Position numbers and translations under genes: made by a program
In this document: in pieces, positions 1 through 64,000 of the stretch
Layout: the number at the start of each line of letters is the position of its first letter
Position numbering within the stretch: the stretch's first letter is position 1
Notes under the pieces: model-generated
Told to the model about the DNA's origin: nothing
The model's input: the letters and a program-made list of their open reading frames with translations, nothing else
The model's database searches: none
From: Cytophagales bacterium
GTDB lineage: Bacteria; Bacteroidota; Bacteroidia; Cytophagales; Spirosomataceae
Direction: 5' to 3'
Assembly (NCBI GenBank): GCA_013298025.1
Contig: JAAFJE010000001.1
Coordinates: 248,001 to 312,000 of the forward strand
DNA: 64,000 nucleotides

Positions 1-1294
1 GCGACAACAAAGGGTTTGTGCCTGACTGATACAAATAAATGCTTCCGTCGCTGTTGTATGCAGGATAAGTAGGGTTGGTGGCAATAGCACCACCCAAGAC
101 AGCCCCAATCGGCGGACGCTCGTTGTAGGTTTGTGAAGCACTGAGGTTTACATCTACTGTGAGGCGGTCTTGCAACAACTTTTGTGTTGCATTGATACGA
201 CCAGAATAGCGGTTGAGTTGGCTATTTTTGATAATACCTTCTTGGTTTTGAATCCCAAACGAACCAAAATAGGTCAGTTTCTCATTGCCACCGCCAAACG
301 ATAAGTTATGGTTTTGTGTAATGGCTGTTCTCGAAATTTCTTTTTGCCAGTCGGTAGAAGCCTTTAGGTCTTCGAGTACGCCACCAACGGCTACTACTTG
401 CTTGCGGTATTCGTCGGCACTGAACACCGACAAAGGGCGAGCCATTGTAGAAATACCATAATCAACATTATAGGTCAGCGTCGAAGTACCTGCTTTTCCT
501 TTTTTGGTCGTAATCAAAATCACGCCATTAGCACCACGTGCACCGTAAATAGCTGTGGCCGAGGCATCTTTGAGTACATCTATCGAAGCAATGTCTTGCG
601 GATTAAGGTAGTTGAGCGGATTGGTAGCTCCACCCGTACTAGAGTTGTCGAGGGCGAGTCCATCTACTACAAACAAAGGCGTGCTACCTGTACGCACACC
701 ACCGGGGCCACGCACCGTAATGCTTTGTGTTCCACCGGGTTCGCCACTGGCAGAAGTTACGTTTACCCCTGCTACTTTGCCCTGCAATAACTGCTCTGGC
801 GAGTTGATAATCCCTTTATTGAAAGCACCTTCTTTAATAGACTTCATCGAGCCTGTTACGTCTTTTTGCGTCGTGCTGCCGTATCCGATAACAATTACTT
901 GTTCCAATGCCGCACTGTTTGCTACCATTTTGATTTGGATATTGGCACGACCTGCCACGGCAATTTCCTGCTTGTTGTAGCCTACATAACTCACAACCAA
1001 AACGGCTTTTTCGTCGGCACTAATCGTAAATTTTCCGTTGACATCGGTATTTACCCCACGGTTGCTCCCTTTCACAAGAATCGAACAGCCCACCAACGGC
1101 TCGTCGGTAGTAGCGTCTGTTACGCTGCCTTTGATGCTCAGTTCGCCTGCCTGCTTGTTTGCTACAATTATCTGATGGCTGGGTAAGGATTTTTCTGCTT
1201 TGACTGGCTGGGCGATAAGTCCTACCAAAAAAACAGACCCAATAAGTCCCTGTGTCATAAAACGACTGGAGACAGATTTGGAGAAGTTGTTCAT
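1..1294 (-). CDS. SusC/RagA family TonB-dependent outer-membrane receptor, N-terminal part (runs off the left edge)
   Basis: Outer-membrane TonB-dependent transporter of the SusC/RagA type, which takes up oligosaccharides or peptides together with a SusD lipoprotein. Reading from the ATG at 1294 gives a signal-like start (MNNFSKSVSSRF, then a hydrophobic stretch), then a CarboxypepD_reg-like beta domain (IKGSVTDATTDEPLVG; VSYVGYNKQE), the SusC junction motif VIVIGYGSTTQKDVTGS, and a plug domain containing VDGLALDN, DIASIDVLKDASATAIYG and GANGVILITTKKG. These are diagnostic of the family. The frame stays open to base 1, so only about 430 of the usual ~1,000 residues are present; the barrel, any SusD partner and the stop lie outside. 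Substrate cannot be deduced. Confidence 0.95.
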   Translation of the reverse strand, partial: MNNFSKSVSSRFMTQGLIGSVFLVGLIAQPVKAEKSLPSHQIIVANKQAGELSIKGSVTDATTDEPLVGCSILVKGSNRGVNTDVNGKFTISADEKAVLVVSYVGYNKQEIAVAGRANIQIKMVANSAALEQVIVIGYGSTTQKDVTGSMKSIKEGAFNKGIINSPEQLLQGKVAGVNVTSASGEPGGTQSITVRGPGGVRTGSTPLFVVDGLALDNSSTGGATNPLNYLNPQDIASIDVLKDASATAIYGARGANGVILITTKKGKAGTSTLTYNVDYGISTMARPLSVFSADEYRKQVVAVGGVLEDLKASTDWQKEISRTAITQNHNLSFGGGNEKLTYFGSFGIQNQEGIIKNSQLNRYSGRINATQKLLQDRLTVDVNLSASQTYNERPPIGAVLGGAIATNPTYPAYNSDGSIYLYQSGTNPLLS

Positions 1295-1406
1295 ATTGTT
1301 TTCTTTGCTATTGTTGATTGTTTTGTGCTACAACAACCCCATAAAGTACCATTTTTGTCTAAAAGACTACGGTAATGGATATTGAAATAGTACATTTTTG
1401 TCGGTG

Positions 1407-1414
1407 CAAAGTTA
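1407..1414 (-). promoter_or_regulatory. Bacteroidota -7 promoter element for the SusC gene
   Basis: On the minus strand the sequence reads TAACTTTG, matching the Bacteroidota -7 consensus TAnnTTTG, about 110 bases upstream of the SusC start codon. No clear TTTG -33 box is visible about 19 bases further upstream, so this is a half-supported promoter. Confidence 0.4.
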
Positions 1415-1489
1415 GAAGCGTCTTTTCCTTTGTATTGTAATGAAAAGATTAAGAAAACAATATGATTATAGTTTAAAAACAAGATTAAA

Positions 1490-1524
1490 TGGTAATATTT
1501 TACCGAAACAAAATAATATTACCA
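1490..1524. terminator. AT-rich inverted repeat between SusC and the glycosyltransferase
   Basis: TGGTAATATT (1490-1499) is repeated as its reverse complement AATATTACCA (1515-1524). It lies in the 318-base gap downstream of the minus-strand glycosyltransferase, so it could be that gene's weak terminator. The stem is AT-rich and the U-tract is poor. The rest of 1295-1612 shows only AT-rich leader sequence. Confidence 0.3.
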
Positions 1525-1612
1525 TAATATAGTACGGAAGTATAATAAAGACACCTCATGACTAATCTTTTTTTTGTTATATTTTTTAACAAAATTTAAA
1601 CAAAAGTAAAGA

Positions 1613-2713
1613 TTAGATAGCAGTATATAATTGATGCAGTTGATGAGCGATGGTTGCTGCCGAAAATTGCTGAATATGTTGTTTGCCTGCCATAACCATT
1701 TCTTGTGCTAATGCCTTATTTTGCCAAACTTGTTGTATTTTTTCTGCTAAATCAAGGGCATCGGTAGGTGAGCAGTACAACGCTCCTTTGCCTCCTGCTT
1801 CTTCGAGGCAAGAGCCTTGGGCGGCTATCACTGGTACACCACTGTGCAACGACTCTACAATCGGAATACCAAAACCTTCAAACACGGAAGGATATACCGT
1901 AAGGCTTGCCCCTTGATAAAGTGCAGGCAAATCTTTGAACGGAACTTTATTGAAAATATGTACGCCTTTCAATTGGTGCTTATCAATAAATTGTTGTAAT
2001 ACTTCTTGATAGCTCCCCTTCCCTCCTACCAATACCAAATCTATTGCTTGGGTTGCTAAAGCTTCATAAGCCTGCAAGAGTAACAATTGATTTTTCCGCT
2101 CGGCAATGGTAGCTACACAAAGCATATAAGGCTTGGCAAGCCGGTATTGTTGTAAGGTTTGTTGAAGCGTAGCAGGACTCAAAGGATTGGCAAAAACGGG
2201 GTCGGCATCTTGATAAATGACAACAATTTTTTCGGAAGGAATACCTAGAAATGTGATAATATCACGTTTGGTTTGTTCGCTAATGGCTACCACAACATCG
2301 GCTTGCATACAAGCCTGCTTAAACTTGCGGGCATAAATCCAACGGTCGATGCGTGGGTACAAAGATGGATAACGTAAAAAAATCAGGTCGTGGATGGTTA
2401 CTACCGATTTAATACCAGTACGATGAATGCCCCAAGGTAACTCGTTGCTCAAGCCGTGAAAAAGCTGCACATGGTCTTGTTGCAATTGCTTTTTGATGCC
2501 AACGCTCCGCCACCAAGCCCCCAACATTTTATGGGGTGGCGTACCAATGGCAAGCTTTTCGGGATGCCAATTGGCTCGACCAATCTTGGGCGTATAGGCG
2601 GTATATTGGTGTGCTGGGGCGTATTGCAACAGTGCATTGATTATAAAACGGCTGTAATTGCCCAAACCTGTGTGGTTATTAAATGCGCGTTTGGCATCAA
2701 ATCCGATGTGCAT
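1613..2713 (-). CDS. GT4-type (GT-B fold) glycosyltransferase
   Basis: Cytoplasmic or membrane-peripheral glycosyltransferase that moves a sugar from a nucleotide donor, probably for surface polysaccharide. The N-terminal Rossmann half starts MHIGFDAKRAFNN. The C-terminal Glycos_transf_1 half carries the donor-site signature FEGFGIPIVESLHSGVPVIA, about 100 residues from the end. I chose the ATG at 2713 because family members begin right at this first beta strand; an in-frame TTG at 2767 would add 18 residues without similarity and overlap the upstream stop. It sits 50 bases downstream of the OmpA-like gene on the same strand and may be co-transcribed. Acceptor and donor are unknown. Confidence 0.85.
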   Translation of the reverse strand: MHIGFDAKRAFNNHTGLGNYSRFIINALLQYAPAHQYTAYTPKIGRANWHPEKLAIGTPPHKMLGAWWRSVGIKKQLQQDHVQLFHGLSNELPWGIHRTGIKSVVTIHDLIFLRYPSLYPRIDRWIYARKFKQACMQADVVVAISEQTKRDIITFLGIPSEKIVVIYQDADPVFANPLSPATLQQTLQQYRLAKPYMLCVATIAERKNQLLLLQAYEALATQAIDLVLVGGKGSYQEVLQQFIDKHQLKGVHIFNKVPFKDLPALYQGASLTVYPSVFEGFGIPIVESLHSGVPVIAAQGSCLEEAGGKGALYCSPTDALDLAEKIQQVWQNKALAQEMVMAGKQHIQQFSAATIAHQLHQLYTAI

Positions 2714-2763
2714 AAGTACATTTGAGTTGTGAATTGGGAATGCAAAAAGCCTAAATTCCCAAC

Positions 2764-5085
2764 TCAAAGATTTCTAAGTTTGATTTCAACCCTCCGATTT
2801 TTCTTCTTATTATCTTCCGAATCGTTGGGCACCGCAGGTCTTTGACCACCATAGCCTTTGAAAAACAAACGACTTTCGTGGATACCTTTGTTTACTAAAT
2901 AGTTGAAAATAACCCTTGCACGGTTTTCGGCCAAGGCGAGGTTGAGTTTGGGGTCGCCTACGTTGTCGGTATGCCCAATGATGTCTATTTTCAATTGCTT
3001 ATCGCTCAACAAACGGGCTGCTAGTTCGTCGAGTATGGGGTATGAAGAGGCTTGTAATTGAAAACTACTTTGTTCAAAATAAATACTATTCCAAGCCGGA
3101 ACTGTGGGCAAATCTTGCACGGCTTGTACGTCGAGGTCTTTAGGAATTTTACTTAAAAAAACCACTTGACTTAGCACTTGTTCTACCGCATTGACAGCCA
3201 AGGTTGTTTGTCTATTATAATAACCTTTGGCCGTTATGGCAAGTTGGTATAAGCCCAAATTAGGCAAAGGAATTTTCACTTCCATACTGCCTGCCACTGC
3301 CTTTTTTTCATATTCCCAAGTGTGTTCGGCATTGGTAGCCGTGACGCTCCCTTCTAATGGCTTATGCGAAACAGAATCTCGTAGTGAGATAGTAAGCATG
3401 AGCGTTTTGCCACTGCGTATCATCGGACAAACCAATTGTTGCTGTGCTGCACCCATGGTAAAGTTTTGTACAAAACGTTCGTAGCCCTGAGCAACCATTT
3501 CGAGGCGATAGTTTTTTTCGGGCGATAACATCGCATAAGCACTGCCGTCGTCGCCTCGTTCTACGGCAATCTGGCTATTAGCTTCTTTGACATCGTACAA
3601 GGCATAACTCCCAATCGAGACAGGTTCTTGGTTCTTTTTATCAATAGCTTTGATGGCAACTTTCAACAATGATTTATCTAAACGAATCACATAGTTATAC
3701 TTTTTACCATTTTCAAAATCCGCCATATTGAAAGTACTTTGCTTAGGTTGGTATCCTTCGGCGGTTGTTTCGATGGTAAATACTTCTTTGTTATAAGCTA
3801 CGACTTCGGCTTCTGTGCAGTCGTTGAATAATTCTTTGTCGGTATTGCTTTGAGGTTTTACGCTCATTTGTTGTACCTTGATAGCCTTGCCAGTGCTGGC
3901 ATCTACCACCGAAAATAGTACCGTAGCATGGCGGCGTTTGCTTACAAACATAGTTATTTGCCCTTTTTCTGGCCATTTATCTATGTTTTGCGTCAATACA
4001 TTATAGCCATCGGCCCGCACCATTATTTCAAAATTTTGCCGATGCTTCATCAATACCGAAAACTCACTTTTGCCCGTTTTTGTCACAGGACGCACCTCGC
4101 TCAGGGCAAAGTCGGTAACTTTCACCAATACCTTTTCAACAGTTTTTTTGGTGTCGGCATCAAGCACTCGAATGCTCAAAGGGAAAAGCGTGGTTTTGAG
4201 CGGAATAGCCACTTCTTTTACTTCACCACTTTGCAAATTGCGTACATCTATTTGTTGCGAAACAGGGGCAAATCCTTCGGCTTCAACCTCTACCGCCAAA
4301 GGCGATTGGTCCAGCACTTCTACCGTAAAATTGGGTGCTTCGAGCGAAGTTTTTCCTTCTATCGGCTTCTTCTTTTGACGACTTATCACCTTAAACTTGG
4401 CTGCAATGGGCAAGGTACTTTCGGCTTCGACGGCTTTCAAGGTAACAAAAGCTGCTTTCCTAGCGGTGAGTTTTAGGGTAAATTCTTGGTTATTGACATC
4501 TTTTACAAACTCTTGTTTGGCTGTTTCGTAGGTATTGGCAAGCACATCAATACGGTACTTGCGTCCTTCTACCAACTGGGTACGTACCACGCCTTCGGGC
4601 GTATCGACCAAAAAGGTACTCGAACGCCCCGTATGCAGCTCGGTGAGTGTAGCACGCCACATTTTTAGGGGCAGGTTTGAAACGGCATCAACGGCGTTGA
4701 TAATCACATTGCTCGTGGTAGGGTCCAGTTTGATGACCTTCAAAGGCTTGTTGTCTTTGGGTGTTTCGCTCACAAAAAACTCTCTTTGAGCATAATATCC
4801 TTTCATCGAAACCCGCACATCGTAGGTTTCTCCAGCAGTGACTACCGCTTGGTATTGCATGGCTGTAGCATTGTATTGCAAAGCGATAATTTTACCACTA
4901 GCCTTATGCACCAGTTCCATGTCGGCTGGCAACACAAAATGATTTTGCACATCTTCGGCCTGCAACAGCAAAGGATAGGCCTTACCTACCGTTGGTTGGC
5001 TGTTTTGAGCATAGCCGATAAATGCAATAAGATGCGAAAGAGAAAGAAGAAACTTTATGTATTTATGCAGGGTTGTCTGTTTCAT
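2764..5085 (-). CDS. OmpA-family envelope protein with repeated CarboxypepD/PEGA-like domains
   Basis: Predicted periplasmic or outer-membrane-associated protein of about 773 residues. It has a signal peptide (MKQTTLHKYIKFLLSLSHLI...GYAQ). It then has at least six beta-sandwich repeats of about 90-100 residues, each with phrases such as VRVSMKGYYAQREF, IDVLANTYETAKQEF and VEAEGFAPVSQQI, typical of PEGA or carboxypeptidase-regulatory-like domains. The C-terminal OmpA domain (last ~110 residues) contains IDIIGHTDNVGDPKLN and LAENRARVIFNYLVNKGI, the peptidoglycan-binding signature. An ATG 10 codons further upstream (5115) exists, but the start at 5085 puts the signal peptide at the N-terminus. 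It probably anchors an envelope structure to peptidoglycan; the repeat ligand is unknown. Confidence 0.85.
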   Translation of the reverse strand: MKQTTLHKYIKFLLSLSHLIAFIGYAQNSQPTVGKAYPLLLQAEDVQNHFVLPADMELVHKASGKIIALQYNATAMQYQAVVTAGETYDVRVSMKGYYAQREFFVSETPKDNKPLKVIKLDPTTSNVIINAVDAVSNLPLKMWRATLTELHTGRSSTFLVDTPEGVVRTQLVEGRKYRIDVLANTYETAKQEFVKDVNNQEFTLKLTARKAAFVTLKAVEAESTLPIAAKFKVISRQKKKPIEGKTSLEAPNFTVEVLDQSPLAVEVEAEGFAPVSQQIDVRNLQSGEVKEVAIPLKTTLFPLSIRVLDADTKKTVEKVLVKVTDFALSEVRPVTKTGKSEFSVLMKHRQNFEIMVRADGYNVLTQNIDKWPEKGQITMFVSKRRHATVLFSVVDASTGKAIKVQQMSVKPQSNTDKELFNDCTEAEVVAYNKEVFTIETTAEGYQPKQSTFNMADFENGKKYNYVIRLDKSLLKVAIKAIDKKNQEPVSIGSYALYDVKEANSQIAVERGDDGSAYAMLSPEKNYRLEMVAQGYERFVQNFTMGAAQQQLVCPMIRSGKTLMLTISLRDSVSHKPLEGSVTATNAEHTWEYEKKAVAGSMEVKIPLPNLGLYQLAITAKGYYNRQTTLAVNAVEQVLSQVVFLSKIPKDLDVQAVQDLPTVPAWNSIYFEQSSFQLQASSYPILDELAARLLSDKQLKIDIIGHTDNVGDPKLNLALAENRARVIFNYLVNKGIHESRLFFKGYGGQRPAVPNDSEDNKKKNRRVEIKLRNL

Positions 5086-5650
5086 GCGTAGCCAGTTACT
5101 ATACAAAAGTAACAAATTTTGTCGATTTTAAAGGAATTACCGCTCGTAGAAAACGAAGTTTGTCTATCAATTCAGTACGATATATACCTATAAACCGAGA
5201 TAGCATATTCTCAAAAAATGGAGTAAAGTGATAAAAAAACAACATAAGATTCAAGAAAATAATTAAAGACTACTTTTGGATAATATAACAGAGGAATGGT
5301 TTGGTACAACAAACATAAGAGATTATTTTGTTTTGGGCAAAAGGCTGGCTACATAAAATTGAGATAAATAAGCATCAAAGATTACATCTAGCCTTTATCA
5401 TTTTATCTACTGAGCGAAAGTGATTCGTTTTTTCTCCATAAATTTGTAACATGAATCAACACGTGCCTTAAAATTTTATACTAAAATATTTGTCCATCAT
5501 CAGCAATTGTGTAAACCCAACACAATACAAATTGCCTTTAATGGCTATATTTTAGGATTTTTCTCATAAAAAATAAGAGCCTATACGTAATGATTCAGCT
5601 CAAAAAGTTGTTTTTGAGTGTCTAATTTTTGGTTTAATACGCAAAAAAAC
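5086..5650. other. Intergenic AT-rich region without a gene
   Basis: Divergent region between the OmpA-like gene and pth. I see no coding sequence. A TAcTTTTG-like -7 box lies on the minus strand at 5104-5111, and a short inverted repeat CTCAAAAA/TTTTTGAG at 5599-5606 and 5611-5618 lies just before pth. Confidence 0.5.
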
Positions 5651-6211
5651 ATGAAATATTTATTAGTTGGTTTAGGAAACATTGGCCCCGAATACCTCCT
5701 CACAAGGCACAACATTGGCTTTATGGTGATGGATAAAATAGCCCATACGTTTGAGGTGAAATTTAGCATGGAACGCCTCGCCTATCATGCAGAATTTAAG
5801 ACAAAAGGCAAACATTTTCACCTCATCAAGCCTACTACTTATATGAACCTCAGCGGCAAGGCTGTGAATTATTGGATGAAGGAATTAAAAATACCATCAG
5901 AAAATCTGCTTGTTACGACAGACGACATTGCACTTTCCTATGGTAAGCTACGTTTAAAAACCAAAGGCTCGCACGGGGGGCATAATGGCCTGCGTAATAT
6001 AGAAGAGGTATTGGGCTCACAACAATACAACCGCCTGCGTTTTGGGGTAGGCGACCAATTTGCCAAAGGTCGCCAAGTAGAATACGTCTTAGGTAATTTT
6101 ACGGAGAACGAAATGGCGGAACTTCCCTTGCATTTAGAGCGAGCCCATGAGATGCTTTTATGTGCTTGTACACAAGGCTTGGCTGTGGCCATGAATAAAT
6201 ACAACCAATGA
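5651..6211 (+). CDS. pth: Peptidyl-tRNA hydrolase
   Basis: Hydrolyses peptidyl-tRNA released from stalled ribosomes, recycling tRNA; an essential cytoplasmic enzyme. The 186-residue protein begins MKYLLVGLGNIGPEY and continues TRHNIGFMVMD, which contains the conserved catalytic His. It also has KPTTYMNLSGKAV and GSHGGHNGLRNIEEVLGSQQYNRLRFGVG, all Pth family signatures, at normal family length. I use the ATG at 5651 because the family starts directly at the first strand; an upstream in-frame ATG at 5618 adds 11 unrelated residues. It stands alone, facing away from the OmpA-like gene. Confidence 0.96.
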   Translation: MKYLLVGLGNIGPEYLLTRHNIGFMVMDKIAHTFEVKFSMERLAYHAEFKTKGKHFHLIKPTTYMNLSGKAVNYWMKELKIPSENLLVTTDDIALSYGKLRLKTKGSHGGHNGLRNIEEVLGSQQYNRLRFGVGDQFAKGRQVEYVLGNFTENEMAELPLHLERAHEMLLCACTQGLAVAMNKYNQ

Positions 6212-6753
6212 TTGTATTTTTTAAAGAATTTAATCATTGTATCAAAAATATACAATCAAAATATTATATAAGCGATATTATGAGTTTGCAAAATATTATT
6301 TTGAAACGATAGGGCTTGCTTCTTGCAATGTTGTTTTTACAACTTGATTTTGAAATACTTACAGCTATATTTTGTAAAAAAAAGCCTATTTTAAATTTGG
6401 AGAAGTCAAAAACTTTGCAGAACTTTGCAAAGAGGTCGCAGTAAAAAATATTTTGTACTAATCGACGAAAGCTTTTTTTGAAAAATATTAAAAAAAATAC
6501 GCTAAATAGTTGCTTTTTTCTGTTTTTTTCTAAAACTTTTCAACAATGTTTTTCGTTAGTATAATATGAAACCGATAAAGTTCTCTTTAAGTACTAATAC
6601 TTAAAAACAAAACCTTGTCGAAAAAGACAAAAACCTAACCAAAAAGCTATTAATTGATTACTAATGCTTCATTCGGCATACAACATTATCTTCTTGGTGC
6701 AGTTTTTGTGGGTATAGTAGCAGTGAACAAAAGCCCTAGGGCATAGACATATT
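6212..6753. other. Intergenic region without a gene upstream of the triple element
   Basis: Very AT-rich. No coding sequence is supported. It holds a small palindrome TTTAAGTA/TACTTAAA (6586-6593 and 6598-6605) and a doubled ACTTTGCA near 6410-6430. Confidence 0.5.
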
Positions 6754-6821
6754 TTTTTCATAGTTAAATAGGTTTAGAGGTAAGACGAGAAAGGGCGTGC
6801 TTGGTGAGTACGCCACTTTTT
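6754..6821 (+). ncRNA. Candidate small RNA, copy 1 of a tandem 41-nt element ending in a terminator
   Basis: A 41-base core (6754-6794) starting TTTTTCATAGTTAAATAGGT is followed by a hairpin, GGCGTGC (6794-6800) with GTACGCC (6808-6814), then a T-run (6817-6821). The core recurs almost unchanged at 6852 and 7001. The gene-free location, the conserved core and the variable but base-paired terminator suggest a short transcript. No Rfam family is recognised by eye. Confidence 0.45.
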
Positions 6822-6851
6822 ATCAAACCTACCTTTTGACTAATACAAGAT

Positions 6852-6920
6852 TTTTTCATAGTTAAATAGGTTTAGAGGTAAGACGGGAAAGGGCGTATTC
6901 TGTGAGTACGCCACTTTTTT
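6852..6920 (+). ncRNA. Candidate small RNA, copy 2 of the tandem 41-nt element
   Basis: Core 6852-6892 differs from copy 1 at one base (GACGGG for GACGAG). Its terminator pairs GGCGTATTC (6892-6900) with GAGTACGCC (6904-6912), including one G-U pair, then six T (6915-6920). The loop and upper stem differ from copy 1 while pairing is kept. Confidence 0.45.
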
Positions 6921-7000
6921 CAAAAAATAGCTTTTTTAAGAAATGTGTGGCAAAGGTCGATGCGAGAAAGAAGCTGTTGGAATGAACAAAAGTGCAGTTA

Positions 7001-7069
7001 TTTTTCATAGTTAAATAGGTTTAGAGGTAAGACGGGAAAGGACTTCGCCAATGGCAAAGTTCTTTTTTT
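7001..7069 (+). ncRNA. Candidate small RNA, copy 3 of the tandem 41-nt element
   Basis: Core 7001-7041 is identical to copy 2. The terminator has a different sequence: AAGGACTT (7038-7045) pairs with AAGTTCTT (7057-7064), capped by GCC/GGC (7047-7049, 7053-7055), then a T-run to 7069. It is followed only by the convergent gene at 7073, so the element does not lead into a + strand gene. Confidence 0.45.
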
Positions 7070-7072
7070 ATG

Positions 7073-7411
7073 TTAAAGCAATTCTTCTGCTGGAATCCAT
7101 AAATGCTTCTTGAAATCGACAACCTTGTCGTTTTTAACCATCACTCCTTCGGCAGCAAGCAGTCGTTCCATGGTGTCGCCACCAAAAAAATGCTTCCCCG
7201 AAAGTAATCCAGTACTATTGACAACCCGATGTGCCGGAATGGAGGCATCGGCATGACAGGCATTCATGGCCCAGCCAACCAATCTTGCACCGCTTTTTTT
7301 ACCCAAATAAGCCGCTATCGCTCCGTAGGTTGTCACCCGACCAGCCGGCACCAATCGCACCACTTGGTATATTTCATCAAAAATCGTGTTCTCTTTCATG
7401 CCTTTACCCAT
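7073..7411 (-). CDS. Alkyltransferase-like protein (ATL), MGMT DNA-binding fold without the acceptor Cys
   Basis: A 112-residue protein with the MGMT/Ogt C-terminal DNA-binding domain: VVRLVPAGRVTTYGAIAAYLG (helix-turn-helix region), SGARLVGWAMNAC and IPAHRVVNSTG. In true O6-alkylguanine transferases the active site is PCHRV; here it reads PAHRV, so the Cys is missing. Known ATL proteins bind O6-alkylguanine and hand the lesion to nucleotide excision repair, so this is probably a damage sensor rather than an enzyme. The start may be the ATG at 7399 (MKENTIF), which has an AAAGG-like sequence before it. It is convergent with the triple element. Confidence 0.88.
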   Translation of the reverse strand: MGKGMKENTIFDEIYQVVRLVPAGRVTTYGAIAAYLGKKSGARLVGWAMNACHADASIPAHRVVNSTGLLSGKHFFGGDTMERLLAAEGVMVKNDKVVDFKKHLWIPAEELL

Positions 7412-7473
7412 TTTATTGTATCGAACTGTAACAATTGATAGCCAGACAATTATGCGGCATACTACCTACTTTA

Positions 7474-8052
7474 TCAACCTTGGGCTTGTTGCCGCTCGTT
7501 GATTTCTTGCACCAATGCTTCGTACCATTCCTCGCCGTATCGGCGGATAAGCGGCCCTTTTAAGAATTGATACAAAGGCACACCTAGCTGCTCGCCATGT
7601 GAGCAGGCATCCGAGCAAATATGCCAACGGTCGTAGTTGAGGGCATCAAATTCTTCGTATTTGGTAATTCTGATAGGATACAAATGGCAAGAAATGGGCT
7701 TTCTAAAATCAATTTTCCCATCCAAATAGGCTTGTTCGATGCCACATTTCAAAATACCTTTTTCATCGTATAGGGCATATACACATTCTCGACCCTCGAT
7801 AACAGGCGTAGAGAAATCGCCTTCCCAATCTTTCACATATTTACCTTCGGCTTCTATCACTGCCAAGCCTTCGGCTGAAAGATAGGGCTTTACTTCGTCG
7901 AAAACTTGGTCTAAAATGGCTAGTTCGTCCACTTCGAGTGGTGCACCCAAATCGCCTTCTACACAACAAGCCCCTTTGCATTTGAGCAAATCACAGACAA
8001 AAAATTGCTCGGCTATGTCGTCACTAATGACCGTATTATCAATTAAAATCAT
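7474..8052 (-). CDS. DUF3109 family protein
   Basis: A 192-residue cytoplasmic protein of the DUF3109 family, common in Bacteroidota and of unknown function. Visible: a Cys-rich N-terminus ([23 protein letters not shown]), later Cys residues in [38 protein letters not shown] and [10 protein letters not shown]. The spacing suggests bound metal, possibly a cluster resembling YkgJ-type Cys-rich proteins, though that is inference. The start ATG at 8052 has an AGGAGTAGGAT stretch just upstream. It lies 62 bases upstream of the ATL gene on the same strand. Confidence 0.85.
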
Positions 8053-8316
8053 AATCCTACTCCTGATATTTGGTTATTTATTAGATGTTTTGCTTTCTTT
8101 GTAAAAATATACCGCCTAAGAAGGTTGAAAGTATCTCAAGAAAAATGCAGCGAATTTAAGTTAATTTATTAGATTTATGCACAATTTGGCATTTTAATTG
8201 AAGAAGTTTACAAATAGACTTTACTTTGTTGATATGCTTGCAAAGCCTAACGTTTCCAGTGCCATAGCGGTAGCCGTTTGTCTAACATTCCACTTCTTAT
8301 TTTACATCCAAAACTC

Positions 8317-10671
8317 ATGAAAAAAAACCTTTTGCTGTTGTTTGCTCTTCTTTCATGTTACAGCACAATCATTGCCCAAAACGTACCCCAGACTCTTTTT
8401 ATCGGGGCTGTTAAAATTAATATTTCCGATAATGCCAAGGAAAAAATCCAAAAGGAAATGTCGGGAAGCCTCAAAAACCAAAACTATGTAGATAAGATTG
8501 TAGGAAAAATGTACACGCATCTGCCCATTGTAGAGCGTATCCTTGCCGAAGAAAATGTCCCAGACGAATTGAAGTACATTTGTGTAATAGAAAGTATGCT
8601 CGATGCCAATGCCGTGTCGAAGTCGAACGCTGTAGGCTTTTGGCAATTGAAAAAAGAAACAGCCCAAGGATTGTATTTGCGGGTAGATGGCGTGATAGAC
8701 GAACGTAAACATTTGATTGCCTCGACAAAAGCGGCCAGTGCCTATTTCAAAGACCACAACGAAAAACTCAATAGCTGGCCTGCGTGTATGCTCGCTTATC
8801 GTTGGGGCTTAACTACTTTTAAGCAGTCAGACTTGGCAGAATGGGCTTCAAAATCGGAAATCACTTTGACAGGTGATAATAAAGATGAAGATTATGTGAT
8901 TCGTTTTATTGCTTACCGTACTGCCCTCGACAACAAATACCGCCAAATTAAGCAAGAAAAGCCAGACTCAGTACCAAGCTTATTGGAATATAACCAAACC
9001 AAAGGGCGTAACCTTTCGGAAATTGCCTCAGAACTGAAAGTATCGGTCAAAGATATAGAACAACATAACGCTTGGCTTAGTTCGAGGTCGATACCCGACG
9101 ACAAAGACTACACTCTATTTATACCCGTAGGCGGTAAAGCAACCACGGCGGTTATAGCCATGAATACCCCACAACCCAAGCCTGTGGCTGTAAAAGGTCC
9201 AAGTACTGGCGAAGATGGTTTCCCTGTTTTGGTGAAAAAAACCGACAAAGTAACTGCTGTTGACGAACCAGTTTATTATGAAATCAATGGTAAAAAAGGG
9301 ATTCTATCTATTGATGGCGATACCCCTGCTCGCATTGCAGAGCGAGCCGATATTAGCCTCAAACGTTTCTTGAAATTTAATGATTTAGACGAATCCGACC
9401 GTATTATACCCAACCAAGTATATTACCTCAAAAAGAAGGAACGCAAAGGGCCTATTTCTTTCCATACGGTGCAAACCAACCAAAGTTTGTGGTGGATTTC
9501 GCAAATGTACGGCATGACGCTAGAATCGTTAATGGAGAAAAACCAGATTGAAAATCCTGTACAAAAACTGCCCAAAGGTAAAATTTTGTGGTTGATAGAC
9601 GAACGTCCGCTTGATTATAAAGATGAGATTAAAGCAACGCCAGAGCCAGAACAACCCAAAAAAGCACCTGTTGAAACGCCTAAGCCTGTGGCGAAACCTG
9701 TAGAACCTGTAGCGACAGAGCCTTCTGACGACAACAAGCCCAACAAATCGCTCAACGATAAATATTTGAATCAAAGAAAAATCATACTGCACAATGTACA
9801 CTCAACAGATACTTACTATACAATTGCCGAAAAGTATGGTATGTCGGTTGAAGAGTTGATGCAAATGAATGGAATTTTTGTGACAGACCCACTCAAGCCC
9901 GGACAGGTATTGAGGGTATATGCCGAAGGCGAAACTAAGCCAAGCACTACGACCGACAAAAACACGGGCGTTGGGGCTAATACGCCAGTGCTTATGCCAG
10001 CAGAACCCAAGCCTACAGCCGAGTTGCCGAAAACTACGCCTGAAAAGGTGGTTGAAAAGCCTGTGGCAGAAAAACCTGTTACCAAAGCCCCAGACACAAG
10101 ACCTTCGCCTTCGGTGAGCAATACGGGCGAGATTGTCAATCCACTCAACCGGGTAGTACATACCGTACAAAGAGGCGAAACGCTATCTAAAATTGCACGC
10201 TATTACCAAGTGAGTCTTGATAACCTCAAATCGTGGAACGGCCTAGCACTGGAAGACGTGGAGGTTTCGCAAGAAATTTCTATTTACGGGCTCGACATTC
10301 GTCCGAAAGGAGGAGCTTCTTCAACACCAACGCCACCAGCCAACAATACGCCAGCGGTAACAACAGATAAAAATGGGCGTGTCAAAGATTTGTTGAATAT
10401 TGATGCCCCAGAAAAAGAGAAAGACAAAAAGGCAACGGCAGATTCAAGTGCAGTAAAACCAACCGAAAAACCAAAACCTGTTGCCACCACTACCACCTCA
10501 GCTACTAGCCTACCAGTAGGTACTACGCCAGACGGCTATCACGTGGTACAACCTGGCGAAACGGCCTATCGTATTTCGGTCAATCATGGTATTACGGTAC
10601 AAAAATTACTAGAACTCAACGGTATGAGTTCGCCTACAATCAAGGTAGGAAGTAAGCTTAAAATCAAGTAA
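8317..10671 (+). CDS. MltD-like lytic transglycosylase with multiple LysM domains
   Basis: Exported cell-wall protein of 784 residues. It has a signal peptide (MKKNLLLLFALLSCYSTIIAQ). The SLT/MltD-like catalytic region follows within residues ~50-220: LPIVERILAEENVPDELKYI, CVIESMLDANAVSKSNAVGF and WQLKKETAQGLYLRVDGVID, where E of VIES is the candidate catalytic acid. Five or so LysM-like repeats follow (for example FHTVQTNQSLWWISQMYGM, VHTVQRGETLSKIARYYQV and YHVVQPGETAYRISVNHGI at the C-terminus), separated by Pro/Thr/Lys-rich linkers. LysM binds peptidoglycan. I chose the ATG at 8317, which starts the signal peptide. A strong hairpin follows the gene. Confidence 0.9.
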   Translation: MKKNLLLLFALLSCYSTIIAQNVPQTLFIGAVKINISDNAKEKIQKEMSGSLKNQNYVDKIVGKMYTHLPIVERILAEENVPDELKYICVIESMLDANAVSKSNAVGFWQLKKETAQGLYLRVDGVIDERKHLIASTKAASAYFKDHNEKLNSWPACMLAYRWGLTTFKQSDLAEWASKSEITLTGDNKDEDYVIRFIAYRTALDNKYRQIKQEKPDSVPSLLEYNQTKGRNLSEIASELKVSVKDIEQHNAWLSSRSIPDDKDYTLFIPVGGKATTAVIAMNTPQPKPVAVKGPSTGEDGFPVLVKKTDKVTAVDEPVYYEINGKKGILSIDGDTPARIAERADISLKRFLKFNDLDESDRIIPNQVYYLKKKERKGPISFHTVQTNQSLWWISQMYGMTLESLMEKNQIENPVQKLPKGKILWLIDERPLDYKDEIKATPEPEQPKKAPVETPKPVAKPVEPVATEPSDDNKPNKSLNDKYLNQRKIILHNVHSTDTYYTIAEKYGMSVEELMQMNGIFVTDPLKPGQVLRVYAEGETKPSTTTDKNTGVGANTPVLMPAEPKPTAELPKTTPEKVVEKPVAEKPVTKAPDTRPSPSVSNTGEIVNPLNRVVHTVQRGETLSKIARYYQVSLDNLKSWNGLALEDVEVSQEISIYGLDIRPKGGASSTPTPPANNTPAVTTDKNGRVKDLLNIDAPEKEKDKKATADSSAVKPTEKPKPVATTTTSATSLPVGTTPDGYHVVQPGETAYRISVNHGITVQKLLELNGMSSPTIKVGSKLKIK

Positions 10672-10688
10672 CAAGTCATCAGTATAGC

Positions 10689-10730
10689 AAATCCCTAGTT
10701 TAATGCCAACAAGCATTAAACTAGGGATTT
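10689..10730 (+). terminator. Strong perfect inverted repeat after the LysM transglycosylase
   Basis: An 18-base arm (10689-10706) is perfectly complementary to 10713-10730 with a six-base loop CAACAA. The A-run on one flank and T-run on the other make it usable in both directions; it begins 17 bases after the stop. Confidence 0.85.
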
Positions 10731-10888
10731 GTGTTTAGACGCATTAAGGTAATATGGGGTATATTTTTAGTAATGAAAACACAGTGTCAGCAAGAATGTG
10801 CATTTCACGGTTTTTGAGCAGATAAGTTTTAATGCTGAATCAATAATTAGTCAGTTTTCGATGTCTATTAATTTAAAATATGGATATA

Positions 10889-11866
10889 TCATTTCTTGAA
10901 AATTTCTTTTCTATGCCAAGCAAAATTCGTTAACGATGGTTGATATTCAGCTTGTTGGGGTAGTTTAATTGTTTTTCCTTCTAATTTATGAAAACTATAC
11001 TCACTTTCCTGATTTTCTTTGAAAGATTTTGATAAGATGATTTCGTAGTGGTCGTTTATGGCGACAAGTCCACGGTCGAAAGCTCGATGAAGGTTTGGAC
11101 AAAGGGCTATTCCATTGGTTAATGTATTATCAAATCCAATGGCAAAAGGAATAATATGACAAGCGTCCACCATTGAAATACTAAAAGAAGCCGATACGCT
11201 TAATCCAGACATAGCACAAGTAGCGTTGTAGATTTTTACTACTTCTCTTCTAAAAATAGTCCCTCTATTATACACTTCAATTTGATAGGTTTCGGGGTCA
11301 AGGTTTTTCTTTAAATCTTCTAATTTACTTTTATAAGCAATGGCAGGCTCATAAATATCATTTTTGAGTTGAGCAAAGTAATTATCTTTTTCAAAAGAAT
11401 CTTGTTGTAACGTCTTTTGGGGAAAATAGGTTTTTAACAACACTTGTTTTAAACTATTTCTGCTTTCCTGATTGAGTAGTAAAGTCGCCAAATTTATATC
11501 AATTGTAGCATAAGCCACAGCAGCACTCAAATTGCCAAAGCTTCGCATGGAACCAGCGTTTTCAATCCATAATTCACAGCCCACATTAGGCATTAATTGC
11601 CACCAATTCCCTTTTTCTCCAGTAAGATGAAAAAAAGGCAAAGCAAATCTTGGGTCGTGCGAAGTAGTGACCAACTGATTCCAAAAAAGAGCGAATGAAT
11701 GCGTCAGTTCGGGCGTAATATAAATCTTGTGGTCGGGGATATGTCCTAATTCGTATTCGTGAATAATGGCTAATAGCAAAATAGGTTTGTGCGGTGCTCC
11801 TCCGTTTTTACTATCACGGCGTAGATGTGTAAAAGCATGAATAAAATAGTCTAAAATGATAGTCAT
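10889..11866 (-). CDS. HNH endonuclease-domain protein (putative restriction endonuclease type)
   Basis: A protein of about 325 residues. The N-terminus (FTHLRRDSKNGGAPHKPILLLAIIHEYE) is typical of a family annotated as putative restriction endonucleases with a C-terminal HNH. The C-terminal nuclease core reads CHIIPFAIGFDNTLTNGIALCPNLHRAFDRGLVAI, matching the HNH pattern with the metal-binding His/Asn/His set. It has no adjacent methyltransferase, so it may be a solitary modification-dependent or defense nuclease; substrate specificity cannot be read. The start at 11866 is favoured; an ATG at 11881 adds five residues. It lies upstream of the cco cluster in the opposite direction. Confidence 0.8.
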   Translation of the reverse strand: MTIILDYFIHAFTHLRRDSKNGGAPHKPILLLAIIHEYELGHIPDHKIYITPELTHSFALFWNQLVTTSHDPRFALPFFHLTGEKGNWWQLMPNVGCELWIENAGSMRSFGNLSAAVAYATIDINLATLLLNQESRNSLKQVLLKTYFPQKTLQQDSFEKDNYFAQLKNDIYEPAIAYKSKLEDLKKNLDPETYQIEVYNRGTIFRREVVKIYNATCAMSGLSVSASFSISMVDACHIIPFAIGFDNTLTNGIALCPNLHRAFDRGLVAINDHYEIILSKSFKENQESEYSFHKLEGKTIKLPQQAEYQPSLTNFAWHRKEIFKK

Positions 11867-12207
11867 GAACGCAAGCGACATTAGATTTTTTTACAACAAT
11901 AGTATAAAAAAATCAACACAAAGGCATATTTAATCCAGATTATTTCAAAAAAACAATTGTTTTATGCTATAGTTAAACAACGCACAAAGCCTATTTCCGA
12001 AGAATATAGGGCTTTCTTGTAGTCGGATGTGTCCTCTATTATGGTCTGCTTACTTGGTGGTTTATAGACCCAATCCCATATTTCTACTGACTTTTATCAT
12101 GTACGAGGCTAATAAATGCAAGTACCCCCGCTAACATTCCTCATAGCTCAACCCAAGAGTTTGCCCCAATTTTGGAACATGAAAATCACCCTTTAAAACC
12201 CGAAAAA
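11867..12207. other. Divergent intergenic region upstream of ccoS
   Basis: About 340 bases with no supported gene. In many relatives a CcoI copper ATPase gene precedes ccoS; no trace of one is visible here. I saw no convincing FNR-type palindrome. Confidence 0.4.
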
Positions 12208-12360
12208 ATGCAAATCATATTCGTCATGATAGGTATCAGTTTGCTGATGGCACTGACCTTCCTTGCAGCGTTTTTTTGGTCGATGAAAGATGGTCAAAAC
12301 GACGATTTGCACACGCCAGCGATGCGCATTTTGTTGGACGACAAACCTTCTAAATCATGA
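12208..12360 (+). CDS. ccoS: cbb3 oxidase maturation protein CcoS
   Basis: A 50-residue single-pass inner-membrane protein needed for cofactor insertion into cbb3 oxidase. MQIIFVMIGISLLMALTFLAAFFWSMKDGQNDD shows one membrane helix followed by the W-x-x-x-x-GQ-DD segment typical of CcoS. The ATG at 12208 is chosen because the helix begins there; an in-frame ATG at 12172 would add 12 polar residues. It is the first gene of the cco cluster, 51 bases before ccoNO. Confidence 0.9.
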   Translation: MQIIFVMIGISLLMALTFLAAFFWSMKDGQNDDLHTPAMRILLDDKPSKS

Positions 12361-12411
12361 CCTGATACGCGCCCTTAAATCAAACTGTAACCAAATACCA
12401 AATCTAAAAAT

Positions 12412-14553
12412 ATGTCAACTATCAGTACACACATTGAACACTTTGAGTACGACAACCGAATCGTTCGTAACTTTGGTGTTGCAACGATTATCTGGGGGAT
12501 TGTGGGTATGTTGGTAGGCGTAATTGTCGCTTCTCAACTTGTCAAACCTGAACTCAACGTTACCCAATACGGTACATTCGGTAGAATACGTCCTTTGCAT
12601 ACCAATGCCGTGATTTTTGCTTTTGTAGGAAATGCCATTTTTATGGGTGTTTACTACTCGCTTCAACGCCTTTGCAAAGCCCGTATGTTTAGCGATTTGC
12701 TTTCTAATATCCACTTTTGGGGCTGGCAATTGATTATCGTATCGGCGGCACTTACACTTCCTTTGGGGCTTACGACTTCTAAAGAATATGCCGAATTAGA
12801 ATGGCCCATCGACTTGGGCATTACCTTGATTTGGGTGGTGTTTGGTATCAATATGTTTGGTACAATTATCAAACGCCGTGAACGCCATTTGTACGTAGCC
12901 ATCTGGTTTTATATTGCTACGTTTATCACGGTTGCGGTATTGCACTTGGTTAACTCGTTTGAAATGCCCGTGAGCTTTATGAAAAGCTACTCGATGTACG
13001 CAGGGGTACAAGATGCCTTGGTACAATGGTGGTATGGACACAATGCAGTAGCATTTTTCCTTACAACGCCTTTCTTGGGCTTGATGTACTACTTCTTGCC
13101 TAAAATGGCAAACCGCCCTGTTTACTCATACAAATTATCTATTTTGCACTTCTGGGCTTTGATATTTATTTATATCTGGGCTGGACCTCACCACTTGCTT
13201 TATACAAGTTTGCCAGACTGGGCACAATCGTTGGGTACGGTCTTTTCTATCATGCTGATTGCTCCTTCTTGGGGTGGAATGATTAATGGGCTGCTGACGC
13301 TCCGTGGAGCTTGGGACAAAGTAAGAGAAGATGCCATCTTGAAATTTATGGTTGTGGGTGTTACTTGCTACGGTATGGCTACTTTTGAAGGCCCGATGCT
13401 TTCGTTGAAAAATGTAAACGCCATCGCTCACTTTACCGACTGGATTGTTGCACACGTACACGTAGGGGCATTGGGCTGGAATGGTTTCTTGTCGTTTGCT
13501 ATTCTTTATTGGTTAGTACCTCGTTTGTACAATACCGAAGTTTTCTCGAAAAAATTAATCAATGTTCACTTCTGGATGGGTACGTTGGGAATTGCCTTCT
13601 ATGCCATTCCGATGTATATCTCAGGCTTTACGCAAGGGATGATGTGGAAAGATTTTACGCCAGAAGGTACATTGCAGTACGGTAACTTCCTCGAAACTAC
13701 CCTACAAATTTTACCCATGCACGCCATGCGGGCCATCGGTGGAACGATTTACTTGGCTGGAGCAATTGTGATGGCTTACAACTTATTTAAAACGATGGCT
13801 CAAGGCTCGCTTACAGCCAACGAAGCCGCCGAAGCTCCTGCCCTTACCAAAGAATTTGTGCCTACTGGTAGCGATACTTACTGGCACCGTTGGTTTGAAC
13901 GCAAACCTATTCCGTTGTTGATTGGCTCATTGGTAATGATTTTGGTGGGTTCACTTATTGAGTTAGTACCAACGTTTATGGTGAAATCGAACGTTGAAAC
14001 CATCTCGGCAGTACAGCCATATACACCACTCGAACTCGAAGGCCGTGACTTGTACATCCGTGAGGGTTGCGTAAGCTGCCATAGCCAGTTGGTGCGTCCG
14101 TTCCGTAGCGAAACCGAAAGATACGGACAGTATTCAAAAGGCGGCGAGTTTGTGTATGACCACCCATTCTTGTGGGGGTCGAAACGTACTGGACCCGATT
14201 TGCACAGAGAAGGGGGCAAATATCCCGACTCTTGGCACTATCACCACATGAGAGAGCCATCTTCGATGTCGCCAGGTTCTATTATGCCTAATTATGCGTG
14301 GCTATTGGAACAAAAATTAGATGTGTCGAAAACACAAGATAAGCTCAAAGCAATGCGTAAAATGGGCGTTCCGTATGATGAGTACCAAATTATGAAAGCC
14401 CCCGAAGACCTTCAAACGCAAGCCCAAGGCATTGCTGCCAACCTTCAAAAAGAGGGCGTAAAAGTAAGTGCCGACAAAGAAATCATTGCTTTGATTGCGT
14501 ATTTGCAACGCATTGGTAGCGACATCAACAAAGTAGAAACAGCAGAAAAATAA
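12412..14553 (+). CDS. ccoNO: Fused cbb3-type cytochrome c oxidase subunits I and II (CcoN-CcoO)
   Basis: Catalytic subunit of the high-affinity cbb3 terminal oxidase, reducing O2 to water and pumping protons. Residues ~1-480 form the polytopic CcoN haem-copper domain, with the metal-ligand histidines in HTNAVIFAFVGN, WYGHNAVAFFLTTPF, WAGPHHLLY and DWIVAHVHVGALGWN. After a transmembrane anchor (~500-520), the CcoO part carries REGCVSCHSQLVRPF (CxxCH haem c site near residue 551) and a distal Met in SIMPNYAWLL. The fusion into one 713-residue chain is usual in Bacteroidota. Expression of such clusters is normally induced at low oxygen; no regulator site is identified here. Confidence 0.97.
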   Translation: MSTISTHIEHFEYDNRIVRNFGVATIIWGIVGMLVGVIVASQLVKPELNVTQYGTFGRIRPLHTNAVIFAFVGNAIFMGVYYSLQRLCKARMFSDLLSNIHFWGWQLIIVSAALTLPLGLTTSKEYAELEWPIDLGITLIWVVFGINMFGTIIKRRERHLYVAIWFYIATFITVAVLHLVNSFEMPVSFMKSYSMYAGVQDALVQWWYGHNAVAFFLTTPFLGLMYYFLPKMANRPVYSYKLSILHFWALIFIYIWAGPHHLLYTSLPDWAQSLGTVFSIMLIAPSWGGMINGLLTLRGAWDKVREDAILKFMVVGVTCYGMATFEGPMLSLKNVNAIAHFTDWIVAHVHVGALGWNGFLSFAILYWLVPRLYNTEVFSKKLINVHFWMGTLGIAFYAIPMYISGFTQGMMWKDFTPEGTLQYGNFLETTLQILPMHAMRAIGGTIYLAGAIVMAYNLFKTMAQGSLTANEAAEAPALTKEFVPTGSDTYWHRWFERKPIPLLIGSLVMILVGSLIELVPTFMVKSNVETISAVQPYTPLELEGRDLYIREGCVSCHSQLVRPFRSETERYGQYSKGGEFVYDHPFLWGSKRTGPDLHREGGKYPDSWHYHHMREPSSMSPGSIMPNYAWLLEQKLDVSKTQDKLKAMRKMGVPYDEYQIMKAPEDLQTQAQGIAANLQKEGVKVSADKEIIALIAYLQRIGSDINKVETAEK

Positions 14554-14561
14554 CCTTTGGT

Positions 14562-14589
14562 AACTTGGAGAAAGCCTTTTCTCCAAGTT
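14562..14589 (+). terminator. Intercistronic hairpin between ccoNO and ccoQ
   Basis: AACTTGGAGAAA (14562-14573) pairs perfectly with TTTCTCCAAGTT (14578-14589), a 12-bp stem with a 4-base loop. No T-run follows, so it may be a stabilising or processing structure rather than a full terminator; it would set relative amounts of CcoNO and the small subunits. Confidence 0.5.
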
Positions 14590-14610
14590 GCTCCTAAATT
14601 TCCATTCCTT

Positions 14611-14784
14611 ATGTTTAAGCAATTTATCGATAAAGTAGAGGGAGCTGATACGTTCATGATTACCTCTTTTCTCATGTTTATGCTATTTTTTGTATTGGTA
14701 GGTTTGTACTTGCTCGTGATGGACAAATCGTACCTCCGCAAAATGGAAACATTACCGCTTGAAGACGAACCCAAAGGTGTTTGA
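14611..14784 (+). CDS. ccoQ: CcoQ-like small subunit of cbb3 oxidase
   Basis: A 57-residue protein with one membrane helix (ITSFLMFMLFFVLVGLYLLV) followed by a short charged tail (MDKSYLRKMETLPLEDEPKG), in the position of CcoQ/FixQ between ccoNO and ccoP. In other bacteria CcoQ stabilises the oxidase. The ATG at 14611 is chosen; reading further upstream would run through the intercistronic hairpin. Assignment rests on size, topology and neighbours more than on residue identity. Confidence 0.8.
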   Translation: MFKQFIDKVEGADTFMITSFLMFMLFFVLVGLYLLVMDKSYLRKMETLPLEDEPKGV

Positions 14785-14857
14785 GAAACGTTTAGGAGCA
14801 TTTTGCTGTATCTCATCTAAGCTTTCGATTTTTCAAATAGTTAATCATATTAAACGA

Positions 14858-15715
14858 ATGAAACGAAAATCTTTTCTTCTTATGCTGGCTCTCATACCGT
14901 TCGGAACGGTCGGAGCGTATGCAGCTACAGATTCATACTTGCCCCATATCAAAACTGGCGAAGAGCTTTTGATGGTGAGTTTGGTAGGTATCATGAGCGT
15001 TATTAGTGCCGTAGTAATAGTACTCACCATTAGTTTGAATACCCAACTCAAAAATTTGGTTAAACCCAAAGGGGCTGTCAACGATGCTTATGAACAAGCA
15101 ATGGCCAACCGTACTTTCTGGCAAAAATTGGGTAGCCTCAAACCATTGGCTTTTGAAAAAGAGCAAATGCTCGAACACAATTTCGATGGTATCGTAGAGC
15201 TAGACAACCCAACGCCTCCGTGGTTTATGTATTTGTTTTATATTACCATTGTGTTTGCGGTAGTGTATATGGGTGGTTATCACCTTGTTGGAAACGGCAA
15301 AGTAATGACCAACGAATACACCGAAGAAGTGGCCATTGCTGAAAAAGCACGGGAAGAATACATGAAAAAATTTGCCAATTCGGTTAATGAAGACAACGTA
15401 AAAGTACTTACAGAAGCCAAAGCCTTGGAAGATGGCAAGAAAATTTATACCCAAAACTGCGTAGCTTGTCATGGTGCAAACGGCGAAGGGGTAGTAGGAC
15501 CCAACCTTACCGACGAGTATTGGTTGCATGGCGGTACAGCAAAATCTGTGTTCCATACCATTACCGAAGGTGTACCAGAAAAAGGGATGATTGCTTGGAA
15601 AAAATCGTTGAACCCTATCCAAGTGCAACAAGTATTGAGCTATATTTTCTCTATTCAGGGAACAAAACCAGCCAATGCTAAAGCGCCACAAGGGGATAAA
15701 ATAGCCGCTAAATAA
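14858..15715 (+). CDS. ccoP: cbb3 oxidase subunit III, single-haem CcoP-type cytochrome c
   Basis: Membrane-anchored cytochrome c that passes electrons to CcoO. The 285-residue protein has a signal-like first helix (MKRKSFLLMLALIPFGTVGA), a second helix (residues ~32-58), a third (PPWFMYLFYITIVFAVVYMG, ~120-140), then a periplasmic cytochrome domain with one CxxCH (NCVACHGANGEGVVGPNL, about residue 200) and a likely Met ligand in VPEKGMIAWKK. Proteobacterial CcoP usually has two haems; only one site is visible here, as in many Bacteroidota. The N-terminal extension with extra helices is also typical of this phylum. Start ATG at 14858. Confidence 0.92.
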   Translation: MKRKSFLLMLALIPFGTVGAYAATDSYLPHIKTGEELLMVSLVGIMSVISAVVIVLTISLNTQLKNLVKPKGAVNDAYEQAMANRTFWQKLGSLKPLAFEKEQMLEHNFDGIVELDNPTPPWFMYLFYITIVFAVVYMGGYHLVGNGKVMTNEYTEEVAIAEKAREEYMKKFANSVNEDNVKVLTEAKALEDGKKIYTQNCVACHGANGEGVVGPNLTDEYWLHGGTAKSVFHTITEGVPEKGMIAWKKSLNPIQVQQVLSYIFSIQGTKPANAKAPQGDKIAAK

Positions 15716-15722
15716 TCATTCG

Positions 15723-15757
15723 GCTGCCCAATGCTAGGGTGTTGGGCAGCTTTTTTA
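15723..15757 (+). terminator. Rho-independent terminator after ccoP
   Basis: GCTGCCCAA (15723-15731) pairs with TTGGGCAGC (15742-15750), followed by seven T. It ends the ccoS-NO-Q-P unit, so ccoG probably has its own promoter. Confidence 0.9.
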
Positions 15758-15758
15758 T

Positions 15759-15900
15759 TGAGTGATTGAGTGAGTTAGTGAATTAGTGATTTGCGAATTA
15801 GTGATTAAGTAATTCATTTTCAATAACTTACTGTTTGTTTTCCTAAAAAGCCAAACTTGATTATTAAAAAATCACTCAATCACTAACTCACTCAATAGTT
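15759..15900. repeat. Low-complexity GAGTTAGT-type repeat with a long inverted-repeat stem
   Basis: The left half is a degenerate run of 'gagtgattgagtgagttagtg' type octamers; the right half is its complement. One exact 17-base arm pair is 15765-15781 with 15880-15896. The same kind of structure occurs at 20022-20215, and a related one at 42636-42812. Confidence 0.75.
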
Positions 15901-15963
15901 TAAATATGAAAATCCTTTTATATTTTCATCTCGACTCCACACACTTTAAAGTACTCGGAAATT

Positions 15964-17382
15964 ATGAAACAGCCCAGTATAGATACAAACGAATTTCGGG
16001 ACCATTTATCGAATGTAACCGACAATGGCAAACGCATCTGGATTTATCCTCGTGTTGTCAAAGGGAAGCTTTACCAGTACCGCACTTACTTTTCCTGGCT
16101 TTTATTGGGCTTACTCTTTGGACTGCCTTGGATAGAAGTAGAAGGGCATCCATTGTTTATGTTTAATGTCATCGAACGACAGTTTGTCTTCTTTGGCGTT
16201 ACCTTTTTTCCGCAAGATTTTCATTTGGTTGCCATTGGATTGCTCACGGTGATTGTGTTTGTGATTTTGTTTACCGTTATATTTGGGCGTGTATGGTGCG
16301 GTTGGGCTTGTCCGCAAACTATTTTTATGGAAATGCTTTTTCGTAAAATAGAAATCTGGATTGAAGGCGATTACAAAGCCCAACGCAAACTAGACGAGTC
16401 GCCTTTGACTACCGAAAAACTCCTAAAGAAAACCGCCAAACACAGCATTTTCTTTGTGCTTTCTTTCTTGATAGCCAATACTTTTTTGGCGTATATTATT
16501 GGTAAAAAAGCCTTACTGGCTATCGTTACCGACAATCCGCTAGAACATTTGACAGGCTTGTTTGCCATTACCATTTTTACAGCCGTATTTTATTTTGTCT
16601 TTGCTCGTTTCCGTGAATTGGTCTGTATTGTTGTATGTCCTTACGGTCGTTTGCAAGGCGTTTTATTAGATAAAAAATCCATTATTGTGGCGTATGATTA
16701 CCTCCGAGGCGAGCCTAGAGGGAAAATGAAAAAGCAAGACAATCCGCTCGATACCCTCAAGCAAACCGCCAAAGGGCATTGCGTCGATTGCAATATTTGC
16801 GTACAAGTATGTCCTACAGGCATTGATATTCGGAATGGCACACAGTTGGAATGTATCGGTTGCACGGCTTGTATAGATGCCTGCGACGAAGTGATGGAAA
16901 AAACTCACCAACCTAAAGGGCTAATTCGCTATGCTTCTTTGGAAGGCATAGAACAAGGCAAAAAATTGCAATTCAATTTGCGTATTGGAGCTTACAGTGC
17001 GGTATTATTGGCTTTGGTTTCGGGCTTGACCTATTTGTTATTGAACCGAAGCGACATCGAAACAACGCTGTTACGAACACCCGGCTTGACCTATCAAGAA
17101 GAAAAAACAGGCGTTTCAAATTTATACAACATCGAAATTTTAAATAAAACCACCCAACAAATGCCCATCACATTGGCGGTAGAAGATTATCCTGCGGCAC
17201 AAATTCGTTTGGTTGGCAAGCCTTTGCAGTTGAAAGGTAGCGAAATAACAAAGGGTTCATTTTTTATTATTATTCCGAAAAAAGACCTTAAAGATTCACG
17301 GTTAAAGCTATACGTGAATATTGTAAGCAACGGAAAAGTAATAGACCACGTAAAAACTTCCTTCCTTGGGCCGATGGAATAA
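15964..17382 (+). CDS. ccoG: Cytochrome c oxidase accessory protein CcoG (FixG/RdxA)
   Basis: Polytopic inner-membrane iron-sulfur protein required for cbb3 oxidase assembly, thought to reduce copper for the active site. The 472-residue protein has about five membrane helices (for example FSWLLLGLLFGLPWIEVEG). It also has GRVWCGWACPQTIFMEMLFR, the polyferredoxin-like motif, and two 4Fe-4S sites: CVDCNICVQVCPTGIDIRNG and CIGCTACIDACDEVM (near residues 272-310). The C-terminal ~130 residues form an Ig-like FixG C domain. It follows the ccoP terminator by about 200 bases. CcoH and CcoI genes are not found beside it. Confidence 0.95.
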   Translation: MKQPSIDTNEFRDHLSNVTDNGKRIWIYPRVVKGKLYQYRTYFSWLLLGLLFGLPWIEVEGHPLFMFNVIERQFVFFGVTFFPQDFHLVAIGLLTVIVFVILFTVIFGRVWCGWACPQTIFMEMLFRKIEIWIEGDYKAQRKLDESPLTTEKLLKKTAKHSIFFVLSFLIANTFLAYIIGKKALLAIVTDNPLEHLTGLFAITIFTAVFYFVFARFRELVCIVVCPYGRLQGVLLDKKSIIVAYDYLRGEPRGKMKKQDNPLDTLKQTAKGHCVDCNICVQVCPTGIDIRNGTQLECIGCTACIDACDEVMEKTHQPKGLIRYASLEGIEQGKKLQFNLRIGAYSAVLLALVSGLTYLLLNRSDIETTLLRTPGLTYQEEKTGVSNLYNIEILNKTTQQMPITLAVEDYPAAQIRLVGKPLQLKGSEITKGSFFIIIPKKDLKDSRLKLYVNIVSNGKVIDHVKTSFLGPME

Positions 17383-17430
17383 GTAGATATTGGGCAAGTT
17401 CAGCAAGCACATTCGCTATCATCAGATGTC

Positions 17431-17469
17431 AAATGGTTTAGGTAAAATAGTTTTTTACCCAAACCATTT
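17431..17469. terminator. Bidirectional terminator between ccoG and the oxidoreductase gene
   Basis: A 17-base arm (17431-17447) pairs with 17453-17469 with one A/C mismatch on the + transcript that becomes a G-U pair on the minus transcript. It lies between convergent genes. Confidence 0.8.
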
Positions 17470-17479
17470 TGGCATAATA

Positions 17480-18499
17480 CTAGGCATCAAACGTAATGAC
17501 CAATTTCCCAATGGTTGTACCCGATTCTAATTGTGCATGGGCTTGTTGAAAAGTGCTTGCCTTGAGTCCTTGTAGCGTTGTGGTATGCGTAGAAGTCAAA
17601 ACGCCCTCGTCCAACAAAGCCGCCACACGGGTAAGAATATGGTGTTGCTCAATCATATCGTCGGTTTGATAAGTTGAACGGGTAAACATAAACTCCCAAG
17701 AAAAGCTTACACTTTTAGTTTTGAGTTTATTCAACACCACTGGCGTAGCACTTCCTGTAATAGAATTGATGTGTCCTTGTGGCTTAATCAACTCTGCCAT
17801 GCTATCCCAATAATAATTGGTATCAACTACATCGTAAATAAAATCGACATATTGAAATCCTGCTTGACGCACTTCATTGACCAAATCTTTGTGATTGACC
17901 ACCACGTCGGCACCCATTTTTTCGCACCAAGCCTTTGTTTCAGGGCGAGATGCCGTTGCGATAACCCTAAGCCCCAAGAGCTTTTTGGCTAACTGAATCG
18001 CAATAGAACCCACACCGCCAGCACCGCCAATAATCAAGATGGTTTTACCCGCATCTTTTTCTGGACTCAAACGCATTCGGTCGAATAGCGTTTCCCAAGC
18101 TGTTAGCACCGTTAGGGGCATAGCCGCCGCCGCTTCGATACCGATGTTTTGAGGTTTTTTACCTACAATTCTTTCATCAATCAATTGGTATTCGGCATTG
18201 CTTCCTGCTTGCGTAATGTCGCCAGCATAATATACGGCATCGCCAACGGCAAAGAGCGTTACGGCTTCGCCCACCGCTTCTACCACACCCACGGCATCCC
18301 AACCAATCACTTTGGGGTTTTCTAGCACAACATTTTTAGCCGCATTTTGACGAATCTTAAAATCGACAGGATTGACCGATACGGCCTGTATTTTTACCAA
18401 CAGTTGATGGCCCGTGGGCACGGGCGTAGGAAGGTCAAATTCGATAAAACTTTCTGGTGCAGTAATAGGAAGTGACGTTTTAAATCCGATAGCTTTCAT
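17480..18499 (-). CDS. Zinc-binding-alcohol-dehydrogenase-family (quinone-oxidoreductase-like) MDR oxidoreductase
   Basis: A 339-residue medium-chain dehydrogenase/reductase that probably reduces quinones or activated double bonds with NADPH. Visible: GroES-like N-terminal domain (VKIQAVSVNPVDFKIRQN, IGWDAVGVVEAVG), nucleotide-binding motif ILIIGGAGGVGSIAIQLAK, and the later phrase INSITGS. The catalytic-zinc Cys/His set of true alcohol dehydrogenases is absent, despite the family name (the type often annotated as TIGR02817). It is a single gene, convergent with ccoG; substrate unknown. Confidence 0.88.
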   Translation of the reverse strand: MKAIGFKTSLPITAPESFIEFDLPTPVPTGHQLLVKIQAVSVNPVDFKIRQNAAKNVVLENPKVIGWDAVGVVEAVGEAVTLFAVGDAVYYAGDITQAGSNAEYQLIDERIVGKKPQNIGIEAAAAMPLTVLTAWETLFDRMRLSPEKDAGKTILIIGGAGGVGSIAIQLAKKLLGLRVIATASRPETKAWCEKMGADVVVNHKDLVNEVRQAGFQYVDFIYDVVDTNYYWDSMAELIKPQGHINSITGSATPVVLNKLKTKSVSFSWEFMFTRSTYQTDDMIEQHHILTRVAALLDEGVLTSTHTTTLQGLKASTFQQAHAQLESGTTIGKLVITFDA

Positions 18500-18652
18500 G
18501 TTTGATAAAGGTAAATGTTATACGATTTGTTTACAGAACTGTTTTAACAGGCTACAAAGTTCCTACAAAACCTTAATTAACACACTCGCACACCACAGGA
18601 CGCTACAACATGCTTGTTGGATTAAATTCGTTGAAAATTTAACCGTAGAATC

Positions 18653-20023
18653 ATGAAACACATTCATACTTTTCTGGTATTGCTTTGTTTATCAGCAAGT
18701 TTTATCATTGATACTCCTCCACAGGTTGGTGTAAAAGCAATTCATATAAAAGCTCCTTTTGCCATGCCTGCCATTGCAGTACCCGATTTTAGTCGTGCGA
18801 AACGCTTTTCGATTATTGATTTTGGGGCTGTGCCAAACAACCAAGCACAAACGACGCTCGCTATTGCCCGTGCGATTGAGGCCGCACACAAAGCTGGAGG
18901 AGGCAGTGTTGTTGTACCCAAAGGGGAATGGCTTACGGGTAAAATTCACCTCAAAAGCAATGTCAATTTACATCTCGACAAAGATGCCATTTTGCTTTTT
19001 TCAGGCAACCCTAGCGATTATCTGCCTGCCGTGCATAGTACTTGGGAAGGCATGGAATGTTATAATTATTCGCCTCTGATTTATGCTTATCAGTGTAAAA
19101 ATGTGGCCATTACGGGCGAAGGCACTGTAAAAGCACAAATGGATACTTGGAAAGTATGGTTTGCTCGTCCTAAACCACACATGGAAAGCATCAAGCGTTT
19201 GTACAATTTGGCTATTACTTACACGCCTGTTGAACAACGCCAGATGGTCAACGATACGGCACATTTGCGTCCGCAGTTTATTCAATTCAATCGTTGTGAA
19301 AATGTATTGCTCGAAGGTATTGCTATCAAAGACAGCCCCTTCTGGACTATCCACCCTTATTTATGTAAAAACGTGGTAGTCAGAAAAGTAAATGTTTATG
19401 CACACGGACACAACAACGATGGCATCGACCCAGAAATGAGCCAAAATGTGCTGATAGAAAACTGCGTTTTCGACCAAGGCGATGATGCCGTGGCCATTAA
19501 ATCGGGAAGAAATCCTGAAGGTTGGCGTTTGAAAACACCTTCCAAAAACATTGTTATCAGGAATTGTACCGTTAAAAACGGACATCAATTGGTGGCTATT
19601 GGCAGTGAGCTATCGGGTGGTATTGAAAATGTATTCATCGAAAATTGTGAGGTGATTGATGGAGCGAAGCTTTTTCATTTATTGTTTATCAAAACCAACG
19701 AACGCATGGGCGGTTATGTAAAGAATATCTATGTCAATCATGTAAAATCGGGCAAGATAGACCAAGGTATTTTGGGCATCGAAACGGACGTGCTTTACCA
19801 ATGGCGTAACCTTGTGCCTACCCATGAAAAACGCCTTACGCCCATCCAAAACGTATTGCTCAACGACGTTTCGGCTACTGATGTAAAGTTTATTTCAAGA
19901 ATTTTAGGTCAAAAAGAATTGCCTATCAAACATATTCAACTAAAAAATGTACACGCTACGCTGGTGCAAGATAAGCCTGCCATTCATGAAAATGTGGAAG
20001 GGTTTGAAACCGTAGGTTATTAA
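18653..20023 (+). CDS. Glycoside hydrolase family 28 (polygalacturonase-like)
   Basis: Exported pectin-degrading hydrolase, 456 residues. It has a signal sequence (MKHIHTFLVLLCLSASFII), an N-terminal segment RFSIIDFGAVPNN...TLAIARAIEAAHKAGGGSVVVP typical of pectate-lyase-like beta-helices, and GH28 catalytic motifs: HNNDGIDPE (near residue 253, NxD), QGDDAVAIKSG (~276, DD), NGHQLVAIGSE (GH motif) and IKTNER (RIK-like). It cleaves alpha-1,4-galacturonosyl or related linkages. It faces the GH39 gene convergently; the two may act on plant cell-wall material. The gene is flanked downstream by a long inverted-repeat structure. Confidence 0.92.
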   Translation: MKHIHTFLVLLCLSASFIIDTPPQVGVKAIHIKAPFAMPAIAVPDFSRAKRFSIIDFGAVPNNQAQTTLAIARAIEAAHKAGGGSVVVPKGEWLTGKIHLKSNVNLHLDKDAILLFSGNPSDYLPAVHSTWEGMECYNYSPLIYAYQCKNVAITGEGTVKAQMDTWKVWFARPKPHMESIKRLYNLAITYTPVEQRQMVNDTAHLRPQFIQFNRCENVLLEGIAIKDSPFWTIHPYLCKNVVVRKVNVYAHGHNNDGIDPEMSQNVLIENCVFDQGDDAVAIKSGRNPEGWRLKTPSKNIVIRNCTVKNGHQLVAIGSELSGGIENVFIENCEVIDGAKLFHLLFIKTNERMGGYVKNIYVNHVKSGKIDQGILGIETDVLYQWRNLVPTHEKRLTPIQNVLLNDVSATDVKFISRILGQKELPIKHIQLKNVHATLVQDKPAIHENVEGFETVGY

Positions 20024-20215
20024 GTTAGTGAGTTGTGAATGAGCGAGTTGTGAGTTAATGAGTTAGTGAGTTGTGAGTTAATATTTTTCTAAATCAAATA
20101 GCTAAATCTAATTTTGATTAAAAAGATAAAAGTCGATAAAAAAATATTTAACTTACGCTATTATCAATTCTCTTATTCACAACTCACTCATTCACAACTC
20201 GCTCATTCACAACTC
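20022..20215. repeat. Long hairpin made of GAGTTGTGA-type repeats
   Basis: Left arm 20030-20053 is an exact 24-base inverted match to 20192-20215. Both arms consist of degenerate copies of gagttgtga/gagttagtga. The loop (20054-20191) is AT-rich. It sits between convergent GH genes and may serve as terminator, but the arms are longer and more repetitive than a standard one. Confidence 0.75.
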
Positions 20216-20250
20216 AATAACACCTGCTTCATTAGCACATCATTATCTTA

Positions 20251-21939
20251 TTAGTCTTTCCAATCTAATCTTATCAACGAAACACCTTGCCTAGGTAAGG
20301 TAATAGGAAGATTCAGCACTCCTGTAGGAGTTGGGGCATAGCTTGGCGATGTAAGCAAGGTAAGTTGTCCTGTTTTTTCTAACAAGCGTATTTGCTCTTC
20401 ACTCGGATTTTGAGGCGAACCCATTTTTTTCCATGCCTCATACGCATTGCTGTTTTCATGGTCGATGCGATAATGGGAAATTTTCACTTGCTTGCTTGGT
20501 AAACCTTTGATTGATAAAGCAATATGGGCAGCTTCGGCAGGCAGGTCGTCGTCATGATAATTCCAAAGCATTACGGCGGCGGCATGGCTATCTTTGGTTG
20601 CCAAGGCATTGATGTCGGCGGCTTTTCTTACGCTCGAATCCCGCACGGCTGTAAAGGCATACGCCAAATCGCCCGATACCTCTACCCTACTCCCCGACAT
20701 CAACCCGTACATTCTGAACACATTCAGTACGGGTTTGTCGATTCCATTGGTAGCTAAATCTCTGAATCCATAAAAATACGGTTGATTTTCAAACTCAAAC
20801 GACCAACTTACCGCTCCCAACAAATTTACTTTATAATAATCGGCCAAGGCATATTTACGAGCAAAAGCAGCGGCGGTATAGCTCGAATACATTGTACCAT
20901 TGCGGTAAGCATTTTGCGGATTCGTTTTTAGTCCGCAAGCCGCACAGCCTTCGGGGTCTGATTCACCAATAATAATAGGCAAATGTTTGAGCGTAGGATA
21001 CGACGCTACAATCCGAAACCCTTCTGAAATATCTCTCAGTTGCGTACCCAAATTCATTTGTACGTGACCGTTCACCATTTTGGGCGAGCCTTTGGCATGA
21101 AAAGTGATAAAGTCGATAGGCGAACCAATTTTTCCCGTAGCATAATTTTTACCCGAAACACAATGCGTCAGGAAGGTTTTCAAAAAAGTAGCCGCTTTGT
21201 CCCAACTTGGGCCCGTTGTTTCGGGGCCACCCAAACGAATACTCGGCAAAGCCTTTTTGGCTGCCTGAGCCGTATAATCATAGAGCTTGCAATACTCTTC
21301 AACCGTGCCACTCCAGTAGCCAATATTAGGTTCGTTCCAAAGTTCCCAATACCACGACTCCACTTCGGCTTTGCCATATTTTTCAACCGAATGTTTTACC
21401 CAAGCATACACCAAATCGGCCCATTTTTGGTAATCTTTGGGGGGATAAGTCCAGCCTGTGTAAATTTGATTATAGGTTTTGTCAGGATTCCAGTGGTGTT
21501 CGTAAGGTTGTGGTTTGATAGACAACGCTTCGGGCATAAAGCTAAATTGTGCCAAAGGCTTGATGCCTCTTTGCAAATACGTATCAAAAATTTTATCCAC
21601 GATTGTCCAATCATAGATAGGTTTACCGTTGGCATCTTCGGTATAAACATTGGTCGAGCCCCATTTCATCGTGAGCGTATCATGCCCAGAGGTAAGCATA
21701 TTATGAGCCCGAAAATAGACGGGTACAGGACTTAGTTGGCTCAACTCGGTAAGCAATTTTTTACCGTCTTTCATGTAGGCATAGTTGGGTTCGTCGGCAC
21801 CAAACCACGCCCAAATGGGACGCATATCGCCTGTTTTTTTGGTCAAATCTACCTTAATACGTAGGCTAGACGAAGACGTTTGTGCGTAACTCCAAGCACA
21901 GAGATGTACGCAAAAGAGTAGTATAAATAGTTTTTTCAT
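20251..21939 (-). CDS. Glycoside hydrolase family 39-like (beta-xylosidase type)
   Basis: Exported glycosidase, about 562 residues. It has a signal peptide (MKKLFILLFCVHLCAWSYAQ) and a TIM-barrel domain with SWYWELWNEPNIGYW, in which the Glu of NEP (about residue 203) is the likely acid/base. IIIGESDPEGC (about residue 325) likely provides the nucleophile. A C-terminal beta domain reads AHIALSIKGLPSKQVKISHYRIDHENSNAYEAW, as in GH39 beta-xylosidases. The start at 21939 places the signal peptide at the N-terminus; an upstream in-frame start at 21978 is not needed. Xylan or other hemicellulose side chains are the likely substrate; specificity is unproven. Confidence 0.85.
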   Translation of the reverse strand: MKKLFILLFCVHLCAWSYAQTSSSSLRIKVDLTKKTGDMRPIWAWFGADEPNYAYMKDGKKLLTELSQLSPVPVYFRAHNMLTSGHDTLTMKWGSTNVYTEDANGKPIYDWTIVDKIFDTYLQRGIKPLAQFSFMPEALSIKPQPYEHHWNPDKTYNQIYTGWTYPPKDYQKWADLVYAWVKHSVEKYGKAEVESWYWELWNEPNIGYWSGTVEEYCKLYDYTAQAAKKALPSIRLGGPETTGPSWDKAATFLKTFLTHCVSGKNYATGKIGSPIDFITFHAKGSPKMVNGHVQMNLGTQLRDISEGFRIVASYPTLKHLPIIIGESDPEGCAACGLKTNPQNAYRNGTMYSSYTAAAFARKYALADYYKVNLLGAVSWSFEFENQPYFYGFRDLATNGIDKPVLNVFRMYGLMSGSRVEVSGDLAYAFTAVRDSSVRKAADINALATKDSHAAAVMLWNYHDDDLPAEAAHIALSIKGLPSKQVKISHYRIDHENSNAYEAWKKMGSPQNPSEEQIRLLEKTGQLTLLTSPSYAPTPTGVLNLPITLPRQGVSLIRLDWKD

Positions 21940-22288
21940 AGTGAGGTTATGGACAAATATCGGGCAAAAGCAATACATGGGTACTCGCTCCTTCCTTCCA
22001 TTGCCACAATGCTAAATGGTTGATTTGTTTAGGGCAAGTACGTATTTTTTTGGCATTTTTTCGTATGCCTTTGTCGGCTTTTCGGTCAAAATACCCAAAC
22101 CTCCTCTTTTTTCCCTGTTGGTCGGCTATCTTTCGTCTATTTCTTACCGTTTACTAAATAACCCATCAATTTCTCCTATACTTTTTCCCTCCCAATCAAA
22201 TTAAGGCTCACCGATAGGAAAATGCACCTGCCATTCCATATCGAAAAGCATATTCTTACACTATTGTACATTTTAAACCTTTAACAAC
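21940..22288. other. Intergenic region without a supported gene
   Basis: About 350 bases. A 62-codon open frame at 22016-22204 has no recognisable features and unusual composition. I see no strong hairpin. Confidence 0.45.
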
Positions 22289-22768
22289 ATGAGTAACACC
22301 AACAGAATCTCAGCCGTTTTGCCTGATGCAGACAAAGCCGCTACCCTCGCTTTACTTGAACAAGTAAAAAGCAAATTGCCATTTTTGATTAGTACGCCCA
22401 GCACCGAAAGCACCAACAGAGTGATGGGTCCCAAGAGTGTGGAGTATGTAAACTTGTGTTTGGAAGGAGCAAAAACCTATCCGAACAAAATGACGGGAGA
22501 TTTTGATACACCAGAATTGGAAAGAGATGTTGCGTTGATTAACCAGCTATGGAGTGTGAGGATAGCTGTGGCAGATTTATTGGATAAAATAGACGACACC
22601 ATGTCGGCAGCGAGTTCGGATGCGATGAATGCTTCAGATAAGGCTTACAGATTACTCAAGGCAGCCTCCAATGAAGACGGTTCGATGAAAGATTTGGTCA
22701 ACAGAATTGCCCAACGATACAAACGCAAGCCCCCCACCAAAGGAAACAATGGGGATACCACCGTATAA
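22289..22768 (+). CDS. Conserved hypothetical protein (159 residues)
   Basis: Soluble, mostly alpha-helical protein without a signal peptide or membrane segment. Visible features: LPDADKAATLALLEQVKSKL near the start, LERDVALINQLWSVRIAVADLLDKI in the middle, and a basic, Pro-rich C-terminus (RYKRKPPTKGNNGDTTV). I do not recognise a catalytic motif. Its coding style is Bacteroidota-like. It is immediately followed by the first composite repeat (hairpin at 22779, array from 22820), and it may be the first cassette of the island. Function unknown. Confidence 0.7.
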   Translation: MSNTNRISAVLPDADKAATLALLEQVKSKLPFLISTPSTESTNRVMGPKSVEYVNLCLEGAKTYPNKMTGDFDTPELERDVALINQLWSVRIAVADLLDKIDDTMSAASSDAMNASDKAYRLLKAASNEDGSMKDLVNRIAQRYKRKPPTKGNNGDTTV

Positions 22769-22778
22769 ACTTTAAACC

Positions 22779-22812
22779 AAAGCGTAGCCTTTCGTTTGTT
22801 GGGCTACGCTTT
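22779..22812 (+). terminator. Composite repeat, locus 1: GCGTAGCC hairpin
   Basis: AAAGCGTAGCC (22779-22789) pairs with GGCTACGCTTT (22802-22812). Loci 2 and 4 share the stem but have a different loop. It stands 10 bases after the stop of the 159-residue gene and directly before the 21-bp array. Confidence 0.8.
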
Positions 22813-22819
22813 GACTGAC

Positions 22820-23070
22820 GAGTATCATTTTAATGCTTGGGAGGATTAAAATAGGACTCAGGAGCATTGAAATGATGCTTGGAAGGACTAAAATGGGACT
22901 ATTGAGCATTAAAATGATGCTTGGGAGGATTAAAATGGGACTATTGAGCATTAAAATGATGCTTGGAAGGATTAAAACGGGACTATTGAGCATTAAAATG
23001 ATGCTTGGGAGGATTAAAATAGGACTCAGGAGCATGGAAATGATACTCGTGAGAGTTAAAACGATGCTTA
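22820..23070 (+). repeat. 21-bp tandem repeat array, locus 1 (about 12 units)
   Basis: Contiguous 21-bp units with consensus start GAGCATTAAAATGATGCT plus a variable 3-base junction. Units alternate between ATGATGCT- and ATGGGACT-type forms, giving a 42-bp higher-order period. The first unit (22820-22838, GAGTATCATTTTAATGCTT) is inverted relative to the others. There are no spacers. Open frames cross it on both strands only because 21 is a multiple of 3. Confidence 0.9.
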
Positions 23071-23909
23071 AATATTGCTATTAAAAGCAATTGGATATTT
23101 TGAAGTAAATACTTAGTTTTAATAAATTTAAACAAGCTAACGAGTTCAGATTCACATAATATAACCGCTATAAACTTTAAAAAACAGCGTGTTGTGGGAA
23201 TTATATATTCGTTGGCGGCAAGCTTAGGAGGAAAAACCTTGCGGACGGAAAATTTTCTACGGGAAAAGCTTTTGGTATTTGTATTTTTCTGGGAAAGGTT
23301 AAGAAACGAAGTTGGGGTTTTTCGGCTGAGAATTGGGCTAAAAAATGTTTCTCGACGGATGTTTTTTAGGAACTTTTGGACTGAAAGGTTAAGCGACAAA
23401 GTTGGTTTTTTCGATTAAAATTGAGCCAGAAAATGCTTCTTGAAAGATATTTTATCAGCACTTTTGATGCTTTTGAAAAAAGGAAAACGGAAGTTTGACA
23501 ATTAGAAAAGACCTTCGTTTAGGACACGATTTTTCATGAATTGATACGAAATTGAGCTTGAAATGTAATGAAAAAAAGCTTGTCGGACGTTGGAAAAAGG
23601 AGCTTTTCGTTGGCTGGACAAGCGATTTGAAAGTGAATTTTTTCGTAAAATATTGATTTTTTATTTGCTGTTTGGACAAGATTTTCTATTTTAAATCATT
23701 GATAAACAGTGCTTTGATGCTAATTTTCAAAAAAACAAATTTAACCTTTTCCGAACGGACAAGGACAATTTGGCAAAGAAAGCCTGCCGCTAACATAGGC
23801 TTGTCGCTATGGCGGTTTAGGAATAGACTGAACGACAGAATTATAAATTAACATTGGAATAGGGTTGGGCGGAGTTGCTGGCAAATCGCCACAGCTACAA
23901 GCCTCGTCC
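23071..23909. other. Long non-coding stretch before the HerA pair, with a diverged 90-bp duplication
   Basis: No supported gene. Two adjacent, diverged copies of about 90 bp lie at 23293-23382 and 23383-about 23470, both starting GAAAGGTTAAG and both reaching an ACTTTTG near the end. A hairpin CCGC...CATAG / CTATG...GCGG lies at 23787-23815 with a 3-base bulge. The rest is AT-rich with scattered short degenerate phrases. Confidence 0.55.
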
Positions 23910-23924
23910 GTTGTGTGCTATGCT
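23910..23924 (+). repeat. Left inverted repeat flanking the DUF4297-HerA pair
   Basis: GTTGTGTGCTATGCT; its reverse complement occurs at 26882-26896 with one mismatch. The pair encloses exactly the two defense genes. Confidence 0.6.
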
Positions 23925-23980
23925 ATCGAACACTCTACTAACTTTAACAGTTGACAAAATAATTTATCAGATTAAACTCT

Positions 23981-25192
23981 ATGACAGACAGGACTGCGAT
24001 TGACACGATAAAAGGTTACTTCTACCAGTTCGACTATGCTATTGCAAAGTTGTTAGAATTAGGAAAAGATACAGACACAATTATTGTTGAAGGAATTGAA
24101 GATGTAGATATAAGCACAGCAACAGAAGAAACTGCAATTCAATGTAAGTATTATGCTAAGACAGAATACAATCATTCAGTAATTGCAAAACCTATTAGAC
24201 TAATGCTTGACCATTACAAAGAGGTAACAAATGGAACTAAGCAAAGAATAAACTACAAACTCTATGGTTATTTTCAGTCAGGACAAGCAAAGCTAACTTT
24301 GCCAATAGATTCAACTTTTCTCAAAGACCATTTTCTAACCTACACCGAAAATAAAGTAAAATACTATCACCATACAAAGCACAGCCTTACAGACGCTCAA
24401 TTAGACGATTTCATTTCACTACTTACTATAGACATTTCTGCTTTAGAATACCAAACACAAGTTTCAAAAATATCAACATTATTGATGAAGCAATTTGGTT
24501 GCAAGGCTTTTGAAGCCGAACATTTTTTCTACAACAATGCACTTAAAGTAATAAAAGACATTGCAGTCGAAAATGACATATCAAAAAGAAAAATAAGCAA
24601 GTCGGAGTTTTTGAAAAAAATTGACTTCAAAAGAATTTTATTCAATGAATGGTTTGTTGCATACAAGGGGGAAGCGAAATTATTTGCAGAATTAAGAACC
24701 CAATATTTCACAGGTTTAAACACCTCACCTTTTGAACGTTTTTTTATCATCGAAGTCCCAACCAAGAATTATGTAAGAGCAGAGCTAAAAGATTTAATCT
24801 TGACGATTTCAAGAAAGTGGTCGAAACTTTCTGCAAGAGAACCACGACCTTTCTGTCCTTACATTTATTTGCATAACATTCCTCCACAAGAGTTACTTGA
24901 TTTGAAGAAAGAACTTTTTTCAGAAGGTTTTACATTTATAGATGGATTTGATTTTGATGGTTCAGACTTTAATCCAAAATCAATTTGTAAAGCAGCAAAT
25001 AACGGCAACTCAATTAAACTTAAAATCCTCAATAAATTTGAACATATCGATTTAACTGTTAAGGAAATAAGCAAAACCAAAGAGATTTATCAGTTTTACA
25101 ATACTAATCCATTTTTTGGCATTTCATATCCAAGTGTAAGACAAGCACAAATTCAATTTGCACAATTAGCCGACATCAAAAAAATTATATAA
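23981..25192 (+). CDS. DUF4297-like nuclease, partner of HerA in an antiphage system
   Basis: A 403-residue protein that resembles DUF4297 proteins known from HerA-DUF4297 antiphage systems. The N-terminus has GYFYQFDYAIAKLLELG, then VEGIEDVDI (residues 36-44) and TAIQCKYY (51-58). This E...D...QxK arrangement is the PD-(D/E)xK nuclease core, with E40/D41, Q54 and K56 as candidate catalytic residues. The remainder is helical without a recognised fold. The stop is one base before the HerA start codon, so the two are translationally coupled. Expected role: DNA cleavage triggered or powered by the HerA hexamer during phage infection. Family-level assignment is by motif reading and gene pairing. 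Confidence 0.78.
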   Translation: MTDRTAIDTIKGYFYQFDYAIAKLLELGKDTDTIIVEGIEDVDISTATEETAIQCKYYAKTEYNHSVIAKPIRLMLDHYKEVTNGTKQRINYKLYGYFQSGQAKLTLPIDSTFLKDHFLTYTENKVKYYHHTKHSLTDAQLDDFISLLTIDISALEYQTQVSKISTLLMKQFGCKAFEAEHFFYNNALKVIKDIAVENDISKRKISKSEFLKKIDFKRILFNEWFVAYKGEAKLFAELRTQYFTGLNTSPFERFFIIEVPTKNYVRAELKDLILTISRKWSKLSAREPRPFCPYIYLHNIPPQELLDLKKELFSEGFTFIDGFDFDGSDFNPKSICKAANNGNSIKLKILNKFEHIDLTVKEISKTKEIYQFYNTNPFFGISYPSVRQAQIQFAQLADIKKII

Positions 25193-25193
25193 A

Positions 25194-26873
25194 ATGGCAG
25201 ACGAAGTTGAAAAAATAAATGCAGAAGTAATTGCGGTTTATCCAGACAAAATAAAAATTGTCGTTGACAATCTTGAAGACTTTAGATTAGCAGGTGAGGC
25301 TTTACAAGTCGGTTCCTACCTAAAAATTTCAGACAATGAAAATGCTATATTAATGGCAATAATTGAAAACTTCTCAATCATCGTAAATGATGTAGGAAAA
25401 AGAGATTATGCAATCGAAGCACTTCCATTAGGGATGATAAAAAATGGCAAGTTCATAAGAGGAGGAGATTCTTTAGCTATTCCACCAAAAAAAGTTGAAC
25501 CTGCAACGGAAGAAGAAATTAAAAAAATATACGAGCAATCAATTGAGCAAAAGGAGAAATTTACTTTTGCTTCCTTATCTTCTAATTCAAACATAAGAAT
25601 ATCAGTAAACGGAAATAAATTTTTCAATAAACATATTGCAATAGTTGGTTCAACAGGTTCGGGAAAATCACATACTTTATCTACGATTATACAAAAAGCA
25701 GTTTCAGAAAAAAATGGTAATTTTTCAATCAACAACTCTCACGTTATCATATTTGATATTCATTCAGAATATAAGTCAGCATTTCCAAAAGCTAACTTTA
25801 TTGACATTAAAAATTTAGTATTGCCATATTGGCTTTTAAACAGTGAAGAACTTGAAGAATTCTTTTTGGATACGGAAGCGAATGACCACAATCAAAAATT
25901 TATTTTTAAAGAAGCGATTGTTACAGACAGAAAAAAGCATTTTAAGGGGGTAGAAGCCAATAAAAACAAAATTCACTATGATTCACCTTTATACTTCGAC
26001 ATTGACTATGTTTTAGAATACGCTAAATTTAAAAACACAGAATTAGTTGATTCGGGAGAAGTATATGCTGCAAGTAATAAAGAAAAAGCTGGGCAACCTA
26101 AACTTACAAATGGCAGCCTAAATGGAAAACTAACAAATTTTGTAAACCGCTTAGAAAATAAAATAAACGATAACAGACTTGCCTTTTTACTTTCACAAAA
26201 ATCAAAAGACATAACTTTTGAAGAAACACTAAACCAATTATTAGGCTACCAAGCTGGCAAGCAATCTAATGTTACTGTCATAGACCTTAGCGGCGTTCCT
26301 TTTGAAGTTTTAAGTATTACTGTTTCTTTAATTTCCAGAATGATTTTTGAATATGGCTATTTCTACAAACGATTAAGAAGTGCCAAAGACCCAAATGAAA
26401 AAATCAATAATGACATACCTATTTTGCTTGTTTACGAAGAAGCACACAAATATGTACCGCATAGCGATTTAGTTAAGTATCGTTCTTCAAAAAAATCAAT
26501 TGAACGAATTGCAAAAGAAGGAAGAAAATATGGTGTTACTCTGCTTCTTGCAAGTCAAAGACCATCCGAAATTTCCGAAACAATATTTTCACAATGCAAC
26601 AACTTTATTGCCATGCGTTTGACAAACCCTGTTGACCAAGGCTATGTAAAAAAACTTCTTCCCGACACTTTAGGAACTCTAATTGATACAATGCCATCAT
26701 TGAAACAAGGTGAAGCACTACTTGTTGGAGAATCAATTATTTTACCTTCCATTGTTCAAATTGACAGATGTACAAACGAACCATCATCTAATGATATACC
26801 GTATTGGGAACTTTGGAAAGAAGAATGGAAGAACATGAGCATTGAAGAAATTAAAACAGAATGGTATAGCTAA
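25194..26873 (+). CDS. herA: HerA-type ATPase of the DUF4297-HerA defense system
   Basis: A 559-residue FtsK/HerA-superfamily DNA translocase. It has an N-terminal HAS-barrel-like beta domain (~1-110), Walker A GSTGSGKSHT (residues 152-161), an IIFDIHSEY strand, Walker B with catalytic Glu in IPILLVYEEAHKYVP (~407-421), a sensor/arginine region in LLLASQRPSEISETIFSQCN, and the closing LPSIVQIDR. Archaeal HerA acts in end resection with NurA; bacterial copies next to a nuclease act in phage defense. The nuclease gene directly upstream supports the second role. AT-rich codon use compared with the flanking chromosome suggests acquisition by transfer. Confidence 0.92.
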   Translation: MADEVEKINAEVIAVYPDKIKIVVDNLEDFRLAGEALQVGSYLKISDNENAILMAIIENFSIIVNDVGKRDYAIEALPLGMIKNGKFIRGGDSLAIPPKKVEPATEEEIKKIYEQSIEQKEKFTFASLSSNSNIRISVNGNKFFNKHIAIVGSTGSGKSHTLSTIIQKAVSEKNGNFSINNSHVIIFDIHSEYKSAFPKANFIDIKNLVLPYWLLNSEELEEFFLDTEANDHNQKFIFKEAIVTDRKKHFKGVEANKNKIHYDSPLYFDIDYVLEYAKFKNTELVDSGEVYAASNKEKAGQPKLTNGSLNGKLTNFVNRLENKINDNRLAFLLSQKSKDITFEETLNQLLGYQAGKQSNVTVIDLSGVPFEVLSITVSLISRMIFEYGYFYKRLRSAKDPNEKINNDIPILLVYEEAHKYVPHSDLVKYRSSKKSIERIAKEGRKYGVTLLLASQRPSEISETIFSQCNNFIAMRLTNPVDQGYVKKLLPDTLGTLIDTMPSLKQGEALLVGESIILPSIVQIDRCTNEPSSNDIPYWELWKEEWKNMSIEEIKTEWYS

Positions 26874-26881
26874 GCGTAAAC

Positions 26882-26896
26882 AAGCACAGCACACAA
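26882..26896 (-). repeat. Right inverted repeat flanking the DUF4297-HerA pair
   Basis: Reads AGCACAGCACACAAC on the + strand, the reverse complement of 23910-23924 with one mismatch. It begins 9 bases after the HerA stop. Confidence 0.6.
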
Positions 26897-26980
26897 CAAA
26901 AGTATTTGCAAAAGCAGAGCTGGACATTGTAACATCAGCTGTGTGCAAGCATCAGCAGCGGTTCGGGCTCGACGTTCAAT

Positions 26981-27140
26981 GTTGCGTAAGCAACCCCCGC
27001 TGGTCTAAGTGTTTTTTCACTTAGACCCACAGATAAATGCAGTCTTAGACTGCACTCATACACAAAGCGTCACGGCGTAAGCAACGCTGGCAAAAATATT
27101 AATCCAAAAGCGTAGCCCCTCAATAGTTTGGCTACGCTTT
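26981..27140 (+). repeat. Composite repeat, locus 2: hairpin block
   Basis: Successive dyads: GTTGC/GCAAC (26981-26994); a perfect 10-bp stem GGTCTAAGTG/CACTTAGACC with a T6 loop (27002-27027); the palindrome GCAGTCTTAGACTGC (27039-27053); and terminator-like AAAGCGTAGCC (27107-27117)/GGCTACGCTTT (27130-27140), which runs into more T. The GTCTAAG...CTTAGAC and GCGTAGCC...GGCTACGC parts recur at loci 3 and 4. Confidence 0.8.
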
Positions 27141-27148
27141 TTTTTGAT

Positions 27149-27628
27149 GAGTATTCAAATGATGCTCACGAGTATTAAAATGGTGCTTGGGAGGATTAAA
27201 ATAGGACTATTGAGTATTAAAATGATGCTCTTGAGCATTGAAATAGGACTCGTGAGGACTAAAATGGGACTATTGAGCATTAAAATGATACTCACGAGTA
27301 TTAAAACGATGCTTGTGAGTATTGAAATAGGACTCGTGAGGATTGAAATGATGCTTGGAAGGATTAAAACGGGACTCAGGAGCATGAAAATGATACTCAT
27401 GAGGATTAAAATGGTACTCGTGAGGATTAAAATAGGACTCTTGAGTATTAAAACGATGCTTTAAACCCTTAAAATGATGCTCATGAGCATTGAAATAGGA
27501 CTCGTGAGGATTGAAATGGTGCTTGGAAGGACTAAAATGAGACTTATGAGCATTAAAATGACGCTAGAGAGGATTGAAAAGGGACTTATGAGAATTAAAA
27601 CGATGCTCAGGAGTATCCAAATGGTACA
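27149..27628 (+). repeat. 21-bp tandem repeat array, locus 2 (about 23 units)
   Basis: Fifteen units in exact 21-base register (27149-27463), then a break (TTTAAACC) and about eight further units. First unit GAGTATTCAAATGATGCT matches the first units of loci 3 and 4. Same strand and orientation as the other arrays. Confidence 0.92.
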
Positions 27629-27736
27629 CAGTGTCACATCCTAAACCTTGTTACGATTTAAAAGACAGGCAAAATCAATATATTCATGAGTTAATTACTG
27701 TTTAATAATTGGAAGTTCAAAAATCGAAGAAAATAC

Positions 27737-28621
27737 ATGAGATACCTGTTAATATTGATCATTTTTATCCCTTATGTAGCTATATCTCAAAAAATAAGTG
27801 GTCGAGTAATTGACGCTACTGATGGTAAAAGTATTCCTTATGTTTCAATAGTTGATACTAAATTGCAGCAAGGTACTTATGCTGATAGCACTGGGAGTTT
27901 TTCTTTCACTACCAATGAACCCAAAGATATAAGCATTCATTTTTCATGCGTAGGTTATATTGCTAAAACAATCACATCTTTTGACCTCACCAACAGCAAT
28001 ATCATTCAATTAGTACCAGCTATAGAAATGCTTGAGGAAGTCAAAATCAAAGCTACTAAATTATCCTACCGAAAGAAAAGTTTAGGGTATTACAAAAAAA
28101 TCAGAGGTTTATATACTTATGATTATATACCTAATACAGCCTTGAGAATGGCTGTGTTTTTGCAACTTCAAAACCCTGAAAATAGTCTTTTGAGTAGCTT
28201 AAATTATCGGTTAGTACCCAAAAAATCTGAAAAAGCCATTTCATATAGGGTTCGTATGCGTGTGATGAGCAACAAAAACAATCTTCCATACCAAGATTTA
28301 ATCAAAGAAGACTTAATCACCGATGTTGATGCCAATCAAAGCTACTTAGAATTTGATATTGAGCGTTTTGGCTTAGAAATTCCTCAAAATGGTTTTTGGA
28401 TAGGACTTGATGTCATTGGATATAAAGATAGAAACAATAAATTCAATGTAATCAACACCTTTGAATATGGGACAGTAAAGGGTACTATATCACCATCAAT
28501 AGGCATGGAAAAAGGAAATCCCAATGAATCCTTACAGAGTGCATGGGGAAGTAAATGGTTTTCATGGAAAGATAATTTCAATACCTTTATGTTTGGGGTA
28601 AACTATTTGATTCCCAAATAG
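27737..28621 (+). CDS. CarboxypepD_reg-like domain protein, exported
   Basis: A 294-residue protein with a signal peptide (MRYLLILIIFIPYVAISQK), then a carboxypeptidase-regulatory-like beta domain: ISGRVIDATDGKSIPYVSI, YADSTGSFSFTTNE, IHFSCVGYIAKTI (residues ~20-100), and the LEEVKIKA junction often seen in this group. The C-terminal ~180 residues, with repeated aromatic/charged strands ending NTFMFGVNYLIPK, have no family I can name. The regulatory domain usually precedes TonB-dependent receptors, but no barrel is present. Placed between composite repeat 2 and the TA pair; role unknown, probably envelope. Confidence 0.75.
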   Translation: MRYLLILIIFIPYVAISQKISGRVIDATDGKSIPYVSIVDTKLQQGTYADSTGSFSFTTNEPKDISIHFSCVGYIAKTITSFDLTNSNIIQLVPAIEMLEEVKIKATKLSYRKKSLGYYKKIRGLYTYDYIPNTALRMAVFLQLQNPENSLLSSLNYRLVPKKSEKAISYRVRMRVMSNKNNLPYQDLIKEDLITDVDANQSYLEFDIERFGLEIPQNGFWIGLDVIGYKDRNNKFNVINTFEYGTVKGTISPSIGMEKGNPNESLQSAWGSKWFSWKDNFNTFMFGVNYLIPK

Positions 28622-28686
28622 AACAAGTTGTCGCATCCCTAATACTGTCACGTTTTTTAGAAGAGGATAGACATTACACTAAAACA

Positions 28687-28728
28687 TTTCGATTATTTCG
28701 CCTGTTTCGTTTATTTCGATTACATTTG
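28687..28728 (+). promoter_or_regulatory. 9-bp TTTCG iterons and -7 element upstream of the PIN toxin-antitoxin operon
   Basis: TTTCG occurs at 28687, 28696, 28705 and 28714, exactly 9 bases apart, ending against TACATTTG (28721-28728), which fits the Bacteroidota -7 box TAnnTTTG. The start codon lies 14 bases further on. Direct repeats overlapping a promoter suggest an operator, possibly for the antitoxin. Confidence 0.5.
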
Positions 28729-28741
28729 TGTTGAGAAAAAA

Positions 28742-29206
28742 ATGAGAGATATGCAAATTTTAGAAAATATTACACGACCAACAAAGGAAGAACAGCTTGT
28801 TGCAATGAAATCTTATGATGCTCTTGCCCATGTTCTTAGCGAATTAAAAGATAGCAATCCTGAAATTGAGATTGAAGAAACACGAGAAAAAATCAGAGTT
28901 CCATTGAGTGCCTTAAAATTATTAGCACAAATTTTAAAGCAGACGAGTAATGGACGACCCTTTTCAATTGTACCTATTGCAACCGAATTGACAACTCAAG
29001 CGGCGGCAGAGTTACTTGGCTGTTCAAGACCTCATGTGATAAAGCTTCTTGAATCAGGAGAAATGAAGTTTACAAAAGTTGGCAAACATCGAAGAATCAG
29101 GTATGAAGATGTCATAAGCTACAAAAACAAAATGAAAGTACAGCAAGAAAATTTAATTAATGAAATAATAAGCTCTGACGAAGAAGCTGGATTGTATGAT
29201 TCATAG
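28742..29206 (+). CDS. Antitoxin with excisionase-type helix-turn-helix
   Basis: A 154-residue DNA-binding protein upstream of and overlapping the PIN gene. The C-terminal half has the HTH_17/excisionase signature TTQAAAELLGCSRPHVIKLL followed by the wing EMKFTKVGKHRRIRYEDV (residues ~84-125). The N-terminal half is helical and may hold the toxin-binding or dimerisation part. In this TA type the first protein neutralises the PIN RNase and represses the promoter. The 11-base overlap with the toxin supports coupled translation. An alternative start is the ATG at 28751. Confidence 0.85.
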   Translation: MRDMQILENITRPTKEEQLVAMKSYDALAHVLSELKDSNPEIEIEETREKIRVPLSALKLLAQILKQTSNGRPFSIVPIATELTTQAAAELLGCSRPHVIKLLESGEMKFTKVGKHRRIRYEDVISYKNKMKVQQENLINEIISSDEEAGLYDS

Positions 29207-29759
29207 TGTAAAATTCAAATGTGTATTAGACACCAATGTTATATATCCACTTTGGATACGTGATTTATTGATGTGGTTTGCTTATTACGAACTTTATACT
29301 CCCAAATGGAGTAGCAACATCTTCGATGAGTGGATTACTGTAATGAAAAGAAAAGGAATTGAAGAGCATGAGGCTTTGAAACGTGCCGATAAAATGAATC
29401 TTGCATTTCCTGATGCCTTGGTAGTAAACTACGAACCGTTAATTGACTCATTGAAGCTTCCAGATTTAAATGATAGACATGTTTTGGCAGCAGCAATAAA
29501 GATTAATGCCGACCTCATCATTACCAATAATTTAAAAGATTTTCCAGAAGATTATTTAACCAGCTTCGGATTAAAGGCAAAAGCCCCTGATGACTTTTTT
29601 ACTGATATAATTGATTTGAACCATGACATATCTGTTCAAGCATTTAAAAAACTGGTTTTAAGCAAAAAGAACCCTCCATTTAATGAATATGATGTACTTG
29701 ATATTTTTAGAAAAAATGGATTAAAAGATACTGCTGACTACCTTCATGCTCTAATATAA
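29196..29759 (+). CDS. PIN-domain toxin (probable ribonuclease)
   Basis: A 187-residue PIN protein. Acidic metal-binding residues are visible: D12 in VLDTNVIY, E45 in FDEW, D90 and D93 in LPDLNDRHVLAAAI, and D115 in IITNNLKDF. These match the PIN nuclease quartet. The extra C-terminal ~60 residues (FKKLVLSKKNPPFNEYDV...) form a small helical extension. It presumably cleaves RNA when free of its antitoxin. It is directly followed by composite repeat locus 3. Confidence 0.87.
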   Translation: MIHSVKFKCVLDTNVIYPLWIRDLLMWFAYYELYTPKWSSNIFDEWITVMKRKGIEEHEALKRADKMNLAFPDALVVNYEPLIDSLKLPDLNDRHVLAAAIKINADLIITNNLKDFPEDYLTSFGLKAKAPDDFFTDIIDLNHDISVQAFKKLVLSKKNPPFNEYDVLDIFRKNGLKDTADYLHALI

Positions 29760-29778
29760 AAAGTACGCCCCCCTGCTC

Positions 29779-29855
29779 GTCTAAGTGTTTTTCAATAGCC
29801 CCACAAATAATTGCTTCTTAGACAGCACTCATAACCCTCAATAGTTTGGCTACGC
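29779..29855 (+). repeat. Composite repeat, locus 3: hairpin block with a missing left arm
   Basis: GTCTAAG (29779-29785) and CTTAGAC (29817-29823) are present. The second hairpin keeps the loop CCCTCAATAGTTT and the right arm GGCTACGC (29848-29855) plus T-run, but the left arm GCGTAGCC is absent, as though about 10 bases were deleted relative to locus 4. Confidence 0.75.
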
Positions 29856-29866
29856 TTTTTTTTGAT

Positions 29867-29990
29867 GAGTATTCAAATCATGCTCACGAGCATTAAAATG
29901 ACGCTTGGGAGGATTGAAATGAGACTTATGAGCATTAAAATGATACTCAGGAGCATGAAAATGATACTCGTGAGGACTAAAACGATGATT
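29867..29990 (+). repeat. 21-bp tandem repeat array, locus 3 (6 units)
   Basis: Six contiguous units starting at 29867, 29888, 29909, 29930, 29951 and 29972. The end, AACGATGATTAAATGTTGC, resembles the end of locus 1 (AACGATGCTTAAATATTGC), so both array ends are conserved. Confidence 0.9.
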
Positions 29991-30046
29991 AAATGTTGCG
30001 ATTTTGTCACCTCCTAAAAAAGCCTAACACTAAGAAATAATTTTTG

Positions 30047-30054
30047 TAAATTTG
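30047..30054 (+). promoter_or_regulatory. -7 promoter element of the restriction-modification operon
   Basis: TAAATTTG fits TAnnTTTG and lies 22 bases before the restriction enzyme start codon. A clear -33 box is not seen. Confidence 0.35.
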
Positions 30055-30075
30055 TCGCCTAACAACAGATAAGTT

Positions 30076-30912
30076 ATGAGTAAGCAAAAACGAGTTGCAG
30101 AAGCCATAAAAAACGTAGTTTCAACTATGATGGATAAAGTTATGAATAATGTACTCATAAAAGACCCTTTTATAAAAGAAGCTCACCATGCGGCAAAACC
30201 ACTTTATGCAGCGTTAGTTCCAGACGAAATTTTTAAAGGCTCACATTTTGAAAGAAGATTTGTAACACCATTTGGTGGCGTTTGGGAAAAATTAGCACAA
30301 GTTGTCGCCATTGAAGCACACGGAAATTGCTCATTAGGACATAGCGTAAATGGGACGGTTGGAAGTGAAAGTTTAAGACGGATTCAAGAAGTGCTAAACA
30401 GACTTGAACACAATCCGAAAGGCGAATTGAAAGTAAAACCACATTGGAAAGAAGAACTTGACTACATATTGAAAGGTGGCGGTAAACCTATTCCTGTGAG
30501 TGTAACTTGTGACATATTTATTCACAACGAAGAAACCAATACAAAATATGCTTTTGAAATAAAAGCACCATTACCAAACAGCGATCAAACAAAAGTAAGC
30601 AAGGAAAAAATGTTGAAACTGTTAGCGATGAATCCAAAGCAAGTGGACTATGCTTACTATGCACTTGCCTACAACCCGTATGGAAAAAAAGAAGATTATA
30701 AATGGTCTTTTCCCATGCGTTGGTTTAATATGCACGAAGACGAATCTGTTCTAATTGGTAATGAATTTTGGGACTTAATTGGTGGCGAAGGAACGTACAA
30801 TACTTTCATTTCCGAAGTAAATAAACTCGGAAAAGAATATAAAGAACGTATTTATAAAGAATTTTTGGACATCGAACCACCACAAAACGTTAACGATTCA
30901 CCACTTAAATAG
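30076..30912 (+). CDS. Type II restriction endonuclease, possibly TdeIII-like
   Basis: A 278-residue endonuclease partner of the downstream C5-methyltransferase. The PD-(D/E)xK core is visible as D146 in VTCDIFIHNEE and E161-x-K163 in YAFEIKAPLPNSDQT. The region EIKAPLPNSDQTKVSKEKML resembles TdeIII-type enzymes, but I cannot verify the recognition sequence. The N-terminal FERRFVTPFGGVWEKLAQ is also typical for that group. Five bases separate its stop from the methyltransferase start. Such a pair cleaves unmethylated incoming DNA. Confidence 0.78.
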   Translation: MSKQKRVAEAIKNVVSTMMDKVMNNVLIKDPFIKEAHHAAKPLYAALVPDEIFKGSHFERRFVTPFGGVWEKLAQVVAIEAHGNCSLGHSVNGTVGSESLRRIQEVLNRLEHNPKGELKVKPHWKEELDYILKGGGKPIPVSVTCDIFIHNEETNTKYAFEIKAPLPNSDQTKVSKEKMLKLLAMNPKQVDYAYYALAYNPYGKKEDYKWSFPMRWFNMHEDESVLIGNEFWDLIGGEGTYNTFISEVNKLGKEYKERIYKEFLDIEPPQNVNDSPLK

Positions 30913-30917
30913 GCAAA

Positions 30918-32486
30918 ATGAGAAAAGCAAACGGACGACGACCCGTATTTACATTTATTGACCTGTTTTCAGGTATTGGTGGTTTCAGAATGGCACTCGA
31001 AAAAAATGGAGGCGAATGCTTGCATTTTAGCGAAATTAGTTCGGATGCTATAACGGCATATTGTGCAAACTCAAACGAACCAATTGAGAAAAATTTAGGA
31101 GATATTACTAAAATTAAAGAACTGCCGAAACATAATATTTTGACAGCAGGAGTTCCTTGTCAAAGTTGGTCTATTGCAGGACGAAATTTAGGATTTGACG
31201 ACGACAGAGGACAACTTTGGAACGATACTATATTTCTTTTAAATCAATCTAAACCAGATGCTTTTATTTTTGAAAACGTAAAAGGTTTAGTTGACCCAAG
31301 AAATAAAAAGGCATTGAGCTATATTTTAGACAGAATAAAAGAAGCAGGTTATTTTGCTAATTACTACGTTCTCAATTCTTTTGATTATGGCGTTCCTCAA
31401 AATAGAATTAGAATTTACATTATAGGTTTTAAAGACAAAACCTTTGCAGATAAATTCAAGATTCCAAAACCCCTCGACAAAAAAATAAAATTAGCAGACA
31501 TTTTATCTGACTTCAAGGCGAGCGACGTTTCGCAACAAATCATTGAAACAGAAAATGAGATGCCAAGAAATTTATTTGGTGAGATTATCACACAGAAAAG
31601 TATGAGTTTATCAACCAGCAATGGTTTGAATGATTATTTTCTTTTCAATGATTTACGAAATGGACATTCAACCATTCATTCGTGGGATATTATCGAAACT
31701 ACCGAAAGACAAAAGAAGATTTGCTATTTATTACTCAAAAACAGACGAAAAAGTGCTTATGGCGATTTAGATGGAAATCCGTTATCATTAGAACATTTTC
31801 AAAGTTTAGACAATACCATAACCGAAAAAGAGCTTGATGAATTAGTAGCGTTAAAAATCTTAAAGAAAGAGCATTATTCATTCAATATTGACAGCACTAA
31901 AATTAATGAGCTGACAGAAGAAGAAAGTCTTTTATTAAACCTTTGTGAGAACAATGTTTTGATCATGGATAAATTGAAAATGAATAGAGAGGTGAAAGTT
32001 AAAAAGATTTCAATTTCAAAAACGATTTTACCACTTATCGAACAAGGTATTTTGATAAGCAACGAAGAACGATACGATTTTAAAAATACTAAAATAAGTA
32101 CCGGTCTTTATGGAGTAAATAGGGTATTTTTACCAACGTCAAATATCTTTCCTACACTTGTGGCTAGTGATACCAACGACTTTGTGACAACCAAAGTAAT
32201 AAACGCTAAAAACGAAGAAGACCATAAAAAGCAATTCGTTGAACAAGTGTATAAAAAAGAAAACTATCGAAGAATTACAAAAGAGGAAGCTTGTATGATA
32301 CAGGGCTTTCCGAAAGATTACGTTTTGCCTGAAAATAGAGCCAGATGGATGAAATTGGTGGGTAACAGTGTTTCTGTACCAGTGATTGAGGTGTTGTGTA
32401 AAGCTATTTTAGACACAGGTATTTTCGACACCAAAAAAGAAATCAAAACTGATAGACCTAAAATTCATAATTTAGTTGAAAGATGA
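30918..32486 (+). CDS. DNA (cytosine-5-)-methyltransferase of the R-M pair
   Basis: A 522-residue C5-methyltransferase. Motif I FIDLFSGIGGFRMALE (residues ~13-28), motif IV with the catalytic Cys in GVPCQSWSIAGR (C81), motif VI FENVKGL, motif VIII QNRIRIYIIGF, motif IX ITKEEACMIQGFP, motif X LVGNSVSVPVIE. The target-recognition region between VIII and IX is unusually long, about 250 residues (GLNDYFLFNDLRNG... to ...FVTTKVI), with a helical part that looks like an inserted domain; it may also regulate the operon. It protects host sites from the upstream endonuclease. It overlaps the next gene by four bases (ATGA). Confidence 0.93.
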   Translation: MRKANGRRPVFTFIDLFSGIGGFRMALEKNGGECLHFSEISSDAITAYCANSNEPIEKNLGDITKIKELPKHNILTAGVPCQSWSIAGRNLGFDDDRGQLWNDTIFLLNQSKPDAFIFENVKGLVDPRNKKALSYILDRIKEAGYFANYYVLNSFDYGVPQNRIRIYIIGFKDKTFADKFKIPKPLDKKIKLADILSDFKASDVSQQIIETENEMPRNLFGEIITQKSMSLSTSNGLNDYFLFNDLRNGHSTIHSWDIIETTERQKKICYLLLKNRRKSAYGDLDGNPLSLEHFQSLDNTITEKELDELVALKILKKEHYSFNIDSTKINELTEEESLLLNLCENNVLIMDKLKMNREVKVKKISISKTILPLIEQGILISNEERYDFKNTKISTGLYGVNRVFLPTSNIFPTLVASDTNDFVTTKVINAKNEEDHKKQFVEQVYKKENYRRITKEEACMIQGFPKDYVLPENRARWMKLVGNSVSVPVIEVLCKAILDTGIFDTKKEIKTDRPKIHNLVER

Positions 32487-32929
32487 AAAGTACACAGATT
32501 CTTGTAATCACACTTTTGGGATTATTGGCATTAGCCTTTTTTTTATTAGATTATTCATTTGGTAGTCAAATGATTACAAATATAGATGCTAATGGAATAG
32601 AAAGCTCTGAGAAGTCATTTGGCTTGTTTTTTCCCACAGCACTGCTCTTCGCTTTTTTGTGTGTTACACATTTTTATTGCCTAAGAACCAACAGGATATT
32701 CAACAAATCTTTTTCTATCCTTTACTTTTTGTGTACGGTACTTCCTGTGTTGTATATTCTTTATCAAAAATATATAAACTTACTTGTGATGAGTAGCAGA
32801 TTTCGATATTTCTCGATACAAGCACCTCTCTTTAATTTTGAAACCAATCCTCTTGAATACATTATTGCGTTTTTCATACTTGTATTAGCTCAGGTTGTTT
32901 GGGTTTTGAGGGTTGTTCGCAGGAGATAA
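32483..32929 (+). CDS. Small polytopic membrane protein in the R-M operon
   Basis: A 148-residue protein with about four membrane helices: ILVITLLGLLALAFFLLDYS, SFGLFFPTALLFAFLCVTHF, SILYFLCTVLPVLYILYQ and YIIAFFILVLAQVVWVLRVV. It is translationally coupled to the methyltransferase by a 4-base ATGA overlap. I do not recognise the family; it has no enzyme motifs. Its presence in the operon suggests an accessory role in, or passenger status with, the R-M system. Confidence 0.7.
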   Translation: MKSTQILVITLLGLLALAFFLLDYSFGSQMITNIDANGIESSEKSFGLFFPTALLFAFLCVTHFYCLRTNRIFNKSFSILYFLCTVLPVLYILYQKYINLLVMSSRFRYFSIQAPLFNFETNPLEYIIAFFILVLAQVVWVLRVVRRR

Positions 32930-33007
32930 ACTTGATTTAATTTTCTTAAATATCCGAAAAAAACAACGCCTCCTAAGCGTTTTTTTCAATAAATCACCTT
33001 CAAAAAT

Positions 33008-33856
33008 ATGATACTAGAAGCTGCAATCGGAGATGCTTATGGAGCAGGCTTTGAGTTTAGAGATAATGATTATATTCTTCAGCATAATAATCTAACAAAG
33101 TATCACGTTCATGGTCTTCATGATGAAATCTATAAACGCTATACTGATGATACCCAAATGGCGATTGCTGTTGCAGAACTGCTATTAGAAACCAACGACT
33201 GGACAGAGTTGAAAGTCGCCAATAAGTTTGTAGAAGTATTTCATCGAGATAAACGGAGAGGCTACTCAGACCGTGTTTATAATGCACTAGATGCCAGCAA
33301 GAATGGAGAGGATTTTATTCGAATTATCGATAATAGAAGCTCGGGAAATGGTTCTGCGATGCGTGCTTATGCGATAGGTTTCCTCAAGGATATTCCTACT
33401 TTATTAAGGCTTTGTGAGATACAAGCAAAGGTATCACATAACACACCCGAAGGGATTTCTGGAGCAAAGAGAATCGCTTTGGCTGTACACTATTATCGCT
33501 ATCGTTTGGAGGAAAAAGGTTCGCTAGTTGATTTCCTGAACACCACATTGGAGGAAAACGAACACTACGAGATTACTTCTCCAATTGATATGCACTGCTA
33601 TCCAACGACAAGGGCTGTGATCAAAATTGTTTCCGAAGCGGATGCTATGGAAGATTGTCTGAAAAAAGCCATCGACTTTGGCGGAGATACCGATACGGTT
33701 GCCGCCCTTTGTTTAGCCATTTTATCTCAAAAGAAAAACTGTAATAGTACTTTGCCCAAATTCCTTTTTAACGAACTGGAAAATGAAGCATTTGGTCGAG
33801 ATTATCTCATGCAACTAGATAATAATTTAGCACTCAAGTTTGGGGATCATTTGTAA
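33008..33856 (+). CDS. ADP-ribosylglycohydrolase (ARH) family protein
   Basis: A 282-residue ADP-ribosylglycohydrolase-fold protein. The binuclear Mg site is visible: YTDDTQMAIAVAELL (T46, D47, D48) near the N-terminus and FGGDTDTVAALCLAI (~224-238), plus SSGNGSAMRA. ARH enzymes remove ADP-ribose from proteins or small molecules. Located 78 bases after the membrane protein in the island. It could reverse a toxin's ADP-ribosylation, but no ADP-ribosyltransferase gene is nearby, so the target is unknown. Confidence 0.88.
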   Translation: MILEAAIGDAYGAGFEFRDNDYILQHNNLTKYHVHGLHDEIYKRYTDDTQMAIAVAELLLETNDWTELKVANKFVEVFHRDKRRGYSDRVYNALDASKNGEDFIRIIDNRSSGNGSAMRAYAIGFLKDIPTLLRLCEIQAKVSHNTPEGISGAKRIALAVHYYRYRLEEKGSLVDFLNTTLEENEHYEITSPIDMHCYPTTRAVIKIVSEADAMEDCLKKAIDFGGDTDTVAALCLAILSQKKNCNSTLPKFLFNELENEAFGRDYLMQLDNNLALKFGDHL

Positions 33857-33873
33857 AACCCTCCCCCCTGCCA

Positions 33874-33966
33874 GTCTAAGTGTTTTTCTATAAACCCATC
33901 AATAAAATACTCCTTAGACAGCACTCATAAACAAAGCGTAGCCCCTCAATAGTTTGGCTACGCTTT
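33874..33966 (+). repeat. Composite repeat, locus 4: complete hairpin block
   Basis: GTCTAAG (33874-33880) with CTTAGAC (33913-33919), then AAAGCGTAGCC (33933-33943) with GGCTACGCTTT (33956-33966) and a T-run. This is the most complete copy, and the model against which locus 3 shows a deletion. It begins 17 bases after the ARH stop. Confidence 0.82.
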
Positions 33967-33974
33967 TTTTTGAT

Positions 33975-34096
33975 GAGTACTCAAATGATGCTCACGAGCA
34001 TTAAAATGGTGCTCGTGAGGATTGAAATGACGCTAGAGAGGATTGAAACGGGACTCAGGAGCATGAAAATGATACTCGTGAGGATTGAAATGGGAC
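33975..34096 (+). repeat. 21-bp array, locus 4a (6 units)
   Basis: Units start at 33975, 33996, 34017, 34038, 34059 and 34080; the last is cut at GGGAC. The same unit types as in the other arrays are present. Confidence 0.9.
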
Positions 34097-34415
34097 ACTT
34101 TGGCTACGCTTTTTTTTTAATGAGTACTCAAATGATGCTCATGAGCATTAAAATGACGCTTGGGAGGACTAAAATGGGACTCACGAGCATTAAAATGGTG
34201 CTTGAAAGGATTAAAATAGGACTTGTGAGGACTAAAATGGTACTCTTGAGCATTAAAAAGGTGCTTATGAGGATTAAAATAGGACTATTGAGTATTCAAA
34301 TCATGCTCTTGAGCATTAAAAAGGTGCTTGGAAGGACTAAAATGGGACTATTGAGCATGAAAATGATACTCGTGAGCATCAAAACAATACTCATGAGTAT
34401 TCAAACGATGTCCTT
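34097..34415 (+). repeat. Second right-arm fragment plus 21-bp array, locus 4b (14 units)
   Basis: TTTGGCTACGC followed by a T-run (about 34099-34118) repeats the right arm of the hairpin without its left arm, then units run from 34122 to 34415 in exact 21-base register. This looks like a second, truncated composite element inserted or duplicated behind the first. 34416-34633 is AT-rich without a gene. Confidence 0.88.
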
Positions 34416-34633
34416 TGTCCCATGCTATTTTTAGCTACGTTTTTTCATTCCAAAACAAACTTTAACAAAAATTATCTTTCGATATACCTACAAATGTCTT
34501 GAAAACCTCGCTTTTGGTCGAATAAGGCATACAAGTTATTGGTTTATTAATTATTTTTAAAAATATGTGTTGCAGGCATCGTCTAGCGTATCTTGCTACA
34601 ACAAGTCAACAAACAAAAACAAACCATATAATT

Positions 34634-36277
34634 ATGAACAGAAGGGATTTTATCCAACTCTCTGGCATGGGTATTGGTGCGATGTTGGGTGCATCGGTGC
34701 CAGTTTTAGGCAACATTGTTCCTGCGGAAGCCCTACTCGACCCTAAAATAGACCCCGTTACTAAGAAAAGATTGGCAGATGTTGCCTTAAACGCCGCCAA
34801 AGCACGAGGAGCAACCTATACCGATGTGCGTATTGGGCGTTATATGCAACAATACCTGTTTACAAGAGAAACAAAAGTACAAAATATTGTCAATGCCGAA
34901 TCGTATGGCGTGGGCATTCGGGTGATTGCCAATGGCACTTGGGGCTTTGCCGCCACCAGCGACGTAACTACCCAAGGGATTGCCAAATGTGCTGAAACGG
35001 CTGTAGCCATTGCCAAAGCCAATGCCAAAATCCAGAAAGAACCCGTAAACCTAGCCCCCCAAAAAGGTGTTGGCGAAGTGGTTTGGAACACTCCCATCAA
35101 ACGCAATGCTTTTGAAGTGCCTGTGCAAGAAAAAATTGACTTATTGATGAAAGTCAATTCGGAGGCCATGAAAAATGGGGCTGGCTTTGTGACTTCCAAT
35201 TTGTTTTTTGTCAACGAACAAAAATACTTTGCCTCCTCCGATGGCTCTTATATCGACCAAGATATTCACAGAATATGGCCTACTTTTACTGTTACGGCCG
35301 TAGATAAACAAGCCGGAAAATTCAAAACTCGTGATGCCATCAGTTCTCCTATGGGTATGGGCTATGAATACCTCGACGGGTTAGCTTCCGAAAAAATTGC
35401 TGCCCCCAATGGGCTAGTGGGCTATCGTAATTCTTACGACATGGTAGAAGATGCTATCATGGCCGCCAAACAAGCCAAAGAAAAACTAACCGCCAAGACT
35501 GTTCCAGCCGGCAAATACGACTTGGTACTCGACCCCAACCATTTAGGACTTACCATTCATGAGTCGGTAGGACACCCCACCGAGCTAGACCGTGTGTTGG
35601 GCTACGAAGCCAATTATGCAGGTACAAGCTTTGCAACCCTCGACAAGTGGCAAACCAAAGCATTCAATTATGGCAGCAAGTTGGTCAATATCGTGGCCGA
35701 TAAAACCCAACCGCATTGCTTAGGCACAGTGGGCTACGACGACGAAGGTGTACCTTGTAAAGAATGGAATTTGATTAAAGATGGCGTATTGGTCAACTAT
35801 CAGGCGATTCGTGACCAAGTGGGTATTTTAGGAGAAAAAGAATCGCATGGCTGTTGCTATGCCGACAACTGGAACTCGGTGCAGTTTCAGCGTATGCCCA
35901 ATGTTTCGCTACAACCGGGCAAAGAAAAGCTGAGTGTTTTCGATATGATTAAAGGTGTTGAAAAAGGCATTTACATTATTGGTAGAGGCTCGTATTCGAT
36001 TGACCAACAACGCTATAACTTCCAGTTTGGCGGACAGCTTTTCTACGAAATTAAAAACGGAGAACTCACAAGTATGCTCGACGACGTGGCGTATCAATCG
36101 AACACCCAAGAGTTTTGGAACTCTTGCGTACAAATTTGCGACAAAGACGACTACCGTACTTTTGGTTCGTTTTTCGATGGTAAAGGACAGCCTTCGCAAG
36201 TAAGTGCGGTGTCGCATGGGAGTGCAACCACTCGTTTCAACGGTGTCAATGTGATTAATACTGGGCGTAAAATCTAA
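34634..36277 (+). CDS. TldD-family metalloprotease with a Tat-like signal, first copy
   Basis: TldD/PmbA-superfamily (peptidase U62) protein, 547 residues. The N-terminus MNRRDFIQLSGMGIGAMLGA carries an RR motif with a hydrophobic core, like a Tat signal, so export to the periplasm is likely. This is unlike cytosolic E. coli TldD. The zinc site HESVGHPTELDRVLGYEANY (H309-E-S-V-G-H314) is intact. YADNWNSVQFQRMPNVSL and GRGSYSIDQQRYNFQFGGQL match the TldD C-terminal domain. TldD normally pairs with TldE to cleave unfolded peptides; the adjacent gene is the expected partner. ATG 34634 is chosen; an upstream in-frame ATG at 34565 would bury the signal. Confidence 0.9.
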   Translation: MNRRDFIQLSGMGIGAMLGASVPVLGNIVPAEALLDPKIDPVTKKRLADVALNAAKARGATYTDVRIGRYMQQYLFTRETKVQNIVNAESYGVGIRVIANGTWGFAATSDVTTQGIAKCAETAVAIAKANAKIQKEPVNLAPQKGVGEVVWNTPIKRNAFEVPVQEKIDLLMKVNSEAMKNGAGFVTSNLFFVNEQKYFASSDGSYIDQDIHRIWPTFTVTAVDKQAGKFKTRDAISSPMGMGYEYLDGLASEKIAAPNGLVGYRNSYDMVEDAIMAAKQAKEKLTAKTVPAGKYDLVLDPNHLGLTIHESVGHPTELDRVLGYEANYAGTSFATLDKWQTKAFNYGSKLVNIVADKTQPHCLGTVGYDDEGVPCKEWNLIKDGVLVNYQAIRDQVGILGEKESHGCCYADNWNSVQFQRMPNVSLQPGKEKLSVFDMIKGVEKGIYIIGRGSYSIDQQRYNFQFGGQLFYEIKNGELTSMLDDVAYQSNTQEFWNSCVQICDKDDYRTFGSFFDGKGQPSQVSAVSHGSATTRFNGVNVINTGRKI

Positions 36278-36314
36278 TTTTGCCCCTTTCATCAACCTTT
36301 AATCTCGTAAAAAA

Positions 36315-37634
36315 ATGGCGATTATCTTATCAAAAGAAGAAGCAAAAAAAATCATAGATAAAGTACTTAGTTTCTCTAAAGCCGACGAAATGAGCGTAAG
36401 CCTTTCGGGCGGTCGCACGGGAAATATCCGTTATGCACGCAACTCGGTATCGACCAGTGGCGAGTCTTACAATTTGTCGTTGGCTGTTACAGCCGTGTAT
36501 GGCAAGCGTTCGGGCACGGCAACCATCAACGAATTTGACGAACAATCATTAGAAAAAACCGTTAGAAGAGCCGAAGAAATTGCCAAATTAGCCCCCGAAA
36601 ACCCCGAGTATATGCCCCTATTAGGGCCTCAAAAATACCTAGAAACGCCTAGCTTCAACGAAAGTACAGCTAAAATAGACCCTGAGTTTAGGGCAAATGC
36701 GGCTTTTAATAGCCTCGATCCTTGTGCCAAGAAAAACCTTACGGCAGCAGGCTATTTGGAAGACACCACGGGCTTTTCGGCGATAGGCAACAGCAAAGGG
36801 TTGTTTGGCTACAACAAATACACTTCTGTCGATTTCTCCGTAACGGTACGTACCGCCGACGGCACTGGTTCTGGGTATGGCATCAAAGATTTCAACGATG
36901 TAAGCAAGCTCAATACCAAAGCTACTACCGAAATTGCTATGCAAAAAGCAATGGCTTCGATGGGGGCCAAAGCCCTTGAGCCAGGCAAATATACGGTTAT
37001 TCTCGAACCTGCCGCTTCGATTGATTTACTACAAAACATGATGCGAAACATGGATGCCCGCAACGCCGACGAAGGGCGTAGTTTTTTGAGTAAAAAAGGT
37101 GGGGGCATTCGTTTAGGAGAAAAACTATTCGACGAAAGAGTTACTATTTACTCCGACCCCATGAATGGAGAAATCCCTGGTTCTCCTTTCTCAGGCGATG
37201 GTCGTCCGCAAGAAAATATCACGTGGGTCGATAAAGGGGTAGTCAAAAACCTGACCTACTCTCGTTATTGGGCTGATAAAAAAGGCGTGCCTGCTACGCC
37301 TCCGCCAAGCGGTTTTATCATGTTGGGCGGCACAGAATCCTTAGCCGATTTGATTAAAGGTACAGAAAAAGGCATTTTGGTTACACGTTTTTGGTATATT
37401 CGTTCGGTTGACCCCCAAACCTTACTTTATACAGGTTTGACCCGTGATGGTACTTTTTACATCGAAAAAGGACAAATCAAATACCCTATCAAAAATTTCC
37501 GTTTCAACGAAAGTCCCGTAATTATGCTCAACAACCTCGAAGCTATGGGAACTCCTATGCGTATTGGGGGATGTTTGGTACCGCCGCTCAAAATTCGTGA
37601 CTTTACCTTTAGTTCGCTTTCTGATGCGGTGTAG
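36315..37634 (+). CDS. TldE/PmbA-family partner, first copy
   Basis: A 439-residue PmbA/TldE-like subunit without a signal peptide or zinc HExxxH motif. Typical phrases: YARNSVSTSGESYNLSLAV (substrate-cleft strands), SVDFSVTVRTADGTGSGYG, and the C-terminal NFRFNESPVIMLNNLEAMG and FTFSSLSDAV. In the E. coli heterodimer the zinc sits in TldD while TldE completes the chamber. It follows its TldD by 37 bases. Absence of a signal while the partner has a Tat motif suggests hitchhiker co-export by the folded complex through Tat, an inference. Confidence 0.87.
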   Translation: MAIILSKEEAKKIIDKVLSFSKADEMSVSLSGGRTGNIRYARNSVSTSGESYNLSLAVTAVYGKRSGTATINEFDEQSLEKTVRRAEEIAKLAPENPEYMPLLGPQKYLETPSFNESTAKIDPEFRANAAFNSLDPCAKKNLTAAGYLEDTTGFSAIGNSKGLFGYNKYTSVDFSVTVRTADGTGSGYGIKDFNDVSKLNTKATTEIAMQKAMASMGAKALEPGKYTVILEPAASIDLLQNMMRNMDARNADEGRSFLSKKGGGIRLGEKLFDERVTIYSDPMNGEIPGSPFSGDGRPQENITWVDKGVVKNLTYSRYWADKKGVPATPPPSGFIMLGGTESLADLIKGTEKGILVTRFWYIRSVDPQTLLYTGLTRDGTFYIEKGQIKYPIKNFRFNESPVIMLNNLEAMGTPMRIGGCLVPPLKIRDFTFSSLSDAV

Positions 37635-37917
37635 GAATGTGCTGTGGTTTACAAATGAACAACGATTCGTCCGTTCAACAAAGCATATTGCCATTTATCA
37701 AAAACAGATTGGTATATAATTTTTTGTCTTCATCAAAATTGATAAATTTAAGTTAAGCGTCAGATTACGTATCTTACAAAAAGAGCGTTGCCTACCGCAT
37801 AAGCAAGGTTTATTGCGCCATCATTGACTCATATTGGTGATGGTGCAACGAAGCTTGAGGGCTGTTGCGACTTCTTTGTACGCTTACTTTTCATTATCAA
37901 TCAAAAACTAAAAAAAC

Positions 37918-39558
37918 TTGAAAAGAAGAGATTTCCTCCAAATGACGGGTATGGGCATGGGTGCTATCATGCTGCCTAACATACCTGTGATGGGTCGCCC
38001 TGTAGCGGCCGAAGCCCTGCTTGATGGCGGGCTAGATGTAGCGGTCAAGAAACGTTTGGCAGATGCCGCCCTCAATACGGCTAAAGCCAAAGGTGCTACT
38101 TACACCGATGTGCGTATTGGGCGTTACCTCAATCAGTTTGTAGTGACACGTGAAGACAAAGTACAAAGCATCACCAACACCGAGTCGTATGGCGTAGGCG
38201 TGCGTGTGATTGCCGATGGTTGTTGGGGCTTTGCCGCCATTGTCGATGCCAAATCAGAAGCCGATATGGCTCGTGCCGCCGAGCAGGCGGTTGCTATTGC
38301 CAAGGCAAATGCCAAACTTATGGCACAACCCGTACAACTGGTACCTCAAAAAGGCTTTGGCGAGGTAAGTTGGAAAGCTCCTATCAAAAAAAATGCGTTT
38401 GAAGTTCCTATCAAAGAGAAAGTAGATTTGCTTTTGGGGGTGAACGATGCAGCTTTAAAAAATGGAGCTAATTATGTCAATTCTGTCTTGTTTTTTGTAA
38501 ATGAGCAAAAATACTTTGCTTCTTCCGATGGCTCTTACATCGACCAAGACATTCACCGTGTATGGCCTATTTTCAACGTTACGGCAATCGACCCGAAAAC
38601 AGGTAAATTTGAAAACCGCCAAGCCCTCAGTGCCCCAACGGGCATGGGCTACGAGTACCTGCAAACCAATCCTTCCGACAAACTGACGGGCATTACTACA
38701 CGTTACAACAAGGGCTATGATATGCTCGAAGACGTAACTGCCGCCGCCAAACAAGCCAAAGAAAAACTGACCGCCAAATCGGTAGAAGCTGGTAAGTATG
38801 ATTTGATTTTAGACCCTTCGCACCTTTGGCTGACCATCCACGAGTCGGTAGGACACCCGCTCGAACTCGACCGTGTATTGGGCTATGAAGCCAATTTTGC
38901 TGGAACTTCTTTTGCTACCTTAGACAAATGGCAATCGAAAAACTTTAATTATGGTAGTAAATTGGTTAACCTTTTTGCCGATAAAACACAAGTAGGCTCG
39001 CTAGGGGCTGTAGGCTGGGACGATGAAGGCGTAAAAACCAAACGCTGGGATTTGGTCAAAGAAGGAACGCTCGTAAATTACCAAGCCATCCGTGACCAAG
39101 TGCATATTTTGGGCGAAACCGAATCGCATGGCTGTTGCTATGCCGATAGCTGGTCGTCGGTACAGTTTCAACGCATGGCAAATGTATCGCTTGCACCGGG
39201 CAAAACGCCTCTGTCGGTCGATGACATGATTAAAGATGTGAAAAAAGGCATTTATATCATTGGCGATGGCTCGTTTTCTATCGACCAACAACGCTATAAC
39301 TTCCAATTTGGTGGACAATTATTTTATGAGATTAAAGATGGTAAAATTGTAGGAATGCTCAAAGATGTGGCTTACCAGTCGAACACCCAAGAGTTTTGGA
39401 ACTCCTGCGTACAAATCTGCGATGAAAGAGACTATCGCTTAGGAGGCTCATTCTTCGATGGCAAAGGTCAACCGCCTCAAAGCAGTGCCGTATCGCATGG
39501 TAGCTCAACTACTCGATTCAGTGGCGTAAATGTGATTAATACAGCCCGTAAAATCTAA
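37918..39558 (+). CDS. TldD-family metalloprotease with a Tat-like signal, second copy
   Basis: Paralogue of the protein at 34634, 546 residues, similar over its whole length. It starts with TTG at 37918 (MKRRDFLQMTGMGMGAIMLP); no in-frame ATG gives the signal, and the paralogue aligns from this residue. The zinc motif HESVGHPLELDRVLGYEANF (from H308) is intact. Differences cluster in the N-terminal third and near the C-terminus. The 283-base gap before it (37635-37917) has no gene. Together with the following gene it forms a second TldD/TldE pair, from a tandem duplication of about 3.3 kb. Confidence 0.9.
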   Translation: MKRRDFLQMTGMGMGAIMLPNIPVMGRPVAAEALLDGGLDVAVKKRLADAALNTAKAKGATYTDVRIGRYLNQFVVTREDKVQSITNTESYGVGVRVIADGCWGFAAIVDAKSEADMARAAEQAVAIAKANAKLMAQPVQLVPQKGFGEVSWKAPIKKNAFEVPIKEKVDLLLGVNDAALKNGANYVNSVLFFVNEQKYFASSDGSYIDQDIHRVWPIFNVTAIDPKTGKFENRQALSAPTGMGYEYLQTNPSDKLTGITTRYNKGYDMLEDVTAAAKQAKEKLTAKSVEAGKYDLILDPSHLWLTIHESVGHPLELDRVLGYEANFAGTSFATLDKWQSKNFNYGSKLVNLFADKTQVGSLGAVGWDDEGVKTKRWDLVKEGTLVNYQAIRDQVHILGETESHGCCYADSWSSVQFQRMANVSLAPGKTPLSVDDMIKDVKKGIYIIGDGSFSIDQQRYNFQFGGQLFYEIKDGKIVGMLKDVAYQSNTQEFWNSCVQICDERDYRLGGSFFDGKGQPPQSSAVSHGSSTTRFSGVNVINTARKI

Positions 39559-39594
39559 AACCAGCATCTTTTACCCGTAAATCTCTCAAAACTC

Positions 39595-40932
39595 ATGTCA
39601 ATCATCTTAACAGAAGAGGAAGCAAAAGCCTTATTGAAAAAGGTTTTGAGCTATTCTAAAGCCGACGAATGCGAAGCCAATATTCTCGGCGAAACACGAG
39701 GCAATATCCGTTATGCACGCAACGAGGTTTCGACCAGTGGTGCATTGACCAACCAAAACTTGTCGGTACAATCGGCTTTTGGTAAAAAAGTGGGTGTAGC
39801 TACTATTGACGAATTTGACGACGCTTCGCTCGAAAAAGTGGTGCGTCGGTCGGAAGAATTAGCCCAACTTGCCCCCGAAAACCCTGAGTACATGGGCGTA
39901 CTTGCCCCTCAAACTTATACAAAAGTCAATGGCTTTTTTGACTCTACAGCCAATATCAATCCTGCCACAAGAGCCGATGCCGTTGCCAAAAGTTTGGCCT
40001 TGGTAAAAGCACAAAAATTGATAGGTGCAGGCTTTTTAGAAGACCAACAAGGCTACAATGCCATGATGAACTCGAAAGGCTTGTTTGCGTATTACAAAAG
40101 TGCCAATGTCAACTTTTCTTTAACCGTTCGTACCGAAGATGGCACCGGTTCGGGCTATGTGATTAAGGGCTACAGCGATGTAAATAAGCTCGACACAGCC
40201 GCCGCTACGAAAATTGCTATTCAAAAATCAATAGGCTCAAAAGGGGCAAAAGCCCTTGAGCCGGGCAAATATACCGTTATCCTCGAACCAACGGCGGCGG
40301 CAGTATTGCTCGAAAATCTGTACTTCGATATGGATGCCCGCAGTGCCGACGAAGGACGTTCGTTTTTTAGCAAAGCTGGAGGTAAAAGCAAAATTGGCGA
40401 TAAAATTGTGGACGAAAGAGTCACGATTTTCTCAGACCCAAGCAATCCAGAGTTGCCTTCTTCACCTTGGTCGGGCGAGGGACTTCCGCAAGAAAAACTG
40501 GCATGGATTGACAAAGGGGTTGTCAAAAACCTGTCGTATTCACGCTATTGGGCTAGTCAGAAAGGAGTGAAGCCCATTCCTTACCCCAGCAACATGATTA
40601 TGTTGGGCGGTACTGCCTCTTTAGATGAAATGATAAAAAGTACACAACGGGGCATTTTAGTCACAAAACTTTGGTATATCCGTAGTGTTGACCCACAAAC
40701 TTTATTGCTCACGGGACTTACACGAGATGGTACTTTTTACATAGAAAACGGAAAAATAAAGCATCCTATCAAAAACTTCCGTTTCAACGAAAGCCCTGTC
40801 ATTATGCTCAACAACCTCGAAATGTTAGGCAAACCAGAGCGTGTGGTGAGTACCGAAAGTAACATCAATTACCTTGTACCACCCATGAAAATCAGGGAGT
40901 TTACCTTCTCTTCGTTGTCGGATGCGGTTTAG
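39595..40932 (+). CDS. TldE/PmbA-family partner, second copy
   Basis: A 445-residue paralogue of the protein at 36315. It has the same landmarks (YARNEVSTSGALTNQNLSV, FSLTVRTEDGTGSGYVIKG, FRFNESPVIMLNNLEMLG and FTFSSLSDAV at the end), no zinc motif and no signal. It differs by a short insertion near the C-terminus (ERVVSTESNINYLVPP). Divergence between the two TldE copies suggests specialised pairing with their own TldD. The spacing to the upstream TldD is 36 bases, almost the same as in the first pair. Confidence 0.87.
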   Translation: MSIILTEEEAKALLKKVLSYSKADECEANILGETRGNIRYARNEVSTSGALTNQNLSVQSAFGKKVGVATIDEFDDASLEKVVRRSEELAQLAPENPEYMGVLAPQTYTKVNGFFDSTANINPATRADAVAKSLALVKAQKLIGAGFLEDQQGYNAMMNSKGLFAYYKSANVNFSLTVRTEDGTGSGYVIKGYSDVNKLDTAAATKIAIQKSIGSKGAKALEPGKYTVILEPTAAAVLLENLYFDMDARSADEGRSFFSKAGGKSKIGDKIVDERVTIFSDPSNPELPSSPWSGEGLPQEKLAWIDKGVVKNLSYSRYWASQKGVKPIPYPSNMIMLGGTASLDEMIKSTQRGILVTKLWYIRSVDPQTLLLTGLTRDGTFYIENGKIKHPIKNFRFNESPVIMLNNLEMLGKPERVVSTESNINYLVPPMKIREFTFSSLSDAV

Positions 40933-40957
40933 GTATAGGACGTTGTGAAACAGCGGT

Positions 40958-40995
40958 TTGCTGTCGGAATGAGGTTGAATCAATTCCGACAGCAA
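40958..40995 (+). terminator. Hairpin after the second TldE gene
   Basis: TTGCTGTCGGAAT (40958-40970) pairs with ATTCCGACAGCAA (40983-40995), a 13-bp perfect stem. There is no T-run, so termination may be partial before DUF4159. Confidence 0.6.
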
Positions 40996-41036
40996 CTATC
41001 CGAAATCCGCAGTATTTTTCCCTTGATTACTTATTT

Positions 41037-41651
41037 ATGAAACCATTTGTATTTACTCGTATTCAATACACCTCTGGCGATTGGGATACCGACCAACGAA
41101 TGCCCTCCAATATCCTACATTCTTTGGTTGAATATACAACGATTCCAATTGAAGAAAAGGAAAAAGTGGTTTTATTGAGCAGCAACGACTTGTTTAAAAG
41201 TCCGTTTTGCTACCTCAGTGGGCATAAATTAGTTGAGTTTTCAACGCAAGAGCGAGAGCATTTTCATCGCTATGTAGAAAATGGCGGTTTTGTATTTGTG
41301 GACGATTGCAACCACGACATCGACGGTCTTTTCGCCAAATCATTCGAGCAAGAAATGGCACGTACCTTTGGCGAAAAGGCTTTACAAAAAATTGCTAATA
41401 CCCATCCGATTTACCATGCTTTTTTTGATTTTGAAGGCCCGCCAACCACCAGTTTTGAACTCAACGGCTGGGGCGACGACCTCGTGCATGACTACCTCAA
41501 AGCGGTTGTCATAAAAGGTCGGATTGGCGTATTGTATAGCAACAAAGACTATGGCTGTGAGTGGGATTATGACTTTAGAAATAAACGCTGGCTTGCCGAA
41601 GACAATACCAAATTTGGAGTAAACATCATCAACTACGCATTAAATATTTGA
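41037..41651 (+). CDS. DUF4159 domain protein
   Basis: A 204-residue DUF4159 protein; the family often neighbours MoxR/DUF58 operons. Visible: FTRIQYTSGDWDTDQRMPSN at the start, VLLSSNDLFKSPFCYLSGHKLVEFS, GGFVFVDDCNHDIDGLFAKS and a C-terminal DFRNKRWLAEDNTKFG. The fold resembles class I glutamine-amidotransferase-like (GATase1-like) proteins but lacks an evident catalytic triad. No signal peptide. The stop is directly followed by the ATG of the MoxR gene (no gap), so they are coupled. Confidence 0.82.
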   Translation: MKPFVFTRIQYTSGDWDTDQRMPSNILHSLVEYTTIPIEEKEKVVLLSSNDLFKSPFCYLSGHKLVEFSTQEREHFHRYVENGGFVFVDDCNHDIDGLFAKSFEQEMARTFGEKALQKIANTHPIYHAFFDFEGPPTTSFELNGWGDDLVHDYLKAVVIKGRIGVLYSNKDYGCEWDYDFRNKRWLAEDNTKFGVNIINYALNI

Positions 41652-42635
41652 ATGTTGGAAACACAAGAAATCAAGCATTATCAAGCATTGGTGGCAAATT
41701 TGCCCCGTTTGAAACAAGAAATAGCCAAGGTTATTGTCGGACAAGCCGAGGCAATAGACGAAATACTGATTGCATTGCTGGCGGGGGGGCACTGTTTATT
41801 GGAGGGTGTGCCAGGCTTGGCAAAAACGTTGATGGTAAAGACGATTTCCGAAACCCTTGCCATGTCGTTTAAAAGAATCCAATTTACGCCCGACTTGATG
41901 CCCGGCGATATTGTAGGAACAGAAATGCTAGAAGAAGACCACGACACGGGTAAAAAATTCTTCAAATTCAACAAAGGCCCCATTTTTGCCCATATCGTTC
42001 TTGCCGACGAAATCAACCGCACGCCGCCCAAAACGCAAGCGGCTTTGCTCGAAGCCATGCAAGAATACAAGGTAACGTATGCTGGCACAAACTACGATTT
42101 GCCCAAGCCTTTTTTAATTATTGCTACGCAAAATCCCATCGAACAAGCAGGAACGTACCCTTTGCCCGAAGCTCAACTCGACAGATTTTTGTTATATATC
42201 AAACTGGGCTATCCTTCCGAAAACGAAGAATTACAGGTATTGAAAAATACAACAGGGACAAACAAGGCTAGTTTGCAAACCATTATGGACGAAAAAGACA
42301 TTGCTGCTTTGCAAACGCTCACTCGTCAAGTCCATATCGACGATGCCCTGATTGCCAAAGTAAACCAATTGGTAAGAGCCACCCGACCTGCCACAACGCC
42401 TTTGCAAGTGGTGAAAGATTGGTGCAGTTGGGGAGCAGGCCCACGAGCAGGACAGGCTTTGATTTTGTGTGCCAAAGCTAGGGCAGTGTTGAACGAACGC
42501 TTTGCCGTATTGCCCGAAGATATTAGCACCCTCGCTTTCCCCGTGCTACGGCATCGAATCGCCCTGAATTTTAAAGCAGAAGCAGAAGGAATTTCAACCG
42601 ACGATGTGATAACCGCTTTGGTGAAAACGATTTGA
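41652..42635 (+). CDS. MoxR-family AAA+ ATPase
   Basis: A 327-residue MoxR ATPase. Walker A GVPGLAKTLMVKTI (about residues 53-66), Walker B ADEINRTPPKTQAALLEAMQE (~117-137), sensor I IATQNPIEQAGTYPLPEAQL with the MoxR-specific sequence, and sensor II VVKDWCSWGAGPRAGQALI are all present. Such ATPases act as chaperones with VWA or DUF58 proteins, remodelling envelope or metalloenzyme complexes. The neighbours support this: DUF4159 upstream, then DUF58, BatA-like and membrane proteins downstream. Confidence 0.96.
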   Translation: MLETQEIKHYQALVANLPRLKQEIAKVIVGQAEAIDEILIALLAGGHCLLEGVPGLAKTLMVKTISETLAMSFKRIQFTPDLMPGDIVGTEMLEEDHDTGKKFFKFNKGPIFAHIVLADEINRTPPKTQAALLEAMQEYKVTYAGTNYDLPKPFLIIATQNPIEQAGTYPLPEAQLDRFLLYIKLGYPSENEELQVLKNTTGTNKASLQTIMDEKDIAALQTLTRQVHIDDALIAKVNQLVRATRPATTPLQVVKDWCSWGAGPRAGQALILCAKARAVLNERFAVLPEDISTLAFPVLRHRIALNFKAEAEGISTDDVITALVKTI

Positions 42636-42812
42636 AAATTTGGTGATTTGAAGATAATTTAATTTGAAGATGAGGTAATTTGAAGATTTGAAAATAAGGT
42701 AATTTTCAAATTCATAAACCACCATTTTCAAATTTTCAAATTACCCAATTTTCAAATTGATAAACCACCATTTTCAAATCTTCAAATTACCCAATTTTCA
42801 AATTCAGAACCC
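42636..42812. repeat. Repeat-rich spacer with a 46-bp tandem duplication and inverted pairs
   Basis: A 46-bp unit occurs twice in tandem (42708-42753, 42754-42799) with the next copy beginning at 42800. The left part (gaagatttgaaaataaggtaa type) is complementary to the TTTTCAAATTACC phrases of the right part, so the whole can fold into a long hairpin. It lies between the MoxR and DUF58 genes. Confidence 0.75.
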
Positions 42813-43670
42813 ATGTCTCAAGAACTTATCAAACTCAACAATCTTCAATTAGCTGGTAGGCTCATCAGCGAGGAAGTGATGTTGGGGATTCATGCCAGTA
42901 AGCGGTTTGGCTATGGAATTGAATTTGAGCAATACCGCCATTACGAACCCGGCGACGACCCCAAGCGTATCGACTGGAAGTTGTACGCACGTACCGACAA
43001 GCACTTGGTGCGAGAGTCGTCAACCGAAAGTAATACACATTTGCGTTTGATACTCGACTTGTCAGGCTCGATGAATTACGAAGAAAACACCATCAATCGA
43101 CTGGCCTACAGCAAGGTTTTGTTGGCTTCCTTGGCGTATTTGGGCTACCGACAAGGCGATATAATGAGCCTCTATGCTCGCCAAGCTGGACGGCTACAAA
43201 CGCTTGTGCCTGCGGGCAAACAGGCTTTTCAACGGATTTTATACCAACTCGAAAAAGCCCAAGCCAGTGGAGCATTACCTAGCAACGACCTCGAACTAAG
43301 TGCCTTGTATCAAAAAGAAAAAGAGTTGGTCGTCATTGTATCAGACTTATTACAGGTAAAAGACGAATGGGTACAATTCATTCAAAAACTTGCTAATCCG
43401 CACAGACAAGTACTTGTTTTTCAGGTATTAGGAACACAAGAGTTGGCATTCGACTTGAAAGGATTTTTTCGTTTCAAAGACCTAGAAACAGGCAAAGAAA
43501 TTGAGTTACAAGCCGAAGCGATTCGAGCAGAAGTAAGGCAAAAAGCCCATGCTTACCTTGATTCGTTGCAAGAAAATTTACAAATACCCCATGTTTTTAT
43601 TCATCAAATCACGCTTCAAACGCCCATAGCACAGGTCTTGATAGAAGGTTTGAAAAAATTAAAACGCTAA
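42813..43670 (+). CDS. DUF58 domain protein (VWA-like)
   Basis: A 285-residue DUF58 protein. Signature HYEPGDDPKRIDWKLYART near residue 50, then LILDLSGSMNYEEN, which carries a MIDAS-like DxSxS motif (residues ~79-84). There is no signal or membrane helix. DUF58 proteins are the standard partner of MoxR ATPases, likely as the metal-binding substrate-recruiting subunit. It follows the MoxR gene after a repeat-rich spacer, and 20 bases separate it from the BatA-like gene. Confidence 0.92.
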   Translation: MSQELIKLNNLQLAGRLISEEVMLGIHASKRFGYGIEFEQYRHYEPGDDPKRIDWKLYARTDKHLVRESSTESNTHLRLILDLSGSMNYEENTINRLAYSKVLLASLAYLGYRQGDIMSLYARQAGRLQTLVPAGKQAFQRILYQLEKAQASGALPSNDLELSALYQKEKELVVIVSDLLQVKDEWVQFIQKLANPHRQVLVFQVLGTQELAFDLKGFFRFKDLETGKEIELQAEAIRAEVRQKAHAYLDSLQENLQIPHVFIHQITLQTPIAQVLIEGLKKLKR

Positions 43671-43690
43671 AAGATTCAACAAACAATTCA

Positions 43691-44827
43691 ATGGAATTAC
43701 TCAACCCTCTGATGCTCTGGGGAACGCTGGGTATAGCAATACCTGTAGCGATTCATTTTTGGCACCAGAAAAAAGGTAAATATTATCCTTGGGCGGCAAC
43801 GCAATGGCTGTCGGAGAAAAACCTCCAACAAGCCAAAGGCTTACGCTTCGACGAATGGTGGCTACTGTTGTTACGCTGTTTGGCGATTGTCTTGCTTTGT
43901 CTTTTTTTGAGCAAGCCCATCTTGCTCAATCCTAGCTCGGCAAGCCAAGCCAAGTCTATTCATTTGGTAGAACCCTCGGCATGGGTTTACGAAAATTATA
44001 AATTTGAAATAGCATCGGCTTTGCAAAAAGGAGAACCCTGCTTTTGGCTAACCCAACCTTTGACAGCCATTGTGCAAGGGCAACAGCCCCCCTCAAGTAG
44101 CTGGTCGGCTTGGCAGTTTCAAGCCGTGTTGAATAGCTTGACTGCATCCAATACCAATCATTTACAATTGTACTTTACCAATACAGAGGCTTTGCTTACC
44201 TTGCCCAATATCTATGCTCCTATGCCTTATGACTTGCATTACGTTCGACCAAACTTTACTAAAAATAGAAATAATTATATACAAGTAAGTCAAAATCAGT
44301 TTATTACTTTAGATGATTCAGGCTCGTTGGTCAAGCAAACACAAATAGCCCAAGGCAATCAACGGGTTTATACAGGCGATATTGCTTATTTTATTCCGAA
44401 GCAACATCCCGACGAAAAATACATACACGCAGCCTTACAAGCCCTGACGCAAGTGTATGGTTTTTCGTTCAAAAAGGTAAACGAACTCACCAAAGCCCAA
44501 ATTTCTTTTGATGTGCCTTCGTCAACGGCACTTGCATTTGTATATCAGCCTACCCGTTTCGACAGTCACGTGGTAGCATTGCCTGAAACTTGGCAAGCGA
44601 TGGCTTTCAGTGAACAGTTACCCATTTTTATTGGAGAACATATTGTTAGAGAATTACATTTAAAAAATACTGATAATCCACTCAGTAGCAAGCAAATAAA
44701 TGCTTTGTTTACATTACAGCCTTATCATCCAAGACCAACCCAAAGCAAGTTGTCGGATGTGTTATTCGTAGCACTTTTATTGGTGATAGGCATAGAACGA
44801 TGGTTGTCATTACAGAAAAATTCATGA
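43691..44827 (+). CDS. BatA-like N-terminal membrane protein
   Basis: A 378-residue protein whose N-terminus (MELLNPLMLWGTLGIAIPVAIHFWHQKKG) is the BatA/N-terminal double-transmembrane-domain signature, with a second helix LLLLRCLAIVLLCLFLSKPIL (~59-79). The long middle (~80-350) is likely periplasmic and the C-terminus ends in another helix (DVLFVALLLVIGIERWLSL). Members occur with MoxR/DUF58. A VWA domain is not evident. It overlaps the next gene by four bases. Confidence 0.85.
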   Translation: MELLNPLMLWGTLGIAIPVAIHFWHQKKGKYYPWAATQWLSEKNLQQAKGLRFDEWWLLLLRCLAIVLLCLFLSKPILLNPSSASQAKSIHLVEPSAWVYENYKFEIASALQKGEPCFWLTQPLTAIVQGQQPPSSSWSAWQFQAVLNSLTASNTNHLQLYFTNTEALLTLPNIYAPMPYDLHYVRPNFTKNRNNYIQVSQNQFITLDDSGSLVKQTQIAQGNQRVYTGDIAYFIPKQHPDEKYIHAALQALTQVYGFSFKKVNELTKAQISFDVPSSTALAFVYQPTRFDSHVVALPETWQAMAFSEQLPIFIGEHIVRELHLKNTDNPLSSKQINALFTLQPYHPRPTQSKLSDVLFVALLLVIGIERWLSLQKNS

Positions 44828-47034
44828 ATCCACTTCAACGCATCATCACAAACGTCAAAATTCAACTCTACTGCTCTGCTTTCGCAATCTCCTTGCTAGG
44901 CAGTGGATGGGTCTTTTTTATCTGTCATTGGATTAATTTATCCTTGGGGTGGTCGGCTGTGGGAGCAGCGTTGAGCTTTGCCTTACTGGCTTATTCGACC
45001 AAGCTTTTTCAGGATAAACACGCTCAAAGTGTAGCTTTGCTACATAAAAAATTACCACAAACTGAGTATAGCTTAACTTTATTACAACGCTCAACATTAA
45101 ACATCGCCGAGCAGTTGCAACTAGAACGACTCATGCAGCAACAGGTTCTTCAAACGCCTTTCGCCCTTTCGCCTTGGCTGATAAGAATGGTTATTGCGTG
45201 GGTCGTATCGCTACTGTTGTATGGTGCATGGACGATGATTGGAGCTACGTCAAAATCTTCGGCAAGGGCTTCTTCAAAGCCTCCTTCGACTTTGCTTGTG
45301 CCTGTTACACCGCCACAGTGGCAAGGGATGGTTGTAGAAATTCAGCCGCCAGCATACACGGGTTTGCCAGCACAAAAAACCCAACGCCTCGATGTAGCCG
45401 CCTTGGTGGGCAGTCGCCTGCGTTGGACGGTGCTATTTTCTCATCCAGAAGCGGTACAAGTAGCCCTTGTCAATCAACAAGGCACAGCCTTGCCTTTTCG
45501 GAAAAAGCCCCAAGGTTTTGTGTATGAAGACCAACTACTCAGCAATGGGCTGTATGCCATCAAAGCGTATTGGAAAGATTCATTGTTGTATCAGTCCGAC
45601 TATTTTAGGTTAGAAGCCTTGCCTGATTTAGCGCCTAAAATTGAACCCAAAAGCAAAGAATTGTACCAAATTCATCACCTCAACGACCCTAAAAGTCTAA
45701 CTGTTGCCGCTACAATCAGCGATGACTTTCTTGTTTCGGAGGCATTTTTGGTGGCTACTTTGGCAAGAGGTTCGGGCGAAAATGTGAAGTTTAGAGAAAT
45801 GAAAATTCCGCTCAATATCCATCAAACCAAACAAGCCACAGTACAGAAAACCCTTGATTTGAAAGCTATGCAATTTACGCCCGGCGACGAATTGTATTAC
45901 TATTGGGCTGCATTCGACAACCGACAACCACAGCCTAATTTTACTAAATCCGATACGTATTTTGTTGTATATAAAGACACTACGCAAGCCGAAGAAGCTG
46001 ATTTGGCTACAATGGCAATGAATATTATGCCTGAGTATTTTCGCAGTCAAAGACAAATTATTATTGATACAGAAAAATTGATTGCCAAACGAAAAAAATT
46101 AGACAAACATAGTTTTAATAGTACTTCTAATGAAATAGGCTTCGACCAAAAAGCCTTGCGGTTGCGGTATGGGCAATATTTAGGAGAAGAATTTGAAAAC
46201 AACATTGGCGGCAGTGGTCCACCCGAAGAAATGCACACCGACGACCCATTGAAAGGCTTCCGCCATGACCACGACGAAGGCGAACACGACCATGAAGAAA
46301 ACAAAAGCGACCACCACGACCACCATGAACACGAAGCCCCTAAGTCGGAAGAAAAAGACCCCATGAGTGCTATTTTAGCCGATTTTATGCACAGCCACGA
46401 CGATGGCGAAGCAAATACTTTTTACGAACAATCGACTCGCAGTTTATTGAAAATGTCGCTCGAACAAATGTGGCAATCAGAGTTGCATTTGCGGATGTAC
46501 GAGCCAGAAAAAGCCTTGCCTTTTGAGAAAAAAGCCCTCGAATATTTGAAATCGGCACAACACAAGGCTAGAACTTTTGTGAAAAAAACAAGTTTCGACC
46601 CACCGCCAATTAAAGAAAAAGAAAAACGACTGACGGGTGAGCTAACTAAATTTAACACCGCTTTTCAATTCCAAAAAAACCTTGGCAATGAATCGCTTTA
46701 TACTCGTATTGCAACCGTCATGGGCATAGCCGAAGAGCAACAAACCAAGCCGATATTGACAGCATTTCAAAAACAACAAATCTTACAACTAGGTATGTTG
46801 TTGAGTGAAAAAGCAATCAATCAGTCGATGACACATTGGCGTGTATTGAGCGATTTACAAAAAATGGTTAATGGAAAAGCACTAACCAACACCGAACGCA
46901 AACGCCTTGAACGCCATTTATACGAACTTGTCGCAAGAATATATGCACAAAAAACTGGTCATAGCAATGCTCATCGCACAGGTAATGAAAAGTTAGAAAA
47001 GGCTTTTCGACAACATTTGGAAGGATTGCGTTGA
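44824..47034 (+). CDS. DUF4175-like membrane protein with a His-rich segment
   Basis: A 736-residue protein with two or three N-terminal helices (FAISLLGSGWVFFICHWI, SAVGAALSFALLAYS and MVIAWVVSLLLYGAWTMIGA), then a large periplasmic part. It resembles the DUF4175-type proteins found in MoxR-DUF58-BatA operons. Between residues ~480 and 530 lies an acidic, His-rich run (for example GFRHDHDEGEHDHEEN and SDHHDHHEHEAP) that could bind divalent metal. The C-terminal half is rich in Lys/Gln and predicted helical (coiled-coil-like). The start ATG 44824 overlaps the upstream stop; reading in from further upstream would extend into the previous gene. Confidence 0.82.
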   Translation: MNPLQRIITNVKIQLYCSAFAISLLGSGWVFFICHWINLSLGWSAVGAALSFALLAYSTKLFQDKHAQSVALLHKKLPQTEYSLTLLQRSTLNIAEQLQLERLMQQQVLQTPFALSPWLIRMVIAWVVSLLLYGAWTMIGATSKSSARASSKPPSTLLVPVTPPQWQGMVVEIQPPAYTGLPAQKTQRLDVAALVGSRLRWTVLFSHPEAVQVALVNQQGTALPFRKKPQGFVYEDQLLSNGLYAIKAYWKDSLLYQSDYFRLEALPDLAPKIEPKSKELYQIHHLNDPKSLTVAATISDDFLVSEAFLVATLARGSGENVKFREMKIPLNIHQTKQATVQKTLDLKAMQFTPGDELYYYWAAFDNRQPQPNFTKSDTYFVVYKDTTQAEEADLATMAMNIMPEYFRSQRQIIIDTEKLIAKRKKLDKHSFNSTSNEIGFDQKALRLRYGQYLGEEFENNIGGSGPPEEMHTDDPLKGFRHDHDEGEHDHEENKSDHHDHHEHEAPKSEEKDPMSAILADFMHSHDDGEANTFYEQSTRSLLKMSLEQMWQSELHLRMYEPEKALPFEKKALEYLKSAQHKARTFVKKTSFDPPPIKEKEKRLTGELTKFNTAFQFQKNLGNESLYTRIATVMGIAEEQQTKPILTAFQKQQILQLGMLLSEKAINQSMTHWRVLSDLQKMVNGKALTNTERKRLERHLYELVARIYAQKTGHSNAHRTGNEKLEKAFRQHLEGLR

Positions 47035-47056
47035 GAGATATTTAACCGAAAGAAAT

Positions 47057-48700
47057 ATGATTATTGATAGAATAATAGAAACCCCAAGCGATTGGCTATT
47101 GGTATTGCTTTGGCTTGCAATAGCTGGCGTGATGTGGTTGGGTTTACGCAAACAAAAAGCTGCCACCTCTTTGAAAAGATGGACTAAAATTGTCTTGCAT
47201 ATTGCTTTATGGATAGCATTGGGTGGCTTGTTATGGCAACCTCGTTGGCAACATAGCACCAACGCACAACGCTTACTCTGCTACAGCAACGACGTACCAT
47301 CGGCAAAAGTAAAGGCCGTACAAGATAGCCTTGGTATTCCCCTGCGTTATGATGCCAAAACATTATTACGAAAGATGCTAGAAAACCCTACATTAGAGCT
47401 AAAAATAGGAGAAATCTATTGGTTAGGGCAAGATTTTTCGCCTGCTTTTTTAGCGAAATTTCATGCCCCCAAGTTCCATTGGATTCCTTATTTTGCTGAA
47501 AACAACCTACAAAATTTGTCATGGACAGGCGTATTGGCTAAAGGAAGCAAACAACACATTACAGGAAGTATAGCCCTTACGACACCTCAAACGCTACGTT
47601 TGCAATATGCCAACACCGTACTAGATAGCGTTATGTTACCCAAAGGTTTTTCCACATTTAGTCTTACGTTTCCTGTATTTGCCCTAGGCAAAAATCACTG
47701 GGAATTGAGCCTTGGCACGCAGGCTTTGTACGATATTCGTTTTTTTAGCTATCCTACAGCCAAACAGCATTATTTATTTGTTCTCAGCAATCCTGATTTT
47801 GAGAGTAAAACCTTAGCCGATTGGCTTGGACGACAAGGGCATCAGGTAGAAATGCTTACGCAAGTCGCCAAAAAGACCACCTATAAAGTTGGAATTAATA
47901 CCACCCAAACTCCACAAACATTCGATTGCATTATTACAGACGCATCGCAGGCAAATAATCCCTTGGTAAAAAAAGGCATGGGAGCAGGGAAAAGTGTGTT
48001 GTTTATGAATTTTACCAATCCCGAACAAGAAATTCGGCAAGTCAATCAGGCTTTGGGGACAACTTGGGCAGTACAACGAACAAGCAATCAAGACAATCGA
48101 ATCGTTGCTCCAGACCTAACGGCCTTGCCTTATCGTTTTATCGAAAAACCTTTACAACAGCCTATTTTCGACGAAATGGCTGTGCAGAAAAAACAAGGAA
48201 AAGTAGGCGTTTCGTTATTGCAAGAAACATTTGGCTTGATGCTCAGTGGCGATAGTCTTCGTTATGCAAAAATTTGGTACAATACTTTGCAAGCATTGTT
48301 GGCAAAGCCTGTGGCAGAAGCCCAAGTAAAAGCACCTTTGTTGCCTCAAACCAACATACAAATCGCCTTTGCTCCAAGCAACAGCAAACAAACCTTTATC
48401 AACACCGATACGGTTTATACTTCGCCCAATCCTTTGCAACAAGCACAACAAATGGGGAAGTTTGTACCCGATACAACAGGCTGGCAACGCTGGCAAGATA
48501 CCTTGGGGCTTTATGTAGAAGACCCTACAAGTCCTTTGCTGAAAGCTGCCTATCTGAGCAACTTTTTGGCGGCCTCACAAGCGACAGCCATACAAAAAAA
48601 AGTAACAGATAATACTATTTTTCAAGCATTAGCAGACGAATATTGGTACTTGCTTATCTTACTCATAATGACACTTTTATGGCTCGAAACAAAGCTTTAA
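47057..48700 (+). CDS. Hypothetical membrane protein closing the MoxR-DUF58 operon
   Basis: A 547-residue protein with two N-terminal helices (LLVLLWLAIAGVMWLGL and WTKIVLHIALWIALGGLLW), a long soluble central part with an alpha/beta-like domain (YLFVLSNPDFESKTLADWLGRQGHQVEML, ~235-265), and a C-terminal helix (YWYLLILLIMTLLWLETKL). The topology resembles BatA-type or GATase1-like membrane proteins in similar operons. I do not recognise a catalytic motif. It starts 22 bases after the DUF4175-like gene and ends the operon. Confidence 0.75.
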   Translation: MIIDRIIETPSDWLLVLLWLAIAGVMWLGLRKQKAATSLKRWTKIVLHIALWIALGGLLWQPRWQHSTNAQRLLCYSNDVPSAKVKAVQDSLGIPLRYDAKTLLRKMLENPTLELKIGEIYWLGQDFSPAFLAKFHAPKFHWIPYFAENNLQNLSWTGVLAKGSKQHITGSIALTTPQTLRLQYANTVLDSVMLPKGFSTFSLTFPVFALGKNHWELSLGTQALYDIRFFSYPTAKQHYLFVLSNPDFESKTLADWLGRQGHQVEMLTQVAKKTTYKVGINTTQTPQTFDCIITDASQANNPLVKKGMGAGKSVLFMNFTNPEQEIRQVNQALGTTWAVQRTSNQDNRIVAPDLTALPYRFIEKPLQQPIFDEMAVQKKQGKVGVSLLQETFGLMLSGDSLRYAKIWYNTLQALLAKPVAEAQVKAPLLPQTNIQIAFAPSNSKQTFINTDTVYTSPNPLQQAQQMGKFVPDTTGWQRWQDTLGLYVEDPTSPLLKAAYLSNFLAASQATAIQKKVTDNTIFQALADEYWYLLILLIMTLLWLETKL

Positions 48701-48756
48701 ACAAGAGTTGTGAGAAAAAACAATAGCAATACCTTGTAAAAGTTTTTACAGAAATA

Positions 48757-48788
48757 GTTGTACCGTATTTAAAAAACAACTACTTTTG
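48757..48788 (+). promoter_or_regulatory. Promoter of tRNA-Leu
   Basis: GTTG (48757-48760), then 20 bases, then TACTTTTG (48781-48788), fitting the Bacteroidota pattern TTTG...TAnnTTTG, about 35 bases before the tRNA. Confidence 0.6.
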
Positions 48789-48823
48789 CACCACGAAAAC
48801 GAAACAACAAGTCGTTTGATTAA

Positions 48824-48907
48824 GCCCAGGTGGCGGAATCGGTAGACGCGTTGGTCTCAAACACCAATGAGGTTACACTCGTGCCGGTTCGACTCCGGCC
48901 CTGGGTA
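48824..48907 (+). tRNA. tRNA-Leu (anticodon CAA)
   Basis: Folds into a class II tRNA. Acceptor GCCCAGG (48824-48830) pairs with CCTGGGT (48900-48906; first pair G-U) and the discriminator A is at 48907. Anticodon stem TTGGT/ACCAA with loop CTCAAAC gives anticodon CAA at 48858-48860. The long variable arm is typical of Leu, and the T-arm is GCCGG TTCGACT CCGGC. CCA is not encoded. It reads UUG codons. Confidence 0.95.
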
Positions 48908-48908
48908 C

Positions 48909-48938
48909 AAAAGCGAAACAGCAATGTTTCGCTTTTTT
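48909..48938 (+). terminator. Terminator after tRNA-Leu
   Basis: AAAAGCGAAAC (48909-48919) pairs with GTTTCGCTTTT (48926-48936), then T. It immediately follows the tRNA. Confidence 0.88.
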
Positions 48939-49042
48939 GTTTTGTATGGGTTTTTATCCTGCCTATTGCTTCATACAACTTCAATTGTATCAATTTTTAC
49001 ACAAAATATTAATATATTTAGCCTTCCAAAACAGTTTCTTCC

Positions 49043-50563
49043 ATGAAAAAGCTTCTTTTTTTACTCTTGTTTTCGTTGCCAGTATTGGCACAAAAGGCTG
49101 ATGTATTACCCCGAAGTACGCCCGAAGCTATGGGTGTTTCTTCAGAAAAAATCAACCAATTTCTACAAGCCGTTGCCCAAAGTAAGCACGAACTGCACAG
49201 TTTTATGATGCTCCGACACGGCAAAGTAATTGCTGAAAAATGGTGGAATCCGTACCGAAAAGACCTCAAACATACCATGTATTCGGTGAGTAAAAGCTTT
49301 ACAGCCACGGCTGTGGGCTTTGCTGTTTCGGAAGGACTGTTAGACGTAAACGACAAGGTGACAACGTTTTTTCCAGACGAAATACCTTTGCCGATGAGCC
49401 CTAATTTAGAAGCATTGCGTATCAAAGATTTACTCAGCATGAGCGTCGGACAAGCCACCGACCCCACAGGAACGATTGTAAGCCAACATAACGAGTGGGT
49501 GATGGCCTTTCTTCATACGCCTATTGTACATAAACCCGGTACGCAATTTTTGTATAATTCTGCCGCAACCTATATGCTGTCGGCCATTGTGCAACGTGTC
49601 ACCAAGCAAAGCCTCGTCGATTACCTTACACCTCGCTTATTTGAGCCACTGGGCATTACAGGCATTGATTGGGAAACCGACCCCAAGGGCATCAATACAG
49701 GTGGCTGGGGGCTACGATTGAAAACAGAAGATATGGCAAAATTTGGACAGCTTTTTCTTCAAAAAGGACAATGGAAAGGCAAACAAATCATTCCACAGGC
49801 GTGGGTAGAAGAAGCTACTAGCATGCAAATCATGCAAGACCCCAACGCTCCGCAAGCCAAAACGAACGATTGGCTACAAGGCTATTGCTATCAGATGTGG
49901 CGTTGTCGAAACAATGGCTTCCGTGCCGACGGAGCAAATGGTCAGTTTATTATTGTACTGCCCGACAAAGACGTGGTCATTGCTATCACTGCCGAAACAA
50001 CCGATATGCAAGGCGAGTTGAACCTCATTTGGCAATATTTATATCCTGCTATTGAGGAAAAAGCCCTTCCTGAAAATGCTCAAGCGACGGCTCAATTACA
50101 AGAATCAATCAAAAACTTGGTGCTTACGCCTCCTCAAAAACTTGCTAAAAGCAGTATTGAAACTCAAGTTTCAGGCAAAACATTTGTCGTTAATGCCAAT
50201 GGGCTAAAATCGGTCAAATTTGATTTCGACCAAGACCTTTGTACATTTCATATCCAAACCGATTCGCTCAATTACAGCATTCCTTGTGCCAAACATACAT
50301 GGGAACTGAGTAAAACCCTCAAGCCAGGGCCTTACTTGGTTGAACGAGCCAAACACAATCGGGTAGGCTTGCCAGCGTATCAGCTTGCCAGTAGCTATAC
50401 TTGGACAGACGACAAAACGCTTTACCTAACGATTCGTTATATCGAAAGCCCTCATACCGAAGAATTTCAGTGCATATTTGAAGACAATACCGTAAAAATC
50501 AGCAGATTTACTATTTTCACACGAGGCATTTTACCACCACCTTGGGTAGGTGTTGTCAAATAA
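49043..50563 (+). CDS. Exported serine hydrolase, beta-lactamase/DD-peptidase-like family
   Basis: A 506-residue protein with a signal peptide (MKKLLFLLLFSLPVLAQK). The penicillin-binding-type catalytic site: SVSKSFTATAVGF contains the SxxK motif (nucleophile Ser near residue 85), and LYNSAATYMLSAIV has the YxN motif. GLRLKTEDMAKFG and YQMWRCRNNGFRADGANGQF lie near the third motif region. The C-terminal ~160 residues are an extra beta domain. These enzymes include esterases and D-aminopeptidases; the substrate cannot be assigned, and it is not necessarily an antibiotic-resistance gene. It stands alone. Confidence 0.88.
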   Translation: MKKLLFLLLFSLPVLAQKADVLPRSTPEAMGVSSEKINQFLQAVAQSKHELHSFMMLRHGKVIAEKWWNPYRKDLKHTMYSVSKSFTATAVGFAVSEGLLDVNDKVTTFFPDEIPLPMSPNLEALRIKDLLSMSVGQATDPTGTIVSQHNEWVMAFLHTPIVHKPGTQFLYNSAATYMLSAIVQRVTKQSLVDYLTPRLFEPLGITGIDWETDPKGINTGGWGLRLKTEDMAKFGQLFLQKGQWKGKQIIPQAWVEEATSMQIMQDPNAPQAKTNDWLQGYCYQMWRCRNNGFRADGANGQFIIVLPDKDVVIAITAETTDMQGELNLIWQYLYPAIEEKALPENAQATAQLQESIKNLVLTPPQKLAKSSIETQVSGKTFVVNANGLKSVKFDFDQDLCTFHIQTDSLNYSIPCAKHTWELSKTLKPGPYLVERAKHNRVGLPAYQLASSYTWTDDKTLYLTIRYIESPHTEEFQCIFEDNTVKISRFTIFTRGILPPPWVGVVK

Positions 50564-50656
50564 AGAAGTAAAGAGCAAAGAGTATGGAGGTTTGATTTCG
50601 GAATTTTAATAAAAGCGATTACATCCAAAATCAAACCTTCGCAATTATATGAAAGC

Positions 50657-51214
50657 TCATAACTCAGCGGTCATCCACTTGGGTTGTGTTTGCAGAATTT
50701 GCTGATAAATAGGACAATCTTCGTCGTGTGCTCCTTTCAAATAACCAATGCTCATCAAAAACTCGCCTACAATTTCGCCCCCCGTAAACTTAAACGTTTT
50801 CTTGAAAAGCTTTACCCAAGCCTCTTTATCTTTGGGATGATGCCCAGCCAACCAATTTTCAAAAGAACCGTATTCGCTTTGAAGCTGTTGGATTTTCTTG
50901 GCATTCTCAATAGCTGCATTGATTTTCAGACGGTTGCGGATAATACCTGCATTTTGTAATAACCTTGCTCGGTCGGCATCGGTATAAGCCGCTACCTTGG
51001 CAATATCATAATGACTGTACGCTTCCCGGAATGCCTGTTCTTTTCTTAAAATAGTTTCCCAACTCAGCCCTGCTTGGTTGATTTCAAGAATCAATCTTCC
51101 GAAAAGCTCGTTGTCGTTATGAATCGGGAAGCCGTAGTGATAGTCGTGATAATGCCCATGCAAAGCCTTTCGTTCTTCGGGTTGCATGTTTTGAATAGCT
51201 TTACAATAAGACAT
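50657..51214 (-). CDS. tag: DNA-3-methyladenine glycosylase I
   Basis: A 185-residue Tag enzyme that removes 3-methyladenine from alkylated DNA by base excision. Visible: YHDYHYGFPIHNDNELFGRLILEINQAGLSWETIL (the conserved E..QAGLSW..IL core), AGIIRNRLKINAAIENAKKI, and the zinc-ligand candidates Cys near the N-terminus and late His/Cys in AHDEDCPIY. The start MSYCKAIQ is chosen because Tag family proteins begin with this Cys-containing segment. It is a single gene between convergent and divergent neighbours. Confidence 0.93.
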   Translation of the reverse strand: MSYCKAIQNMQPEERKALHGHYHDYHYGFPIHNDNELFGRLILEINQAGLSWETILRKEQAFREAYSHYDIAKVAAYTDADRARLLQNAGIIRNRLKINAAIENAKKIQQLQSEYGSFENWLAGHHPKDKEAWVKLFKKTFKFTGGEIVGEFLMSIGYLKGAHDEDCPIYQQILQTQPKWMTAEL

Positions 51215-51340
51215 AAATAGAAACGCTGAAATGGTGAGTTTTGTAAAATTACAAAAAACAATTGAACAACACAGGATTGCTGCGACACCTTATTTCAGCT
51301 TCACAGCCAAACAATTTTTCTTCTAAAAAGTTGTAGCTGT

Positions 51341-52126
51341 ATGAAACCAGATTTATTAGCACTTGATTTTGCCTCCATACCTGTATTTATTGGCCTGTCT
51401 GTCGGTATGTTTGGTGTAGTAGTATTGCGTTATGTATTACTTTCGGGCATTTTTCATTGGTATTTTTATCATTGGAAAAAAGACGTTTGGCTGCACCGCA
51501 AAATCAATCGGAAAAGTTATAGCCCTGCCCAATTCAAAAAAGAAATTGCTTGGTCGATGCTTACGGCTATGATTTTTGGCATAATCGGTGCAGGCACTGC
51601 GGTTTTATGGCAAAAAGGATACACCCAAATCTACCTCGAAACGCAGCAATTCCCTTGGTATTGGTTGCCTTTGAGCATAGCCCTAGCCATGCTCATCCAC
51701 GAAACTTACTACTATTGGTTGCATCGTTGGATGCACCAACCGAGCATTTACAAATGGGTACATAAAATTCACCACGATAGCAAAATCACTTCTGCTTGGA
51801 CAGCCTTTTCTTTTCATCCGATAGAAGGACTACTCGAAGCCCTCATTATGCCCTGCATTGTATGTGTTGTTCCGATGCACGTGTATGCTGTGCTTACCCA
51901 TTTGAGTATTATGACCCTCACGGCGGTTATCAATCACCTCGACATTGAGATTTACCCTAAAAATAATTGGGGCAATCACTTAGGAAAATACATGATTGGT
52001 GCTACACACCACAGCCATCACCATAAATATTACCGCTATAATTTTGGGCTTTACTTTACTTTTTGGGATAAATGGGCTAAAACAGAAAGCCCTAAGTTTA
52101 AGGAAGAATTTGAGCAAAGAAATTAA
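51341..52126 (+). CDS. Sterol desaturase/fatty acid hydroxylase family membrane enzyme
   Basis: A 261-residue di-iron membrane protein. The histidine boxes are HETYYYWLHRWMH (from residue ~120), WVHKIHHDS (~140), and HHSHHHKYYRYNF (~225). The N-terminal part has helices such as VFIGLSVGMFGVVVLRYVLL and MLTAMIFGIIGAGTAVLW. Such enzymes hydroxylate or desaturate lipids (sterols, carotenoids, fatty acids) at the membrane using O2. The bacterial substrate cannot be deduced. A terminator follows. Confidence 0.92.
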   Translation: MKPDLLALDFASIPVFIGLSVGMFGVVVLRYVLLSGIFHWYFYHWKKDVWLHRKINRKSYSPAQFKKEIAWSMLTAMIFGIIGAGTAVLWQKGYTQIYLETQQFPWYWLPLSIALAMLIHETYYYWLHRWMHQPSIYKWVHKIHHDSKITSAWTAFSFHPIEGLLEALIMPCIVCVVPMHVYAVLTHLSIMTLTAVINHLDIEIYPKNNWGNHLGKYMIGATHHSHHHKYYRYNFGLYFTFWDKWAKTESPKFKEEFEQRN

Positions 52127-52128
52127 AA

Positions 52129-52153
52129 AAGGTCGAGGTGAACCCCCGACCTT
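52129..52153. terminator. Terminator between the hydroxylase and RlpA genes
   Basis: AAGGTCG (52129-52135) pairs with CGACCTT (52147-52153), with an inner GGT/ACC; A- and T-rich flanks suit both convergent transcripts. Confidence 0.75.
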
Positions 52154-52175
52154 AAATGCTATCAATTTTTGCTTT

Positions 52176-53078
52176 TTATAAATTATAATGTGCTCTAATC
52201 ATGCCTCTGTAGCCTTGTTGTTCCAACGCTACTTTTTTAGCTTCGGCGGCTTCTCTTGTAGGAAACTCGCCCAAAAGTAAGCGATACACTTTACCCACAT
52301 CTTTGAGGCTTACCTGAATAAATATTTGGTCACGACTTGTTCCCATGCGAATCAACTCATCATATACATCCTGAACCTTATTTAGATTCATCAGGGCTGT
52401 TAGTTGTACACCAAAACCTTTGGGAAACTTTTCTCCGCCGTTAATGTCGTAAGTACGGTCGGGTAAAAAAGCCAAAGAGCGGTCGGAATACACCGAAGGC
52501 GTTGCCGAAGTAGTAGCGGTAGCAGCGTAAGAGGTACGGACAGGGGCTACAGCCGCAACTTTGTTATTATCGTTAGAAGCTACCATGTCACGAGGAGGCA
52601 TGGCGTTGGAAGTAGCTGGTAGCGGAGAAGACGCTGGCACGGTAGTGAGGTTGTTGTGGGCCGTAGGGTTAGACGCTACAGGCACAGACGACGGCGAAAC
52701 CCCGTTTTTACTTACAAACTCTACCCGCACATAAGCCTTGCCACTGGCAATCATACCCAAGCGAGTAGCTGCTTCTCTCGACAAATTAATAAGCTTTCCT
52801 TCCTCTTCGCATCGGCAATAGTCGTTTACACGTACTTCTACCGATTTCATATTTTCTAAATTCGTTACTTTTAGAATTGTATTCAAAGGGTACTTTGAGT
52901 GCGAAGCCGTCAACTGTGCGTCGTCATACGTTTCACCATAAGACGTAACTCTGCCATTTAGGTTTTTTGCATAATACTTTGCAATTCCTTCTTCTGCCAC
53001 ATTACCTGTTTGGGCCAAAGAGCTCAACGAAAGACCTCCAATTACGAATAAAAAAGCGAATTTTGCTAACTTGTTCAT
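52176..53078 (-). CDS. rlpA: RlpA-like septal lytic transglycosylase with SPOR domain
   Basis: A 300-residue exported protein. It has a signal peptide (MNKLAKFAFLFVIGGLSLSSLAQ), then the RlpA/DPBB domain: GIAKYYAKNLNGRVTSYGET, LTASHSKYPLNTILKVTNL, VRVNDYCRCEEEGKLINLS (residues ~30-115, with the usual Tyr/Asp/Glu catalytic surface). A Ser/Thr/Ala-rich linker (~125-205) leads to a C-terminal SPOR domain (GVQLTALMNLNKVQDVYDEL..., ~220-300) that binds denuded septal glycan. Probable role in cell separation. It faces convergently to the sterol-desaturase family gene. Confidence 0.9.
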   Translation of the reverse strand: MNKLAKFAFLFVIGGLSLSSLAQTGNVAEEGIAKYYAKNLNGRVTSYGETYDDAQLTASHSKYPLNTILKVTNLENMKSVEVRVNDYCRCEEEGKLINLSREAATRLGMIASGKAYVRVEFVSKNGVSPSSVPVASNPTAHNNLTTVPASSPLPATSNAMPPRDMVASNDNNKVAAVAPVRTSYAATATTSATPSVYSDRSLAFLPDRTYDINGGEKFPKGFGVQLTALMNLNKVQDVYDELIRMGTSRDQIFIQVSLKDVGKVYRLLLGEFPTREAAEAKKVALEQQGYRGMIRAHYNL

Positions 53079-53534
53079 GTTATAGTGTTTTTTGATTAAA
53101 AATTAGATGTAAGTAATAAGGAAAAAACCTCATTTCACCAGTAGGAAAAATAACATTAAAATTTTAGGGTAAAGGTGGGCAAAGAATTAAAAATAAGATA
53201 TTTATTACAAAAATACAAATTTTATGCCATTTTTGTTAAAAACTAAAAAAAGTCCTAAATACATCTATTCTTTTACAAAAAATAAAATTATACCTAGCTG
53301 AATATTAAGCCTTTGTAAACAAAATTAAAATACCCTTGTATTTTTCTCGAAAATCATATTTAAAATATACAATTTATTCTAAGCAAATGTATAGATAATT
53401 CTAAGCATTATTTCAGTAAAGCGTAAGAATCATTTTTCAAATATATTTCCTAACTTGGCATCACACTTACCAATACAAGGCTGAGTCATTTTTCCATTGA
53501 CCAAATACCATTTTATAAATAAATTCATTGTTAT
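53079..53534. other. AT-rich intergenic region between rlpA and glgE
   Basis: About 455 bases, divergent arrangement, so it must hold both promoters. I see no coding sequence or strong hairpin. Confidence 0.5.
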
Positions 53535-55511
53535 ATGACTATTCAAAAACAACTCACAAAAAAGCCCACCGTAGGACAACAGCGTGTAATTATCGCACAA
53601 GTAAGCCCTGAAATAGACGCAGGCCGATTTGCCGTAAAAGCCATTGTTGGCGATAAAATTGGGGTAGAAGCAGATGTTTTCCTTGATGGACACGACGTAC
53701 TGGCCGCCGAAGTACTTTATAAAAAAGCTTCCGACGACCAATGGCAGACTGTTCCGATGCGTTTTGTCAATAACGACCGCTACGAAGCTGCATTTATTGC
53801 CTCACAAGTAGGTCTGTATGAGTATAGCATTCGGGCTTGGGTGGACCACGCCGCCACTTGGGAACACGAAATAGCGATGAAAATCAAAGATGGGCAACAC
53901 GTAGCCGTTGAGCTACTGGTAGGTGCTAATCTTTTAGAAAAAAAACAAGCCCTCGCCAATGAAGCCGACCGCCACGCCATAAGTGAGGTGATAGCCATAT
54001 TCCGTAATCCGAGCCAATACGCCCTCGCTGTTGAATTGGCACAGGGGCATCAAGTGCAAGAATGGATTCATCAGTACCCTACACGGGATTTTGCCAGCAC
54101 TTACCAAACCCTCAAACTATGGGTAGATAGAGAAAAAGCGGCGTTTTCGGCTTGGTATTCGATGTTTCCTCGCTCGGCATCCTCGCAAAAAGGCACGCAT
54201 GGCACGTTCAAAGACGTAGCCACCAATGTACTGCCTCGCCTCAAATCGTTAGGCTTCGATGTGTTGTACATCCCTCCTATTCATCCGATTGGCCACCAAT
54301 TTAGAAAAGGCAAAAACAATAGCACGACTTGCCAAGAAGGCGAGCCAGGTGTACCTTATGGCATTGGTTCTGAGTTGGGCGGCCATACGGCGATTCATCC
54401 AGCATTGGGTACACTCGACGACTTAAAACAACTAATAGAAAGCTGTAAAGCCTATGATATTGAGCTTGCCATGGACTTGGCCATTCAATGCTCGCCCGAC
54501 CACCCTTGGGCCAAAGAGCATCCAGCATGGTTTAAGGTGCGTCCCGATGGCACTATTCAATATGCTGAAAATCCACCCAAAAAATACCAAGATATTTATC
54601 CTATCAATTTTGAATCAGACGATTGGGAAGCACTTTGGGAAGAACTCAAAGACGTAATTATGACTTGGGCTTCTTGGGGCATTCGCATCATTCGGGTTGA
54701 TAACCCTCATACCAAATCCTTTAATTTTTGGGAATGGGTTATTGCCGAAGTGCAGGCGGTGTATCCTGATATGATTTTTTTGGCAGAAGCTTTTACCAAA
54801 CCTAAAGTAATGGCACAATTGGCCAAATTGGGCTATACACAATCTTATACCTATTATACTTGGCGTAACAGCAAAGCCGAGTTGATAGGCTATATGCAGG
54901 AGCTTACCCAAACCGAACAACGCCATTTCATGCGTCCTAATTTCTGGCCCAATACCCACGATATTTTGCCTTGGTGCTTGCAAGGCGGCCTCGAACCCGT
55001 TTTCCTTACACGCTATTTTATGGCGGCAACACTTTCGGGCAATTATGGCATTTTTGGGCCTGTGTTTGAAAGCATGAACCATGAGGCAAATCCGGGCAAA
55101 GAAGAATACCGCAATTCAGAAAAATACGAAATCAAACATTGGGATTGGTCTTTTGAAAATAAACTTACCCATATTATTCGTATGACCAACAAAGCTCGTA
55201 TGGAAAATTCGGCCTTACAGCGTACCAATAATATTACGTTTTGCGATATTCCCAACGACCAAGTGCTGGTATATCTCAAAACGCACGCCAACGGCAACCG
55301 TATCCTTTGCGTAGTAAACCTCGACCCTTATCACCGACAAGGCGGCGTGTTGCGTGTGCCTTTGCACCTGATTCACAAGCACCAACACGAAGCGTATATC
55401 GTACACGATTTGTTGACGGGAGCTAAATATACTTGGCATGGCGAACACAATTTTGTGGACTTAGACCCACACATTATGCCCATGCACTTATTCCGAATAG
55501 AGGATATGTAA
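53535..55511 (+). CDS. glgE: Alpha-1,4-glucan:maltose-1-phosphate maltosyltransferase
   Basis: Adds maltosyl units from maltose-1-phosphate to alpha-glucan (GH13 subfamily 3). The 658-residue protein has the N-terminal GlgE domain (RVIIAQVSPEIDAGRFAVKAIVGDKIGV) and the GH13 barrel with FDVLYIPPIHPIGHQFRKGKN. IIRVDNPHTKSFNFWEWVI carries the nucleophile Asp in RVDNPHTK, MIFLAEAFTKP carries the acid/base Glu, and PNFWPNTHDILPW matches the third catalytic region. The C-terminal beta domain ends in HIMPMHLFRI. Usually paired with treS/pep2 or a branching enzyme; none of these lies beside it. Start ATG 53535. Confidence 0.95.
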   Translation: MTIQKQLTKKPTVGQQRVIIAQVSPEIDAGRFAVKAIVGDKIGVEADVFLDGHDVLAAEVLYKKASDDQWQTVPMRFVNNDRYEAAFIASQVGLYEYSIRAWVDHAATWEHEIAMKIKDGQHVAVELLVGANLLEKKQALANEADRHAISEVIAIFRNPSQYALAVELAQGHQVQEWIHQYPTRDFASTYQTLKLWVDREKAAFSAWYSMFPRSASSQKGTHGTFKDVATNVLPRLKSLGFDVLYIPPIHPIGHQFRKGKNNSTTCQEGEPGVPYGIGSELGGHTAIHPALGTLDDLKQLIESCKAYDIELAMDLAIQCSPDHPWAKEHPAWFKVRPDGTIQYAENPPKKYQDIYPINFESDDWEALWEELKDVIMTWASWGIRIIRVDNPHTKSFNFWEWVIAEVQAVYPDMIFLAEAFTKPKVMAQLAKLGYTQSYTYYTWRNSKAELIGYMQELTQTEQRHFMRPNFWPNTHDILPWCLQGGLEPVFLTRYFMAATLSGNYGIFGPVFESMNHEANPGKEEYRNSEKYEIKHWDWSFENKLTHIIRMTNKARMENSALQRTNNITFCDIPNDQVLVYLKTHANGNRILCVVNLDPYHRQGGVLRVPLHLIHKHQHEAYIVHDLLTGAKYTWHGEHNFVDLDPHIMPMHLFRIEDM

Positions 55512-55544
55512 GCATTGATTGTTGCGAAAAAATCTAAAATCATG

Positions 55545-55589
55545 CCTTGCTGCATTTGGGTAAAAGCTTTTTATCCAAATGCAGCAAGG
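55545..55589. terminator. Long hairpin after glgE
   Basis: A 15-base arm (55545-55559) pairs with 55575-55589; further pairs continue inward (G-U then TAAAA/TTTTA) to a 3-base loop. It lies between convergent glgE and the YHS gene, so it likely terminates both. Confidence 0.8.
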
Positions 55590-55750
55590 GACAATATTCG
55601 ATAACTATTGAAATAAATTTACTCGAACTTCATAAGGAAAAAGGCTTTTATTTTTTTACGACTGAATTTACTACATTTAATCAACATCTAATTGGCTTTA
55701 AAACCTGCTATAATCTCAGCGAAATATTATATTTGATTAAAGCGTTCGTA

Positions 55751-56206
55751 CTATTGTTTCGCTTCTTTCGACTTCAGGGCTGGCCAAAGCTCATTTGCTT
55801 TTTTGATTCTTCCCGGAATGTCTTTATTCCATAATTCCTTTACTTTCAAGCTATAGTTCAAATACAATTTGCCGTCCACAATCGTAAACGCATCGGGGTC
55901 TGTTGGTGATTTGTGGTTTTCGCTTAATCCATAAGCACAATATCCTCCAAATTGGGGTGCAAATTTTTCTGGATTAGCCTTAAATTCTTCCTTGTTTTCA
56001 TCTGAATAAAACAACCACTTTACGCCATTCCAGTCATAAGCAATCGTTTCTATACCCTTAACTGGCTTATTTTGCTTGAAATAAGCCACTGGGTCGTACC
56101 CACGAATAGCGATTCCATCTTTCTGGAAAACATCGGTTTCTTGTGCCAAAAGCGAAGGGCTAATCGCCCCCAACAATAAAAGCAATACAAATAATTTGGT
56201 CTTCAT
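55751..56206 (-). CDS. YHS domain protein, exported
   Basis: A 151-residue protein with a signal peptide (MKTKLFVLLLLLGAISPSLLAQ). The YHS-like domain reads IAIRGYDPVAYFKQNKPVKG, WLFYSDENKEEFKANPEKFAPQFGGYCAYGLSENHKSP, a motif set that often binds metal, such as copper. Many Bacteroidota carry this form as a lone secreted protein; exact ligand and role are unknown. A C-terminal basic stretch follows the domain. Confidence 0.9.
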   Translation of the reverse strand: MKTKLFVLLLLLGAISPSLLAQETDVFQKDGIAIRGYDPVAYFKQNKPVKGIETIAYDWNGVKWLFYSDENKEEFKANPEKFAPQFGGYCAYGLSENHKSPTDPDAFTIVDGKLYLNYSLKVKELWNKDIPGRIKKANELWPALKSKEAKQ

Positions 56207-56525
56207 AATTTTGTGATTTAAAATTTATGCCACAAACTTCGTCAATCGCAACCTGACTAAAAGTCGGCTAAATGACATAAACTTGTTTTCTTACAAAATT
56301 CTTGTATTTTGTTGGTTTGTAAATCTTTAGCTTTCAAGCAGTGACATAGGTCTTATGCACAGCACTAACTAAAATCAGGCATCTGCTATAAGAATCATGT
56401 ATTTTCCTATTTATATGAAAAAATGTTTATATATTTGTTTTTAACAAAATGAAAATATGTTCATATAACAACATAAAATACCAAAACAGCTTGTAGCATG
56501 ATGGTATTTTTTATCATTCTTGCGT
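56207..56525. other. AT-rich intergenic region before the DUF1275 gene
   Basis: About 320 bases between divergent genes. AT-rich, no coding sequence. It contains repeated short 'catata' phrases but no clear regulatory motif that I can name. Confidence 0.45.
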
Positions 56526-57164
56526 ATGTCGTATTTACCAGCATTAAAGTACATTAAAATAGCCTTGGGATTTGCCTTTATATCGGGCATCATGAATATT
56601 CTGGGAATCAAGCTTTTGGCGAGTGTTACGACCAACGTCACGGGGTGGTTGAGTCTTGCCATACAAGCATGGCAACAGCAAGAGCCTTCGCTTGCGTTTT
56701 TGGGCTATATCCTGACGTATCTTGCGGGTGCAACGTGGAGTTCGTATTGGTACAATTACAATGCAGTGGCATTTGATGTGAAGAAACAATTGGTGAGTCC
56801 TGTTACCAACTTGGTCATTATAGGGTACAGTCTATATACCGCCCAAGCATCGGTGTATTTATGGCTTTTTGCCATGAGCAATCACAATGCCTTTGCCTCT
56901 AACCATAGCCATCTCAAGGTAAAACCATCTCAAATCACAGGGCTGGTCATGGACATGGGGTTAGACTTATCACGCTTGCCTTTTCAAAAAATTTGTCAAA
57001 AAAATGAAGCCATTCAAAACCTGCTCATCAAAATTTTTATCATTATTGGTTTTGCCAGTGGCGGACTTTTAGCCGCTCATTTCAGTACTTGGCATCTTTT
57101 ATGGCTACCTTTTACTTTTTATATCATCTTAATTTATTTGATTATAAACAAAGCATGCTGCTGA
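56526..57164 (+). CDS. DUF1275 (YoaK-type) membrane protein
   Basis: A 212-residue polytopic inner-membrane protein. Family features: FAFISGIMNILGIKLLASVTTNVTGW near the N-terminus (the G-x-x-N...T-x-x-x-G pattern) and ITGLVMDMGLDLSRLPF later; about six helices overall, with the last pair being FIIIGFASGGLLAAHFS and LLWLPFTFYIILIYLII. Function of DUF1275 is unknown. The ATG at 56526 is chosen over an in-frame TTG six bases upstream. Confidence 0.85.
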   Translation: MSYLPALKYIKIALGFAFISGIMNILGIKLLASVTTNVTGWLSLAIQAWQQQEPSLAFLGYILTYLAGATWSSYWYNYNAVAFDVKKQLVSPVTNLVIIGYSLYTAQASVYLWLFAMSNHNAFASNHSHLKVKPSQITGLVMDMGLDLSRLPFQKICQKNEAIQNLLIKIFIIIGFASGGLLAAHFSTWHLLWLPFTFYIILIYLIINKACC

Positions 57165-57207
57165 ATTGTGGGTTCGTATTTTGAATAAGCTAATGTTAGC
57201 GATAAGT

Positions 57208-57263
57208 GATTTTCCTAAGTTTACTTGTAATGGTTATTCGCCAAAAGTAAGCTTAGGAAAATC
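57208..57263. terminator. Bidirectional hairpin between DUF1275 and the large membrane protein gene
   Basis: A 19-base arm at 57208-57226 (GATTTTCCTAAGTTTACTT) pairs with 57245-57263 with one G-U pair; a T-run follows on the + strand. Confidence 0.8.
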
Positions 57264-57287
57264 TGTTTTTTGGGGGGCAATTCAACC

Positions 57288-58862
57288 TTAATTATGTTCC
57301 ACACGAATCGTTTCGCCCGTGTTAAAGATTTGTTTTTCATTTTCTTGCACTACATACAAGCCTAATTTATATGCTCCTTCTTGCAAGGCTTCAGTCGGGA
57401 TTTCTCCTTCAAAATGCTCCTCTGGTTGGCTTTCTTCTTGCGATTTTTTTAAGGGAAAAATGTATAATTTTTTCTTTGACTTAGCCAATAAATAAATGCC
57501 ATCGTCGGGATGCAACGATGAGAAAGCAAACTTGGCTCGTCCCTTTACCACAATAGTTTTGTTGCGTACACGTGCCTCTTGCAAAGGTAAAGTAGGCTTG
57601 TTTTTCAGCGATTCGCCGAGCAATTTCCCCACCGATTGTTTAACTTCGGGGTCAACACCCGCCAAGGTTTCGTCTGATGAATTGGCAAGCAACCCCATTG
57701 CCGTATGTTTGTAGCGATGATTGAGCAAGCCCATATTGCCAAGCCAACTATGGCCATAAATAAACATACAGAAAGGCATAAAGCACCCCAAAATGACATT
57801 TCTATACTGCGGAGCAAAATTATTGATACTCCAACCATACAACGAAGCCACCAGCACGGCACTATAAATTTTGTACTTACTGCCCAGCAGGGTTGCCATG
57901 TCTTGATTGGCCGGATGACGAATCGTGAGGACGGCAATGCCTATAATAAAACCAATAACACATAAAATAAACACAGGCCAACGACGAGGAAAATCGAAGC
58001 TGAGGGTTTGCATATCGAATGGAATATTTTTGATGATACAAAACAGCGTCAACGCAGCCACAACACCACCTGCAAGTAGTACAAACATCAAACGGTTAGT
58101 CACGAAAGCATTAAGCGTTGTATCCACATAGCTCCCCATCAGTGCCAAAATGCCCTGTGTCAAGCTTAGGTCGCCAACGTTACCCTTCCAGGGGTTTTCG
58201 TAGCCCGTAAAGTATAGCCAACCAAGCATCGCCCCTAGCCAGAGGACTGCCAACAAGTGCATCCAACTTTTCTTGACCAGCAACATAAAGGCAATCACCA
58301 GCAAAGCCACAAAGCCATACACACTGGTACATATTGCCAACACAAGTGCTACCGAAAGTCGAATGAGTTGATTATTCCATAAAGCCAGAAATGCCCATAA
58401 ACTAAAAAACAACCCTCCATATACTTCTATCGAAGCCAGTGCATGAAAGGTATTATCATAGTGTGTCAAGGCAAATAAAAGCCAAGGAATAGGTAATAAG
58501 TACAAACGAGAAATAATGTTTTTCTTGAAAAAACGAGCATACAACCCTACAACCCCAATAAGTAGTACATTACCAACCCACATCAGGGCTTTGTACTGCA
58601 CAACTTTTTTTGAAAAACTGAATAAAAGGGTTAAAAGATGGGCAAAAATCAGGCGATTTTCATGATGTTGGCTCAAAATAAGCTGCCATTTGATAGACCA
58701 GCTATCGGCTTTATTGAACTGCGTAAGGAAGCCCTTGAGGGCAAAGTCGTCTTTATAGGGCGTATTTACTCCATATAATTCAATGGCCGTTACATAGACC
58801 AACAAAGGTAAGACGAGGGCAATAAGTAATAAAAATTTCCAGTATAAAGGTTTTTCTTTCAC
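57288..58862 (-). CDS. Polytopic membrane protein (524 residues), function unknown
   Basis: About ten to eleven hydrophobic helices, from LLLIALVLPLLVYVTAIELYG at the N-terminus to YRNVILGCFMPFCMFIYGHSW, followed by a soluble C-terminal ~130 residues (SSDETLAGVDPEVKQSVGKLL... and a final LGLYVVQENEKQIFNTGETIR). The loop WLLFALTHYDNTFHALASIEVYG resembles GT-C-type glycosyltransferase membrane proteins (glucosyltransferase or mannosyltransferase-like), but a DxD-type motif is not obvious, so I do not assign activity. A single gene. Confidence 0.75.
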   Translation of the reverse strand: MKEKPLYWKFLLLIALVLPLLVYVTAIELYGVNTPYKDDFALKGFLTQFNKADSWSIKWQLILSQHHENRLIFAHLLTLLFSFSKKVVQYKALMWVGNVLLIGVVGLYARFFKKNIISRLYLLPIPWLLFALTHYDNTFHALASIEVYGGLFFSLWAFLALWNNQLIRLSVALVLAICTSVYGFVALLVIAFMLLVKKSWMHLLAVLWLGAMLGWLYFTGYENPWKGNVGDLSLTQGILALMGSYVDTTLNAFVTNRLMFVLLAGGVVAALTLFCIIKNIPFDMQTLSFDFPRRWPVFILCVIGFIIGIAVLTIRHPANQDMATLLGSKYKIYSAVLVASLYGWSINNFAPQYRNVILGCFMPFCMFIYGHSWLGNMGLLNHRYKHTAMGLLANSSDETLAGVDPEVKQSVGKLLGESLKNKPTLPLQEARVRNKTIVVKGRAKFAFSSLHPDDGIYLLAKSKKKLYIFPLKKSQEESQPEEHFEGEIPTEALQEGAYKLGLYVVQENEKQIFNTGETIRVEHN

Positions 58863-59410
58863 GGCAAAATGAAGCGTACAAGCTGTTTAAAATGATACAA
58901 ATAACAACACCCTGCTTCGTACTGTACACACACGCATACAGCCAATGCAGTTGAATAGCATGGAAAGTGTGAAAATTTAAGAGGGAGAGAACATACGCAG
59001 GCAAAACACGCTGGCTCTACAGGTGCAACATTGTGGCAGAAATTTTATGGCTTGTAATCATAACAGCAATGATTACGCAGAGGCTTGTATTTTGAGTGGG
59101 TGTCTGCAAAAAGTACAAGAAGTGTTTTTCAAAAGTGGTTGTCTAAAAGGGTCGTATGAACAAGTTAGCAAGATATTTATTATGAGCCAATAGTTTATTT
59201 TATGTGTGGTGTCTATGATAACTTATAATTATGACCCAGTCAAAATTACTGAATTGAGTCAACAAATAAGCTATAGTACAAAAACTATATTTTTTGTAGT
59301 TTTTTGAGTAAATATCAAAGAAAAAAATAAGAAAACAAATGTTTTACCTCAAATAAATGCTAAGTGTTGGCTTTCGAGCTATAAATTCAGAAAATCGGGG
59401 AACAAATATC
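58863..59410. other. Intergenic region; possible 48-residue ORF at 59047-59193
   Basis: 548 bases without a supported gene. A small + strand frame (59047-59193, MACNHNSNDYAEACILSG...) encodes four Cys in 48 residues but shows no ribosome-binding support or known family. The rest is AT-rich, including an AT-only run before the methyltransferase stop. Confidence 0.35.
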
Positions 59411-60592
59411 TTAGGGTTTCGTTGCGAACAATAATCTTTCAAGATGATGATAAGTTATACCGAAGTACTTTTTGGTATGTTCGAGTTCTTGTAAAATAGC
59501 CGCTTGGCGTTGGGTATTTTGGGGCTGTTTGATGCCTACGACAAGCACATTTTTGGGCGTATGGGCATCTGAGATAAATTCAAAAACTTTGGTTTTGTAG
59601 CCACAGTATTCCAACAACAAAGCCCTGATGCCATCTGTAACCATTTCGGCTTGCCTTTCTAGGAAAATACCGTATTTTGTAAGAAAATGGAGTTCGTTTT
59701 GAGCTTTGTTTTTTTCTATTTCTCTCCGAATTTGTTTATGACAACACGGTGCTACGACAATCAGCGATGCCCCCGATTGTATGCCTTTATAAATGGCATC
59801 GTCGGTGGCAGTGTCGCAGGCATGAAGGGCAATGAGCAAGTCTATATCTTGGGCTTCGTAGTCTAAAATAGTACCTTGGCTAAAATGCAGTTGTTCAAAT
59901 TGGGCTTTTTGGGCAATACTATTGCACAAATTCACCATATCTTGTCGGTATTCGATGCCTTGTACCTCCACAGTTATGCCGAGGGTGTTTTGTAAATAAT
60001 CATATAAAGCAAAGGTCAAGTAGCCCTTTCCCGAACCCATATCGACTACCTTTTTGATGGCTTCGGTTGGTGTATCTTTCAGCAAACTGCTGATAATTTC
60101 TACGTAATGATTGATTTGCTTGTATTTATCTTGGGCATTTTTATACACATTGCCTTGTTCGTCGGTAATTTTCAATTCATACAGAAAAGAAGTTTCAGCT
60201 TGGATAAGGCGTTGTTTTGCTTTGTCGTGCGTCACCGCAGGTGCTTGTGTGATGGTTGCTTTCTTTTGTCGTAAAACTACTTTTTGCTCGTTCAGTACTT
60301 CCAATTGCCAATCGGCTTGCGTAGTCATGAGCGTAGCTACTTTAAAACCATCGTTGAGCCATTGTTTGATGAGCAACAAACCTTCTGGCAAATCGAAATT
60401 TTTTACCACATCTTTGGTTTGATAGCGATACGTAAAAGCCATCTTTTCCACGTTTTTGATGCGTACTTTTCTGATATAAATATTTTTAAGGTTGGGTTCT
60501 GTTCCTTTGAAATTTCCTAACGAAAGTTTCACAAAAGTTTGGGCTTGAAAAGACGCTTGAATATATTGTTCAAACTGTTGGATTGGCTGCAT
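59411..60592 (-). CDS. SAM-dependent methyltransferase, Methyltransf_32 (GSTCD/METTL25-like)
   Basis: A 393-residue class I methyltransferase. The N-terminal ~150 residues form a family-specific domain (LGNFKGTEPNLKNIYIRKVR). The Rossmann core has motif I VVDMGSGKGYLTFALYDYL (~184-202), VQGIEYRQDMVNLCNSIA, then the signature LLIALHACDTATDDAIYKG and VVAPCCHKQIRREI, where HACDTATDDAI and APCC mark the Methyltransf_32 group. Substrate in bacteria is unknown; RNA or protein is possible. A single gene. Confidence 0.87.
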   Translation of the reverse strand: MQPIQQFEQYIQASFQAQTFVKLSLGNFKGTEPNLKNIYIRKVRIKNVEKMAFTYRYQTKDVVKNFDLPEGLLLIKQWLNDGFKVATLMTTQADWQLEVLNEQKVVLRQKKATITQAPAVTHDKAKQRLIQAETSFLYELKITDEQGNVYKNAQDKYKQINHYVEIISSLLKDTPTEAIKKVVDMGSGKGYLTFALYDYLQNTLGITVEVQGIEYRQDMVNLCNSIAQKAQFEQLHFSQGTILDYEAQDIDLLIALHACDTATDDAIYKGIQSGASLIVVAPCCHKQIRREIEKNKAQNELHFLTKYGIFLERQAEMVTDGIRALLLEYCGYKTKVFEFISDAHTPKNVLVVGIKQPQNTQRQAAILQELEHTKKYFGITYHHLERLLFATKP

Positions 60593-60697
60593 AGCTTCAC
60601 ACTTCTAAACGTAACAAAATGCAAAGATAGCGATTTTTCGTTGTGAACCAGCCAAGCCCCTCGACTCGCCGATGCACAACGAAAAATCTACCTAGCC

Positions 60698-61615
60698 TTA
60701 GTTAAGCCACGCATTGGCTTGCAACCAAGCTTTGAGGCGTTCAAACCAACGGTCTTGCGTCGTTTTATTGTTGAGACCAAAGCCATGTCCGCCGTTTTGA
60801 TACACGTGCAACTCGGCTTTTACTCCATTTTGTACACAAGCTTCGTAATAGCTCAACGAATTTTTCACAGGCACTGCTTTATCGTCGCTGGCATGCACCA
60901 AAAAACTTGGAGGTGTAAGTGAAGTGACTTGCGTTTCGTTTGAATAGCGTTTCACTTGGTCGTCGCTGGCATTTGCCCCAATAAGATTACTTTTCGACCC
61001 GCTATGGGTAAAATCTTTCATGGTGATAACGGGATAAATCAAAATCGCAAAATCTGGACGCACATTGCTGTTGTCGGCCAACTCGCCTACTTGTTGGTCG
61101 AAATGCGTAGCCGTAGTAGCCGCCAAATGCCCCCCAGCCGAAAAGCCCATGATGCCAATTTTATCGGGCTTTATGCCAAAAGCACTGGCATTTTTACGCA
61201 CCAAACGAAAAGCCTGTTGGGCATCTTGCAAAGGAGCGATACTTCTATCGGTCTGAAATTTGTCGTCGGGCAAGCGGTATTTCAATACAAATGCCGTAAT
61301 ACCCAATTTGTTAAATTCTTTAGCCACATCAGAGCCTTCGTGCGATGCTGCCAAAATCCGATAGCCTCCGCCCGGACAAATAATTACTGCCGTACCATTG
61401 GCCAAATTGCTTGGTGCAGGATACACCGTAAGCGTAGGCACACTCACCTCCGACAACCGCAACACGCCGTTGTTATCAACCGCCGATTTTTCGGTATTAG
61501 GCGGATTGGTCGAATTAGGAATTTTACCTTCGTACAAAGGCATTTCCTTGATTTGTGCATGAATCATGGTTGATAAAAAAGACAGACCAAAAGCTAATGA
61601 AATCTTTTTAAACAT
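60698..61615 (-). CDS. Exported alpha/beta-hydrolase (esterase, BD-FAE/AXE-type)
   Basis: A 305-residue carbohydrate-esterase-like hydrolase. It has a signal peptide (MFKKISLAFGLSFLSTMIHAQ), the oxyanion-hole segment AVIICPGGGYRILAASHEG, the nucleophile elbow GIMGFSAGGHLAATTA (Ser of GFSAGG), Asp in SFLVHASDDKAVPVKNS, and His in VYQNGGHGFGLNN. Members deacetylate xylan or other glycans, which fits the GH28/GH39 genes elsewhere in the window. The ATG at 61615 starts the signal; an upstream in-frame ATG at 61705 would bury it. Confidence 0.88.
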   Translation of the reverse strand: MFKKISLAFGLSFLSTMIHAQIKEMPLYEGKIPNSTNPPNTEKSAVDNNGVLRLSEVSVPTLTVYPAPSNLANGTAVIICPGGGYRILAASHEGSDVAKEFNKLGITAFVLKYRLPDDKFQTDRSIAPLQDAQQAFRLVRKNASAFGIKPDKIGIMGFSAGGHLAATTATHFDQQVGELADNSNVRPDFAILIYPVITMKDFTHSGSKSNLIGANASDDQVKRYSNETQVTSLTPPSFLVHASDDKAVPVKNSLSYYEACVQNGVKAELHVYQNGGHGFGLNNKTTQDRWFERLKAWLQANAWLN

Positions 61616-61816
61616 GGAGGTCACAGTTTTTTTAGGTTTATAAAATATTTCAAACAAACATACATAAAATTCATGAATCAAGTGTCTGGTATCGTTGCAA
61701 GACAAGCTTCTTTCCTGCTAGGTTTCCGCCACTATGCTATCTTGCACGTCTATATTATTTGTTTCCTTGTATTTTTTATAGTCAAAATTTTGTAATTCGC
61801 TCAAATTCTATTTTTT

Positions 61817-63208
61817 TTGAATAAAATAATTCATAAAACCTTCCCCACCTTGGAACTATCGGAAAAGCAAATAGAAGCACTAGCACCCGATGCTTCTTCG
61901 TTAAAAGCAGGCAAATCGCTTTCAAAACCACAACAATGGTTGCTAAAACAGCACAACCATCGGGCTATTTGGGGCGAAATCAAGGGCAATGGTAGTAAGC
62001 CCTACCGCACGCAAGTTGATTTACAACAATTGGCTTTCAAATGCTCATGTCCTTCTTTCAAATTTCCTTGCAAACACGGTTTAGGCTTGCTACTGGCTTT
62101 TGCTTCGCAAGCTACTGCTTTTGAAGCTGATGCAAGCGAACCCGATTGGGTAAAAGAATGGCTCGACAAGCGTCAAGCCAAAGCCGAAAAAGAAGAAAAA
62201 AAAGCGGAACAAACACCCGAAAGCACCGAAGCCAACGAGGCAAAAGCCCAAAAAGCCAAGGAAAAACGCCAGCAACAACGCCTCAGCCAAGTAGAAACAG
62301 GCATAGACGAGCTACGCTTGTGGCTCAAAGATTTGGTACGAGTAGGGCTGCTCGATTTGCCCAACAAAAATACCCGTTTTTTCGACCAAGTAATTGCCCG
62401 CATGGTCGATGCTAAAGCCACAGGATTGGCCGCCAAAATACGTGCCTTGCGTGAATTGAACTATACCAACGATGCTTGGCAAACACAGGCATTGGGCATT
62501 ATTGCCGAAACGTTTCTGTTGCTAGAAGCGTACCGCAATCTCGATAAGCAAAACCCTGTTTTTCAACAAAATATCAAAAATCTGATTGGTTGGAGTCAAT
62601 CGTCGAAAGATTTATTACAAGACGAGCAGGCCGAAACCATACAAGATACATGGGTTGCCCTAGGGCACGAAGAAGTAGAAACCGAGGGTATTCTTACACA
62701 TCGCACGTGGCTTTGGGGCTTGCAGAGCAATCGCACGGCATTGGTTTTGCATTTTGTTACGCCTTATGCCCCACCGCCAGCGTTGATTCCGATAGGTCAT
62801 ATTTTTAGGGCTATATTGGCATTTTTCCCAGCCGTTGTTCCACAGCGAGCCATCATCAAGCAAAGCTTGGAAAATGTAAAAACAATCCCACAATTGCCCC
62901 AAAGTTGCTCGTCTTGGGAAGAAGCCCTCCAATACCAAAGTAAGGCTACGGCACTATTGCCCTTGGTCAGCGATTTGCCCGTTGTTGTTCAACAAGTGCG
63001 GCTCATGACGCATGAGCAACAACTGTATTTATGCGACCACACGTGGCGGTACTTACGCCTGAGTGCCAGCGTAGTCCCTAAAACCTTGCATAAGATGTTT
63101 GCCCATGCAGGCAATAATCCAGTGCTATTGGCAGGAATCTTGCGACAAGACGGCTTCTTGCCTTTAGGTTATTTTGAATCGAATCGCTATATTTTTCTTG
63201 CCTCATGA
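61817..63208 (+). CDS. SWIM zinc-finger protein
   Basis: A 463-residue protein with the SWIM motif C76-x-C78...C85-x-H87 (FKCSCPSFKFPCKHGLGLLLAF). The following ~60 residues are a charged Lys/Glu/Ala-rich segment, likely helical or coiled. The rest is helical without a recognised domain. The start is a TTG at 61817; no in-frame ATG gives the N-terminal domain. SWIM fingers bind nucleic acid or protein. It overlaps the DUF5691 gene by four bases. Such SWIM-DUF5691 pairs occur with MoxR and VWA genes, possibly beyond the right edge. Confidence 0.85.
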   Translation: MNKIIHKTFPTLELSEKQIEALAPDASSLKAGKSLSKPQQWLLKQHNHRAIWGEIKGNGSKPYRTQVDLQQLAFKCSCPSFKFPCKHGLGLLLAFASQATAFEADASEPDWVKEWLDKRQAKAEKEEKKAEQTPESTEANEAKAQKAKEKRQQQRLSQVETGIDELRLWLKDLVRVGLLDLPNKNTRFFDQVIARMVDAKATGLAAKIRALRELNYTNDAWQTQALGIIAETFLLLEAYRNLDKQNPVFQQNIKNLIGWSQSSKDLLQDEQAETIQDTWVALGHEEVETEGILTHRTWLWGLQSNRTALVLHFVTPYAPPPALIPIGHIFRAILAFFPAVVPQRAIIKQSLENVKTIPQLPQSCSSWEEALQYQSKATALLPLVSDLPVVVQQVRLMTHEQQLYLCDHTWRYLRLSASVVPKTLHKMFAHAGNNPVLLAGILRQDGFLPLGYFESNRYIFLAS

Positions 63209-64000
63209 TACCACATATCCTTCGCACAGCACTTTTTGGTACTGAAAAACAAAGCCTTGACACCCAAACTTTACCGAATGCCTTGCAAGCCTCGCTTGCC
63301 CGTATTGCTACGCAAGAAGCCGAAACCGTTCTTTTGCAAGCCATTACGTTGAGTCATTTTTATGAAGAATCGGGTAGAAAGCCCCCCATTTTTGAAGGCA
63401 ACCAAAACCCCGAAATCATTGTAGAAGAACAAGCCGAAGCCCCCGAAGTATATCAACAATTGTACCCAAGCATCAAAGAGCTACCACCCTTTGCTCGCTT
63501 TGCTTGTATGTATGCTTGGCTCGATGGTTTTGTACGCCTCGGTGCTATTCCTTCGCCCGACAATACCATTACGCTTTTGAGCGATTTTACAAATTATCCG
63601 CAACACATTCAAGCCAAAATTGCTTTGTGTTTAGGCAAAAAAGGGCGAATGCTCTTGCCTTTTTATAGCGATTTTCAAGCAGAAGAAACCCAACCCGATG
63701 CCCAAATATGGGAAGAAGGAAAGCTAAAAGAACGAAGACTTGTTTTTCAAAAATTACGGCAACAAAATCCAGCAGAAGCCATTGCTTTATTAGAAAAAAC
63801 ATGGCAAACCGAAACCCTTCCTGAAAAAAAAGCTTTTCTCGAAGAAATTGCTAAAACGTTGGTTTCAAGCGATATAGCTTTTTTAGAAAATCTTTGGTTG
63901 ATGTTTGCCTTTAAAAGTCAAGAGAAAAAAGCCCACAAAGAAATCCGTTGGCTGCTCACGGGCTTACTCATGCGTTTTACCACATCAAATGTATATCAGC
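63205..64000 (+). CDS. DUF5691 family protein, partial (cut by the right edge)
   Basis: Frame from ATG 63205 (overlapping the SWIM stop as ATGA) is open to the window end: at least 265 residues. It begins MIPHILRTALFGTEKQSLDTQ, with LLQAITLSHFYEESGRKPP and PPFARFACMYAWLDGFVRLG following. It is helical and has no enzyme motif. By position and character it fits DUF5691, the companion of SWIM proteins in MoxR-linked operons. No stop is visible in this window. Confidence 0.75.
   Translation, partial: MIPHILRTALFGTEKQSLDTQTLPNALQASLARIATQEAETVLLQAITLSHFYEESGRKPPIFEGNQNPEIIVEEQAEAPEVYQQLYPSIKELPPFARFACMYAWLDGFVRLGAIPSPDNTITLLSDFTNYPQHIQAKIALCLGKKGRMLLPFYSDFQAEETQPDAQIWEEGKLKERRLVFQKLRQQNPAEAIALLEKTWQTETLPEKKAFLEEIAKTLVSSDIAFLENLWLMFAFKSQEKKAHKEIRWLLTGLLMRFTTSNVYQ

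Follow-up and report, generated by a model that had tools for sequence, protein, structure and literature searches.

Small RNAs of the FopS kind are the closest described systems to the locus analysed here. As set out in the parts of PMC11697453 that treat them, FopS comprises 14 sRNAs in Bacteroides thetaiotaomicron whose 41-nt motif is enriched in RbpB peaks; FopS pairs with susC mRNA start regions and blocks translation, and RbpB relieves the block. The same parts describe FopS-14 as 3'-UTR derived, report phage-borne FopS, and give conservation as within Bacteroidaceae, from BLAST at word size 28. GibS is described as having its R1 seed region in common with FopS and annealing at start codons (PMC11697453, PMC7366714), the seed being an unstructured 5' stretch of 30-50 nt around start codons in the relevant part of PMC7366714. 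Among open-licence PMC texts, judged by title and the start of the abstract, we found no paper on FopS-like sRNAs outside Bacteroides; the excerpt of PMC12119571, on a Porphyromonas gingivalis RNA-binding protein, mentions FopS once.

Here we analysed a 64,000-nt stretch of DNA, called the window (C1:248001-312000 of a 5.44-Mb assembly), from a Flectobacillus-like Cytophagales host. It contains an array that we interpret, with a probability of about three in four, as three paralogous trans-acting sRNA genes homologous to Bacteroides FopS and acting by start-region pairing.

Three copies of a conserved core

The near-invariant core that the original prediction saw repeated three times was recovered as the invariant 29-nt string CATAGTTAAATAGGTTTAGAGGTAAGACG, present exactly at 6759, 6857 and 7006, all on the + strand. 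No further 29-nt core occurs in the 64,000-nt window at up to 3 mismatches, and 100 dinucleotide shuffles gave 0. Identity to copy 1 across 85 nt is 87% for copy 2 and 64% for copy 3, and every + strand frame (3/3) of each copy contains stops. If the copies are independent genes, their RNAs would begin at UUUUUCAUAG, and the transcript ends of copies 1-3 are likewise predicted (Table 1). All five copies in the genome, including the two beyond the window, were matched at E <= 1.4e-5 by model R1; because R1 was built from copies 1-4, four of these loci trained it and only copy 5 is an independent find. R1 matches below copy 5 (C23:310612, E 0.0012, and weaker) were not counted as copies.

Table 1. 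Features of the array and its surroundings, in window positions, and the two copies elsewhere in the genome, in contig positions
Feature	Position	Strand	Remarks
pth, peptidyl-tRNA hydrolase	5651..6211	+	PF01195, E 6e-62; conserved upstream neighbour of arrays
GAACAAAAG upstream of copy 1	6725..6733	+	same string at 6984-6992 (copy 3)
sRNA copy 1 (putative)	6751..6824	+	core 6754-6794, terminator hairpin ~6788-6821; R2 match 6751-6824
sRNA copy 2 (putative)	6849..6922	+	core, terminator hairpin ~6885-6919; R2 match
TGCAGTTATTTTT directly before copy 3 core	6993..7005	+	possible non-canonical promoter element or leader
sRNA copy 3 (putative)	6998..7071	+	core, sequence-different terminator ~7034-7068; R2 match
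MGMT DNA-binding-domain gene	7073..7411	-	PF01035; converges on copy 3
DUF3109 gene	7474..8052	-	PF11307; next neighbour, outside the system
copy 4	C1:200638-200717		between pyrB-like and TrmH-like genes (by eye from translations)
copy 5	C9:121386-121463		changed 5' end

Each copy had been described as carrying its own, differing terminator, and the hairpins are as stated: copies 1 and 2 have the stem base GGCGT...ACGCC in common and differ in the upper stem, and copy 3 has another stem. A simple terminator scan detects the terminators of copies 1 and 2 and misses that of copy 3, and single-sequence folding gives z = -2.1 to -2.5 for copies 1-3, which is modest taken singly. In alignment A3, made of the best 150 of 163 matches and fitted to R1's structure, 93.9% of the cells in the 104 distinct rows are paired, compared with 76.3% (sd 0.6) after shuffling and 53.8-62.6% after sliding. 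Changes on both sides in at least one row were found for 15 of 16 terminator-helix pairs (shuffled mean 11.4 over the whole structure), whereas a four-pair helix inside the core has no both-side change in these 104 rows and is without support. Since the terminator pairs covary and the core helix shows no covariation, the hairpin is conserved as shape and the core as letters.

The sequence said to be common to copies 1 and 3 just upstream proved to be GAACAAAAG (Table 1). It lies 34 nt before CATAG at copy 1 and 22 nt before it at copy 3. A promoter box is improbable at such unequal distances from the core, and this reading was rejected. A canonical-looking -7 box, TAAATTTG, lies at window positions 6392-6399 (+), ~360 nt before copy 1, and could drive a long transcript across the array; the number of such boxes here is not above chance.

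Tandem, intergenic elements with hairpins might also be leaders or attenuators, or a non-functional dispersed repeat. The earlier statement that no + strand gene lies downstream holds at close range: the two genes that follow, reaching to 8052, are encoded on the minus strand, the first having its stop codon 2 nt past the model end of copy 3, and no long + strand ORF starts before 8278. Within 1.2 kb 3' of the array no long + strand ORF starts; there are only short ORFs (<70 aa) inside the minus-strand genes. This disfavours a leader or attenuator, and the covarying stems, the kept core and the constant position after pth (below) speak against both versions. A search for a known leader family agreed: at gathering thresholds Rfam gave zero matches at the locus, no leader match rose above chance level, and matches other than RF04319 and RF04180 had E >= 0.67. 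Sub-threshold matches to PyrR and PYLIS_2 were set aside as chance level. We regard leaders or a dispersed repeat as very improbable.

Relatives, array order and upstream elements

Conservation elsewhere is strong: the check proposed with the original prediction, a search for the core and tandem copies in other Cytophagales, gave same-strand arrays in other genera. At E <= 0.1, R1 has matches in 32 of 59 genomes, counting the window's own, with arrays of up to six copies in several genera; a good many of the lowest-scoring matches are doubtful. The family is patchy, since 27 of the 59 relatives have no match at this threshold. The exact pattern TTTCATAGTNNAATAGGTTTANAG retrieved 66 stretches from GTDB contigs and 1 from viral contigs, with titles naming Flectobacillus, Arcicella, Pseudarcicella, Aquirufa, Sandaracinomonas, Siphonobacter, Spirosoma fluviale (MAGs), Cytophagaceae or Cytophagales MAGs and one Cellulophaga. 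The last of these (L112, NZ_JAAALB010000018.1) is titled Cellulophaga sp. BC115SP, an organism name that looks wrong.

These 67 stretches and five others (L003, L004, L015, L057, L066) make up a set of 72, some of them from near-identical strains or one and the same contig. Accepting copies at up to 1 mismatch in a 21-nt core gave 149 distinct copies, located in 69 of the stretches. The 25-nt string TTTCATAGTTAAATAGGTTTAGAGG is identical in 139 of the 149, a constancy that is partly selected because the exact search pattern is present in 147 of the 149. At least 2 copies stand together in 48 of 71 same-strand clusters, and spacing between copies is 94-160 nt in 65 of 78 cases. Degenerate partial copies (GATAGCTTTAGAGGTAAGAC-like, 5' part missing) lie just upstream of array copies in L132, L120 and L129 and suggest birth and death of array members.

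Several more divergent forms were also seen. In L015:887-964, L069:518-590 and L072:490-565, TAGGTTTAGAGGT and a hairpin are kept and the 5' end is different; a protein may bind the inner TAGGTTTAGAGGT part, with the 5' end serving as a seed of its own. In L238, L239, L280 and L281, which represent four genera of family f23, a different form, TTTTCATAGGATAAGGTTTAAnGG...GAT-hairpin, runs from position 1501. In another family, two genera have GGTTTTTCATAATTTAAAGTTTGGTTGGTTATTTAGG and a hairpin in common, with a similar upstream stretch (L216:1501-1572, L227:1501-1572); having the same UUUUUCAU start, these loci may represent one more relative.

The viral contig, IMGVR_UViG_3300048672_001203, is from a phage: judged by eye, some of its ORFs resemble terminase, portal and dUTPase genes, and there are two tRNA-like genes. 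It carries one copy on the minus strand (L141:4714-4793). This copy stands beside the tRNA-like genes, and a further hairpin with a T run shortly precedes it.

The arrays occupy a conserved place after pth. This gene is present in 53 of the 69 copy-bearing stretches, and in 52 of these 53 the next copy is on the same strand, 448-805 nt downstream of the end of the pth match; the one departure, L113, comes from elsewhere on the contig that carries the array of L132. Among the 16 stretches without pth, several start or stop within ~0.3 kb of the first copy (e.g. L081, L085, L127, L128, L135), some carry a lone TTAA copy (a subtype defined below), and the phage contig is also among them. For 33 loci of other families, with flanks of up to 1.5 kb, a search with the protein encoded in the window found no pth. 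Such a fixed upstream neighbour on the same strand would also be expected if the copies were processed 3' products (3'-UTR sRNAs) of a long pth transcript and had no promoters of their own, as has a precedent in the 3'-UTR-derived FopS-14 of B. thetaiotaomicron (in the FopS part of PMC11697453). Against this, a terminator at each copy should halt read-through into the next.

The sequences upstream of the copies bear on the same question. By the sequence after the core, the copies divide into 55 of a GAGGTTAA-like type (TTAA), 57 with GTAAGA (AAGA) and 37 others, and all three window copies are of the AAGA subtype. Exactly 18 nt before CATAG, TAnnTT[T/C]G is found in 49 of the 55 TTAA copies, 0 of the 57 AAGA copies and 0 of the 37 others; the six TTAA exceptions carry the common string GAG[A/G]TTAGCGTTTTTT in its place. 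TAnnTTTG is the promoter box of Bacteroidota, and a promoter scan that used E. coli-type hexamers is a poor fit to the host's phylum. All 36 same-strand clusters that mix TTAA with another kind have exactly one TTAA copy, in last place. The TTAA copy of the window genome stands 54 kb from the array, and in some Arcicella stretches (e.g. L104, L138) it is likewise separate; copies 1-3 are without the canonical box of copy 4.

The lack of a canonical box at a fixed place in AAGA and other copies fits processing from pth, but more promoter-like elements recur there: TGCAGTTATTTT before the core in 14 of 57 distinct AAGA copies, copy 3's kind, and a TAGATT-type box with AGTAG in 32 of 37 others, the TTAGATTGT element having been counted without a fixed position relative to the core. 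These non-canonical elements would represent a second promoter type, and we consider processing of a pth transcript unlikely.

Predicted pairing with start regions

For the preferred reading, as trans-acting sRNA genes, each gene would make an RNA of roughly 70 nt, with the unstructured 5' part UUUUUCAUAGUUAAAUAGGUUUAGAGGUAAGAC followed by an intrinsic terminator. Its UUUUCAUAG, complementary to CUAUGAAAA (a Met-Lys start), would pair with translation initiation regions and block initiation, as FopS does, and an RRM protein would presumably be partner or antagonist. The genome encodes one RRM_1 protein of 105 aa. This function is proposed from homology and from the seed statistic given next, and transcription, repression, protein partner and targets are predictions.

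The mean duplex energy of the 34-nt core with 288 start regions was -11.90. Shuffled cores, 60 in number, averaged -10.86 (sd 0.37), and 1 of them was as low. Gene interiors show little pairing excess (10 of 60 shuffled cores as low), and the start-minus-interior difference of the core lies below all 60. The sample consisted of 464 kb of the 5.4 Mb plus SusC stretches, with start codons chosen by rule, some of them doubtful, and accessibility ignored. Within these bounds, anti-start pairing of the core is supported statistically, for the start regions as a set. SusC genes as specific targets are not supported: 46 SusC-like starts showed no clear advantage over 303 other ORFs (p = 0.054), and 12 of 60 shuffled cores gave a difference as large. 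Those 46 were what remained of 47 SusC-like matches over the cut-off after one without its start was dropped, the longest ORF per SusC stretch was used unchecked, and SusC genes stayed in the background.

A constant core may also serve chiefly to bind protein. CsrB-type RNAs set the level of free CsrA through their copy number, and array copies could in the same way set the level of free RRM protein, with base-pairing secondary. The identical 25-nt core in most copies would suit this, although it is partly built in by fetching, as would the few members (L015, L069, L072) that keep only inner TAGGTTTAGAGGT with a changed 5' end; RbpB binds the 41-nt FopS motif in B. thetaiotaomicron, according to the FopS part of PMC11697453. 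Two findings point the other way: the core favours start regions over gene interiors more strongly than any of the 60 shuffled cores, and repression by pairing is reported for B. thetaiotaomicron in that part of PMC11697453. We think it improbable that the copies are mainly a protein decoy.

Relation to FopS and other known systems

At relaxed thresholds the FopS model RF04319 covers copies 1-3 over model positions 1-71, at 24.3, 25.6 and 23.8 bits, and scores copies 4 and 5 at 26.6 and 24.6 bits; all five thus lie under the gathering cut-off (23.8-26.6 vs 56 bits). The five copies are nevertheless exactly the top five RF04319 loci genome-wide (E 0.16-0.58), with a margin of only 1.7 bits to the sixth, at 22.1 bits. 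With strict filters and E <= 0.01 RF04319 finds nothing in this genome. Singly weak, the top-five set appears hard to explain jointly without homology.

For the other direction, model R2 combines 18 sequences, of which one is a phage copy and 17 belong to the window's family; weak, partly similar matches in other genomes (L039, L041, L043, L044, L046, L047, L048, L054) were left out. With strict filters R2 at E <= 0.01 matches 15 of 394 phylum genomes, own included; in this set of 394, RF04319 exceeds its cut-off in 5. R2 reaches 3 of these 5 FopS genomes, at two over-cut-off RF04319 places and one place scoring 33.9 bits. With laxer filters in the five FopS genomes it recovers 28 of 35 over-cut-off places, which are 28 of its 39 matches at E <= 1. 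Five comparison genomes gave 11 R2 matches, the best at 32.4 bits, although one of them, G070, is no clean negative, being of the genus of G151, which has a sub-cut-off RF04319 match. Because comparison genomes reach 32.4 bits, single R2 scores near 30 decide nothing, and the weight rests on the coincidence of R2 and RF04319 places. A homologous 5' core is thus supported both ways, RF04319 leading to the five copies and R2 to 28 of 35 FopS places, and on these grounds we favour homology to FopS.

A joint model, R3, matches 22 of 396 class genomes at E <= 0.001 with strict filters, a scan that is not independent, as R3 was trained on loci of some genomes later matched. The 22 are the window's own genome, 13 in families f29, f30, f128 and f137, and 8 others; the other listed genomes of the window's order had no R3 match at this threshold. 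From their RF04319 scores, f29 and f30 are probably Bacteroidales. These results suggest that the FopS family reaches much wider than reported. The original prediction of a tandem sRNA family with a conserved seed-like part stands on its multicopy, intergenic nature, covarying terminators and conserved arrays, and it had missed the kinship with FopS.

One tentative interpretation is an ancient sRNA regulon of Bacteroidia, in which anti-start-codon seed and protein site would be combined in one core that predates the divergence of the window's order from the FopS-bearing families. The core would then have stayed near letter-for-letter constant while paralogs came to differ in terminators and promoters; in the ordered Cytophagales array after pth, a housekeeping-type promoter would drive the last member and a different signal the rest, with copy number and promoter type setting the dose. 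Since phages too carry a copy, spread by phages is the main alternative to descent. If the relatives hold, this would rank with the more broadly conserved families of trans-acting sRNAs in its phylum. The role of the core could be studied in non-gut species, in which its origin cannot lie in bile or gut glycans, and the ordered array, with its two putative promoter types, offers a natural way to ask why bacteria retain many copies of one sRNA.

BTnc231 (RF04180) resembles the locus in that its model starts with UUUUUUUCAUAG and a FopS-like stretch and matches window positions 6749-6918 at E 0.0006, but at 28.1 bits against a cut-off of 80.4 and in a gapped match that spans copies 1 and 2. GibS of B. 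thetaiotaomicron, compared by its published description, differs in its length of 145 nt and in having a second seed region, R2. FopS is the closest: both have a collinear 5' part (here UUUUUCAUAGUUAAAUAGGUUUAGAGGUAA, FopS consensus UUUUUCAUgGUAUUAGAUUUAAGGUUAA) that is single-stranded and followed by a Rho-independent hairpin, both are multicopy, and FopS-type loci have a TAnnTTTG box shortly before the core (by eye), as does the last array member. The present family differs in two inserted core bases and its 24-27 bits against the cut-off of 56, in tandem arrays at a conserved place after pth, in the lack of a canonical box in most array members, and in that a SusC preference was not seen. 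The FopS kind of sRNA is thus known, and new here are the reach beyond Bacteroidaceae, the arrays, the two putative promoter types and the phage-borne copy.
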